A stretch of DNA of 64,000 bases from Whalleya microplaca. Its lineage: Eukaryota > Ascomycota > Sordariomycetes > Xylariales > Xylariaceae. The first letter of the stretch is position 1, and the number at the start of each line of letters is the position of its first letter. Below, piece after piece: positions 1 to 64,000 of the stretch. The notes beneath the pieces are model-generated. The model made no database searches. It saw only the letters and a list, made by a program, of their open reading frames with translations, and was not told the origin of the DNA. The stretch is from contig MU385716.1 of NCBI GenBank assembly GCA_022497155.1, positions 930,001-994,000 on the forward strand. The letters run 5' to 3'. A program made the translations under genes and the position numbers.

Positions 1-810
1 GGAATGCATGTATCCCAGAATTCTGGCTCGATTAAACAGCTGCCCACGATTGCGCTGGTCTGCGATTTTCTCCAAGAGAAGAAAGTGCGCAATGAGCCTG
101 CCCTCCTAGATTACTACCAGATGGAGACGCTTTTCCATGAGATGGGACATGCAATTCACTCGGTTCTAGCTCGGACTTCCTTGCAGAATGTTGCTGGGAC
201 ACGATGTGCAACCGACTTCGCGGAGCTTCCGTCGACCTTGATGGAACACTTCTCTGCGGATCCCTCTGTCCTTGCTTTATTTGCACGTCACCACGTTACC
301 GATGAACCACTGCCATACCACATGGTTGCAGACAAACTTCACGTCTTCAAGAGATTCGAGGCGTCGGATCGGGAAAACCAAATCATACTCGCTATGCTAG
401 ACCAGAAGTATCACTCATCGCTCCCCAGTCATGACAAATTCGACTCGACGGAGGTCTATCTAGATCTTCAGAGGACGTTCGGTGAACTCCCACCAGATGC
501 ACCGGGCACTGCATGGCAAGGTTTCTTTGGGCATCTGTTCGGATACGGAAGCACATATTACAGCTATCTCTTCGACCAAGTCCTCTCCGAGCGCGTGTGG
601 AGGATCGTATTCTCCGCAGGTCAGGATGGGGCTGCTCTCGATAGAGCGAATGGCGAGAGGCTGAAAGAGAACCTGCTCAAGTGGGGAGGTAGTCGAGACC
701 CCTGGAGATGCCTCTCGGATACACTGCGGGACGAGCGCTTGATCAATGGCGATGAGAAGGCCATGAGGCTTGTAGGGAGCTGGGGTATCAAAGATGATAT
801 CCCCAACTGA
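1..810 (+). CDS. OCT1: Mitochondrial intermediate peptidase, C-terminal part (5' end outside window)
   Basis: M3-family zinc metallopeptidase of the mitochondrial matrix; it trims an octapeptide from the N terminus of some imported proteins after the main processing peptidase has cut. The frame is open from base 1, so the start lies to the left and only about 269 C-terminal residues are visible. The zinc site HEMGH (HEXXH) is encoded near 136-150, followed by TDFAELPS, whose Glu is the expected third zinc ligand. Downstream motifs such as GYGSTYYSYLFD fit the family's substrate-binding C-terminal helix bundle. No intron is visible in this part. Family assignment is firm; the choice of OCT1 over other M3 peptidases rests on the close match around the zinc site. 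Confidence 0.9.
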   Translation, partial: GMHVSQNSGSIKQLPTIALVCDFLQEKKVRNEPALLDYYQMETLFHEMGHAIHSVLARTSLQNVAGTRCATDFAELPSTLMEHFSADPSVLALFARHHVTDEPLPYHMVADKLHVFKRFEASDRENQIILAMLDQKYHSSLPSHDKFDSTEVYLDLQRTFGELPPDAPGTAWQGFFGHLFGYGSTYYSYLFDQVLSERVWRIVFSAGQDGAALDRANGERLKENLLKWGGSRDPWRCLSDTLRDERLINGDEKAMRLVGSWGIKDDIPN

Positions 811-2266
811 TGACGATGAACCGTGCTGCAAATACGTTTGATGTCTTATTGTATTAGAGATAGACTATCAGCGACTCGAGGTCCGTCGAGGAAAGTACAT
901 ATTGAGGAATCGATACCCCTTTGTACTATGTTACTACAATATGGCATATCGAGTTAGTGAGATTCGCCATGAAGCTGCAGACAACATAGCTTAGTTCTGA
1001 GCTGTAGCCTGAAAGGGTATCTGTGCTCGGTCCTTCGATCGACAACAAGGGCAAGCTAAAGCTGTAATCACGAATGTAAGGGCAAGCCACACAAGTTTTG
1101 ATTTTATGACATTGACATGTGCAGTCTATCAATGACCTATACCTGTCAATGTCCTTGATGCTTCCCTTGAGACCTATAGCTAGGCTAAATTAGGCCGAAA
1201 CTGTTTCGAACTATGCTTCATGCAAACATGCTATTTCGCGATATCCTGCACGTTCAAGCAATAATAAATACCTTATCATAGGCATAGAGCATCGTAGGGC
1301 TACTCGTCTCGTTCGAAGAGAGGGCATTATAGTATATTTTTGGACAGAAACGCAGATAGCGCGAGCTTCAGCTGCATAAGTAGCATCTACATATATCATG
1401 ACAAACGTCCCAGGATACATGCTATCAAAAATAAAGCCACGGTATTGCTCCCAAGCTCGTTCTCTTATATCGATTCTGGATGCAGTAATCACAATGGCTG
1501 ATAAGCAGACAGGCACGGGTCCAGGCCTCTGACCTACAGAAGCCACTGGCGCCGCCGTCGAATCAGCGCTGCCCAATGCAATGCATTGTCTTTTAGCGAA
1601 GCCCATCTGTATGGACAGCATCACAAGCCAGCAACGCCTCAAGTACCTTTTTCAACTCATTATTTCAAGACCATTTTTTACGTGCGCAATGGGCCAACGT
1701 AAGACGCCAGCGGACATTTTTCCTCTCCTGTCTCTAGCTGAAAAGGCTTCTTGAGCTAGGTATTAGGGTTATTGACTTGACCTGCTATGTAAGCAGGGCG
1801 TTTCCTCTCGTTTCTTTTCTTTTTTTGGCCCTGTATAATAAATAGAGCTGGGCTTTCTTCCCTCGTGGCCTCGCGCAAGGGATTCCTTTATCTCCTTGCC
1901 ATGTGAACGTGCGCTGCTGTGATCGAGCAAACTTCGTTCTTGGGGTCGATTTGCGTAACCTGATCTAGGTACCAACTATTCGAAGGACTACCGGTCGGTT
2001 TGCAGTTTCGACTAGTTAGGATTTTGCGGGACATAAAAGGCAGCGTTGAGGGCGCCGTTGAAATTGCTGAAAGAAAGAGTGCTAAAGTCGTCACATTTGC
2101 AAGGGATTCCGAGGTTTCAAAGACACTTCCTATCAGCTGGTTTCCACTGTCTCTTTGTCTTTGAGAAAGAAAGGCTATCTATCTGCATATCGTGCTAGTT
2201 CACTTGTGCTTCATACCTATGCGCATAGACGCACACATACACGATACTACTCAAAGACAAGCATCC
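811..2266. other. Intergenic region, no supported gene
   Basis: About 1.5 kb between the peptidase and the WSC protein. A 143-codon open frame lies on the minus strand at 1211-1642, but it has no recognisable motif, signal peptide or intron pattern and I do not call it. The last 300 bases probably hold the promoter and leader of the WSC gene. Confidence 0.6.
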
Positions 2267-2899
2267 ATGGCGCCGCTCAGCCTGCCATCGCCAGGACACC
2301 TCCAATGCCTGCTCTTCCTTCTGCTCTCCATCATCGCCATCTTCCCCTCCCTCCCACAGGCCCAAGACACCAACTCCTCCACCACCACATCAGCATCCAC
2401 ATCCCCATCCACGACCTCTCTCCCGCCGTCCCCAACCCTTCAGAACCTCCCCACCGCCTCTTCCTCGCCGTACATCTACGCAGGCTGCTACAACGAAACC
2501 ACCACCCTCCCCAACACCAACGGTGCGCGCGCCCTCAGCGGCGGCATCAGCACCGCGGACCCGGGCACGCAGACCGTGCAGACTTGCCTGGCCTTCTGCG
2601 CGCACAACACGAGCACGACGTACGCGTACGCCGGCCTCGAGTACTCGCGCGAGTGCTACTGCGCGCGCGAGTTGAGCAGCTTAAGTGTTAGGCTCCCGGA
2701 CGCCGAGTGTAGTACCCCCTGCGACGGCGACGCGGGCACCGCCTGCGGCGGCGCGCTGAGGCTCAGCGTGTATAACCTCACGGATTCCGGGGGAGGGGGG
2801 CAGAAGAATGGTGCTGCTGGGAGGTTGTGTGGGGGGCTCGGGGGCTGGTTGGGGGTGGTGATGGGGTTGGGTTGGGTTGGGGTCTCGGTTGGGCTATGA
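2267..2899 (+). CDS. WSC-domain cell-surface protein, likely GPI-anchored
   Basis: Predicted 210-residue surface protein. The start at 2267 was chosen because it places a good signal peptide (hydrophobic LLFLLLSIIAIF) at the N terminus; an upstream in-frame ATG would bury it. A Ser/Thr-rich stretch (about residues 30-60) is followed by one WSC domain (about 65-160) with the usual YAGCY start, paired cysteines (CLAFC, ECYC) and a C-x-G-x-x-x-x-x-CGG ending. WSC domains bind cell-wall glycans in stress sensors and secreted glycan-binding proteins. The C terminus is Gly-rich and hydrophobic with no cytoplasmic tail, which suggests a GPI anchor and argues against a Wsc1-type transmembrane sensor. 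Codon usage is strongly G+C-biased. The exact target is unknown. Confidence 0.8.
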   Translation: MAPLSLPSPGHLQCLLFLLLSIIAIFPSLPQAQDTNSSTTTSASTSPSTTSLPPSPTLQNLPTASSSPYIYAGCYNETTTLPNTNGARALSGGISTADPGTQTVQTCLAFCAHNTSTTYAYAGLEYSRECYCARELSSLSVRLPDAECSTPCDGDAGTACGGALRLSVYNLTDSGGGGQKNGAAGRLCGGLGGWLGVVMGLGWVGVSVGL

Positions 2900-3166
2900 G
2901 GGCGTGATTCGCGGGGGCGGGAGGGTCGGCGTTGTATGAGGCACTGCGTTTTGTCAGGTTGGGCTTTATCCATTAGCATTTGCATTTACATACTATCGAT
3001 TACACTTATAAATACCCGAGGCCATATCTAGGTTAAGTCTTAGTAGTACGGTAGTATGGCGTTGGTTCTGTAGGGATGCTTCTTGTGGATATTATCATAG
3101 ATGGTATTTCGAAGCATCTCATCTCGTCATATAGGTGTTTGCATGGGCCAATACTACATATTCATA

Positions 3167-6100
3167 TCACATAACCAAAGGGCCTAGTCCCCTCGCCCGC
3201 GCCGCCTTTTGTACTTCCTGCTTGATATCCCGTATCACGCCTTGCCAGGCCTGCTTGCCAGGGGAATCGGACTCATCCTCGTCCATCAAGTAGTCCAGCC
3301 ACCTAATCAACTTCAAGGCTTTGTCCATGTCCTTCTCTTCCAAGACAACCCTAACGAGGTACTTTTCCAACATCTCCACGTCCCCTCGGTGAGGACCTTC
3401 GTCTTTGGTCTCTCTGTGCCACACGTTCAACATCGCTCTTATCTCAGATAGGTTTGTCAATCCGGCCGTAGTAAACTTTATCTTTGCAGGTCGGGGAGGA
3501 AATTGTAGCCTCGTCTGCCCTCCTGGGAGAGCCTCCTCGGCATCTGCATCTTGATTTCGCTTGAGGTTAACCTTCAGATCCAAACCAGAACGCTGGGCTT
3601 TCCTTCGTCGATGATCGGCAATTACTTCTTTGCGCACCTCCTCAGGCAACTCGGCTAAGAAGTCTGGGTCAAGTTCTTCTATTTCGTTCGGCCTAACATC
3701 TTCCACTTGCTTGAAGGACAGAAAGTTCGTTTGGATCACTTTCGCGTTTGCATCTGCTTGCCTCTCACGAGCCCGAGAAAATAGATTGGGACCACGACGC
3801 TTAGTTGGCGTTGTCTTTTTAGTTGGTTGAATAATACGGTCCTTTCGCGGCGATTGAGGGAGTGCGTTCTGTCTCCCCTTAGGTTTATACGACTCCAGGA
3901 CCTCGGCCTTCATGTCGTCTGGTAATGCATTAAACACTTCTGGGTCGATGTCGGGCGGAATCTCATTGACTGGTGCTGGGCTTTGAGACCCTGATTTCGT
4001 TACTGGCGAACTATCTCGAGCCTCAAAGGAAGCTCTGCCTTGGCCCATTAGTCTACTTCGGATATCTGGGGGTAATTCTGCAAGCACTGTAGGGTCAGGA
4101 TTGGATGGCATGATGAACTGAGTGCCTCCAATGTTAAGCGGAGTATTTGCTTTTGTATCCGTCTCATTTGCTCGAGTTATTGTAAATGCTGGATGGGGAT
4201 TGCTCGACTTCGGTTTTCGAGGAGTCAAAGGACTTTCAGTAATTGGATCCTGCGACTCGCTTTGCCGTCGTTTCGAATTCCTGGCTTCATCTATATTACT
4301 GCCGTCTTGTATTGGCTCCAAAGCTGGCTTTTTTGCTGATCCAGGAGTCCGGAATGCGCCAAAGCTCAGCTTCTTCTGGCTTCCATCAGGACCTAATAAC
4401 GAAGTCTTGACGGGCTCAAGTTTTGTCAACTGGACACCCAACCCACGAAGATCGCCAGGACTGAACTTATAAGATCGCAGGATTGAGATCGCTTCTTTGC
4501 CTAACACCTGATAGTCGTGAGTGGCAACGCCAAACATGACACTCTTATTGAATGTGTCGCATTTGCCGTGTCCGAGATGTTTCGGAGGGTCAAGTGGTGC
4601 ATCAATTGCTCGTCGCATGATTTTCATGGTGAGCTGCTTACCCTTGACTTGCTCATTGAGCAGGCGCCTCTCTAATTCTTTGCATAGATTGGTTACGAAT
4701 TCCTCAGCTTCCTCCTGGCTGATGAACCGAATACCCCAATTGACTTCAGCTGAAACCGACTTCCGTATCGGTTGATCGCCAACTTCTGTCCGGTCAATAC
4801 CACGGGAGTATTCCCAAAGTTTCTCGCCTGTCTTAGGCCCAAGTGTGTTGATCAGACGCTCTCTGGAGGTTTGCCTAATATCGTTGACATATTTTATCCC
4901 GATCTCCTCCAGCTTGCCAGCAATGCTGTATGCGACGCCAGGCAAGTCATCGACCTTCAATTCTCCGAGGAAGCTTTGCACCTCTTCGGGTTTGATCTGA
5001 TGTTGTCCCGCGGGTTTAGCTTTCCGGAGTGCAACTCTCGCTAAAAGAATATTACCTCCTATACCAACGGAAACGGCGCAACCCGTTCTCTTCTTGACTT
5101 GGTCTCGTAGAACCTGCGCCATCTGATCCGCCTTTTCTTGTTCCCGCCATATACTACCTTCATCAATGCCGGAGCCTTCTGACCCAGCAGCAGAGAGGAC
5201 GATCGAGGTGATGTCCACAAGGGCCTCATCAATACTGACACTTTGCACAACGCCGCCGACCTCTAAGATGCTTTCGTAGAACAATTTGCTAGCCTCTTCG
5301 TAAGCCGGAAAATCGTATGGAAGAACCTTGACATCAGGGCACAACTCCTTTGCCCGCTTCATCCACATCCCATTCTTGACTCCATATTTCCTGGCTGGGT
5401 AATTGCAACTTGCAATTTCCGATCCAGTACCTGTGCCATGTGCAACCACTGCAGGCTTATCAACAAACTCTGGGGCGCTTTTCAGTGAGACTGCACAGAA
5501 GAAGCTATCGAAATCAACATGCATGATATAACGTCTTGCGCCTGGTTTTCTCTTGATAGGCTTGCTTTGAGGACCTTTTTCAGCTGCAAGCTTTTGCATT
5601 CTTGATTTCAATTCGGCTTTCCAAGTTGATAGGTGGTGAAGTCGACTTTCAGAATAGTATTGTTGAATAAAGTCTGGATTCGCAGTCGAGGACTTTCTCA
5701 TTCGAGGGTCTTGTAATAGCAAAGCGTTGTGTTCTTCAGAGGTCATTGCTTTTTCCTGCTCAAGCGAGGGTCCAGCGTCAACATCTCCTGCTGCCTCTTT
5801 GTTAAGGCAATGGGCCGATTCAGTATTGTCAGTAGCAGGTTCTTGTAATTCTGCGCCAGTCAAAATTGCAGGACTGTCGTGGGCATGACCCGAGTCTTCG
5901 GACGCATCAAGTTCATTATTCATGATCATATAATCGTCCTGATTGAGCACAAACGGCCCAGGCCGACTAGGCGACTCATCTCCAGCATGTTTCCCATCTA
6001 TAGATTGCGCGAAGCTTTTCAGTTGACTGGTATAGAAGCTGTTCTCTGTTTGTTCTCGATACCCTGTTAGCGATGACTGCTGTTCACTGGACTGCGTAGA

Positions 6101-6655
6101 GATCTTGTTTCCGTCAATCTTGAGGGTTTTCTGCCTAGGAGTCTCCTCAATGACACGGTAATCTGACCATGGCAGAAGCTTTCCAGCTTTGATACAATCA
6201 GCAACCCATTGAGGTTTAACTATTCTGTACTTGTTGAAGTCGACCATCTTTTTGGGGGGTAAACTAGAAGCTATAATATGAGTCGCCATAGTCTTAGAAT
6301 CCAAGTACTGGAGAAACCCGGCGCCATGTTGAACTAAGTCGCGATGAAGGCTGGCTAAAGTTAGGAAGATACCAAAAGAAATGAGCACAGGGCAGTATAA
6401 TACTGACATATGCAGTGGTGGTTGCGTGTATCCTGTAACGTGCGCGACGACGCCCTTGAATATCTGCGGCTTGTCTGGGGAAGATTCTCGGAGATCCGAA
6501 TCAAGGTTCTGTAGTTTGATCTTCTTGCGTCGGAAGTAATCTCCAAAGCCGCCAAAGGCACTGGGCTCATACTCTTCGCCTGTCTCATCCGAGAAGGTAT
6601 GGTTCTCAATGCGCTTTCGCACAGCATTGGAATTACTATCCAAACGGCTACCCAT
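3167..6655 (-). CDS. REV1: DNA repair protein REV1 (Y-family deoxycytidyl transferase)
   Basis: Translesion synthesis polymerase that inserts dCMP opposite lesions and scaffolds Pol zeta. The start at 6655 gives the conserved MGSRLD..NAVRKRIENHTF opening; an upstream ATG at 6769 adds an unlikely leader. A BRCT domain (about residues 50-140) is interrupted by a 57-bp intron, 6351-6407, that keeps the frame open; removing it restores PPLH-I-LHRDLVQHG and gives 1143 residues. The Y-family palm begins near residue 358 with HVDFDSFF, and the catalytic SIDE motif lies near 455. Ubiquitin-binding UBM-like motifs (LPPDI, IPPDIDPEVFNALP, LDPDFLAELP) lie near 846, 889 and 980, and a REV1 C-terminal interaction domain closes the protein. 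It is divergent from the RED-like gene and convergent with the WSC gene. Confidence 0.95.
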   Translation of the reverse strand: MGSRLDSNSNAVRKRIENHTFSDETGEEYEPSAFGGFGDYFRRKKIKLQNLDSDLRESSPDKPQIFKGVVAHVTGYTQPPLHMSVLYCPVLISFGIFLTLASLHRDLVQHGAGFLQYLDSKTMATHIIASSLPPKKMVDFNKYRIVKPQWVADCIKAGKLLPWSDYRVIEETPRQKTLKIDGNKISTQSSEQQSSLTGYREQTENSFYTSQLKSFAQSIDGKHAGDESPSRPGPFVLNQDDYMIMNNELDASEDSGHAHDSPAILTGAELQEPATDNTESAHCLNKEAAGDVDAGPSLEQEKAMTSEEHNALLLQDPRMRKSSTANPDFIQQYYSESRLHHLSTWKAELKSRMQKLAAEKGPQSKPIKRKPGARRYIMHVDFDSFFCAVSLKSAPEFVDKPAVVAHGTGTGSEIASCNYPARKYGVKNGMWMKRAKELCPDVKVLPYDFPAYEEASKLFYESILEVGGVVQSVSIDEALVDITSIVLSAAGSEGSGIDEGSIWREQEKADQMAQVLRDQVKKRTGCAVSVGIGGNILLARVALRKAKPAGQHQIKPEEVQSFLGELKVDDLPGVAYSIAGKLEEIGIKYVNDIRQTSRERLINTLGPKTGEKLWEYSRGIDRTEVGDQPIRKSVSAEVNWGIRFISQEEAEEFVTNLCKELERRLLNEQVKGKQLTMKIMRRAIDAPLDPPKHLGHGKCDTFNKSVMFGVATHDYQVLGKEAISILRSYKFSPGDLRGLGVQLTKLEPVKTSLLGPDGSQKKLSFGAFRTPGSAKKPALEPIQDGSNIDEARNSKRRQSESQDPITESPLTPRKPKSSNPHPAFTITRANETDTKANTPLNIGGTQFIMPSNPDPTVLAELPPDIRSRLMGQGRASFEARDSSPVTKSGSQSPAPVNEIPPDIDPEVFNALPDDMKAEVLESYKPKGRQNALPQSPRKDRIIQPTKKTTPTKRRGPNLFSRARERQADANAKVIQTNFLSFKQVEDVRPNEIEELDPDFLAELPEEVRKEVIADHRRRKAQRSGLDLKVNLKRNQDADAEEALPGGQTRLQFPPRPAKIKFTTAGLTNLSEIRAMLNVWHRETKDEGPHRGDVEMLEKYLVRVVLEEKDMDKALKLIRWLDYLMDEDESDSPGKQAWQGVIRDIKQEVQKAARARGLGPLVM

Positions 6656-7210
6656 GGTGATATGCTGCCAGCTCTTTCTCAAGGGTTCAAGATTTTGATA
6701 CCGATAGAATCTGTTCGATTGCCCGTGGCGATCTTTCGGTGCATGATCATCTTGGAAATGAGAACACAATCATGGCAAATGTCAAAGAGGCTGCGAAACT
6801 CTATTTCGCACCTCGTCCTATTCCGCATACATAGGGCGGCTTCGCTAGATAACCATGTATTTCATCCATATATGTATCTCATCAAAAGCAGGTCATGCCG
6901 ACGAAAGGGAACGCGTCCAACGACTATGCTGATTAATGTGACGCGGTTATATAGTCACGTCATCCCGTGACTTGAGAGAAAAAGAAAATCAATCAAGCGT
7001 GGAACGCCACATACGAGCTCCATATATTTACCTAAGAATTGCATCAGCCACATCCTTCAATTCGCATACATACTTGAGTACATAAGTACATTGTATGAAT
7101 CCATTAGTACCGTACGATACAACATTCAGCCTTAAAGATCGAAGGCCGACCTACCTTCCGTTAAGCCTCCCAAGCATGCACTATCGGCTCTCCATCACAA
7201 GATCGCAAAG
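6656..7210. promoter_or_regulatory. Shared divergent promoter region, REV1 / RED-like
   Basis: The 555 bases between two divergent start codons must hold the leaders and promoters of both genes. I see no TATA box or binding site that I can name with confidence. Confidence 0.5.
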
Positions 7211-8843
7211 ATGAACAACGAGCAGTTCCGTCGTCTCGTACAAGCGGATACCCCTAAACCATCAACAGGCAGCAATGGCGCATCACCTCCTGCAGCTACT
7301 CCTCGCGGAGTGGCGCTTGGTTCCAGACAAAGATCAAGCATCCCTATGACGCCGTAAGTAGCTGCCTTGAAATCAGTTCTATATCTATGCTAACAAACAA
7401 CCCAGGCGCTCAGTAGCAGGCCTTACTAAATCAGACTTCGCGCGACAGTTAGCAGAGAAAAATCAAGGGGAAAAGCAGCAAAAGAAGTTTCGATCCTACG
7501 ACCCCAAAGGTAGCAAACTAGCAGAAGGCTACACCGACCGCTCAAGAAATAGGGTATCAGAGGAGGAGGACGATCGAGCCGTGAGGATAAAAGCACTAGA
7601 AGAATCCCTAAAGAAAGAGGAAATCGACCAAGAAACCTTCGACAAACTTCGAAGTCAGATTACAGGAGGTGACCTTTCAAGCACGCATCTCGTAAAGGGT
7701 TTAGACTTCAAACTTCTCGAGCGGATACGAAAGGGCGAGGATGTATTCAACGAGGGCAAGGCAGAGGAGGATTCTGAGCCGGAAGACCTTGATGATGAGT
7801 TGGACAAGCTAGAGGAAGACGAAGTAGCGGCCGTCACGAAAGAGAAGGCAGCAAAAAGGGGTCAACTATCCACCACGCCCCTGAACCCCTCGAAAAAGCG
7901 AACAAGAGACCAGATTCTAGCCGATATGAAGGCCGCTAGAGATGCTGCGAAAGCGAAAACGGAATCTAACTTAGGGTCGAAGTTCAAGAGGATCGACACA
8001 AGAACACCAAAATCGAGAATAGAGCGAGACGCTAAGGGCCGGGAAGTGCTCATAACCGTAGATGAGGCTGGTCACGAAAAGCGTAAAGTACGCAAGGTCC
8101 AACCTGGAGCTGAAGCTACACAAAAACCAAACGACCTGATGATGCCCGATAAAAACGCCAAGCCCCTCGGGATGGAAGTCCCCGAGATTTACAGATCAAA
8201 GGCGCAAGAGCCCGAAGACGAAGACATCAACATATTTGACGATGCCGGCGACGATTACGATCCTCTTGCTGGATTGGGCGAAGACTCCAATGAAGACTCC
8301 AGTGAAGATGAAGATAAAGCTGCCGATAAGGCTCAGCTACCTAATACTGAAAAGGAAGACAAAGCTGCGATGCCCCCGCCACCACCTCCGCGGGCGTCTG
8401 GGCTACGGAACTACTTCCAAGATTCCAAGACACCATTGACATCATCTGAAACCCTCAAGGCGCCTTCCCTGTCCGATCCAGCAATACAGGCAGCTTTCAA
8501 GAAAGCGGCGTCTCTTAAACTAATGTCGAGGCCAGCAGACGAGGACGATCCGGAGGATAAAGAAGCTAGAGAAAAAGCGGAGCGCCGGAGGAAGATGCTG
8601 CAGAGTGTTGATCGTGATGCTGAGGACATGGACTTGGGCTTCGGGACAAGCAGATTCGAAGACGAGGAAGACTTGGACGAGAAGAAAATCAAGCTATCAG
8701 AATGGGGCCGAGAAGGCGATGACGATGGGCATGGACGAGGGAGCAGCTCGAAGCGCAAGAGAGGCCCCAAGAAACGGAAAGGAGATGCTAATAATGCTGC
8801 CGATGTTCTGCGCGTCATGGAGAAACGGCGAGGTGCCGAATGA
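7211..8843 (+). CDS. RED-like (IK) spliceosome-associated protein
   Basis: Two exons, 7211-7353 and 7406-8843, joined across a 52-bp intron with a GTAAGT donor, a CTAAC branch site and a CCCAG acceptor; 526 residues. The spliced N terminus reads MTPRSVAGLTKSDFARQL, followed by KFRSYDPKGS, GYTDRSRNR and HLVKGLDFKLLERIR. The last motif is the hallmark of the RED N-terminal region (HLVKGLDFALL in animals). RED binds SMU1 and acts in activation of the spliceosomal B complex in the nucleus. The rest is charged and low in complexity, with acidic runs, a proline run near 8380 and a basic KRKRGPKKRK nuclear localisation signal near the C terminus. The family is well supported by motifs; role in this fungus is inferred. 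Confidence 0.8.
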
Positions 8844-9765
8844 CCGTAGGCAAATCGTAGGGGCTTCTATAGCACATTACGAATAAATTAATTAATCATA
8901 TTTGCTGATCATCGAAGTAGTCTTTTTTCATTCGTGCTGAATATGACTTATCCTCTAATTGTATAATAACACAGGACTATGCGTCGTCGAGATGACTGCT
9001 GATCTAGCGGTATGAAGTGTACTAGACGAAAGAGTTACATCACGGGATGGTAGTTAGGGGTGCTTGAGATTGAATGGCATGTGGATCCTACTTTTGCTAA
9101 AGCAAATAGTCAAGAGTGTGTATTCACCAATTGATAACGCCTATGAATATAATATGCTTTATCCGCTGCCCAACCAGAATAGACCAAGATAATCGCATAG
9201 AAATACAAGTATGGGATGGAGTCATTAACTACGACACTCTTTGGAGGCATCATGTAAGCCCGTCCGACTTCTAGGTAGTAGGAACTCACGTATTGGGGCA
9301 AACGATCCAGGTAACTCAATCTGACAACTCCTATTTGGTATCTATTAATTGCACTACAATAAAGTTTTAGTAAGTATCCGGAAGATTATAACGTTTGTGG
9401 ATGTCAATAACAGCGAAGGAACACTGAGATCGGGAGGTGGGTGGCTGTTCATCGATGTCAATAAATTCAAAGCGCTCCATTTTACTATGCTCAACGAACT
9501 GTATAGTGATATAGAAAGTCATCATAAATCACGCCTAGCAGTAGAAGCTGCAATTCTAGTACCGTTGTATCACATTCATTAAATAAAGCCAATGCCTACA
9601 TCAAGTTAGAGTGAGACAACCTTGAAGAGTATTTCATGTAGAGAATTGTATATCCCTGTCAAATACCAACTACTCTGTTGCACCTCTCTTTTGGTTGTGA
9701 ACCTAACAACTATTGTGTTCTTCATATTGAGGAGGGCCTGGGATCCAACCCTGCGAAGTAAGAAT
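8844..9765. other. Intergenic, convergent 3' region
   Basis: AT-rich 0.9-kb gap between the convergent RED-like and ankyrin genes. Short open frames on both strands show no motif. I see no gene, RNA or repeat here. Confidence 0.6.
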
Positions 9766-10992
9766 TTACTGACTGTGCTTTGGTGGATTTGGCTTGAAGG
9801 CTGCTCTAACATCCACCCAGAATGGCTCCCCCTTTGCCCTCTTCACCTTGTCGACGAGGGTTAGGTACCACGAAGGCTTGATGGACAAACCGTCTGGGTG
9901 TGCCCTAAGCTCGAGCAATAACTCAACCGCCTCCTGGTTGCCCCAATTTACACAGCATGCAAGCGGCGTGCCCTCCATGACCATGGGGTTGAGTGGGTCA
10001 TTACATGTTCTATCGATATCGACGCCAAGGTCAATTAGATGCCGTATCATAGCTGCCCTTCCGGGTTGTTTCGGATGGGCGAGCGCTGCGCAGTGCACTG
10101 GGAAACCATACTCTAGATTAGCCCCATGCTCCACAAGTAGGTCTATAATATCCGGCGTGCAGACTTCCGCAGCGGCTTCAAGAGTCTGGCCGGACAAACG
10201 GTCAGTCGGTAGGCCGGGGGAGATAATGGTCGTACGGTTGGATCCCTAGATTCGGGTCTGCACCGTGATCAAGTAGGTAACGTAGGAGCTCCTCGTTTTG
10301 AACACAGTAACTGTAATCAAGCCAATTAGCCCAAAGGTTGCTGTACTTCTCCTTCAACCCATAAAAACCAAGGCAAATGAGAAGAGTAAAGGGGGGATCT
10401 CTGAGACATACGGTAACGCGACTCCGGATGATTGCATAGATTGGTTCGGATGCCAGCCTTGCTCTTCGATGAGCAGCTTGAAAATCTCGAGTGACGGTTT
10501 GATACAAACTTCCTCGAGAACAGTGCTGGTGAATTGGCAGCCTTTGCTGAACAAGAAGCGTATTACGTGAACTCGGCTTTCTTCAGCAGCACGGCCAAGG
10601 CCATACTGAAGATACTCGATGCCCGGTTTCTCAGTCTCGACATAGTCCTGGACCTCCTCCAATAGCCCCTGTTGACAGGCTTCATAAAAGCGGCGAATGG
10701 AATCGTTAATGGTGGCCCGCTCGGTGGTGTCTCGTGGCAGTCTGCTTGGTAAAGGCGGCAGATGAGCATATTTACTTTCTATCTGGCGGATCTGCGCAGC
10801 AACTACTGTCTTCCTGTGCTCGGTTGACTGAGCATCGCGCACCTGTGCGCGTCTAGCCGCTTCTTTGTCGATCTCCTCAAGGGTGAATCCAAACAGAGGA
10901 TGCCCCGGTTCCGGTTTGATGTCCTTTAGAGGTCCGGCCGCCATAAATACTTTATCAGGTACTTCTTTCAGGCGATCAGCTGGAGTAGACAT
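9766..10992 (-). CDS. Ankyrin-repeat protein, broken by a one-base frameshift
   Basis: Start at 10992 (MSTPADRLKEV). Exon 1 is 10412-10992 and exon 2 is 9766-10310, with a 101-bp intron at 10311-10411 (GTATGT..TACAG). The spliced join gives VALPYCVQNEELLRYLLDHGADPNLG, a clear ankyrin repeat. Downstream come CTPDIIDLLVEHGA, PVHCAALA, MIRHLIDLGVDID and GTPLACCVNWGNQEAVELLLE, so about five repeats in the C-terminal half. The N-terminal 190 residues are helical and unassigned. In exon 2 the frame breaks at a run of five G at 10216-10220; one base less restores the frame and exon 2 is exactly one base too long. Whether the gene is intact depends on that run. Function unknown; ankyrin proteins usually mediate protein binding. 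Confidence 0.7.
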
Positions 10993-12608
10993 AGTGCTGT
11001 GTTGACAATTTAATGCTCTATCTATGACATTATCCTTTGATACTAGCATGTGTATTTGGCTTCCACAAGAGTTTGGTCCTCTTGGGAACAATGATAATCG
11101 CTTATATTGCAATTAGCATGAATTTGTAGAACTTGCAAGAGTTCAGATGATGGTTAGGTGGCGGTGCAAGTGTATAAACATACTTTACCAACATCATTCT
11201 TGGTATGACACTCAAATGGCCCCCAACGCCCAGGGGTGAACAGTCAACAGCAAAACCATTGCGGTATATCAGGCGTCATTGCTGTGCAGTAGTTACGGAG
11301 TCGTTTTTGCTATCAAAATCAACAAAAGAGTCTCAGATATTTGCATATGGGTGCACATCTGAAAACAAAAAACGACTCCAATGTACCAAAGGGACAATGC
11401 ATTTTCACCTCCCATCATACCCCCACGAGTCCAACCCTCCATGAAGCTTAGCCGCAGCCTCACATCCCGCCTCCTCGAGCCCGGATCCTACTTCCTAACT
11501 ATTTTACTTTTTTGTCACCATCAGTGGAATACTTAGCTTAGGAGTTCGATAAAATAGCCGCCTAAGGTCAGCTTGAGCTTGTGTATGTTGGGTGGCTGAG
11601 GGATAAGTCGTAAGACACAAAGTAAATACCTTATAAACCAGCACTATCACTGCCTAGAATCTGCGCCTCGTTCATCCATGGATCCTATATAAATAAAAAT
11701 GTTGTATGTTACTTTGAACACAGCTACAAGCTACTAAAATTAGAGCCTTCAACCATGTCGTCAACATCTCACGCCCCCTATCCGTTTGGGATGATGCTGT
11801 AGTAGATCCTACGGACCGTGTAGGTTCATAATGGCGCTGCCAAAATTCCTACGTATTACTACTTCCTTGGCACATGAGAACAAACTGAACTAACCTGCTG
11901 TGCGCCTAAGGTTCTAACTTGATTTCATATGAGATCGTAATGGCACTCGCCGAGAATCATTGTGTGGCAATTATCTAGCAGTAGGCGATAGAGAACAACT
12001 CTTCAGTAGTCATTCAGACATATAGTGTAGATAGTAATAGTTTCATCAACTCTTTATCCTAGTCGTTTTACTATTGAGAAGTGAATAGAGGGACAACTAT
12101 TCTCTCGCTAGTTGTTTATAAACTCTTGGGGTGGTCTCGTACTACAACCATCATGCATTGCTGCATTGGCTGGTCGACCAAATTGACATTATGTCTCAAT
12201 GTGGTAGGTGTATGTGCAGACCCAAGACGCTGGCATCCATCCAATATACCCAGATTCTTGAACAATACCAGCACTGAGCAACTGTCCTCAACCAGTTTTG
12301 GGACAGCCACAACTCCAACCCTTTCGTCGTCAATAGCAGGCTCTAGTAATAGGGCAAACACCGTAACATCGAAGATGACTGGGGCGTTAAAATCAGCATT
12401 GTACCGATCTTGACAGGAGACATCTTCATGTCTGCAGTAGCGTTGGCGCTTGATACGTTTAAGCCCGATTTGACGGGGGAGCTCGCAAAGATGAGTGCTG
12501 CTCATATGACCAAAACTGCTAGTTCAGTACCAACCGGCTCCTGAATGAAACGGCCATGCAAGATGCAGGGTGTGATTTGAGGGTATACTGTTCGATGAGA
12601 GTCAATAG
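10993..12608. other. Intergenic region, no supported gene
   Basis: About 1.6 kb upstream of the ankyrin gene. The interval 12200-12410 encodes a Ser/Thr-rich stretch (around NNTSTEQLSSTSFG) in one frame that could be a further remnant of the decayed secreted-protein gene that follows, but stops interrupt it. Nothing else recognisable. Confidence 0.5.
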
Positions 12609-13829
12609 ACTTGGAGTCCTTTCGCTGGCCAAGTTGCGCAACCTCCAGGCAATAGAAAGCGCAAAAATGAAGGGGCAGCTTGCCCTCTTCCAAAGTCTAG
12701 CTCGTCAATCAAACCATCATCGTCGACAAGTCCATCATTGGCACGACCAATATCCGCCATTCCATCAGGCACAGCACCCACCACATCTTCAACTTCGGCA
12801 GTCTCGTGAGTAACACCTAGAATCATACAATTTCCTTCATCACGTCCCGCAGGTGCCCTGTATATTGTTCTGTTGATCCATACTCTTGCAATATGTCCCA
12901 CAAGTCAGAGTACCTAAGTATCGAAATATATACTGACTCAGGATGCTCCAGTGGCTCAAGATCTACAGCAAGCTCGACTACCGAGTGCCCTATTTACTGT
13001 AAACCTTTGATTTTGCGAGTAGGAAATATAAAGCACTGCAATTACACAGAATACCAATCATACAGCTTGAATTTCGACTTGTTTGGGGGCGGCTGCCCTA
13101 AGACCTCTCCTAGTCCATCGGCCGACCTCATAACTGAGACGTCTGCTCTAGCGACAACCATCTTCGAGCCATTCACCACTACTCAGCCAGACGATGTAGT
13201 CAAGCACTACACATCCATGTCTAACTTGATATCGGGGTTACTGGTGTGTCGGCCTGCATCGGTCCGACCATCTCAACGCATTTACCCTATGCAACAGAGA
13301 CGTCCAACGCACATATCCGCGCGTACGCGACCGAAGATAACTTCTACCCCATGACCGATGTGTGCGATGGTGCTGGACACGAGGCTGGGATGTATGTACT
13401 GGATTCTAGGATATTACGGCGACACGATCAAAGTCGGTAGCAAAGTGCTACCGTATGATGCCGAGTTTGAGTTCCTAAGCGAGATGCTTGAGAAGCGCCA
13501 TAGGCCTGCTCCAGGTAGCTTAGGCCTAGATCCCTTAAGATATTAGGCCTACGATATGAAGATCAAGGCTGGCGACACGCAGTGGACAACCAATGATGAG
13601 GATCAGGCCAAGGTCAAGTTGCCACGGTGCGAGGTTGGTGATTGGGATACTCATGAGACTTGGGATCCGGGACAAATCATCAATGAGATCATGAGCGGAA
13701 AGACCCAAATACCTGTAAGTCTTCCACTACATGTAAGAAGTAGATAAACAACGTTGGGCTGATCCTCACCAATCATAGACTCCGGATATGGACTGTAGCT
13801 GGAAATGTTAATATGCGTCACGTTGCACT
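12609..13829 (+). pseudogene. Decayed gene for a Cys- and Ser/Thr-rich secreted protein
   Basis: Not assigned to a family. In frame, 12609-12809 gives a Ser/Thr/Pro linker (KSSSSIKPSSSTSPS). A GTGAGT..CGCAG intron then leads to a Cys-rich segment (CPVYCSVDPYSC, TTECPIYC) that stays open to about 13220. The sense then moves to another frame (LDIGVTGVSACIGPTIST, YATEDNFYPMTDVCDGAGHEAGMY), and near 13395-13415 back again (GYYGDTIKVGSKVLPYDAEF). A TAG stands in frame at 13544-13546. After it, DTQWTTNDEDQAKV and CEVGDWDTHETWDPGQ run to a GTAAGT..CATAG intron and a last exon encoding TPDMDCSWKC and a stop at about 13828. Good splice signals with two frame changes and one stop suggest a recently decayed gene; the 5' end is not located. 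Confidence 0.45.
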
Positions 13830-14453
13830 ATGATGATGTCCGGGGCAGATGTTTGGATGATGTGTTTGTTTATTAGGTACTTAAATCGATGAATAATGGG
13901 AGCTAGCGTGAGTCGACTGACTTAGCTGTGGGCGTGTTAGTTGTCCAATACCCATTAGACTTTCTGGACAATGAGTGAGAGCCAATGCTGAAATTATGCC
14001 ATCGTGTGATATGTAGGTACATACATGCCAACATTGGATGTCTCTGATCACAGATTATCTTCATTGGGCATTATTCCACGCACTTATTCCAGGAATTTGA
14101 TGTATTCGGCTAGAAGGCGTGAAGAAGTCCAAGCTGGTGTAGGATAATGTGTAAAATAAACTGATTGATTGCAAGTCGTGGCTTCACTCAAGTCGGTACA
14201 TCCTAAGCTGCTGGGTCTTATCCCTAAGGTTGCGGTTAGGTGCTGTTAATATGCAGAAGAGTCCCACAACATATATGTATGATGATACGGGAGTTAAGAC
14301 ACCGCTTTTGATCTGTTCGTCTGCTAGGTAATGTTAATCCTTAAAACTTGTATTTAGACCCGTTCGAAGGAAGAACACAATAAATCTCAGCAGACCTGAA
14401 TTCATACCCATAAAGCTCCGTAGTTGCATGACTTGTTGAGAGCTGGTACGAAT
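13830..14453. other. Intergenic region
   Basis: About 620 bases upstream of the nucleoside hydrolase, presumably its promoter. I see no open frame, repeat or named regulatory site. Confidence 0.5.
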
Positions 14454-15936
14454 ATGCCCGAACCAATCCCACTTTGGTTGGATTGCGATCCAGGCCACGA
14501 TGTGAGTTCACCCTTTGCAGGTTTACCGACCAATCAATAGATCCCTCGAATACAACCTCATTTCTTTTTGTCTTAATCGGTGGTCAATCACTACTACGCC
14601 GCATCCGTCTTAGCGAGACGCTCCGACCGGTGCCCCAGGCCATGTGTTGGGGCATTCTGGGCTGGCGATTCCGCATGCCGTGAGCGGATTTCGGCCCAAC
14701 ACGCCCCGGCCTCAACTCTCTCGGCGCGCTACAACCACCATGATGATGAACAAGCAAGTCTAACCACACACACAATGCACAGGACACTTTCGCGATCCTG
14801 CTAGCCGCGTACCACCCGGGGTTCAAGCTCCTCGGCATCAGCACGGTCCACGGCAATGCGTCGCTGGACAAGACCACCAACAATGCGCTGTCGGTGCTCG
14901 CGGCCATCGGCAAGCACGACGACGTAGCCGTGTACCCGGGCGCGTCCCACGCGCTAAAGCGCGCCCCCATGCATGCGCCGACCGACATCCACGGGGAGTC
15001 CGGGCTCGACGGGACGGACCTGCTGCCGAAGCCGGTGCGCGCGGCCACGACCTCCGTGTCCGCCGTGGACGCTATGGCGGCAGCGCTGCGGGCCCAGGAG
15101 CCCGGCACCGCGTGGCTGGTCGCCACGGGCGGCCTGACGAACGTCGGCGCGCTGTTCCTGGCGCACCCGGACCTGGCGGCGCACATCAAGGGCCTCAGCG
15201 TCATGGGCGGCTCCGTCGGCGGCGGGTTCACGCCCGCGGTCATGGGCCGCGTGGACGATGTCGAGCGCGTGGGGAACTACACGAAGTGGGCTGAGTTCAA
15301 TGTCCTGATTGATCCCGAGGCCGCCGCGTCGCTGTTCGATAATTCCGTCTTGGCTGCCAAGACCACGCTCATCCCGCTCGATCTCACACACCTCGTGCTG
15401 GCGACGAGCGAGGTCCAGGAGCTGTTGCTGTACGGACCGGACGGTGTGAAGGAGGGGAGAGGAAAGTCGGATCTGAGGGTCATGCTTGTGGAGTTGTTAA
15501 ATTTCTTCGCGGGAACATATCGGTGAGCCTACTTTCTCTTACTGTTATAGGTGCTTTCTGGGCTTTGCTTACTAAATGGTGTGGTAGCGATGTGTTTGGG
15601 ATTGTGGAGGGTCCGCCGTTACACGATCCGCTGGCCGTGGCGGTTGCTCTCACGGGCACCGAGTACGAGATCCCCTTCTATGACTATGACCCCAAGGCTC
15701 CGGAAGGACCGAGCCGTCGGGAGCGGTTCGAGGTCAAGGTTGTTACGGAGGGGTCCTTCGAGGATGCACTGGAGAAGGGGGCACAGACTGGACGTACCAT
15801 TGTTAAGTTGCTAGAGCCCGGGAGCGAAGGCGTTCGGATACCGAGGGGCTTAGATATCAAGCTTTTCTGGAAGGTCATTGAAGAGTGCTGCCAGAAGGCT
15901 GATGACGTGAACTCGAAGATTTTGTCTAAGTCTTGA
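14454..15936 (+). CDS. URH1: Inosine-uridine preferring nucleoside hydrolase
   Basis: Hydrolyses the N-glycosidic bond of ribonucleosides, releasing base and ribose in pyrimidine/purine salvage. Three exons: 14454-14501, 14783-15522 and 15588-15936. The first intron is 281 bp (GTGAGT..CACAG), long for this window, and splits the calcium-binding motif; splicing restores DCDPGHDDTFA, the family's N-terminal Asp cluster. The second intron is 65 bp and its removal gives GTYRDVFGIVEGPPLHDPLAVA, which carries the conserved active-site His-Asp region. The middle part has VATGGLTN and GGSVGGGF, and EFNVLIDPEAA is also typical. Exon 2 is very rich in G+C compared with its flanks. The family is certain; URH1 is given by resemblance to yeast uridine nucleosidase, and substrate preference is not shown by sequence. 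Confidence 0.92.
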
Positions 15937-16199
15937 GACCTCGCGGCGACTTGTTAGAATTGGACTCGAGTAGAGAGCAAGTGATAATTCAAATAGACAT
16001 TGTCACACCTAAGCGACCTAGAGGTTTGCGACCTTCAATGATCTTGTTTGAAGCTTGTGCAGTTATATTCTAATATACTCTATAAGGATATCTCCCTATG
16101 ACCAACTGCCTAAATCCCAACATAAGGTATACAATGCGTCTAACTAATGTAAACAAGCAACCATGAACTCCAACACCCTGAATTTGCACCATCTGCACT

Positions 16200-19100
16200 T
16201 TAGTCATCCTCTGTGAGGTCAATGACCTCGACAAACTTTCGCTTACTCCCGGCTACAGGATTCGGTACCGTCGATGTTGGCCTTGAATGGGTGTAAACAG
16301 CCCTTGATCTACTTGAAGCCCCAAGCATTGAGCTCAAAGGGCTCGATGGGCACTTCGACGATTTCTGAGGGAGGCCTCGCCACGTTGAGGAGATTCGGTT
16401 ATGTTTTTGGTTACCACCGAACCTGAAAGACTTTCTTGGCGTCTCTGGATGTGGCGCGCAGAATGATGGGTTCCCGGAGACGTCCGCAAAGGGTGATCGA
16501 CTTGGTGATGACAATGCCGACCCCGCAGGTGCAGCGGCCGTTTCATGGGCCTGAAGAGACTTCATGCTCATGATGTTAACATACTGATCCCCCAGCACTA
16601 GTCGCAGCTTCTCCTGATCGAAGGCTTCAAGATTATCCTCTGCCCAGAGCTTTCGCTCTGCCCAGGCGTCGAATTCTTTGCCAGGATGTCTCGGCCGAGT
16701 TGGTTTCGGTGGTGGGTTCCGGACATAGTTACTCAAGTAGGCATTGAAGAGACTTTGGTATATTCGAGTCCAACGTGACTTCGAAGCAGAGATTTCGTGT
16801 TGCTCAAGTTTCGTTAGAAGCCCTTGGAGGAGTGGTATCCACAATGCATCGAACTCTTCTCCCTTGATATGTGCCGCTTCATTGCAGATTTTGTCGGTAA
16901 GCAACACCAATTGTCTCTCAAGATTGAAACTGATGAGAGAAGATATGAACCTTAGCATTGATGCGTATGTGACGTAGTTGGAGATGGGGGCACCTGTCTT
17001 GATATTCGATAGAAAAGGCCCTGACGTTGCTTGTGAGGAAGAAGGTACGTCAAGCCCACTGAGCGAACCTAAATCAATGTTCCGCAGTGCTGCCTGTGCG
17101 ACATTCTTATAGATAGGCATTGCTTTCCCTTCTGTAATCTGTTTGAACTTCATGCTCTGTTGTAACGCCTTGAGGAATCCCAGTACGAACGCTGTAGAAC
17201 CACTGCGTTTTTCTATGATGGGCAACACCCTAAGTTGGATAAGCAAGGTGTTGAATAACTTGAAGGTACCGAAGGGAATACTCACTCCGTTTTTAAGTAA
17301 CTAAAGTTTTGATGATAGAATGCAATCTCGAAAATTGCCCGACCGTCTTCCTCATAGAGCGGTCTGGATTCCCAAGCCTTCAGAGCCTCATCAACTGCTT
17401 GTGACACAACTTCTTGCAGCTCTGTAGTCGTTTCTATGGCCCCATTGACGATTGAGATAGCCTCGTAAAATTGGCGGAGCGTAGTTTGCGACTTCAAAGC
17501 ACGTATGAGCCTAAACTACATTAGCGAGTGCCCTGATAGCTAGCTCATGTAAATACTTACACCTTCTCTAGGCTTCTAGGCTGTAAAGCCGATTCGTCAA
17601 GACCTTTCCTCGCCCAAGAGAAGAACTCGACGGGAATAGGCTGTCGGCATTTGGCGAAGACCAAATCAACCATGCCAGGTTCATCGCCGGATGCAATCAG
17701 CTGCAGAAGTTCGACTATATCCTCAGGAAATACATATTTCAACCGACACGTATACCAAATATATCGGAGAAATTCGTGCAGCCGTTTGAGCGCAATTGTC
17801 TCCTTAGGAGACTTTCGACATTGGTTAAGAAGGTAGCGTGTCAATCCCTCAAAAACATCCTTGCTTACGTAGCCGTAAGAACCGACAAAACACCCAGTGA
17901 AGTAAGATACAGTCCCAGGACAAGGAACAATCACCAACGCCTGGAAGTAAAATCAGCACATCTATTCCAGCTGATACATAATTTGACAAGAGTGGTGACC
18001 TACTGATAGCCAGTACCAGTATGTACATCGAATTCTCTAAGTATTCAGTTAGAATATCTATAGTTACAATCCTACGACAAGTACATACCGATAGGTTTGT
18101 CTGGGATGGATTTTCGCCAAAAACACCATCGCCTTGCAAGATGGTATCTGTATCGATCTTTGCTGTAGAGATTATTTCGTTGCCCTCTAAGTCAAATACG
18201 GATCTCGAGCGATAGGAGATGTCAGTTGCATCCTCCAGTATGAAACGCCTACTAGCGTTCTTAAGCATATTATTAGGATCATTATAAGGGCGGCCTGTAT
18301 GATAGCCACCGAACTCTGCTCTCCTCTCTATCGTAGTCAAGAAAAAATCGAAGCCAAGGTCAGCACAGATCTCTCGAAGAATCTTGACACGGAGACGATC
18401 GGTAACTTCAAGCCCTCCATATGACATTTGTGCCATCGGGTACCTATGGTCTAACACATAATGGAGTGGAGATGCGCGTCTGATGCCATCCCTAACTTCT
18501 AGTATCCATGACCTAAGGACTTCGTAAAGTTTCCGAGGACCCTCAACGAGGAGGCTCTTAGTCGTTGGCCGTTTAGCAGATGGATCCGCCTTCAGATTGT
18601 AGGTGAGAGCCCATCGATAACCATACTTGATGGGCAACACCTCGTGAGAGACGTTTGAATACCTAGATCAACAAAATGTCAACTCGGCATCTTCAATTCA
18701 ATCACTTATATTTAGCATACCAAAACGCGCAAGACATACTACATTCTGATGTCGCCAATGTTGTCGTAGCATCCCAGTGCGTCGTAACGATATCCCCGCC
18801 TTTGTGAGGTGATGGAAGATCAATGACGAGTGTTCCAAATGCACCCGGGTCCTTCCCAGTGCTATATTGAGAAGTCAATACGGTCCCAATTTAACAGTAT
18901 CATAATGCTCACTCTATATGGGTTTTGCGTGTGGGATCCGCCTTGACCAGAAGCATCCCATGCAATTCTGCAGAAATGCGGCAAGTAATACCCAGCTCGT
19001 TCGCTACATGAACCAGAACATTGTCCAAGCAAGTTTGCCATACCGCACCTCTGATATCGAATTGGCCGGGATTAAGCTGCCAGTGATTCCGCGCCGTTGC

Positions 19101-19373
19101 ATCGGCAGTACTTTCGCTTCCGGTGCCACTACCAGCAGCTTGTTGTGATTTGGCAATAAGTTGCTTTGCCTGGGCATTAGAAAGAGGGACCTTTATCCGG
19201 CCAATACCGTGGACGAAGAGATCGGGATCACAAGGCACGATGGGGCCAAATGATGCAAAGCTGCCATCTCTCACCGAGCAGGAATCAAGAGCGTCTAGCA
19301 GTAGTGACTTTAAGGGGTCATTGGCTTCGGAATCGTTAAGACGTCTGACTCGACGGGCATGGTTGACGGGCAT
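16200..19373 (-). CDS. 2OG-Fe(II) oxygenase (prolyl 4-hydroxylase-like) with long helical C-terminal region
   Basis: Six exons: 18913-19373, 18721-18861, 18089-18662, 17561-17940, 17286-17510 and 16200-17229; 936 residues. All phases agree. The iron site is only visible after splicing: intron 18862-18912 joins to give THIDTGKDPGAFGTLVIDLP (H152, D154) and intron 18663-18720 joins to give FWYSNVSHEVLP (H207), with R217 in GYRW as the 2-oxoglutarate ligand. This is the arrangement of a common fungal P4H-like family. After about residue 230 comes an uncharacterised region shared with the next gene (for example SPLHYVLDHRYPMAQ), ending in a basic, Ser-rich tail with KRKF. Substrate and role are unknown. 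Convergent with the nucleoside hydrolase. Confidence 0.85.
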
Positions 19374-20806
19374 GATAATCTAGCCAAACAGAGACCCGCA
19401 TGAGCGAGTCTGCAGACTTATTAAGACGAGATCAGGGGATTCCACTTCTGGTACCCAGGCTCTGTCTGTCACCGAGCATCTAACCAAGACACTGGCAAGT
19501 CAAGATGTTATAAAGATCAAACGGAGATATTTCAGTCAGGAAAAGAAGATTTAATTGTGGCTGTACATATTGAAAGCGTCGACCACTTTGATACGTCATG
19601 TTGCGACTTACAAAGTAGAAACATGCGTCTATCAAACGCGCGACTGTAATTCGTGGGACCGCGTCTCGCGTTCGCGCTATGGCCACTTCTCAACACTTAT
19701 CTTTAATTGCCTACTGCTACAGTTTAGTCATAAATCAAATATGCTAACTCAAATGCCGTTTTTCTATGTATTTTTTCTTATATGACTTGTTCATATACTG
19801 ACTTTTTTAAGTAATCCATAAGCTTTGTTAAGTGCGTGCCTGTTACGCCATATAGCTGCATTTAATCACCAAGTGGCTTTTTACTTACAACTAAGTTCAG
19901 TGGCAGAAGTGGGTAGCACTTCCATGCCCTGATTATTTGTACCTTGCATAACTCACTAACTGTTAAGGCTGTTCTATCGTTCTATGATCATCAATATGTG
20001 ACTAGTCGCAATTCCGACTCACTTGTCCACTGTGTATATCAAAATTGACTTGAGTCCCATGTCACTTTACTCCAAAGATCGCTCTATCCCTCACCAAGCT
20101 GCCAAGCTGAACAGGAACCGAGCCATTACTGCGGTAATATACGTGTCAAGCTATTCGCTTATCTAAGGCTCAATACTAACACGATCTCCTCAAGTCCATC
20201 AGGGGCCTAGTGGGTTCAAGACCTATCTCACAGCAGCATCTGTCATATAAACGCCACAACCTTCACATAGTTCGCCCATATTGCATATCATGTCATGGAA
20301 GTATGACTCACTGTATCAAGTCTTGCTGGATCTGCCCACGAGGTTGCCCGGTGAGACTTCGAAGCATATGGCATTAATACCCTCAAGCTCCTTTGAGATG
20401 GTGGGCTCTCCCGTTAAGATCCTGATGAGAAAGCTCCGCTGCTCATCTCCGATCTCACTGTGAAGCGCTCAATCACCCCCTAAAGAATAAACGAATACAG
20501 CGTTATTCTAGTATCATCAATGACGAAGTCTAGAAATATGTGTCAAAATCAATATGATGAATCTACTTGTATAAGTGAAGCTAACACAACACCGTCAAGC
20601 TTTATCAAATAGCTGGCTAATTATTGAAACATTTACTTGATACTAGCTCACCCGCGCCATCCTTTATATACATGCCCTCACACCAATGCAAGCAATCTAA
20701 TCAACGAAAATGCGATGAAGTCGGTTTGCCAACCAGAACGCCACGTGCCCAGGCACCCCCATGACCTTTACTACGCCAATTCGAAATTCGCATGACAAGT
20801 GCTAAG
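19374..20806. other. Intergenic region between the two related genes
   Basis: AT-rich 1.4 kb separating the 2OG oxygenase gene from its catalytic-domain-less relative. No gene-like frame longer than about 75 codons and no obvious repeat. Confidence 0.6.
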
Positions 20807-23740
20807 CTAAGGCTCCTCACTGGGTGACGGGGAATTGGTGGGAGTGTCGTCGTCGGGGTGTTTTCGCTTTTGTCCGGCGACCGATGGCGGGCTATAGTAT
20901 CGACTAGAACCCGATCCAGAGTCCGGTCCTGAGTTCTGGGAGGTAGGTGTTAAGGCCGCCTGTTCTGACGAAGCAGGCAACGGCGCGGTGTCCGTCTGAT
21001 TGTCCATCTGAGACGATGTATCGGGTGACTGGACTGAAATTGCGGGTGTCGGAACTGTGCTGGATGAACGATCTGAAGATACATGTGCACTCGGAGATCT
21101 CGACCCAGTCGGCGGCTGTGACTGTTCGCGGTCTGGCTGAGGATCCTCGGGGACAGGATCCTCGGGGGCGCTGGCGTAGCCTGGCGAAGAGCTAGCTATT
21201 GAAATCGGCTTCTCCGGTGGCGGTGGCACCCCCATGATTCTGGAGAAGTCGCCTCCTAGCAACAGGGAAAGTTGACGTTGGTCAAATAGTCTAAGCTGTG
21301 TCCTGGCGAATTCCGCACGACGATCCCAGTTCTGCTTGGCGTTCTCGTATTTTGTAGGTATCTTGCTGACAGTCCATGTTGCTGTCTTCCCACTTTGTTG
21401 ACGACTGTAATGGCAATAACCGCGCGAGTACGCATAGTGAAGAACCTGATCTGCATGGGCTGCGATAGTGTACTCCCTAAACGTAAATCCTCCTCTGGCT
21501 TCTCCAGGACCAGTAAGAAACGTGTGTAGATCCCTGCAAAACCAACAGCCACAATGAAGCAAGTTGAGCGCAGGTTCTGGTGCTGGTGCCTCGCCAACAT
21601 ATATGTTCCAGAGACTGAAAATGACAGCTCGAAATAGATCGGAGTAGACGGGATCCTCGAACGGCTTAGACCTCTTCGCTAGTATATCTATAAGGTTGCG
21701 TGAGAAAGAAAGATAAAGGTCGAATAATTCAGCCAGATCAATTGTTTTGCTTTGCTCCGTTAGTCTCCGCATCAAATTGTCCATATCGCCTTGCATGTCG
21801 AGATCCAGCAAAATCGTACATAGGTTAGACAGTGTCTCGCTAGTGATGGGCGGAGGGGGTGGTGGGATTATGCCTCTATTGTGGTGTACGGCGTCTGCTC
21901 GCTTTTGTTGCCATCGTTGAAACCCTGGTACGCTGACAAGACGAGTAATATCGAGTCTTGTGATCAGAGATCTGACAGTCGATTTCAGGAAAGCAAATGA
22001 GTCGTTAACATCCAGTTTGTCCTGACGAGCACTGACATGAAATTGCCAAACGAATCCCATCACGAACGCGAAGTTTTCGCGTTTCTTATAAAGAAGAGGT
22101 CCGAGTCTGATCCTCGTGAGATTTTTGTCAATTAAACGTTATCAGAGACACCTACTTTCTTAAGAGCCAGTCATAATCTTGACGGTCACAAGCCATGAAA
22201 ACGAGAGTTTCTCCATCCTGTTCGTATAATGTAGATGTGTAACAATCATAGACAACCTTGTCGAGAGTGGAGAACAATACTGCAACGTCTCGAGTCAGCC
22301 TATGCTCCTCATTTCCAGTTTGCTAGAAGTTAGACGCCCTGAAAGCTCTTTCTAAAGCTAAGGATACTCGGATGCTCCAGTGCAAAACTTGCCGTTCAAC
22401 AATCAGGATGGAAGGGGTAGTGGCTCCTGAGGGTACCTACTTTCTCGTAATCCTTTTGGAGCCCTGTCATCGGTAGCGTTTAAATCCAGGGCGAACTTGT
22501 ACCGATCAATAAGAGTTCCCTGGGCTAGAACAGAACGATCAAGACTGTTGTCGTTAGTGGTAGCTTCAAACATTGACGATGGAGTACCGACACTGGACTC
22601 AACTTAACGAGTGGCAAGGTCGAATCTTGTAATTTTGCGGCTATCCATGGAAAGAATTGAGGCGACATGACGATTTCAATATTGTTGCAAACTATTTCGA
22701 ATAGACTGAGACTTTGAACTCGGATTGCTGCTTCGAGAATTTTGCCGATGGTGTATTCGGTGAACTTCCCCTGAATAGACTTTTCCACATTTTGTTGGGG
22801 GAGGAGATCTACGCATAGATCATGTAATATCTCTAAATACGTTCCATCCTTCTGCGGATCGTTGCATTTTGATGCAAAATATTCCAGCAGGCCACTCGCC
22901 GCCACAATATTAGCTGCTTCGAGTGGGGGTTTCAGCAGTAAGCTAGCCGTCGCTAACTGCGGTACCATAAGCAGAGCCTTATTAAACAAGACGTTAATAT
23001 ACATACTCCAAGCTATTAAGCTATAACCAAAACTTACCAATGACCTATAGTATTGGATGTAAGTACACTCCTATCTATGTCAGCGCGAAGGAAATAGAGC
23101 ATGCGAGAGAGCTGAGACGAACATCGGGATGGGCAGGCTCATCATAGTCGTCGTCAGAAACATTATCCTCGTCAGGCTTGTAGCCTTTGAAACAATCATC
23201 TTGGAGGATATTGTCTGGATTCAAATCAAGTATGTTTGTCTTTCGTCCACCATTGATGCCGAAAGTTACTTGTATAGTCCAGTTTATTTCGCACACATTG
23301 TCCTCCCCAGTGTCTGGTTCCGCATCGGCCTCGTCCTCGTCCTCGTCCTCATCCTCGGCCTCACTACCAGGGCATTCCTCGGCCCGATGGTCTATGGCGG
23401 CACGACGGGTTCCTATCACTTTCTTCTGCACTTGTGCTCCAAAGACATTGAACTGGTGCTTAGATTCGAGGCCTTGGAGGTACCGCAGACGGGCCAGGTC
23501 ATCTGCAGCCAAGCCATCCGACAGATCCTTCCTTTTGGAGGAGTCTTCCAAATGATAAACCCAGTAATCGCCCTGGCCCGGTTTGCCCCGAATATTTGAG
23601 ATCCATCTCTCAAGTGTGCTTTCGACGTTCTCGAGCTTCTCGGTTGACTTCCCGGCTATTGATTTTGGGAGGGTATCAATAGCCTCAGTTAAATCTTTCT
23701 TCAAGCAGATGAGCTGGTCATCTCTGCAGGGCGTTGCCAT
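20807..23740 (-). CDS. Paralogue of the 2OG-oxygenase gene lacking the catalytic domain
   Basis: Best model has seven exons: 23123-23740, 23038-23070, 22592-22977, 22441-22544, 22368-22387, 22156-22322 and 20807-22106; 875 residues. The 20-bp exon and the donors GTTCGT (23122) and GTCGGT (22591) are the weakest points, but phases agree throughout. The protein matches the region after the oxygenase domain of the gene at 16200-19373: YYRSLALLMVPQ against ALVIVP, SPVLDRSVLAQGTLIDRY against EKVLIRALKSQTTLRQFY, TLYEQDGETLVF against PLYEEDGRAIFE. It starts where that linker begins and shows no HxD..H site, and none is found upstream to 24.6 kb. An acidic DEDEDEDEAD run lies near residue 130. Function unknown; probably a non-catalytic tandem duplicate. 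Confidence 0.7.
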
Positions 23741-24933
23741 GACAATTGCAATTGAGCGCTAGCAGTCACTGCTCAGCCCATAGACTCTAGTGCTATACAG
23801 TCTACTTGGTTTCGGCAACTAAGACAATTGTGAAGTGATGGCTGGACTAGAACACTGAGAGACAGGCACGTGAAATGGTAAAATCATTCCGCTCAGAATT
23901 CGGAAATCTCATCATCAAACGGATGAACAGTCTTATTGTCACCGACTTGCACCAGAATATTCCATTGAATTCTTAAGACGGGCTGGTTTAAAGAGGAGGC
24001 CAGGATAATTGCTTCATGAGCGTTTCGTCAAGTTGCATGCGGGTTGTAATATTATATCGTGGTGATATTGAGAGACGCGTAGAGTACTTCATGCGCGTCG
24101 GAGATTTCCTAGAAAGTTAGATTCGTTGTAGGGCGAATGCTAACACCCCGATAGTTGTATAATACCGTATAACATATAAGTCAATGGACCTCTAATCTTA
24201 TCAAAGCTTGACTTGCCTATCTTAATCCTCGCTTTAGTCTACTGAAGAGCAATGAACCATCTACTTATTTGCTATACATTTCATACAGTATTTAGATTAG
24301 CGTCTGATATTTCAATTGATTATAGCACTGTATGGACGCTTGAGTGACAAATTGTACCGGTTAGGTATCTGAGCTGTTTCAATCAAAATCACTCAGAATT
24401 GTTTATGTAGACAGATAATCGCAGTGTATCGTATTGTATACGGTATCTTTCATAAACACATAGTTTATTATATCAATGTTGTGCGAGAATGGCACTTCAT
24501 CTTGCTTACTTGGGAATATTTTCATATAGTCTATACCTTGCTAGTCTCACTATACGGCAGAACTTGTATTCCTACCAATTTGCAAACACTCGGGACCTCA
24601 ACTTGAGAATCACAGTATAAGAACGACCCGGAGAGTTCCTTGTCAACAATGGGTATAGAAGGCGCCCGATAAAGCACCTGGGATCAAGGATACCTAAATC
24701 CTGACCTATCTGGGGTTTCCTGCGCGAGTCTCTGCGACGCCGTTTCAAACATATAGCACATGTCATATTTAGCTTACCAGTGTCCTTCACTGGGATGTCT
24801 CGCGCGACTGGACAAGGCAACCTCTTCCTCGAGCCCAAACGCTGTAGCGATTCCACTGTGGGTGGACAAATCTCGAAGCATTTCTGGGCCAAGCGCAGAG
24901 CAGATAGAGCGAATCATCTGGCCCAATGATCCA
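23741..24933. other. Intergenic region
   Basis: About 1.2 kb, AT-rich between 24000 and 24600, upstream of the paralogue and downstream of PYM. No supported gene. Confidence 0.6.
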
Positions 24934-25560
24934 TCATCCTTCTTGCTTTGAGTCAGGTGCACCATCCGACTTTTGGGCTGGAGTATTCGACAGCGGCTCG
25001 CCCTCGGCATCGAGGCCGAGTGCCTCGAGCTCCCTCACAAGTTCATTGATTTTGATGACCTTGGCGATCTGTTCAGGGAGTAGAGATTCGCCGCCTTCCT
25101 TCTTGTTCTTCAGGTCCTTCGCCTGTTTCAGCTTTTTCTTCAGATTTCGAGCCTTCTTCTCTTTCTCGACCTCAGGGTCAAGCTCTTCCGTCTTTGCACC
25201 ACTGTCGGCGGCTGGCGAGTCCTGCGACTCGGTGGCGGACTTTGCCTTCTTCCTTGCCTCGCGGCGCTTGGCATTCTTGTTACTGGCCGCCGATGTCGCT
25301 TCCTGCTTTTGCTCTTTGATACCCTCGGCTCCCGGTATGCCACCCTTGCCGCGATTGCGAAAAGTCTCGGCTGTGCGATTTTTGTAGACTTCGACATCCT
25401 CAGGTGGCCTGTACCCGGGTCTGATCTTGATCGCTTTCCTTGTAGTGCCATCTGCTCGCATAGACTCTGGGATGTGCCGCTCGCCACTGTTCTCGTCGGT
25501 GACGATGCCCGAGGTGGACGGCTGGACAGGCTGGGAAGGCTGGGAAGGCTGGGAAGGCAT
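24934..25560 (-). CDS. PYM / WIBG, partner of Y14-Mago
   Basis: A 208-residue single-exon gene. The N terminus after a PSQPSQPSQP repeat reads SGIVTDENSGERHIPESMRA, then GTTRKAIKIRPGYRPPEDVE, the conserved Mago-Y14-binding domain (about residues 17-60) of PYM. PYM binds ribosomes and removes exon junction complexes from translated mRNAs in the cytoplasm. The remainder is charged and helical (KKKLKQAKDLKNKKEGG, then KVIKINELVRELEALGL), matching the usual C-terminal coiled region. The start follows a run of CCTTCCCAG units, so an expansion there changes only the N-terminal PSQ repeat. Presence of PYM fits an intron-rich fungus that retains exon junction complex proteins. Confidence 0.9.
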   Translation of the reverse strand: MPSQPSQPSQPVQPSTSGIVTDENSGERHIPESMRADGTTRKAIKIRPGYRPPEDVEVYKNRTAETFRNRGKGGIPGAEGIKEQKQEATSAASNKNAKRREARKKAKSATESQDSPAADSGAKTEELDPEVEKEKKARNLKKKLKQAKDLKNKKEGGESLLPEQIAKVIKINELVRELEALGLDAEGEPLSNTPAQKSDGAPDSKQEG

Positions 25561-25700
25561 CTCGATAGATGATGGGAGGATCGTTTCGGGAAGGTATCGA
25601 CAACTGAGAAGGCTGCCTTAGTGCTTGCTGATAGCTCTGGGCCGTTGTGCCGCTGTAGGGCTGGATAGAACAGCAATGGGCAGTTACCTTCATGCCCTGA

Positions 25701-25742
25701 TAGGCGGGCAGGTGTTAGGCGGGCAGGTGTTAGGCGGGCAGG
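25701..25742. repeat. 15-bp tandem repeat, 2.8 copies
   Basis: The unit TAGGCGGGCAGGTGT is repeated without change. It lies about 140 bases upstream of the PYM start codon, so it is probably in the promoter or leader. CAGGTG/CACCTG E-box-like words recur once per unit. Confidence 0.85.
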
Positions 25743-26018
25743 CAGAAGAAAGAGCAGCCTGACACCCCCACCTACGCGCCACATTGATCAAATGGGCAAA
25801 AAGAAAGTGGGGTGCCCTGGGTCGCTGTCTGCCGGAAGCTTCGGCCAATGAGAAACAACCATTTCCCAAGCCTTCAATTCCGTGCGCAGGCCCAAGATTC
25901 TTTTTATGACATGCCATTCTGCATTTAACGAAAACCAATTGCAATTCTGTGACATCGCATCGTCCATCGCCTCACCTCTACACCCGTTGGTATCTATCTA
26001 CTCTAGACGGTATTCGCC

Positions 26019-26438
26019 ATGGTATAGTCTACCACCCCTTTTAGAGCCAATGGGTAAATCTTAAACTAATCGCGCAATAGGCTCCCGTACGCCCTTTCTA
26101 CAAGCAAGTCGAACTCTTATTACGCACAACGGACCCCTGAACTGACTATCGATCGCGCAGCGCTCTCTTCCGGAGAAACTACCAGATGTTGGGAGTTGTC
26201 TTTGCCGGGGCATTCTTCTTCGAGATGTAGGTGGTCTGGACATGCCGTGGGATATCGTACATTGGTTGATGGGAATCTAGGGCCTACGACACAGGCATGA
26301 ACAAGCTCTGGGACAACATAAACAAGGGAGTATGTTATGTCTGCCAGGGATTTCGATATGTGCCTGTTACTGACATGACGACAGCGACAATGGAAGGATA
26401 TCCGATCCCGATATGTTGAAGAAGCAGAAGAGGAATAA
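26019..26438 (+). CDS. QCR9: Cytochrome bc1 complex subunit 9 (QCR9)
   Basis: A 64-residue gene in five tiny exons: 26019-26021 (the ATG alone), 26081-26103, 26161-26226, 26281-26329 and 26385-26438. Splicing yields MAPVRPFYNALFRRNYQMLG, then VVFAGAFFFEMAYDTGMNKL and WDNINKGRQWKDIRSRYVEE, ending AEEE. This is the small single-span subunit 9 of respiratory complex III, inserted in the inner mitochondrial membrane through the hydrophobic VVFAGAFFF segment. All phases agree and total length matches the family. Intron 2 (26104-26160) uses a GCAAGT donor, the standard GC-AG form; no GT donor there keeps the family sequence YNALFRRNY. Intron 1 begins directly after the ATG with a weak GTATAG donor and is the least certain boundary. 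No exon is long enough to show as an open frame. Confidence 0.9.
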
Positions 26439-27459
26439 GCGGTAGCCCATTGAAATCCAGAGAGTCGGAGCGGTTGAAAAGGCACCTACGGCTTGAGGAC
26501 TGTACAATTGTACATTATAGACGAAATAAGAATACAAAACCCCCAACACGAAGTTTCCTGATCATCATTTCACACTCAACTGCGGTCTTTGTCTTGAAAA
26601 TCCATACAGTGTTCTATCAACGTACAACCATGAACTTCTATATTCATGTATAAAATTATTTAGTTCTGGAGAATTCTCTCCAATAAATTCATCCTGTCTG
26701 TGATACACACACACACACATATATATATATGACTTATAAGGGTGACTGTGGATGATAGGCTGTACCGACTATGGGAAGTTATCGGTATTAGATTGACAAG
26801 ATCAATTCACAAGGTGGAATGTGAAGGAAGAAAAGCGGCATCATTCCACGTGTAATACGTATAAATAACTACATATGGACCTTGGATAGGTCATTGAGTA
26901 TATACCTAGGTACTTACCTCAGTGCTATCTACAATACGCATACAGGTACTGTGTAACAGAACCTTGACTGTCACCTGAATCAGCATCCATGCAGGTGCGC
27001 ACATCTACATATATCTACGGTAGTGGCTGACAGGCTGAGTGGGCGCTAAGGTTCACTGTGACGATATCCACCAAGAGCTGAATCCGAGTCCAGCTTATCG
27101 CCTTATCGCCGATAAGAAACATCCTACGTATTGGAGGGGACGAGGCTGCCAATCACTTCAACTGATTCAAACATCAACAACATCCACCAACAGCTTCGGT
27201 TTGCTCTTGTTGTCTCGTCATAGGGTCATCGCCTCTGTTTGAATTTGTATATTGCAAATCGACCAACGGACCTTGGCATGCTCGATTAGTACACATCTGA
27301 GTCATCCACCAGAACGCCACAGTCCCTCATACACAATCTCTCATACACCGTCCCTCATACAGTCCCTCATAACTCTCCACCTCTCCACCGACAGACCTTC
27401 GACCCCTCTCTCCCCTTCTCACTAATGAGGCCAATAATGATACCACGCCTGATTTAGCC
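26439..27459. promoter_or_regulatory. Intergenic region and UBR1 leader
   Basis: One kilobase between QCR9 and UBR1, same orientation. It holds a CA/TA dinucleotide run (26705-26730) and, at about 27320-27375, several imperfect copies of CCCTCATACA just upstream of the UBR1 start, likely in the leader or core promoter. No other gene seen. Confidence 0.6.
26705..26730. repeat. (CA)n(TA)n microsatellite
   Basis: Alternating CA then TA dinucleotides, about 26 bases. Confidence 0.9.
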
Positions 27460-30400
27460 ATGGACACAACAATGTCTACGCAGGAGCTGCAGCTCTGTCA
27501 GCACTTGATCGAGCTGCCAAGACGCCATGGCTACCGCTACGAGGACCCTGCTTCCCGTGACCTTCTATACAACCTCTTTTGGTCTATGGCCGGAGGTAAA
27601 CCCGAATACATGCGGCTGTTCTTCCCCGATGGCAAACTTACATCAAAGGGTACATTGAAGCTCAGAGAGGCCCAGGGAGCTTTGGAAGGCGCCGAATACA
27701 CCGAGGCCGCCCGAGGGAAGGCATGTGGTCATATCTTCAGGGCTGGCGAAGCATCATATGGTTGTAAGACATGCAGTACCGACGAAACTTGTTGCCTGTG
27801 CAGCAAGTGTTACAACGCCACAGATCATACAGGCCACATAGTTAGGATTTCGATATCTCCAGGAAATAGCGGCTGCTGTGATTGCGGTGATCCCGAGGCT
27901 TGGAAGACCCCGATGTTCTGCACCATCCACAGCGAGCGCGAGGAAGGTCGGTCCAAAGGAAAGGCCAAGGAGGCTGCTCCTCTCCCTGAGGATCTCGTTA
28001 CCAACATTCGCATGACCGTCTCTCGAGTACTCGATTTCATCTGCGATGTCATCTCCTGCGCCCCCGAACAGCTCCGACAACCAAAGACGAAAGAATCCAT
28101 CGAACAAGACGAGAAGATGTCCCGTTTAGCCTCGACATATTGTGGAGGAGATATCGACTCGCCTGAGGAATGGGCTTTGACGCTTTGGAATGACGAGAAA
28201 CATACCGTTAAGGAAGTCCAAGACCAAGTTGCCCGGGCCTGTAGCACGACTTCTAGCGAAGGGTATAACCGCGCCGTGGAAACCGACTCGATTGGCCGAA
28301 GTATTTTGAAGTATGACACAAGTATCGAGAAACTATTAAAATGCGCCACCATTCTTGAACATATCAAAATCACCGTCACCATTCGGTCCTCGCGAGATAC
28401 ATTTCGAGAGCAAATGTGCGGAGCTATGATTGACTGGCTCAACGACATTTCGGGATGTATGGTGGGAACCGATGACAATATTCTCCGTATGGTCGTCTGC
28501 GAGGAACTCTTAAAACCATGGCAAAAAGGTAGTCCTGGAACGCATGCTGTGCCCGGCAAGGATGGACTCGAGGATGAGGCCAAGCTTGAATACGATCCGC
28601 TTGAGGCACACACAGCAACAATATTCGTACAACGAGCTAGAATACTCGCAGAAACGAGGAACACAGCCACTCTAGCCGGGTTGGTCGATTCAGACGACGA
28701 CGATGACGACGACGAGGATGAGGATATGGACGGTGGCAATCGGACACCTTCTAGTGGAGATGAAGACAATGAGGAGGACGATGACGAGGACGAGGATGTT
28801 ATGATGGTGGACGCACGCCCAGATGCAAGCGGCGATGTAAATGTACCGGACTGGATCGGGCCAACAGTCGCCTCGCTCGAAGAGGAAGAAGCGACAATGG
28901 CAGGCTATCCACCACCTCCACCACCACCCCCTGTGCCGAGACGCGTAACTCGTGATCGAGATCTTACGCCCTCAGACTCTGATACCGCTGAGCCATTGAT
29001 CGCTCCAACGGTATATGCAAAAGCCTTAAATCTCGAGATCCCCAAGACGCCTGGTCTATCAAAGACAGATAAGTCAGGACCTCCAAAGCCAGGGAGGTAC
29101 TGGGTCGAGACACCGGCGGCCTATATGGAACGTGACAGTGTCCATCCATTTGAGGACGTCTTTCAGCGAGTTCGGCTTGACTGGTTGATCCTCTTCGACT
29201 TAAGGATGTGGAAGAAAGTTCGCAACGACTTACGATCATTGTACATTTCAACAGTCGTCACCATTCCCGAATTCAAGAGAGTTCTAGGTCTTCGATTCGC
29301 TGCCCTATATACGACACTAGCGCAGCTGTACCTCATCGGAGATCGGGAACCGGATCACTCGATCATCAACATTTCTCTACAGATGCTGACTACACCTTCT
29401 ATAACTGCCGAAGTGGTAGAGAGGGGCAATTTCTTGACAACCCTCATGGCTATTCTGTATACCTTCTTAACTACCAGACAGGTTGGCCACCCATGGGAAG
29501 TGTCTTCCAGCGCCGTCCTTGGGTTTGACACGGGATCCGTAACAAACCGCCGAATGTATCATTTCTACGTTGATCTGAAATTTCTCCTCGGCTCCCCTCA
29601 CGTCCAAGAGCGGATGAGAACTGAAGAGAGATATTTGATGCAATTCTTTGATCTGGTGAAGCTTCACCAAGGTATCTGCCCGAACGTCCGAGCCGTCGGT
29701 GAGCACGTGGAATATGAAACAGACAGTTGGATAGGAGCCTCCTTGATGACACGCGAAATAAACCGTCTTTGCAGGCTTTTGGCAGGCGCCTTCCGTAATC
29801 TCCCTGAACAGGACTCGCTCTACGTGTCCAAAGCTATTAGAGCAGCCGCAAAAAATGTTATCATCAACTCGATCGGGGCCGAGCGTGCTAGGTTCACTCA
29901 AGCTGAGATCAAAGATGAGGTCAGGTTCAAGGCGTTGACTGATTTCGAATTTGCCGGCGAGTCAAATAAATTTGACGTGGTCAAGTTTGTTGTAGAGGAG
30001 CAGTCGATCAGCTTCCATCACGCATTACATTACACGCTATCATGGCTGATTGAGTGTGGAAAGCAAATGTCTGTGCAGCAGCTCAGGTCGGTCTTGAGCT
30101 TCACGTCCCAGGAACTTAAGATGAAGCCTAGGTCGATGGGCCGAAAGATCATGCCTAAGCGAGACTATGGCGATGAAGATTACCTCATGGCCGCATTCGA
30201 TTATCCCCTACGAGTATGCACATGGCTGGCTCAGATAAAAGCAGGAATGTGGGTACGCAATGGTATCAGTCTCCGGCACCAGGCTGGGACTTATCGAAAC
30301 ATACTTCATCGGGACGTTACCCATGCCCGAGATATTTTCCTGCTCCAGACTGCCATGGTAGTCTGCAACCCCAGCCGTGTTCTTGCTTCCATTGTTGATC

Positions 30401-33400
30401 GCTTTGGCATGGAGCACTGGGTCAAGGGCTTGTTTGAAGTGACTTCGAGTGGCCAGGATGAGATTCAGCATCTAGATGTAGTCGAGGACATGATTCATCT
30501 TCTGATTATAATGCTGAGTGATCGAGCATCCCTCGTCCCAGTCGATGACGAGCACCAAACCCACCTCATGGCTATGCGGCGAGATATTACCCATGTTCTA
30601 TGCTTCCGGCCATTGTCCTTCAACGAAATCACCAACAAATTACCAGAGAAATTCCACGAGCAGGAGGACTTCCACCGCGTACTAGATGAGGTGGCCACAT
30701 TCAAGCCTCCTGAGGGCGTGTCGGATGTGGGAACTTTTGAGCTCAGGCCGCAGTTCATCGAGGATGTCGATCCTTACATTGCTCACTATAACAAAAATCA
30801 ACGAGAAGAATCGGAGGCCGCTTATCGCAAATGGATGGCGAACAAGACGATGAAGCTTCCCGAAGAAATCGTATATGAGCCCAGGCTGCGACCGATTGAG
30901 TCTGGTGCCTTCACGGGGTTGGCGCAGTTCACTGGTACTGGGATGTTTGCGCAGATTATCTACTACTGCTTACTCTATCCCCTCGTGGCTGCTAAGTTTA
31001 CCCCCAAGGTCCCATTCACTAGAATAGAAACGTTCTTGCAGGTTGTGCTGCACTTGATCCTCATAGCAATTTCCGAGGATAAGGCAGAGGAGCATTCCGC
31101 GAACGAGACGGGGTCATTCGTCTATATTGCGTTGACAACACATGCTCGCAGTAACTACATGCAAGATGCTCCAGCTGCAAAGACAATTGTCTCCCTCTTA
31201 GATATGATGTCGACTAAAGAAGAGCTCAAGTCCTGCCACTCCAAGATTTCCCTGATCCTGAAGCGAATGAGACAGAAGTATCCTCAGCACTTTGACACAG
31301 CCTACATGCGATTGGGGATACCGGTAGACAGGATTGATACAGCGTCTCCAGCAAGTGCGAACAACGGCGAAGAAGAACGCGAGCGGAAAAAGAGGGCCGC
31401 ACTCGACCGTCAAGCCAAGGTCATGGCGCAGTTCCAACAGCAACAAAAAAGCTTCCTGGAAATGCAAGGGGACATCGACTGGGGAGAGGAAGACCTGGAT
31501 GAGATGAATGATGGCCAGCCGATCGAGGAGCAGAAGAATTATTGGAAGTACCCAAGAGGCACGTGCATACTGTGTCAAGAAGAAACCGATGATGGGCGTC
31601 TGTACGGGACTTTCTCACTTTTCACTGAGAGCAAGATCTTGCGCCAAACCGACCTCCAAGATCCCGATTTTGTTAGAGAGGCTGCAGGCACACCGGTCAA
31701 CTTAGATCGCTCAGCTGAAGCTATACGCCCCTTTGGTCTTGCCCACGAGAACAGAAAGATGGTAGAGAAAGTCCACGCATCTGGACAGACATTCCTAGAA
31801 GAAAAACAAGGCGTCGGCAAGGGCTTCCCCGCTAAGATTTGTCGATCAGGACCTGTGTCTGTGGGCTGTGGTCATATAATGCACTTTACCTGCTTCGACC
31901 TGTACATGGAGGCAACGCAACGCCGACATGGACATCAAATTGCCCGCCACCATCCCGAGTCTTTGGACAAGTTAGAGTTTGTCTGTCCTCTTTGCAAGGC
32001 CCTTGGAAACGCATTTCTACCCATCACTTGGGACGGCAAAGAAGAGGCTTACCCCGGTATTCTCCAGACTGATACCGACTTATCTTCCTTCATGGACTTG
32101 CACCTGAGCGAACTTCACCATACCGCGGTAGCGCCTCATGACCTAGCTCAGACTGCATTCCTCAATTATCTACTCACGAAAATGCCGGAGAGACTACAAG
32201 ACAAAACCAATGTTGCACCCATGAGCCTCTGGGATCCCATCGGCATACGGTCAGCATCGTCAGTAACTTCTTCCAGTGATGCCTTTTCTGGAGCAGTCAC
32301 TCCTGGATCAAGCGTTCGGTCGGGCTCGCCATCAGAGCCACATGGTGATAAAGAGTTGATGCTCATCTACCGACGTCTGCGCGATACGCTTCGTAAGAAC
32401 AAGCTCACTGTGGCGCCTGATAGCAAAGATAAGGAAGACGATCTGTATGCTAGCGACACCTTAGCACAGTCTGTTGGCTTCTCAATTTCTGCGGCCGAGA
32501 TACAACAACGCGGCGTGGAGGCTCAGTATGGAATGACTCTGATCGAGAGGATCCCCGAGCAAATATTGATTCAGCTGAGAATTCTGGCCGAGACGGTCTC
32601 TTCTTACATAGCAGTTGGTGGTCTCCGATATGGGGGAGACAACCAGATCGAGAAGGAGTTCCGCAAAGCCAGCGAGCGCCAGCATTGCCAACTCTTCGTA
32701 TCGGCTTACTATGATCAAGAGACGAAGACCAGCGGCCGGCCGTTTGATGAGTATCCGCCGCTCTTGAGCCAGGACTCATTCATATTCTTGTGCGAGGCTA
32801 TCTTCGGCATGTCTGTCGCGCAATGCATGGATACAATGCATTTGGTCCGCCTTTGCTATCTTGCTGAGATAGTCAAGGTAGTCCACCATATATCTCAGAA
32901 TCTCCCACTTTCTAAATGGCTCGAGAATAGGGGTAATCGGAACACAGAGGATCCTGCGATGAACAATTTTGCCAATTTCTTCAATTACATCACAGTATTT
33001 GGGATGAATGTCAGCCATGAGGTCCCAGAGCCATCCGTCGACCTACCCAACCTTGGATTCGACCAACCGGGCCTGGAAAGCTTAGAAGGCCTTCACTCTT
33101 TTGTCCGGAAGTATGCTCTCACATTCTTGCGAAAAGTGGCAATCCTCCTTCACGTCCATCAAGGTGTCGATTTCAACAGCCACATCTCTCCGGTCCCTGA
33201 AGCAGACGAGCTTACGCGTCTCACGGCCGCATTGCGACTACCATCCTTCGACGAGATGTGCACGGCATTAACCCCTCTGAGCACCCAGTTCGGCTGGCCC
33301 GCACGCACCGAAACCATCGTCCAGGGCTGGCTTCGCCATCAAATCAGCTGGCCCACCACGGGCGGCAGAAACCTGGCGGAGACCTTACCCGCCTCCGCGC

Positions 33401-33972
33401 AGATCAGCCACCCCGGTATCTTCGAGCTCATCGGTCTGCCCAAGAACTACGACGCGCTCATTGAGGAGTGCGCTAAGAGGAGGTGCCCGAAGACCGGCAA
33501 GGATCTGGCGGACCCCATCATCTGTCTCATGTGCGGCGACGTCTTCTGCGGGCAGACCATGTGCTGTCTTATGGAGTACCAGGATCCCGCGTCCAACAAG
33601 TCCGCGATCAGGATCGGAGGCGCGCAGCAGCACATGTTATTCAAGTAAGCAGTCTATATACCTACGCGCGTGTCGTACTTACTAACCAGATTCACCCCCT
33701 CCAGATGCCAAGGCAACATCGGGCTCTTCATCAACATCCGCAAGTGCGCCATCTTCTACCTGCACCGCACGTCGGGCAGCTTCAGCAACGCGCCGTACAT
33801 CGACAAGTACGGCGAGGTCGACATCGGGCTCCGCCACGGCCGCCCGCTCTACCTCAACCAGAAGCGCTACGACTCCATGGTGCGCACCATGTGGCTCAGC
33901 CACGGCGTCCCCAGCTTCATCAGTAGGAAACTCGAGGCGGACATTAACAGTGGCGGGTGGGAGACCATCTGA
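27460..33972 (+). CDS. UBR1: E3 ubiquitin ligase UBR1 (N-recognin)
   Basis: Ubiquitin ligase of the N-degron pathway: it recognises destabilising N-terminal residues and, with a Ubc2-type E2, marks proteins for the proteasome. Exons 27460-33644 and 33705-33972 (60-bp intron, GTAAGC..TCCAG); 2150 residues. A UBR box at about 88-158 carries the zinc Cys/His pattern (CGHIF, CKTC, CCLCSKCY, HTGH, CCDCGDPEAW) for basic N-ends. A ClpS-like domain (about 233-310, LTLWNDEKHTVKEV) serves hydrophobic N-ends. An acidic stretch (about 407-447) and a polyproline segment follow. The RING-H2 spans about 1369-1512 (CILCQEE, CGHIMHFTC, CPLC), and the C-terminal UAIN region (PIICLMCGDVFCG) is completed by the small second exon. 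A second ATG at codon 5 is possible. Confidence 0.95.
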
Positions 33973-34563
33973 GGAAATTGAAAAAATCGTCTGGGAACAA
34001 AGAAGCGAGCGATGCTCCGAACAGAACAGCACATGAACGTAGTTACGAATAGTTACACTTGATTGGGGGCGTTGTGGATGTGTTGAATATTTGTACGTTT
34101 GGGGGAGGAGTCTGTCTCTCATGCTATGCTATGTCAGAGTATTCAAGCTTTGTTATGGAGTTCAGTGGATGATGATGATGATGATTGGGATGATGCACAA
34201 CGGATTGGGCATTTACTACGCGATCGCTATATAGCATACCCCCCTTCATTTAAAGACAGGAGGCCTCCCTACTCTTGCATTCATAGGTACGGCAAGCCTG
34301 CTTGAAATTGAACAAGTCTTGACCTATTATTTTATTTTCTTTCCAAGTCGTGCCCATTGCCCAGTATTTCAGGGGTTGGCTTATCTCGCTTTGGTAATTG
34401 ACTATGACCGTTGTGTCCCTTATGCGTGACACTATTCATTGTTACTCCTGAGATGCTAGCAGGCTATCGTGCCAACTGAATAGCTGCTCAATCCATCCAC
34501 TTCCAAAGACTGTCGTCCCTTTCGTACGACCGTTCCCAACTTCGTCACATGTCTTCGCAGTAT
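33973..34563. other. Convergent 3' region
   Basis: About 590 bases between the convergent UBR1 and WD40 genes, probably both 3' untranslated regions. A short GATGAT run lies near 34170. No gene. Confidence 0.6.
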
Positions 34564-36172
34564 CTACTCCTCTTTCTTGACATCCTCATCCTTAAGAGGC
34601 GACTCGCTCCCACTAGTCGCGTCCTCCGCCTCGGCACTCAGGAGACACTTATTCGCGGCGCCAGCTTTCACGCCATTCACCTTTCCACTGCCATTCTTCT
34701 CCGCCCCCGCCTCTCCCTCTCCCCGTCCCTGATGTCGATACACCTTGATAGTACAGTCCTGGCCGGCGCTGACCATGGTATCCCCACAAACATCGACCCA
34801 GAAGCAGACGCCGTCGTGGCACCCACGAATCCGCTGGACGACCTCCTTGCTCTTGACGTCCCAGAGGACGACGTCGCCGTCCTCGCTGGGGGCGGCGACG
34901 AAGGCGGCTTCGCCGACGGTGCCGAAGCAGGCGCCGACGCTGAAGCGCGTGTTCGCGTGGCCCTGGTACGTCTTCTTCACCGTGCCCGACACGTAGTCCC
35001 ACAGCCGCAGGCACGAGTCCAGGCTAGAGGCCAGCACGTACCGCCCGTTGGGCGCGAAGCACACCGAGGTGATGGGCGGGTTGTCCTCGTGTACGAGTGT
35101 TCGTAGACATTGGCCCGTTGCTGTGTCCCATATTCGGCTGTCGAGGATAGATAGAAAGTTAATACGCCGTCACGATCAATATGTATGTGTATATATGTGC
35201 TGAGGGAAGAAGAAAAACTCACGTCAGCCCATCCGTGCTGCAACTGACCACCAGCGTCCCGTCCCGGCAGAAGTCGATGCCACTAACAGGGTCGCTGTGC
35301 GCGGGCAGACTCCGCATCAGCCTCCCAGCGCGGACATCCCACAGAAAAACCGCCTCGTCGTAGCTGCCGCTGGCGAGGATATTGCCCTTGGGCGAGAAGG
35401 CGAGGCAGTAGACGTAGTTGTGGTGGCCGAGGAGGGGTTTCGCGCGGGTGGGGCGGCCCGTGACGCGGTCCCAGAGGCGGATGGCCTTGTCGTCGGAGCC
35501 CGACGCCAGCGTCTTGCTGTCGGGCGACCAGGCCACGGCGGACACCCCGGCCATGTGGCCCACCAGCGTGTCCATGTGCTGCCCTGTCCCTGCGTCCCAG
35601 ATCCGGATCGTGCCGTCCGCCGACGCCGAGGCGATCCACCGCCCGTCGGGCGACACGCGTGCCTGCGACACCGGCTTGGTGTGCCCGATCAGCGCCAGCC
35701 GCGGCACGTAGTGCGGGCGCGCCGGCTGCCGGGCCGGCGGCGTCGAGGCGTCGTGGTCGTGGGTGTTGTGGTGGAGCGGTGTCCCCCGTGCGGATCGGGA
35801 GGAGCGTGAGGGCGTGCGGGAGTCGGAGCGGGATTGGGATTGGGAACGGGATGCTGATCGACTATCTGAGCGTGAGCGTGATCGCGATCTGGATCGGGAG
35901 CTGGAGGGAGAGCGATCGCTCGAGTAATAGTCGGTGTCTCGTCGGCGGGTGCGACTCCTACTTCGACTTCGACTGCGGCTGTGGCTGTGGCTTTCTGATC
36001 GGGGCTCTATCGTCTTCTCGCGTATGGATACGTGTAGGGTATGTGCGTCATCTCCCTTCTTCTCCGACGTCCCATATCGTGGCGGGGTATCCGTGCCCTC
36101 ATCGTGAACCCTCCGACGCTTGGAGGGGGGCGCAGGAAGGGGAGTGTTGGCGGTGGAATCGACTTCAGACAT
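34564..36172 (-). CDS. SWD3: WD40 protein, SWD3/WDR5-like COMPASS subunit
   Basis: Two exons, 35223-36172 and 34564-35137, with an 85-bp intron (GTGAGT..GACAG) that splits a WD repeat (STDGLT-RIWDTATGQC); 507 residues. After an Arg-Ser-rich N terminus (about residues 58-135) come seven WD40 repeats, with clear GH..WD pairs such as ALIGHTKPVS..RIWDAGTGQH, LVGHMAGVSAVAW..IRLWD, LLGHHNYVYCLAF..VFLWDVRAG and ITSVCFAPNGRYVL..LRLWDYVSG. Order and sequence fit WDR5/Swd3, the propeller core of the Set1 H3K4 methyltransferase complex, ahead of other WD40 families. The tail is acidic and Lys-rich. Shares a 1.4-kb divergent region with ISC1. Confidence 0.82.
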
Positions 36173-37556
36173 GATGTCTCATGGATGGAGGGAGAATTGT
36201 AGTTATGCTACCGGATACACATCGATCAGAAGAGACTCCAGATACCAGACAATGTGCTGCTAAAGATAGTTAAGCAGATGATGCAGCCACAGCCTCGTCT
36301 GCATTGCACAAGGCCAGGTATGGTGATGGGAAAATCAACGAGGCTGATGGGAAAGGTGAAATTTCGGTGGATACCTGGACAGGTTGGACAGGTCTGACAG
36401 GGAGGCCGTCTTAGCAGTGCAACGTCCCCTGTAGACCATAGCACGACCAGCTGAAAGCAGGCAGCGACAGGCCAATCGAACGGAGATAACCCCCTGTAAG
36501 TTTCCTGCGAACGCCCCCGATTTTAATCTCAATAATCCGTCGGGGTACTCGCTACTACATGCTGGTGGACGTAGATGTACCTGTCGGCTACCGAACTGCT
36601 GCCAAACTGCCAGATCTGCTTACTATAATGTGAGAGGCATTTCCAACAAATACCTGCATATTTCGCCTCTATAGTACACAGTACACAGTACACAGTACAC
36701 AGTACAGATCGAGAGGGTGATCGGCTAACTCGCAACGGATCTATATCTTTATCTACTACGTAATTTGGCCTTGCAAGCTTGGTTATTTATTACTCCGTAC
36801 AACGTAACTATACTATATCCGAGGATTTATGCATGTATCGCATTCCTGCCAGGAGCAAAACCCCAAATTATCTCATGCAAGCAATAAGGAACATCCCTAC
36901 TATCTACGCAGTATGTAAGTTTGGTCCGTGTGTGCGCGAAAGCAGCCGCGGCCGGGTCCCGCTGTCATGTTTACCTACGGAATTAAACTGTCGATACCAT
37001 CTGACCGTCTGTCTGTCTCCTCTGAGGTCAATCAAGTGATCGACCTTTTCTCTTCACTCATAGTACGTTTGTGGACGTGCCGTGTATGTACATACGCATA
37101 CCAAGCCGCCCCCTCGGGTCTTCGCGGGTAAGGCTCTCAGCTAAGTTCTCTACGCATAGTTTTCTTCAGCAAAGCCTTGCAGCCCTTACTACGTACAGCC
37201 GCTTAGCTTCCTTATCATTGTCTGTCATACATAGTACTGCATCCGATCGGATCAGCGGCGAGCTGCTCTGATACGGCTGTCGAAAGTTGGAGGATCAGAT
37301 CCTAGGGTTACCCAAACTGCATGTGTGCCAGTGTGTGGCATGCAAGTTAAGGACGCAGCCGGAAGTACCACCAACAGGCAGCGAGTAGTCGATCTCTATA
37401 ACAGAACGGCCCTCCCTTTTCCTTAGGCTGTCTTGTCTTGTCTGCGCAGCCTGCTTGTTTCTCAGTCTCGTGACGAGTGGAGTGAAGAAGAAACACCCAG
37501 ATCAAACAGACGGCCACTAAACCACGCTCGCGTGATCACCACCGTCATCATTCAAG
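36173..37556. promoter_or_regulatory. Divergent intergenic region SWD3 / ISC1
   Basis: About 1.4 kb between two divergent genes. It contains a 7-bp tandem repeat at 36674-36706 and several GTACGTA-like palindromic words. No supported gene. Confidence 0.6.
36674..36706. repeat. 7-bp tandem repeat (GTACACA), over 4 copies
   Basis: Perfect head-to-tail GTACACA units followed by a partial one, in the divergent promoter region. Confidence 0.9.
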
Positions 37557-39337
37557 ATGGAGGAACTCCCCACCGAGCTCAATATCATCACGCTCAACTG
37601 CTGGGGTCTACTACACCTCAGTAGCTACCGCGCCGAGCGTCTGGCCGCCATAGGGCGACAGCTCGCCGAGTCCGAGCCCGCCCCGCATATCGTCGCGCTG
37701 CAGGAATGCTGGACTCAGGAGGACTACCACGCCATACGGCGGGAAACCCGCTTCATACTGCCCTTCGGCAAGTTCTACCACAGTGGGGCTTTCGGCAGCG
37801 GTCTAGTCATCCTCTCGAAATGGCCAATTGAGGAGAGCACCATGTTCCAGTACCCTTTGAACGGCCGTCCAACGGCGTTTTTCAGGGGAGATTGGTATGT
37901 AGGGAAGGGCGTCGCCTGCGCAAAGATCCGGTACGGACCTGGGGAGAAGGACATCGTCGAGGTCTTTAACACACATGTATGTTGCCTTCCGGACATTCCA
38001 CACATGTACATATGTGTTTCAATGCGGGCTAAACTAATCATCAACAGACCCATGCGGCCTACGAGCCCGCCGACAGCTACACAGTCCACCGGCTCGCGCA
38101 ATGCTGGGAGATGGCGAAGCTAATCCGCGGTGCCAGTGACCGGGGCCACCTCGCAGTCGCGCTGGGCGACTTCAACGACGTGCCCTTGTCGCTGCCGTAC
38201 CGTCTACTCACCGCCCACGCGCCCATCCGCGACGCCTGGCGCGTCCTCAACCCGGACTCCGCCCTCGGGTCCGCAGAGCACGAGCTGGAGCGCGCGCGGC
38301 GACGTCCCGTCCCCTCGGCCGCCTTCAACATCGTCGAGAACGGGGCGACGAGCAACAGCGCCTACAACACGTGGGCGTGGCCGAAGTCGCAGCAGCGCGC
38401 GGCGCGGCGCCTGCAGCACATCCCGCCGGACACGCCGGACCCGCGCGGCAAGCGCATCGACTACATCTTCTTCTCGCAGGGCACGAGCGCGACCTCGTCC
38501 TGGACCTCGTCCGAGCCGCGCGAGATCAACGAGCCCGCCGCCGCCTGCGCGGACCCGCACGCCGACGGCACCGGCGGCCCCAACAACACGGGCTGGGTCG
38601 TCAAGGAGATGCGCGTCGGCATGCAGGAGCGGCACCCGCAGTTAGGCTGCTCGCTCAGCGACCACTTCTCCGTCGAGGCGACGCTGCGCCTGCACACGGC
38701 CTCCTCTTCCAACTCCCCACCCTCCTCCTCCCGCCGCCAGCGCACCACCGCCACGACGGGCACGCACACGACGACCAGCAAGCGCGGCAGCGCGCACTCT
38801 TTGCGTCCCTCGCTCGCGGACACCGGCGCCGACGACCCCGGGCGCGACGCCGCGCTCGAGCAAGGGACGTACCTGCAGTCCCCCACGGGGTCCGAGATCT
38901 TCCGGCAGGCGTCGCGCGAACAACACGCCGCGTCCGAGTACGACGTGCAGCTGCGCGACGGCAGCAGCCACGTGTACTGCGAGGGCCTGCCGTGCGCGAC
39001 GTACGACGAGATCCTGTCCCTCGTGCGCGGGTACGCCGCGCGCTCGCGGCGCCAGCGCTCGTGGCGCCTCGCGCACTTCTTCCTCTGGGTGGGAATCGCC
39101 GTGGCCTGCTACGTCGCCGTGTGGTTCGTGTCGGCGCGCGGCGGCGCGTTCGCGCTGCTCGTGTTCGCGAGCCTGGGGCTCGTCGCGGGCACGCTGGACG
39201 GGCTCGTCGCGCTGCTGTTCTGCGGCGCCGAGGCGCGCGCGCTCGAGGAGTTCCAGTGGGAGCTCATGAATGCTAAGGCTACGGCCAGCGGTGCGGGCGG
39301 GTTGCTGGGGGTGGAGGAGGAGGAGAAGAATTGGTGA
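37557..39337 (+). CDS. ISC1: Inositol phosphosphingolipid phospholipase C (neutral sphingomyelinase type)
   Basis: Releases ceramides from inositol phosphosphingolipids at membranes. Exons 37557-37976 and 38048-39337, 71-bp intron with GTATGT donor; 569 residues. The endonuclease/exonuclease/phosphatase fold shows its expected residues: N14 in ITLNCWG, E50 in ALQEC, the GDFND motif (about 180-184) and the C-terminal SDHF with the catalytic His (about 346). GKRIDYIFFS lies between them. Two adjacent hydrophobic segments near the C terminus (about 482-503 and 507-530) match the two membrane spans of Isc1 and animal nSMase. A Ser/Thr-rich, low-complexity insert (about 365-400) separates domain and spans. 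The second exon is exceptionally rich in G+C, which opens long false frames on other strands. Confidence 0.92.
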
Positions 39338-39852
39338 GCGGTTGATCGATCGGTTGATGAGAATGAGAATGATTGCTACTATTCTACGACGACGAAGAGA
39401 AGAAGAATGAAACGAAATATGGATATTCTATATATAAACTTGGAAAACCCCAGGGAGAAGAAGAAGTAATGTATGTTGTATTAATTATTAGGAGAGAACA
39501 GCGGCGGTGAAATACCGAGCTTGCTTTTGTTGTTGTTTGTTGTATGGAAGAGAGAGAGAGAGAGAGAGAGAATATGTAGGAGCTAGTGATACCATAATGA
39601 ACAATACAGGAATCGTGTAAACATGTTATCCTAACGCTGCTGTTTCTCTTCGAACGTTTCTTCTTTTTCACAGCTGAAAAAAATCCTTCTTCAGCATTCT
39701 GTTTTTCTCCTTCGTTTCCACCTCCTTTTTTTCCGTTAATCCTTGCTTGCTTGCTTGCTGACCCATTCAGCACTCATCACCACTCCTGCTCCTATCCACC
39801 CTCCTGCTCCTCCCGATCGAATCTCGGAACACTCACACGCACGCAGCAATTC
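39338..39852. other. Convergent 3' region with (GA)n run
   Basis: About 515 bases between the convergent ISC1 and kinase genes, containing a GA dinucleotide run at 39549-39571 and pyrimidine-rich tracts to 39730. No gene. Confidence 0.6.
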
Positions 39853-42800
39853 TCAAGCACCCCCGCGTCCACAATGCCAGGCGCGATAAGAAGCCAGCTC
39901 AGCGGCATGCTGCTGCAGCTCCGCCATCCCAACCCCCTTCCCATCCCCTCCGCCATCGCCCTGGCCATCCTCCCCCCACGCATTGCCGCCCCAGCCCACA
40001 ATTCCCGGGGAAGAAGCACCACCGCCGCTACCGCACCCCTTGATGCGCGAGTACGTGTACCCCATGAAAGCCGTGCGCTTGCGGACCTCGAGCACGACGG
40101 CCTTGGTGCCGCGGTCGCGCAGCAGCCGGTCGCGCGGCCGCTTGCGCTCGCGGCGCCCGTACGTGCGAACGAAGGCCTTCATCTGCGCTGCGAGCCCCTG
40201 CGCCTCTTCGTGACGGTGGTGGTGCGCTCCCCCCGCCGCAGTAGCCGCAGCGGTCTCGATCTCGCGGTCCATGCGCTTGAGGCGCGCCGCGTCGTACGGC
40301 GCCGCCACGAACTGGCCCACCAGCGCCCGCGCGCTGGTGGGGAACGCGGCCAGCTGCGCCTGGATCGCCGCCAGCTTCTCCGGGCTCCGGCGGAGCAGCG
40401 GCGGCGGCAAAGGTGCGATACAGCTGCGCGGGAGGACGGTCGCCAGCGCGCTTGCGCCGCCGCTGCCGGCTGCGATCAGGGGGTTGGTCTGGATGTCCTC
40501 GGTCTCCGAGCTCGTCTCGGCCTGGGACTCGGACCAGTCCGATATGGACTCCTCCTCGTCGAAGTAGTGCGTGTCCTCGCTGCCGTTGAGCTGGGGCACG
40601 AAGGGCGGCGAAATCTGGTGCAGCCGGTCCCAGGGAATGTCGCGGAAGAACTTGTGCGCTTTGATGTCCTCCGCGTCGTGGGGATACACCGAACGGCCCG
40701 TCCAGTCTTGGTATCCGCGGCGATGGCGGCTTTTGCTTGAAGGGGAGGGGTTGGGGCTCCGGTCCCGGTATTGATACCGTTTTGAAGAGAGGCGGGCCTC
40801 TTTCTCGGTGACTAGATTGGCGATGAGATCCATACATCGTCTTGAGACGACTGGGCGTGGCGGAAACGCGAATGTCTGCTTGTGGTTGACGATATTGCGC
40901 TTTGTCTGCTGGCGTCCACCCTCATCAGATAGAAACGGAGTATGGCCGTACAGACACTCGTACAAAATGACGCCGACACTCCACTAGTCGCATCTCGCAT
41001 CGTACTCACCTTCGCGGATGACTTCAGGAGCCATGTACTGGCTCGTTCCCACACAAGACCTCGCTGCGCTACGGTTCCCATATCGGTTGCGCCAATTCAA
41101 GAGTGGTTCGTCCAGCAAGGGGGAAGGTATATCCAAATGCAAGCGCTCGTGCTTTCGCATCGCCTGCGCTACACCTTGAGCCCATTTCACCGAGCCCTGC
41201 AAGCCTTTAGCCCGATCCAGAGCGTCTCCTTCGACCGATATGCCTAGTGTCTGGAGCAAGCTGTATCGTTGGGTGTGATAATAGCTAATGTCGTGAGACC
41301 AGTGACCATCAAATGCTAGACCAAAGTCGGAGAGCTTCAAATGGCCGGACGCGTCGATAAGGAAGTTGTCTGGTTTAATATCACGGTGGATGCAACGCAG
41401 AGAATGCGCCTCTTCGATACACAGAATCATCTCAGCAATATAGAATTTCGCGACTGGCTCGTTAAGGATATTCTCTCGAATAAGGAGGCCCAGAAAATCG
41501 CCACCAGGCATGTATTCCATGACGAGATAAAGATTAGCAGCATCTTGAAAGCTGGCGACCAAAGGTACAATCCTGGAATGATTTCCATTAGTTCATCATT
41601 GCACTGTAGAATTCGACAGATATTGCGACGAACCAATTTGCGCCTTCTGAAGCAACTAGAAAGTCTCGCTCGGCACGCAAGTGTCCCTCTTGGCTCGTCC
41701 TTAGCATTGTTGATTTGCGGATAACCTTCATGGCATACACATTTTTGCCGCGATGTACATCATATCCCCGGCCAACGGGGCCTGCCTTCTCGCGAACAAG
41801 TCTGACGACACCGAAGCTTCCCTTGCCCAGTATTTTCAAGACTTCGTAATTTTCGGCCAGCTGATTGTGTTTCCCCTCCACGGCACCGATGCTTTTCCCT
41901 ATTAGAGCACGTGTCTCGCGAAGATGGTCACTCTCTCGCTGAAAGAATATTCGACGCCGCATATTCTTCTCTGCTTCGGTCAGTCTGTCAGCGTGATAGA
42001 GCTCTCCTTCCAGATATCGCCGGCGAAGAGACCGCGGGCTAGGTTTGGATAGTTGCTCATTAAAGAAGGTCTCGAGAACAATTTTCGCGGCTGCAGCTCT
42101 CTCAACGGTGAGGATGGTCGGTGATGTTATATCGAGAGCGGTCTCCTGGATTGTCGTAAGATTCGAGTCGGTGTTTGCATCGGCCTCCGGCTCTCTACGG
42201 CGGAGGGGGCTTACAGATTTTTTCTCCCCCGAGTTGTGGTCTTTGCTTGATGTTTTCGAGTCGGTCGAGGTCTTGCCGGTTGTGCCCGTGCCATTTGTTG
42301 TATTGGACGACTTGCCACCAGATGTTGTATTGCTATTCGAGTTACTGTAGCTATTACTATTCGAGTTACCGTTTGTCATAGACGAAATGACGATCTCGGG
42401 AATACCAGCCGGACCAGGCTCGTTGGCGGCTCTCTCCATAGAACGAACGGAAGGTCTCGATTTGGATCTTATCCGATGAATGACGGTGACAGAAGCGCCA
42501 AGAGTTCCTCTATAGAATGGCATAGCCATCCTCTTGAAGAGCTTTCGTGGTTCGGTCGACTTCTCCCCTGGAGTAGGCGAAGGAACTGGCCAAGTCGCAG
42601 GCTCTCTGATCGAACTACTAGAGTCTGAACTCATCAGAGACGTGATAGTATACAACTAGATGGGATTTGGAGACTACTCACTGCTATTTGTTAACGAACG
42701 TAGTGCAGACATGACTCTCGATCCTTGGTGTCTGAGTTTCCGAGGTTGCTCGCCTCTCTCGGGCATCGACAATGATGTATAAGATGGAGTTGCAACCGGC

Positions 42801-42871
42801 GACGTCCCATCTTGCAACATGAGGGATGGCGTACTACCTATCGCCAACAACTCATGGTTCATCTTGTCCAT
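39853..42871 (-). CDS. PUK1: NDR-family AGC kinase with in-frame TAG; probable PUK1 orthologue needing mRNA editing
   Basis: Three exons, 42682-42871, 41634-42624 and 39853-41572, with introns of 57 bp (GTGAGT..TTCAG) and 61 bp (GTTCGT..CCAG); 966 codons, all phases agreeing. Kinase landmarks: LGKGSFGVVRL (about 329), AMKVIRKS, VMEYMPGGD, HRDIKPDN (about 454), DFGLAF (about 476), a long activation-loop insert, CVGTSQYMAPEV (APE 575-577), then EYDARCD-stop-WSVGVILYECLYG. The stop is a TAG at 40984-40986 (codon 590) in place of the conserved Trp; the same frame continues for 376 codons of recognisable kinase and tail. Without readthrough or editing the product ends before the C-lobe. Known family biology: Fusarium PUK1 has UAG codons at this site that are edited to UGG in perithecia. 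Orthology is inferred from motif position and domain type. Confidence 0.85.
40974..40990 (-). promoter_or_regulatory. Candidate RNA-editing hairpin at the TAG codon
   Basis: In the sense RNA, CGAC (40990-40987) can pair with GUCG (40977-40974), leaving a 9-base loop that starts UAGUGG. The A of the TAG is the second base of the loop, preceded by U and followed by G. Fungal A-to-I editing is known to favour a 5' U and hairpin loops. The stem is only 4 bp, so this is suggestive. Confidence 0.4.
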
Positions 42872-43882
42872 GTTTCATCGGTAAGATACAATCGAGCGGA
42901 GAGCAAAAACAGAAAATGTGATAAGTTGTAATTGTATTGAAAGAAGCCCTCCCCCGAAAGCTGACGGGGCAAGCTGGAGGGCTCTAATCACCCTCTAGTA
43001 GAGTGGTTTCCTTTGGGCCTGGATAACAGTAATGTTGAAGTTAAAATAGAACGAAATACTTCTAACTTGATGTAGAACCTAGGTTGGAAGGCTTTAGATT
43101 ATTTTGATGCAGGCAGGGAGGTAGGAGCTACCTGGTACCCGTTCTTACCTGTATGTAAATACATATCTCTTCACGTAATTCAATGTTCGAGTATGCGAAT
43201 GGTGGGAGGTAGCGCCTACTTGAGTATTATTCGAGTACAGTCAATGTTCAGGGAGGGACATTCTGAGAGGAGTGAATCACAGCCTCCATCGACGACCGTA
43301 CTCCTGAATAGCTTGGCACTTGCTTGCTATAGCCTGTGGATACTTAGTGATAGAGCTATCCATACATATGTAAACTATAATGGTAAGTAAGCAGCCGGAA
43401 TAACCTAAAAGCATACATCACTGTGCGGGCCGAAGTTTGACAGTAGACATTAATGAAGCCAAAGCCAAAGCCAAGAGGGGCTGACCTAAGATGGAACTCA
43501 TTGATTATCTGATGGTATCTCGGCCTAAATACCTACAGAAGGAAAAAGAGACGTCTGTACGAAAAGGAAACCCATTCATTCCTTGAACTCGATTTTTGAC
43601 GCCCATAATGCAATGCAGACCTCGTCATCCCTTGTGACAATATCTGCTACGTGCGTCGACAAGACGCCGGATCCTCGCAGATCCGCGCAGGTCAGAGACC
43701 TCACTGCGCGAGATTAGGAGAGATATGAACATTCCATCCCGGAAAATCGGCTGAGAAAAGCCAAACACTGAACCAAACAGTAGAGTACAGCCGGAGTGGT
43801 ATCTGCAGACAAGGAAATTGTATGAAAAGGTATAGGCGACAGACGTGATTTGTCCGGAAGGAAACCCCTACACCAGCAAGAC
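42872..43882. promoter_or_regulatory. Kinase upstream region
   Basis: About 1 kb between the kinase start and the FKBP 3' end, both on the minus strand, so it holds the kinase promoter and leader. A strong inverted repeat lies at 42945-42983. No gene supported. Confidence 0.5.
42945..42983. repeat. Two-part hairpin (AGCCCTCC / GGAGGGCT)
   Basis: Outer arms of 8 bp at 42945-42952 and 42976-42983 are perfectly complementary, and an inner CCCG/CGGG pair extends the structure. It lies 75-110 bases upstream of the kinase ATG, so it may be in the 5' leader. Confidence 0.6.
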
Positions 43883-45610
43883 CTATTTGATCGCCAACAA
43901 CTTAATGTCGAAAATCAAAGTGCTATTCCCAGGAATGCCTGGCTGGGCTTTGCTGCCATACGCGAGGTTCGCAGGGATAGTGAGCCGGCGCTCGCCGCCG
44001 ACTGACATGCCTTGCACTCCAATATCCCATCCCTTGATAACTTCTCCCTTACCAGCAGTGAAACTGAACGGCTTTCCCTTCTTATTGGCTGCACTTATGT
44101 TAGCATATGCTTCCTAGATTGGCTTATCATGTAGACTCACAATCGAAGACCTTGCCGTCTTGAAGTTTACCGATGTATCTCACATCGACCTTGTTGCCCT
44201 TCTTCACCACTCGGCCAGAACCTACCTTACGGTCGTCAACAGTCACACCTTGGATCGTCTTGACACCAAGGGTAGCACCCTTCTCAGCGGCAGCTGAACC
44301 GGTAGGACCCTGCTCGAGATTCTTGGCAAACTGCACTTTCTTGTCGCTCTTGTCGGCCTTGGCAGGAGTCTCCTTTGCAGACTCAGTCTTGGCTTCTTCC
44401 TTGGTAGCAACGGGCTCGCCCTTGTTGTTCTTGAGCTTCTTTTGTTGTTTCTTGCTAAGCTTTGTCTCTGGGGCCGCATCGGCCTTGGCGATCAAATCGT
44501 CGAGGCTCTCAGGCTCATCCTCGGCACGACGCTTGTTCTTGCCCTTCTTGGTCTCGGCCGCAACTAGCTTGGGCGCTTCCTCCTCGTCAGTGTCCACTTC
44601 TGTGACACGAGGGTCTTCCATACCATCTAGTTCATCGACTTCCGAGTCTTCGGAATCATATTCCTCAATCCCGTCCATACCAGCAGGGAAGTCATAATCA
44701 TCTTCATCATCCTCTTCGTCATCAGAACTCTCTTCGTTGGTATCGACAATGTAGTTGCCGGTCAAGTGGATAGTATGAGTACCCTTGACCACAAAGAAGA
44801 CCTCCTCGTCGGGGCCGATGGTGAGGTCAAGCGGCTGTTGGTAATTCTTCGGAATGTGTTAATATAATGAATGTTACAGATATCTGATATGGGTGAAAAC
44901 TTACACGCTCAGTGTCAAGGGTGCAGACAACGAGCTGCTCAATGTCCATGTCGTTGGAATCGACGCTCTCGTCGTCATCGTCATCACTGGATGTGGCAGG
45001 TTCCTTTCCCTTCTTGCTGGACTTGGCGACACCGTTGGGCTTAGCACCATCTTCCATCTCCTCGTCGGAATCCTCCTCGTGTTGGGCGGCCTGAATAAGC
45101 TTCTGTAGAGCCGCCTCCTGTCTGGCCTTCTTTGACTTAGAAGGGTCACTGGGGCCGCCATTGGGCTCGTCATCGCCGTCTTCGTCTTCATCATCATCTT
45201 CGTCAGAGGAACCACCACCCATCAGCTCGTCTAGGTAGTCGTCATCGAGCTCGTCATCCAGAGAGGGTCGCTTGCGGATGATCTTCAAGGTAGATCGCGG
45301 GACATTGGGAATCTCGCCGTCCTCATCAGCCTCGGGTGCTTCGGTAGGGTCAAGAGCGGCCATGGTGATGCGATACTGTATGCCATGTTAACAACCGATG
45401 TTCGGACCTAAGGGCATGAATATGGCGATGCGACATGTGAGGATTTGGGTCGCAGGCAAGCGCTGGCTAAACAAGGGAGATAGATTCACTATGTTCAGGA
45501 TGACGAATACTCACAGCAGCACCAGGAATACTGTCTTCCTGCATGGCAGGAATCATGACGCCTAACGGCGGAATCTCGAGCCCATAGAGGGCAATAGGCA
45601 GCATTGACAT
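43883..45610 (-). CDS. FPR4: Nucleolar FKBP-type peptidyl-prolyl isomerase (Fpr3/Fpr4 type)
   Basis: Catalyses cis-trans isomerisation of prolyl bonds; in yeast Fpr3/Fpr4 act as nucleolar and histone chaperones. Four exons: 45515-45610, 44905-45375, 44141-44846 and 43883-44088; 492 residues. The first exon encodes the conserved [20 protein letters not shown] start, continuing after a 139-bp intron as [12 protein letters not shown], the nucleoplasmin-like N-terminal domain, completed by [18 protein letters not shown]. Long acidic runs and Lys-rich stretches follow (about 120-370). The C-terminal FKBP domain (about 385-492) carries [32 protein letters not shown] and [19 protein letters not shown], so the FK506 pocket residues are present. 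The GTGAGT intron at 44089-44140 splits the FKBP domain. Confidence 0.93.
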
Positions 45611-46900
45611 TGCGAATGATGAAGGCTTTTTTTACTTGGAGGGGAGGGGAGAGGGGAAAGAATTGAAAGGTTGAGGTGCTGGTCACAGCGCTTCTATAAG
45701 ATCACGTTCAAATAATAGGGCACTCGAGGCGGAAGAAGACGAAGAATTATGAGAAGAGTTGGTAGCAAGCAACTCAAGTTGGGATGGGAAAAAAGAGGTC
45801 GAGAGAGCTAGCTTCTATAACTTCTCGAAATTTTTTTTTTCCTGAAAAAAAAAAGTTCGGCCATAGCAACACACCCCACCCGATTTGCCCACCGCCTTTA
45901 GATAAGGGACGCTACTGCAGAAACAAGCTTATCCGAAGGGTCCACGGCAACCGCTGCACCAACCGTGCAGCCGTGTCTGTCCCGTCCAATGGGAGAGCCT
46001 AGCGACCATCTACATACACCATCTACATGCACCATCTACATCTACCCGAGTACATAAGGTACATACCTACATTGAATTCGGTGAACGTCGACTACATACA
46101 TACCATATTGCTGAATGGTATTTCTGAGTGGTATTGCAGGGTGGCATTGCAGATTACTGGTTGCTAATTGTCAATTGCTGGTTACTGGTTGCTAGTTGCT
46201 AGTTGCTAGTTGCTAGTTGCCGATTGCTATTGCTGAGTAGTATTGCAGATTGGTATTGCTGAATGCTGTTTGTTAGATGCTGGTAAGTGGTTGTTAAATG
46301 CTGGTAAGTGGTTGCTAAAGCTAGTTGCTAAAGCTCGTTGCTAAAGCTCGTTGCTAAAGCTCGTTGCTAAAGCTCGTTGCTAATTACGGTTGCTAAAGCT
46401 GGTTGCTAATTGTTGAATGCTGGTTGCTGAATGCTATCACGCTGCTTGGTGTAGTTCGTTGCCTATCTTGGCCAAGTATAGGACTCATTGATGCCCTACC
46501 CTCATATAAACGAGGCTCATCTCCATCTGATCACCATGCATTGTAGCCCAACCGCATCCTTCAAGTGAGTAATACGGCCGACCAATTTAGGAACTCGGTA
46601 ACATGACCAGTCATGATGACAGTGACCGACTACGAGGGTGGCTGCATCCCGATCACAGCCCTCATTTGAAGCGGCCACTCGTTGAGGATACTCGAAAGTG
46701 ATCTTGGTTGCTTGTTACTAGTACCAAAAGTACTACTGTATGGGCGTAAAGCTGCAAAAGTAACTATCACTTAGCCCAGCCCTCTCATCTCTTGTGTGAG
46801 ATCCCATTACACATACTATATATCATTATCCCTCAACGCAAACTCTCTACCGAGTCCTATGCCGCAGTTATAACCGTAACTGAAATCTGATCCCGACACC
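45611..46900. other. Intergenic region with degenerate minisatellites
   Basis: About 1.3 kb. It holds facing poly-T and poly-A tracts at about 45831-45854 upstream of the FKBP gene, repeated CATCTACAT words at 46009-46045, and a 300-base field of TTGCTA-based repeats (46130-46435). No gene supported. Confidence 0.7.
46130..46435. repeat. TTGCTA-based minisatellite field
   Basis: Contains a 7-bp unit TTGCTAG in about four tandem copies (46189-46219) and a 13-bp unit GTTGCTAAAGCTC in about five copies (46311-46385). Looser variants (TTGCTGAATG, TGGTAAGTGGTTG) fill the rest. All look derived from a GTTGCTA core by slippage. Confidence 0.85.
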
Positions 46901-47719
46901 TCATCGTTTCCTGCCGAAACCCATCAGCCATGCTCGAAAGGTATTATAGATCATGGTGATCACAAACGCAGACTGGCCCTTCCCATACTCCTGAGCCCGA
47001 TCGCCAACATCGGTCACCTCACACGCTATCTCGACCACGGGGTTGGGGAAATGGCTGGACGCGCGACAGTACGCCGCCACAAGATCGTTTCCATTCGTTA
47101 CGCCTCCTATATTGATATCAGCATGCCAGAGCCTTGAAATTAGGAGTTACCTAGGGCACTTACCGCTCGACCAGAAGTTCCCATCCTGAATCCATCTCAG
47201 CTTCTCCCCCAACAGCGCCTTCTCCCCATACCCCTTCTTCCTAAGAACATCCTGGAGGCCCCTCGGCCCGCACACATTCCTCCCCTTGATAAGCCCCGCC
47301 TCCGCACACACGAAGATACCCGTACACACACTCAAGATATCCACGCCCTCCGTCCGCCCCTGCCGGCGCAGCCACTCGAGCGGCCCCTCGTGGAAGGGGG
47401 CGAAGGGGTCCGGGCCGGGCACGAGCACGACGTCGAGCCTCCCCGGCGCGACCTCGGGGTCGGCGTAGTGGTGGGTGGCGGCGACGCCGGCGCCGGACGT
47501 CATGGGGATCAGCTCGCCGGGTTGCACGGAGCCGATGTAGTGGATCTTCACCGCGGGCGCCAGGGCCGCGACGGATGGCGGGACGACGTTGGCCAGCGGC
47601 GCCATGTACTCGTGGCTCATCGTCCCGATGATGTCGATGCAGGCCGCGTCGAGGAACTGGCATTGCGTTGGGATGAACACGCCTACGCGGACTGTGTGTC
47701 TGTTGTCGTCTGTGCCCAT
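46901..47719 (-). CDS. DJ-1/PfpI (class I glutamine amidotransferase-like) family protein
   Basis: Two exons, 47164-47719 and 46901-47106, 57-bp intron (GTAAGT..TATAG); 253 residues. The strand-elbow motif ILSVCTGIFVCAEAGLIKGR contains the nucleophilic Cys in the S-V-C-T-G context seen in this family, and the intron joins FWSSGGVTNGNDLVAAY, typical of the region after the conserved His or its replacement. Closest in style to fungal isocyanide hydratase-like and ThiJ/PfpI proteins, whose substrates vary widely (glyoxalase, chaperone or hydratase), so no reaction is assigned. The exon 1 DNA is G+C-rich compared with the AT-rich flanks. No neighbour suggests a pathway. Confidence 0.85.
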
Positions 47720-48958
47720 CTTGGCAGATTACTGTAGGGGCAGGTATCTTGTAAGTTAAGATAGGTAATGAGACAACTTTGAGATGAGTGAGTACGTTGA
47801 AAGTGAATTATCTAGCTCAATTTCCTCTGGAAGAGGTATGTAGAAGGTGTTTATATACCCATGATCTTGACTGCGACGAAGTTCTGCTCATATGGCAAAC
47901 GCCGTCTTGAGAAGGCCTTACGCGTGTGTCTACGCATGGTTCCGAGTAGAATCGGATGTGCTTGGAAGACGGGTCAACTGGTCTCCAAAAGTCGATGAGT
48001 GCTTACGGTCGAAAAGGAGCCGATGCTGCCACAAACCGTGTAATATGATTGGCCAATCTCTCAGCTCAACCCCGAACTGGTTCGGAGCTACAGATTAGGC
48101 AGCCGAATGAATCCTTCATCAATATTAAGACGTCATGTTCATTCCATACATGTAGTTAAGCCCGTTTATACATGATGTAACTATTGTCTTTAGAAAGATG
48201 GCTAGCTGATTTATAATTATCAGATATCCGTTAAAGTCAATCTTTTCACACGCAGTAATATTTAATATTTGACAAGTTCAAGCGAACGTGAAGAGAAAGT
48301 CATAGTAAGATCATGTGTCATTGAATCTTTTTTTATACTGCCTGTCTGATCTCTAGAGCAATACAATATATCATTTACCGTTGTAAGCGCCTGAGTACTG
48401 CTTTACAACTATTCTCGGCCCCTTAAGGCCAGTCATCCCCAGTCCCCGTCATGGGCACTGCTCATGTTATGTACATCAATAATATTAGGTATTATCGGGC
48501 CAGATTTGCGCATTAGGCAGCGTGGGTGTCTCGTAACCGTGAACCCATGTCGTCGTCCGCGCTGGGCTAGCCCGCCCCCGATCGGACGAATGCATGTTCG
48601 AATTCTCGCAGTCGGTATCGACTGGTGACCTTGGGTCATCTGGTCTTCCTCTCTTTTGCCGTTTAAACGAATGCCGGCAGGAAGAATACCTCATTCCTGC
48701 ATTGTGCTCCCAGAACTCCGTGAGCCCAGAAATTGTCCCCTTATCTAGAATGCCAATGCCGATGCCATGCATATCAACATCATGTCCTCTATTTACACAC
48801 GCTCCTCAGAGCTATTCTTTCAAAAAGTCGGGAAAAGATCGCTTTGTCGGTCTTCAAGGGGTTGTTGGAGAATTGAACAGAAAACGCGTTATAGGCATGG
48901 CCACGTCGATATAGCCCTCCTAAACGAATATTAATAAATCCAGAAAAAAACTCAGTCG
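47720..48958. other. Intergenic region
   Basis: About 1.2 kb. A 106-codon open frame on the plus strand (48594-48914) has no motif and is not called. Upstream sequence of the DJ-1 gene is expected near 47720-48000. Confidence 0.5.
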
Positions 48959-51221
48959 CTATGCTATGACGTCTGCGATTAAAGACTTCGCCCTTTGCCG
49001 AGTGACTTTCTTGCTGACAGTATACACCAAGTCAAGTGTAAAAAAGTGCATGACTTGAGCGTGTGCCGTTGGGATTGCGCCATACAACGGGGCAACAAGC
49101 GGCACCATGACATAATCGATGAAGTTCTTCTTGACTTGGCGATGGGAGAAACACATTCCCTTCGCAAGACCGGCTTCACGCATTTCCTTCTCGCGCGTTG
49201 CAACGCATATCTTATGGAAGCGCTCGTATAGGAAGAGTAAGAGCGCGACCTCCATAAAGCCAGCGGTTCTCAGGACGTTGCAAAGAGTAAACAGCCAAGA
49301 CAGCTCGTGAGGGTCTGAACCGCCCTCGGTCACCCACATATAGAGGGTTGAAGAAATGACCAGGATAGTCATCTGGAGCGGCAGGAAATGGGCCTCAAAC
49401 AGGCGGTGGAACAGGGAGATGATTCGCCGCCAATCAGGCTCTTTTATGGTATCAGAGACGACGTCCGAGAAGATTCCGCTCTCCAGGGGTTGTTCGGGGT
49501 TCATATCCAACTGAGTCTGTGTAATGTAGGAATCGCTAGGGTTGTTCCTGCGCTATGTTAGTGATTTGATCATTCAACAATCGATACGTGCAGTCTTACA
49601 GGGCAACGTGAAGTGGTCGGAAAGCTCTCGAGGTATGCTTTCGCTCTTGCCAAAGCTCTACAAACTTCCTAATGGCGTAGCCAGTGTCCAGAGCCCCCCA
49701 CATGTGTCGTAGTGCTTGCTTGTAACGGGCGCGCATATCGTTGTATACGCCTTGGGCTCCCTTGCCGCCATCGCCCTTGACGTTGCTCTGACTAACGGGG
49801 CTGTGGATAGTCCTGACAGTCAGGTTTCCGTTCAGGGCGAAGAAACACTTCAGGTACATGTGCAGATCCTCGCCAATAGCCTCTGAATCGCAATCCCAGC
49901 CTCCAACTCGATCAACTAGCTCCAGCGGAACAGAATACACGGAAGTAGGAGGAGCAATGGTCGAGCCATGGTATAAACCTGAGAGTCCAGCACCGGCCCA
50001 TAGGATATCGGCAACTCGAACGATAGCTGGGACAGCGTGGGCATTACGGTCAAAGATAATAGGTGCCGAATACAGCGTAGTGTTCGCAGTTTCCGGGTAA
50101 GAGGTGTGCATGCTGGTAAGCAGAGCGAAGTAATTAGATGAAAGGTGGCTGTCGGCTATAATATGACCATAAAATCGTCAGCTAGTTGTGACCACAATAC
50201 GAGTTTCCGAAACAGCATGAAGACTTCACCGCTGAATCTTGAGGGTGTAACATGAGCACGTACCATCTATACCAGTGATGATCACATTCTTCCTGTTGGT
50301 TATGGAATACCTCTCACTGAGCTTTCGTGCAGCCCATGCCACATTACTTCCCTTTCCAGGAGATTCGCATGGGATGTCAGAGGGATGCAAGGTGAAGTCA
50401 ATTGACCGGAATTTCTTGACGAACTCCTGGATGAGATTCATGGCCTTCAGTTCGACATTATGTTCCCGTTGTTCCATACCGAGATAGATCTATGATGATG
50501 TCAATATGATGAATATTGCCGGAGGAAAAACAACATCAGGTAACCCCAGTGCCATCAATTCCACCAGAGAATGCGTAATAACCGCGTTGTCTGACGGTCT
50601 ATCTGGCATTGACAAAATGCTACTCACATCGTAGGTATACCGAGCTTGGGGGTGTGATGCCAAGACATCGAGCGTTTCCCTTAACGTATCCACCTCTTCC
50701 TTGTAGTTGGGGACAATTATAGCGTGAACAACTTGGTCCGGCTCGTTATCGCCATCAGTGTAGAATTCGGGTTCGGTGTCGCCAGCCTCGCTGCTGGCAC
50801 TCGAAGAAGCTAGGGAGCCGTCTTTGGACGATGTCAAAGTCTCGGAGCTGGACAGGGACGTGGACGAGCCGCGACGACGGTGGGATAACTTGAAGTCCTT
50901 AAGAGCCTTGCTTCGCGCCGCCTTCTTCAAACTTCGGGTCATGTCGAACAAAGCCCAGCACGAACGCATCGGAAAGGCGAAAACCAAGACGTGGATTAAC
51001 AGGCAGTAGTAGGCGAAGATGACAGTCCATATCCCACCTCCCCTGATAGCTGTGGCAGCCATCTTCAGATGCGAGGATGGACTTAAGGAATCTTGTTGGA
51101 TATACTTGTAGTCATATCCAGATGCAGCTGCCTCCTCCGAGACAACCCAGTAGCTGAGAGCCAAGGTCATTAGCATGGCCAGCCCTCCAGCTCTCCTCGA
51201 ACACCAGTTGAAGAGCGACAT
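48959..51221 (-). CDS. Membrane family-2 glycosyltransferase-like protein
   Basis: Four exons: 50628-51221, 50264-50489, 49600-50155 and 48959-49547; 654 residues. An N-terminal membrane segment (LAMLMTLALSYWVV) and a second (WTVIFAYYCLLIHVLVFAFP) precede a Ser-rich cytosolic linker. The GT-A domain begins AIIVPNYKEEVDTLRETL, followed by NRKNVIITGIDADSH, where the DAD metal-binding motif (273-275) is created by the splice of the 108-bp intron. The acceptor-side motif is WDCDSEAIGEDLHMYLK, giving the expected E-D. Two more membrane segments (MTILVISSTLYMWV, VALLLFLYERF) lie near the C terminus. The layout resembles processive or cell-wall GT2 enzymes, but the donor sugar and product cannot be told. 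It belongs to a fungal-specific group. Confidence 0.8.
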
Positions 51222-54200
51222 GGCGGCGGCGAGACGGTAATTGATTCTCTGAGGGTCAGGCCGCGGCGACTAGAGCTTGGGTGGTAGGGTGTAAAAAGGA
51301 GTGTGTGCGAGGCCGCGATAGAGGAATAAGGGAGAGACAAAAGGGAACGGAATGAAGAATCGGAGAAAGATAACACGGAGAACGAGCTTCAGTGGGAAGG
51401 AGTGGGAATGGTGTAGAGAGAGTGGAGGGGGGGCTGGGGGGAGGCTCTCCTGGGACGCGAGAACTTCCTGTGCACCACACTGGACCGAGACAAACTTCCT
51501 TTTTTCTTGGGTTGTAATATTGGGGGGGGGGGGGAATGGGGGGGAGGAAGAAAAAAAAAATCTAGTACTGGTAGGGCAAGAAATCTGTAGGGAGCTGGAA
51601 AGTGACCAGAAATCTCACGAAGTAATAATAATAACCAGAAAAAGGGGAGCCTTGTTTAGTACGACGAGAAATTAGAAGGGTAGGGATTTTGGCTCCAACA
51701 AGTGGACAGTAGCTCTGACGACGGGGGGAAGGTTCCAATTCCCAGTTAATGTACTTTGGAGCATGGGCCGTGGACCACATGCATAAGTAGCTGGCTGGCC
51801 TGGCCTGTGTGGTCTTTTACTGGGCTCCAGCCGGGGAATGCACTAAAATACAGGCCTGGCTAGGTTAGACGGTACCTACACAGCTACATAGCCCTCCAAT
51901 TGTACCAAGTGGCTATTCAGCTTTAGTGGCGGCTATGTATGTACCTACATAGATACAAAGTACGTATATACACGTACAGAAAACGTGCAAGGTTAGCTAC
52001 CTAGGTACGCTAGCAGGTAGTGCCCCTAGGTGCCCCAAGGCACTTTCCATCAACCAGAGCGGGTCAGTTTTTAACGTTTGAATAAGCTGTATGACGATCA
52101 GGATATACATAGTACATGCGGTGGTTATTCACCAATACAAGGTACCTATCCATGTGGGATGAATGAGTTGTGAATGGGAAGCTTCAAGTGACCATTCATC
52201 CTATGTGGTGCGAACGATTATAGGTACAGGTAGTATCGAGCTGCCCTTTATTACTCGAGATGTCGTATTTCTACTGTCATCTGTCTTGCAGATAGATGCA
52301 ACAGAGATGCAGTCAATGGAGTCCTACATACGTAACTGTCTCACATCTAAGGCTGCGGGATGTATATATGTACTGCAACTCTGGCAATAAAGTCATCTGA
52401 TAAATTCACGTCGAACTTACTACAGCAGTAACTGTGGTAGTGTTCATTCCTACTTGTACCTACTTGCAGTACACCTTCCTACGGGACAAGCTTACCCAGA
52501 ATCGGGAAACCCTTCATCTTTCTATTGGATGGCTATACACATTATTCTTCGAGGCTCGCATTAGTCTCATGCGTGGTACAAGAGCATGAGGCCATGGTCG
52601 TAGGCAGCGATATTTCAGCTTCTATTAATGAACATATTACATTGCTATAGCGGGTACTAGGCAATTCCTCTAAGCGTTCACAGCCATCCGTTCAGGGCTG
52701 AGTCCGAATTGCGACAGTCATCAGTGGGCTTGGCCGAAGTCAATCATTCCTGTCAAGTTCTGTCAAATTCGCAGATTCGGCGGTATCTGAGACGATCTTC
52801 AAAAAGTAGACGACCGAGATGCAGCTGCGCAGATGCAGAACTTCTATATGTACACAGCAGCCTAGTCGGCCAGTATGTCGGTTCTGCGTACCCCTCTCCC
52901 TCGCCTCTGGTGCTAGGTTGCAACGAAATGCCTGTTTTTCTTCGACATATAATCGCAACTCATCTGCACTTACCGCAACGGTCGGTAGTATAAGTGGGAT
53001 GCGGGCGATGTTTCTTCGCATGTACTAATGGATGTTGTACGTAGGTATTTGAAGCATCTGATAGTGCTGCCGAGGGGCTGCATGCAACTATTATCGCTAT
53101 CTCGACATCACCATCTTGGCTACATACGTGTACCTGGGTATAGTAGTGATTATCTATCTGCCCAGCGTTTGGAGGATGCCTAGTCCAAATTTAGCTCTCT
53201 TTTACACCACTTGTCTCATAATCCCTATATAAAATTCTTCGTACATAAAACCCCCATCAGCAGCCCAGACGAGCTTCATGTCATGTTGTGCTACACCTAC
53301 ACAGTAGACCAGACATATGGACCTATACACAGACAGACGCGAGTCCCAATGTCTGATCCTGCATATGCACACGTACAATTGACCACTATTACGGCCGCAT
53401 GCACCAGTCCACCAGGTCCCCTACGGGAATTGGTTCAAAAGTGACGGGCACATCGTTTCGAAATTTCGAGTGCTGCGCAAAGTCATGGGCGTGCCAAGAA
53501 AAATTCCCCGTGGAGGAGCTTCGTTCATTATTCCCTGTGGCGTCAGTCTCGCCCGCTGCGTACTAAGCGAGTCTCTTTTGGCACCGACGCGAGTGGCCAA
53601 ATACTCGGCTAATACCTTCGAACCTGGCCCAGAGCTATCCCTCGCTACTGCACCTCGACATCACTCATGCATGTAATCTACAATACCTGCAACGGTCCAG
53701 GCAGCCAGGGACAAAATGGGTGTGGGCCATGGTGGCTTGTTTCCCTGATGAGCCACGCACTGCCGACCAGCGACGAATCTTGGGTTCGTCATCGGTCTAG
53801 TCTCACGGCCACCATCGAGATATCATGTCGCCAATCGCGGCTCTTGGCTAGATTGCTAGCAAAGATTTGTCGTCTCTCTTTGGCCAACGTTATACTGCAC
53901 TCGTCATGGAGAGTATACTCCTCGGATAAGGGTATCTCTGTGTGTACTGTCAAACATGCTGTCCGCTGTAGTCGGGAATTGCATGGGCCAAGTGGCGCAC
54001 AGTGCTTTGTTCTCCCTCTCTGGCGTCAGTCTGGACAAATGGAAACGTGTGGCTTGCAAGCTCAATGTCCACAAAGAGGACCCAGGCCCCTGGCTGACAG
54101 CCTGGACAGTCTCGCGCTCAGGGCTGTCATCAAAGCAGAAAAAAGGAACAAAAAGCCCTGATACAGATCTGTACCGTTACTCGACTGAGCACGAGGTACC

Positions 54201-56624
54201 TGGGACGTTCAAATTGTTGCTTGAATTTCCGAGACGGACACAACTCTATTCCAACTAACACACAGGCTCCAGGAAACTCCCCGACTTCCAACAACACAAT
54301 CCGTTCGAATTCTCCAGATAACGGCCTTGACTTATCAGTACTGTACGCGCATTGTTATACGCGTACGTAAAGTACGTATAATAGGCAATTGACTCTTCCA
54401 CAGGCACAGCGAAGTACAGCATAGCGCTCACCTCTTCCTCATCAGCTGGAAATACGGAGTAACGGCAAACATTTTGGCGGGCATAGCATCCAGTATACAG
54501 TGCGGAGGCCGCCCGACAGTTTTCAATATTGGAGTAACTGGCGGGTCTTGGCCCTTGTTCAGTGCCCGGTCTGCAGCGCTGCAGTGCTGCCATGGGCCCT
54601 GTGCGACTAATTTTATCACGCGGCTCGGACTATTGTGATTGGCCCAAGTGAAACCGAAACCATTGCCTAGGTTTCCACGTTTATTTGTCAGTTGAGATTA
54701 CTGGCCCACCGCCGATCTGGATCCGTCCTAGTACCAAATTTCCGCGTTCTTTTTGGAGATCCTGCACAGGAACGGTAGTGCTGTGAAGGTCGAAAGCCCA
54801 CGTCTAGCTGGGAAAGGCTCGTTCACCCGATTTCCGAAGCGGTGCCGCATCTAGAGCTTGGCGACTGTAATCGCAATAGGGGCCAACGAAAAAGGGTCCT
54901 ATCAGCCTATTGAGTGAACTAGACCGACGCGCTAACTACAAGCACTTCCGCGACATGTCTGGAGCTATGTTGTTGAATGATTGACCATCTCGAAACTTCA
55001 AGGCTCTTGCAACTCGCCCACTGTTGGTTGGAGTGGAAGAGAACATGTTTGTGTCATGTGTACTGCATGAGGAATGTTTCAAGATGATTCAAGCCATTTA
55101 GTTGGGGGTCTGAAATATAACAGATCCCGCAGAGCTACTAACAGCTAATTGCCTAGTTAGAAAAACGGTGCCCTTTTTTTTTTTCTTTCTAGTCGCTTCG
55201 CGTTTCGTATCCAGGGGTAAATGCACGTCGCGAGTAATAAAACGACCATACGACTGTAATAAAGTGCGTAACGAGATTTCAAGCCTAACTTATGTTATGC
55301 GCATTGCCGAATTTCTTTCATATTATGTTTGAAGCATTCAAATTTCGTAATTGCTACCCTTTTCAGTAATGCTCATTTGTCGATCGAATAACTGTATAGC
55401 GCTTATATCTCGCCCTATTTTACTTTCAGGTAGTCAGGGTAGTATGCAATGGTTAGTATACTTGAGGGAATACGCCGTATGTACATGCACTGCTATAACG
55501 GATATTTTACAAGACTATAAAACATCTGTCTAGCAGATGCGTGCTATGTATTAGTTCTGGTCTGAGCCTCCTTACTCCGCAAATCCACTATCTCTAGTTA
55601 GCGAAAAGTGCTTCTTTCTCATTGACGGGCCTCGTCAACCAACGGCGAAACGCGTCCGCAGATAAAGACCTCTGCCACTAAGATTGCTGTATCCATGGAC
55701 CCTGACACGCGTTCCCCAGACGGCTATCTACTAGCCGTGGATTTGCCCGAACTAATTAAATCGCCTGCACTATCTATCCGTATGATATAAGAGCGGCGAG
55801 AAGCTAGATATAGGTATCAGAACGCGTGATATGTTTATATCTAAGCCAGGCCTGCCAGGCGAACTTTGACATCTCCAGCCTCTTGAACCCGGCTGAAAGA
55901 GCCGTTGTGCTGAAGGATGAGGTAAATGACAGCTTGTCGTCATAAGGCTGAGCCCTTCAGCCAAGGTACACCAAACCTGGCCCACATTGCTGCATATTAT
56001 GTATGTACCTATAATAATAGGATTCCGCTATACGTGGCTCTGACGATATCACAATTCTGACGTATGTGAGACGGCACAGCACATGACAGAAAAACGTAGG
56101 TATTTTTATCGAGTACAGACAAGTCAATGCTTTTTTTACAAGTGTATTGTAGATTAGCCACAGGTGCTCAAGTATTCCTCGCTATTACTAAGCTAACGGC
56201 CATCGTTCTATGGCTGTGCCGTGTACCGACAGGCAATTAATCGGTCAAGAGTCTCGCGATGTTCTCAATCCATCTGCTACACTGCCACAATGCAGCGCTT
56301 TTTCTGACGCAAGCACACTCGTGTTCCTTCGGGGAACCATCCTGTGGCGATCTTGCTGCGTTGCAGCCTAAATTCGACTGCGGTCATATCTCACATCTCT
56401 GCATTACGCCAGTTGCGATAGCGAGTATGCGAGGGCTTTATCTCACATGCCTCTATAAGCTAAGCGTGTGAGATTAGCAGTTGCCGTAGGAGACATTGAG
56501 AACCTCCATACCCTGATGTAGCGTGACTGAATTGTCGAGTCCCAGATAACTACGGCTCCAATGGAGAGCCTGTCTCGTATTGTGTGAAGAGACCTGCATT
56601 GAATATGCAGACCGCTGACATTGC
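51222..56624. other. 5.4-kb region without a supported gene
   Basis: The largest gap in the window, between GT2 (minus, so its promoter is at the left) and the THOC5 3' end. It has a poly-G run (51522-51533), a cluster of palindromic TACCTA/CCTAGG words (51860-52040), a poly-T run (about 55167-55180) and only short unrelated open frames (the longest about 164 codons at 53667-54161, without motif). I tested several stretches for short exons with splice signals and found none convincing. Confidence 0.6.
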
Positions 56625-57489
56625 TCAAACGTTCTTGTCGAACAGCTTCTGGATTGGTTTGGCAGCCTAGGCACATGTAAGCGATGATGCTAGATATACG
56701 TTTCTTGACGGCACCCACGTCTATGAACTTCTCAAGCTCCTTATCGAGATTCGCAAGGTCGTCCTTTCTCTTCTTGTTGTCGGCGATTAGCTTCTGCTTC
56801 CGCTTGAGTAGTTCCATGCGCTTCTGTTCCAATGCCTCGCGCTCGCTGCGCTCGTGCTCGATTCGCGCAATCATCAGGGCGTTCTCGTCATCGTTGGCGT
56901 GCTCAGGCTTCAATGCCAGGAACTCCTCGATGGGGATGAGTGGAAGTTGTTGATAAGTGTGACTGTTTTACATCTCCATTAGCTCTTGCGCAAGGTTTGG
57001 ACACCAGGAACAGATAAGTGCCGTAGATGGGATTGTCGCTTGACGAAGGAACTGGATTCGACTTGGGATCTTAACTTGACGTGGAAGCTAGGCCAAATGC
57101 CGACTTCATTTGACTAGGGAATTCATGACTGGTACTGACTCATAAGACTCGCAAGCCGCGATCTCGCCCTGCAGGTGTCGTTGCTCATAGTATAGGTTCT
57201 GGAGTTGTAGATGTAGGCGATCGACCTCCTGGCGCCCTTCGGACGTTTGCAGCTTTGTCTGGCGAGCGCCAAAGTACGCTGCTCGGTGGAGACCACGGAG
57301 CTGGGCGAGATTGGTGATGAGAAGCTTTTGTTGCTTAGAGGTCTCGAGTTGCGCTTCGTTAGACGCACTCTCAATAGGACCAGCTGCCACGATCTGATCG
57401 ACAAGTCTCAGTGCCTGTAGATGAGCATCGTGAGAGGCATTGAGCACAGTCGCCAGGTTCGGGTCGGTCACAATCTCGTCTATGGCCAT
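56625..57489 (-). CDS. THO complex subunit THOC5-like protein
   Basis: Three exons, 57140-57489, 56719-56962 and 56625-56666; 211 residues. The start at 57489 gives MAIDEIVTDPNLATVLNAS; the open frame extends upstream but looks non-coding. Introns of 177 bp (GTCAGT..AACAG) and 52 bp (GTGGGT..CCTAG) join to CESYDHTYQQLPLIPIEEFL and FIDAAKPIQKLFDKNV. The first join is the signature of THOC5/Fmip proteins, and the protein is largely coiled coil (LLKRKQKLIADNKKRKDDL). THO couples transcription elongation to mRNA packaging and export in the nucleus. Fungal members are short, matching only the N-terminal half of animal THOC5. The small last exon encodes only 14 codons and would be missed without the family match. 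Confidence 0.87.
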
Positions 57490-58590
57490 CTTAGTGGTAC
57501 AGCGGGTATGATGATAGAGTGATAAACGCTCGGAGATCGGAGAGGCTGGAGATCGGAAGGGCTGGAAAGGCTGAACAGGCTGAAGAGCTTCGTTTGGTTG
57601 ATGCCAAGGTGAATTTTCGATCCGACCTGCTACAGATGTGACCAATAAGGATGAGGTCTGTCTGCAGGGATCTTGGTAAATCTCATCCCGAGGAAAAGTT
57701 GGAGAACCTTACCTAAACAACGAACCGGATTTTTTAGTCTCCGATGCCGTCTATCCAATGTAACATCGAAGTGGGGGGGAGGTCCCTGGCAGCCCTGGCA
57801 GCCCCGAGAGTGTGATTGTGACAGGTGGGGTTGGCGGGCTTGTATGATTGGTGACTCGTGCGTTGCTGGGTCTCGCTAGTGTCAGCTTGAGCATTGATCA
57901 TTTCGCCGCAACCACCAAACTAGGAACGATGTAGGATGTAGGATGGATCTCCCTGGTCAAATTTGGGGCTTGATAGAGGCACGATCCTACTAACCGTGCT
58001 TCCTCGGTCCAGCTTTGTCAGCTAGTCCGTTCACTACAGTACATAGGCGCTGATAGTAGTTCAGGTTGTCCACCTTCGAACATGATGATGGTGATAATTC
58101 GTTAGGGCACCCAACACATCGCCAATCCGACGTCTCCACGATACATACGGAACACAACTATAGATCCTCTCGACTCTGTTTACATATGATATGATATGTT
58201 GAGCTGGTTGTGCTGTATTGCTATTCTTACAAGTATTGTGGGCTGGGTTCAATAACAGAGGCCTTTTCCACGGGATCTTCAATATTTTGCTTTTGTTGGG
58301 AGTAGAAGCAAGCCTCTAGCCGCTATCCACCAATCGCAAACTTCCTCCCTCCCATGTGAAAGGGTCATTCCTCCACTTTGCCTCTTTGGCATTTGCAACG
58401 AACAACATTTCTAGTCCAATCTTTTCGGAATACTGTACATTCCGGCACTCCAACTGGTTGGCTTGCTTTCTCGGACAAGATCTGCTCAAGCCTTTCTTGG
58501 AATGCTCCATGCCTGACCGTCCGACCAAAACGTTAATACCAAACATCCTTTACCCTTTTTACCCTTTGGAGCACACTGAATGATACCGCC
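57490..58590. promoter_or_regulatory. Divergent intergenic region THOC5 / IZH3
   Basis: About 1.1 kb between divergent genes, containing both promoters. A GGCTGGA/GGCTGAA pyrimidine-purine repeat field lies at 57540-57590 just upstream of THOC5. No gene supported. Confidence 0.5.
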
Positions 58591-60237
58591 ATGTCCTGCA
58601 CGTCCTTTGCTTTTGGGTCCCATGAGTCGCATGAGGACCTGGCTGAAGCCCGAAGCTCCGGCGCCTTAGGTCGAGAGAACCCGCCGAGGCAACGGAGACG
58701 GCAATCTTCTTTCACATCCCGGCGAAGAAAGTCGATAGTCAACCAAATCATGGACGGTGAAGAAGTCCTGCTGCTCAAGGTCTGTTTTACCGCTTGTTTT
58801 AAGAACACTGTAATACGGTGAGGCAAATATTGACCAACATAGGTTGATCTGTTCCTCTCGGAACTTGAGAGACGGCTCGAACACCTCGAGAACTACGGCG
58901 AGCTTATCGACCTCGATGCGAGTATACCGAAGGCTTTTACCACACTACAGGCCGTACGAGAACGATGCTCGCAAGTTTCAGAAGAGGTTCTAGGCGCTGG
59001 TCGACGGCGAATGCAGATCATGGTTGAAACATTGGACACAAGATACCATGAGGCTCTGGCGGCAGCTGAGTCCATGAACGAGAAGGCTCGGGTTGGCATC
59101 GAGTTGTTAGACAGCATGCTTACCGATTTTGAGGTCCGGGCTTTGAAGCTTCGTGACCAAGGCCTCGCCAATGCCGCAGATGCTGCTGGAAGCCTGATGG
59201 GCGAAGGCCGACGAGTCATGGACGAGTCCCTCGAACGTGCCCGCGGTGTCATGGACGACGGTTTCGAGCGAGCCAAGCACACCACGGAATCCCTCAAGGA
59301 ACACATTCAATATGCTGTTACTCGCGCAAGGGAACAAGGATTGATCCAGTACACAGAGCTTCCCATTCCGTGGAGGATTAATCCTCACATTATTAATGGT
59401 TATCGATTTACCGAATCGAAAATTGGTTGCATTCGCTCCGTGTTCGGCGTTTCCAACGAGACCGTGAATATTTGGTCTCACGCATTAGGATTGATATTGG
59501 TTTTGTCCATCGCATTCTACTTCTACCCTACATCCGCCAATTTTTCTATGTACACTAATACGGACATTTTTATTGCTGCTGTTTTCTTCTTCGCGGCCTG
59601 CAAGTGTCTGATTTGCAGTACCATCTGGCATACGATGAACTGCGTCGCGGACCAAACTCTTATGGAGCGCTTCGCGTGCATTGACTACACTGGTATATCT
59701 TTACTTATCGCTGCGTCGATCATGACCACGGAGTACACCGCCTTTTATTGCGAACCCATCAGCCGCTGGACCTACATTACTGCGACGGCGGTTCTGGGCA
59801 TCGCCGGTACTATCCTACCGTGGCATCCGAAGTTCAATGGTCAAGATATGGCGTGGTTGAGAGTGGGTTTCTTCATAGGATTAGGCGGTACCGGCTTCTT
59901 GCCCGTCTTCCAAATAATCCTCACTCGAGGTCCTGCCTGGGCTTTCGAGTTTTACACAGGTTCCAACCTTCTAAAGTCTCTCTTTGTCTACGTCATTGGG
60001 GCCTGCGTCTACGCAAGTAAAGTCCCCGAGCGATGGTTTCCCGGTAAATTCGACTATTGCTTCAATGCCCATAACTTCTGGCATGTGAGTGACAGTGCTC
60101 CTTCCCGCTGACAGTAACCGAACTAACAGGGTGTATAGTTTGCTGTGCTCGGTGGGATCCTCTACCACTATGTAGCCATGCAAGAATTCTTCACGGGTGC
60201 CTTCCAGCGTGCACAAGAAGGCTGTCCCAAATATTAA
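58591..60237 (+). CDS. IZH3: PAQR / haemolysin III family receptor with coiled-coil N terminus (IZH3-like)
   Basis: Exons 58591-58779, 58843-60084 and 60139-60237; 509 residues. The first 200 residues are soluble, with coiled-coil heptads (LFLSELERRLEHLENYGELI) and a repetitive amphipathic stretch (MDESLERARGVMDDGFERAK). The PAQR domain follows, with the conserved opening WRINPHIINGYR, SVFGVSNETVNIWSHALGL carrying the first zinc-site His region, CSTIWHTMNC, and FNAHNFWHFAVLGGILYHY with the HxxxH pair, whose second His is the last codon of exon 2. About seven membrane segments are visible. Yeast Izh proteins influence zinc and sterol homeostasis, and the long N-terminal extension is the mark of Izh3. 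Localisation (endoplasmic reticulum or plasma membrane) is inferred. Confidence 0.88.
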
Positions 60238-60434
60238 CCCGATTTTGAATGTTTTATAGACATTGTGGAAGTTTAAGTCTTAAGACACTAAACGCAGTAC
60301 ACTGATCCTCAAAACTCACAGGGTCGACTAGACCAGTAGGGTCACAACTTTTTATTATGTTATTAAAGTGAGATATCTCGATTGCTCAATTACAATTTTG
60401 CCCAGCTGTCGCCGTCTGAAATCTACTGTGGAAG

Positions 60435-61187
60435 TCAGAGGCTCGCAATGAAGAGGCCTATCACAGTGACCACTATCATTGGACCAGGCAAAATACGACC
60501 TCTTTTGACAGATAATGAAACTTGGACGAAAGGTGAAACTGTCGCATTTGATACGAGTGTCGACGCAGGTATGGTTGAGTTGTTGCAACCGACATGGGGA
60601 GAGGATGTGCTATCTGGAGTGACCACCTGTGTTGACGTGGATAGTATGTTGAGGAAAGGGGTTACTGTCAGAGTAGGACTCGTAACGGTCGGTTCAGCAG
60701 CTACTAGCGGAGGGACCGTCGAGGCCGCTGGGGCCGTTGAGGCTGAAGTGGCTTCGGAGCTTGGGAGCACGAAGCCTGCATTCTTCGCACACGTCGCGAG
60801 ATCCTCTCCCTATCCCTCGGTTAGAAACGAAGCCGATATTTACACCCGGGAACGTACCTCATGGCAGCAGTATCCTGCGACCGGCGCACAGTATTTTCCT
60901 GCGTCACAAAACCCGCTATCCTTTGCACAGCATGTCTACTTCGAGTTAGCTTAGGCTCGCCGCCTTGGAGAACCAGCGTCTGATCAACCTACCTGGCCCT
61001 GGTCAGGGTTATAGCAAAACGTGCTATCCGAACCACCACACTGTTTTGAACCAGCTCCGTAAGTTGTCTCGCAGGTCGCCGCCTGCCTTTTATGTTGGAT
61101 TACAGAGACGGGGGCATATTTTTCATTCGCGAAGACAAAGAGCCCGATAGATGGGGACAGCAAGAGTAAGGAGACGAAGTTCTTCAT
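60435..61187 (-). CDS. Cys-rich surface protein with signal peptide and C-terminal anchor segment
   Basis: Three exons, 60993-61187, 60858-60935 and 60435-60809, introns of 57 bp and 48 bp; 215 residues. A signal peptide (MKNFVSLLLLSPSIGLFVFA) is followed by a compact Cys module: CETTYGAGSKQCG, TFCYN, then across the first intron QTCCAKDSGFCDAGKYCAPV and GYCCHE, and after the second EDLATCAKNAGFVLP. Cysteine pairs (CC, CC) and spacing suggest a disulfide-knotted domain of the sort common in secreted fungal proteins; I cannot name the family. A Ser/Thr/Pro linker (about 100-165) and a hydrophobic C terminus (GPMIVVTVIGLFIASL) point to GPI or membrane anchoring at the cell surface. Function unknown. 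Convergent with the IZH3 gene. Confidence 0.78.
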
Positions 61188-62905
61188 GCTGAAGAAGTGT
61201 AGTATATTACGTGGGAAATGAGAAATGTGGAAATGATGATAGAAGGTGCAGGCGGTATGCTGCTGCGCGGACGAATGAAAGACGATAAATAACTATATGT
61301 ATAGAAGAGATGACAGCAAGTGTAGTGATAGAGAGTTAATGACAAGCTGTGTGTCAGGAAGAGGTGTGACTCGGGCCTAGATCACAGATGAAGACTTTTA
61401 TAACTAAAGTACGAAGATATAGATGAGGACAGTATCCCTCGCTGTATGTATGATAACTAGTTACCTACCTGATACATAACCACGGTGTCACTAGTCTCTG
61501 CGATCACTCGATAACTCTTTCGTCTGAAGATCGTTGTAGCAGATTTCGTAGGTATTGTATCCGCATAGCGATGTTCGTGGAATTCGGTGTCGATATATGC
61601 GATACCCCTTGGACGTTACGTGCCAGGCCCGTAGACTACTAGTGTCACAGCGCAGAACATCGGCGCAGGCTTAAACCGCGTGTCTCAGATACCTCGGCAG
61701 GTGAAACCTTTCCATCGGTTCTCGTCTGAACTTGCTGAGATGATATATAATGAAATTCGTCTTCGTTGTTAAAACTAAGAGTAATGAATAGCAAGATGGG
61801 TAGTAGATGAGAAAAGAACTCTCATAGTATGGGTCTGCTCACGGAGACTCGGGATTTGGGAGTAAGGTTAGATAATATTACCTTCTTTGGTCTATCTTGT
61901 CTTAGATACTTGCTACTAACACACAAGGGCAGCTGCTATGGTAGGGATATACATGTACTACATCCCCTTCGAAAGACTGCTTCTATCCTACTTACATTAA
62001 GCTTGAGATAGAATGTATATCTCACTACTTCTGCAGCAAGAGTGAAATGGCCAACGCTTTCTACTAAAACAGGAGTACGCTTCTAGTGACCAATGTTCAT
62101 GATCTCATTAATGAACACATTAGGTACAGAGCCCCAGGCCGTGTGAGCGTGAAATGGCGCAGGCCGAGAGACATACTGTATGTAAGCATTTGAGAATATA
62201 AGCAATAAGGTATATATGATGGTTGTCTCTAATATATTGGATTATCTTCTAAGCTACTTCCAGTAACATTACTACGGCTCCCCCAACATCTTGGATGGGC
62301 ACAAATGCCTATGAAGTGTTTCGATGTAACACATATATTAAACTAACCGCTGAGGAAAGGGATGTGAGATTAAGGCACGCCACGTGGTTCTTAGCAAGCG
62401 AAGCTACGAAGAGCCGAATCATTAAGAGTACATGTATGTCTATTTGGTATCAAATGCCACTTCCAGTATGAGTTGGTATTCCTCAATTCATTGAATCATT
62501 AAATCGTTATATCATTCATGACATTAGCTTGAGTGGCGCTGAACTCATCCGCAGAGTTCAGCAGCCTTCTCACTTCATTAGTCTACCAGAGACAGGAATT
62601 TCAAAAGTCCAAAAAGTGCTCATTAATTGCATTGCGCGTTAAACCAGGCGTCTATCATGCTTTCCCCGTACTCATACAAATACATGCAATGTTCGTCATA
62701 ACTTCATTAGCGTAACCCTTTTTTGTTTGACCGTGACGTGTCTAATATGATACATATGTCCCTGTAGATCCCCTTTGCATTCATCAAGTCATTAATCCAG
62801 AAAGTTGGCTCTGAAGAGCCCGCTGTGTGTGCTGGTAATTGCGGGAATTTCATAATCTCATTAGCTTCGAAGGCGACTCTCGCGCCTCTCTGTGATAATG
62901 CCCTG
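61188..62905. other. Intergenic region
   Basis: About 1.7 kb, AT-rich, between the Cys-rich protein and BUB2 3' end. No open frame above about 60 codons and no repeat noticed; the promoter of the Cys-rich gene must lie at its left end. Confidence 0.6.
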
Positions 62906-64000
62906 CTACAGAGCGTGCTTAACGATCTCTGCATAGACATCATCGGGTATCATCTTCACTATAGCCAGTGCAGTTCGCTTGATCTGGTCTGCTTGCAGAG
63001 GCGGAAAAGAACGAAGGAGTTTGTTGGGACTATCAACTGTTAGTATCTGGTTCCAAATGACTTGACATCCAAGTTCAGATAAACACCAACCTTAAGGAAC
63101 TAAGTAGTTCGTTTCGCATCATTATAAGCTGGGCGACGATGCAGAGAATATTCAAGTGCGGCCCGTACGCAAAGAGGAAATCCCAGAGTCGTAACACCTC
63201 TGGTAAAGGAGGAGTGCAAGCACAAAGGGTGAGGACGGATGGGAAAGCGTATATCTCAGCTGAAAGACCTTTGGATGTTAAGTAGAAGTTCAACTTAGGA
63301 TCCACAATCGCCAATACTCTGTCAACCAATGCCAAGCCACGATGAACTCCGTCCATTGCGCCTCGGATGTATCCTGGGCATTCCCTGGTGAGCAGCCGAT
63401 GGAAGGCAGAGAACGCCTCAGCTTCACTGCGGGCGGCATATAGGAACGGAGCAGCGAGCACATTCATGCCCTGCACATAGGTCCCTGGCTCCGAGGCATT
63501 GACTTCGGACCCTTCGGTAGTGAGGGTAAGGGCTCGAGCACGATTCTTGGCGGCTGGTGAGGAGCCCGCGGTCAGTGATAGGTCGCTCCGAGAGCTACTG
63601 GCACTGTCGGTAAGGGCAAGAGATGGTAAAGATTGCCTGCTACTTGTTGGGCGGCGTTCTTCTTTCTCGTCATGTAGTTTCCAAGCAATGGCATTGAGGA
63701 GACGAATCAAGCTCGCCTCGCTGACACGACGGCGGAAGAGTGGATCGGTGGTTAAGGTGCGGAATGTGTCGTTGCGTATTTTGGAATAGGCTGGCGAAGC
63801 GCCTCGGTGGATAAGGTTGAGGTAGGCATCGGTTCTGAGGATAGGCGCATCAAGAAAGATGGCCCAGACATATATCCTGCTGGAGGACTGTTTTGTGAAG
63901 TTAGGGTTGAGCACCCGGGCACAATGAGGAGGGAATCTCACCATGCCATCATTGTCGCTCCTGATACCCTGGTCTAGTACCTTGAGGCGCACGCTCTCGA
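62906..64000 (-). CDS. BUB2: BUB2/Cdc16 TBC-domain GTPase-activating protein (5' end outside window)
   Basis: Two-component GAP subunit (with Bfa1/Byr4) that restrains the Tem1/Spg1 GTPase until the spindle is correctly placed. Visible exons: 63942-64000 (continuing right), 63091-63887 and 62906-63029. The 54-bp intron at 63888-63941 leaves the frame open if unspliced; removing it gives LDQGIRSDNDGM-SSSRIYVWAIFL, the family sequence. The TBC domain shows HRGASPAYSKIRNDTFRTLT, GTYVQGMNVLAAPFLYA with the catalytic Gln finger (YVQGM), and LRLWDFLFAYG. A Ser-rich insert (about 63540-63660) is typical of fungal members. The last exon joins SSLSPNKLLRSFPPLQADQI and ends AEIVKHAL. Only a short N-terminal part is missing. 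Confidence 0.92.

Follow-up and report, generated by a model that had tools for sequence, protein, structure and literature searches.

A Whalleya microplaca NDR-type kinase gene, whose sequence supports orthology with PUK1 of Fusarium and STK-21 of Neurospora, carries a genomic stop codon, TAG, at a conserved kinase tryptophan (codon 590), and it is very likely a known RNA-editing switch, since the stop lies at the Trp position that is corrected during sexual reproduction in Neurospora and Fusarium. The gene lies in the window analysed here, a stretch of 64,000 nucleotides from contig MU385716.1 (positions 930,001 to 994,000; assembly GCA_022497155.1), and all coordinates below are positions in this window unless a contig is named. 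In the explanation that we favour with high confidence, which predicts editing from the genome, the gene is stop-gated and its UAG is corrected by editing in perithecia. Translation in vegetative cells would halt at residue 589, so that the remainder of the kinase C-lobe would be missing. Tad2-Tad3-Ame1 would deaminate the A of UAG in perithecia to give UIG, read as UGG, and the edited transcript would yield the full 966-residue kinase for ascospore formation. The points counted for this explanation include the UAGUGG match to N. crassa NCU03242, the position of the gene in the kinase tree, its FKBP neighbour, the codon implied at the same place in relatives, conservation downstream of the stop and the editing machinery in the genome.

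Re-reading of the coding sequence bore out what the first-pass annotation had claimed for the coordinates of the TAG, its codon number and the continuous frame of 966 codons. The features used in the argument are the following.

42682..42871, minus strand: exon 1 of the PUK1/stk-21 orthologue, with the start ATG at 42871; matches the deposited protein P0002
41634..42624, minus strand: exon 2 of the PUK1/stk-21 orthologue, from the reading frame and GT-AG introns
39853..41572, minus strand: exon 3, with the TAG and the C-terminal part; Pfam Pkinase, top PDB match CBK1 4lqp
40984..40986, minus strand: in-frame TAG, codon 590, where the DWW(S) block of the kinase has its first Trp; the A predicted to be edited is at 40985
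40812..41009, minus strand: 198 nt (GTGAGT...CTAG) that the deposited model P0002 treats as an 'intron'
40960..41005, minus strand: putative hairpin from RNA fold prediction, its apical loop holding the A of UAG
43883..44858, minus strand: last part of a gene with NPL and FKBP_C domains, upstream of the kinase, ending in TAG at 43885-43883; the gene start lies further upstream

Both introns of the kinase gene (42681-42625, 57 bp; 41633-41573, 61 bp) are GT-AG, and the 966 codons ahead of the terminal stop contain no frameshift and a single internal stop, codon 590, with the surrounding bases GCGAC TAG TGGAG (residues CD[TAG]TGG). The first-pass annotation had placed the stop in a conserved D-W-W block, and this placement holds: CDWWS is read in all of the listed homologues that keep the region (44 of 120), and the W. 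microplaca stop occupies the first W. A genomic stop at the conserved kinase Trp codon 590 is thus confirmed. A random nonsense change among the 966 codons would have a chance of about 1/966 of striking this one.

A-to-I mRNA editing in fungi was discovered in PUK1 (FGSG_01058) (PMC4817773). The UAGUAG of PUK1 is converted to UGGUGG in F. graminearum perithecia, the UAGUGG of N. crassa NCU03242 is likewise converted to UGGUGG in perithecia, F. verticillioides FVEG_01191 has UGGUAG, also edited in perithecia, and M. oryzae and Claviceps paspali already have G in the genome (PMC4817773). An allele with added stops was unable to complement the puk1 deletion (PMC4817773), and a role in ascospore formation is reported for both F. 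graminearum and N. crassa (PMC4817773, PMC7306014). The W. microplaca stop matches the N. crassa and F. graminearum sites, as the first reading had proposed (PMC4817773). That reading also held that one editing event would be enough because the second codon is already TGG; this is correct, yet N. crassa equally has TAGTGG (PMC4817773), and the W. microplaca state is the already published N. crassa state, even to the exact codon.

The known cases differ from W. microplaca in separate ways. N. crassa stk-21 (NCU03242) is an orthologous NDR kinase with one UAG at the same codon, and its model P0120 likewise omits the site; editing has been seen in RNA there and is predicted in W. microplaca. F. 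graminearum PUK1 is an orthologue with a stop at the same Trp codon, a false-intron annotation and an FKBP neighbour (seen in F. longipes and Stachybotrys), but its stop is tandem, compared with the single UAG of W. microplaca. In the orthologue FVEG_01191, too, a single codon of the Trp pair is UAG and is edited in perithecia, although there it is the second one. The Pyricularia (Magnaporthe) oryzae orthologue belongs to the same kinase clade, but both As are G in its genome, its model P0116 reads WW and it needs no editing. Conservation between species is often lacking for any single editing site, and such sites may have arisen neutrally (PMC5381528).

The PUK1/stk-21 orthology put forward at first reading is supported by a tree, by database matches and by a common FKBP neighbour. 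By sequence, the protein is an NDR-type kinase, with a Pfam Pkinase domain and yeast CBK1 as its best PDB match (2e-59); the A. nidulans kinome paper classes stk-21 as AGC/NDR and lists it beside cot-1 and dbf-2 (PMC3591445). The tree comparison with PUK1/stk-21, proposed earlier as a check, was run on 30 rows and 230 columns, with the genome's own COT1 and DBF2 (named by sequence) as comparison, N. crassa model P0120 treated as STK-21 by homology, and F. culmorum and F. anthophilum standing in for F. graminearum PUK1. It placed the gene inside the STK-21/Fusarium clade, a group of 28 rows with N. crassa, Fusarium, Sclerotinia, Pyricularia and others that leaves the genome's own COT1 and DBF2 outside (99.8/100, SH-aLRT/ultrafast bootstrap). 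Identity of the W. microplaca kinase is 78% to N. crassa (210 columns), 45% to its own COT1 (230 columns) and 44% to its own DBF2 (203 columns). The kinase models P0256 (Stachybotrys chartarum) and P0308 (Fusarium longipes) are NPL-FKBP-kinase fusions, so the FKBP neighbour is the same in these two species, and the FKBP gene upstream of the kinase on the same strand appears to be a neighbour conserved with two Hypocreales.

The deposited W. microplaca protein (P0002) has 900 aa, that is, 966 minus 66: it joins the first 581 and the last 319 residues of the frame and leaves out the 66 residues that hold the stop. If the 198-nt intron used by this model (41009-40812) were real, it would remove the TAG in frame, perhaps by alternative splicing beside editing; its length is a multiple of three, and GTGAGT is a strong splice donor. 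The stop of F. graminearum BUD14 is acted on by both editing and alternative splicing (PMC11156358). Such an intron would, however, cut 66 residues out of the kinase domain, a piece with a counterpart in 25/25 Leotiomycete and 6/6 Magnaporthales listed models, and false introns have been documented for PUK1 and 69 other edited F. graminearum genes (PMC4817773); we consider a real intron unlikely. The supposed introns of relatives vary in both start and end and the WW-type orthologues keep the piece, so the intron of the deposited model is probably false and called to dodge the TAG. The original annotation of PUK1 itself had the same fault, a false intron (PMC4817773), and such introns also mark the conserved edited stop of another gene, CHE1 (PMC11169179). 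In W. microplaca, a consensus-like GTGAGT donor (41009-41004, minus strand) starts 23 nt ahead of the TAG, and a C precedes the TAG (CTAG), a combination by which gene callers would readily be misled into a false intron. A 26-nt GTGAGT...CTAG intron ending at the TAG (41009-40984) was rejected as too short and out of frame.

The comparison of codons across Sordariomycetes suggested by the first-pass annotation was run through gene models. Codons of relatives were inferred from the exon junctions of protein models among the best matches listed, and groups were assigned from genus names. The Trp pair (WW) is read by 44/120 listed homologues; the other 76 are without WW, some of them truncated or rearranged, so that the lack of WW does not always mean a stop. 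By group, WW is read in 25/25 listed models of Leotiomycetes, 6/6 of Magnaporthales, 4/4 of Diaporthales, 1/1 of Coniochaetales, 2/6 of Sordariales, 0/1 of Calosphaeriales and 3/3 of the remaining rows, and in 3/73 listed models of Xylariales (W. microplaca among the 73), where 70/73 lack the site; these groups together with P0121 (Hypocreales) make up the 120. Among the Hypocreales listed (67 of 70 further rows, plus P0121), the pair is read in 1/68 and lacking in 67/68, and the other three of the 70 further rows (Verticillium and two more) read WW in two cases. No Trp pairs in other contexts were found among the listed rows counted as non-WW. This use of gene models as a proxy fits two known cases: N. 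crassa, with a known UAG, omits the site, and Pyricularia oryzae, with a genomic G, reads WW. Editing is not known from the class Leotiomycetes.

Across residues 341-760, 32 of 42 ten-residue blocks are covered at ≥0.9 in the 73 listed Xylariales models, and coverage at residues 583-590 drops to as little as 3/73, while residues 584-599 are present in 25/25 listed Leotiomycete models. A second trough at about residues 538-544, again down to 3/73 listed Xylariales, is a length-variable stretch and is low in Leotiomycetes too. In 20 other listed Xylariales models, the exon ends before a Val codon (GTN donor) and reading resumes with the second Trp; if the intron is GT-AG, this restart implies NAG at codon 590, and TAG is the simple reading of that NAG because WW-type relatives have Trp there. 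Eight listed Xylariales models restart at the Ser past the second Trp, which implies NAG at codon 591; these two sets are the Xylariales models whose junctions indicate the codon. Among the listed Hypocreales models, NAG is implied at codon 590 in 3 and at codon 591 in 17, and 4 include the first Trp but skip or break off after it. Parsimony over 133 rows required nine state changes, on a tree built without the site region, rooted on Leotiomycetes and with Hypocreales represented by 12 new rows and P0121 out of 68 listed; the three WW Xylariales, Rosellinia necatrix, Nemania sp. FL0916 and Pestalotiopsis fici, are single tips in this tree. As WW is read in 3/73 listed Xylariales models, the stop is not indispensable. 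The comparison nonetheless suggests that most Xylariales share the stop-gated state, which looks near-universal in the order. Near-universal stop-gating in Xylariales was not found in print in the open-licence literature, a weak absence; the relevant passages of PMC4817773 give the stop in Fusarium and Neurospora only, and Xylariales would be an added point.

Conservation continues past the stop. Identity to Xylariaceae sp. FL0662B is 67/70 for residues 591-660, 103/117 for 661-780, 49/64 for 781-862 and 45/55 for 863-925. Against N. crassa, the block 863-925 has 33/56 identical residues compared with 40/120 for residues 1-230, and the final block (926-966) is poorly conserved (6/28). The 376 downstream codons had been described as free of decay; by these blocks of protein identity, much of the stretch is conserved, and it holds no further stop. 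An in-frame UAG at a conserved Trp is therefore followed by a part that appears to be under selection. TGG to TAG is a type of change made by RIP, and a recent loss of function, in which a nonsense mutation or RIP turned the gene of this isolate into a pseudogene, would fit the base change. Yet the stop is single and unaccompanied by frameshifts, the sequence beyond it is conserved, NAG is implied at codon 590 in the 20 other listed Xylariales models, and the indices over the CDS (TpA/ApT 0.63; (CpA+TpG)/(ApC+GpT) 1.21) are not RIP-like, as RIP would raise the first and lower the second; we regard loss of function as very unlikely. A RIP-degraded pseudogene was rejected on the same two indices and the presence of one stop only.

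Two further explanations concern the codon itself. A one-base sequencing or assembly error would be carried by the deposited model as well as by the window, as both come from one assembly and are not independent. Such an error would nevertheless have had to strike the very codon that is edited in N. crassa and F. graminearum (PMC4817773), and the same 20 Xylariales models imply NAG there, which makes it hardly credible. Decoding of the UAG without editing, by ribosomal readthrough or a suppressor tRNA, sits poorly with the neighbouring FKBP gene, which stops at TAG three residues past its domain. UAG-UGG is not known to serve as a readthrough context. At this codon, editing is the mechanism described in the literature (PMC4817773), and we give unedited decoding next to no chance.

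Correction by editing would call for the corresponding machinery, and the genome encodes Tad2 along with two further proteins, one Tad3-like and one Ame1-like, the latter with the Met-Val residues required for mRNA editing. In Ame1, MV500-501 is needed for Tad3 binding and editing, and KN is the ancestral state (PMC11087585). Four DUF726 loci are present (L004, L005, L006 and L007), of which L007 (C5:314218-315312) carries Met-Val at the Tad3 contact and the remaining ones carry NQ, RN and LD. MV is found in 108/120 listed L007 homologues, including the deposited protein of this genome, and in the five named Leotiomycetes of this list the pair is KN (four) or KS (one), with KN and KT in two further rows. 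L007 is accordingly termed Ame1-like, an assignment by similarity and the MV signature. Tad2 is encoded at L009, and a Tad3-like frame lies at L029 (C5), where the significant match spans the C-terminal part only. Five of the 120 listed Ame1-like homologues, P0133 (Anthostomella), P0156, P0181, P0186 and P0205 (Hypoxylon), have LV, VI, II or VL in place of MV, so the pair is not universal in Xylariales; these five may be paralogues or variants competent for editing. At the catalytic HxE position, the Tad3-like frame reads NPMAHAALRA, by eye with Ala for Glu and not the usual Val.

The RNA context of the predicted edited A is compatible with editing. Published preferences are U at -1, A or G at +1 and +3, and hairpin loops (PMC11156358; also PMC9600606); the site (CUAGUGG) has U at -1 and G at +1 and +3, in line with the preference, the first two being true of any UAG. 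In the predicted hairpin (40960..41005), the probability that the A lies in the apical loop is about 0.98 with 30-nt flanks, the flank length of the published method. This value ranges from 0.95 to 1.00 with flanks of 10 to 40 nt, and is 0.60 at 50 nt and 0.01 at 60 nt. The same loop probability is reached by 6 of 98 other UA sites in the CDS, and the fold energy is no better than that of shuffled sequence (z = -0.03). The modelled hairpin is therefore a weak line of evidence, compatible with editing and not proof of it.

Beyond the single gene, the PUK1 stop could be a developmental lock held by selection through most Xylariales and Hypocreales and no tolerated accident, moving between the adjacent Trp codons with at least one stop nearly always kept, and absent from a few lineages, among them the listed Magnaporthales and Diaporthales; we offer this tentatively and lean somewhat against it. 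Outside the fruiting body, the kinase may do harm. Should nearly all Xylariales share the stop-gated state, selection versus drift would be testable with one gene in many species. The 70/73 listed public Xylariales models that lack this piece of the catalytic domain probably need correction.

The surroundings of the kinase gene include other features. The fused models P0256 and P0308 are a further annotation error. A 379-codon open frame (39601-40740, plus strand) lies antisense to the 3' part of the kinase gene and is probably mechanical. A REV1-like polymerase (3170-6769, minus strand), a UBR1-like E3 ligase (27373-33645, plus strand) and an HlyIII-family membrane protein (58843-60108, plus strand) are ordinary neighbours.
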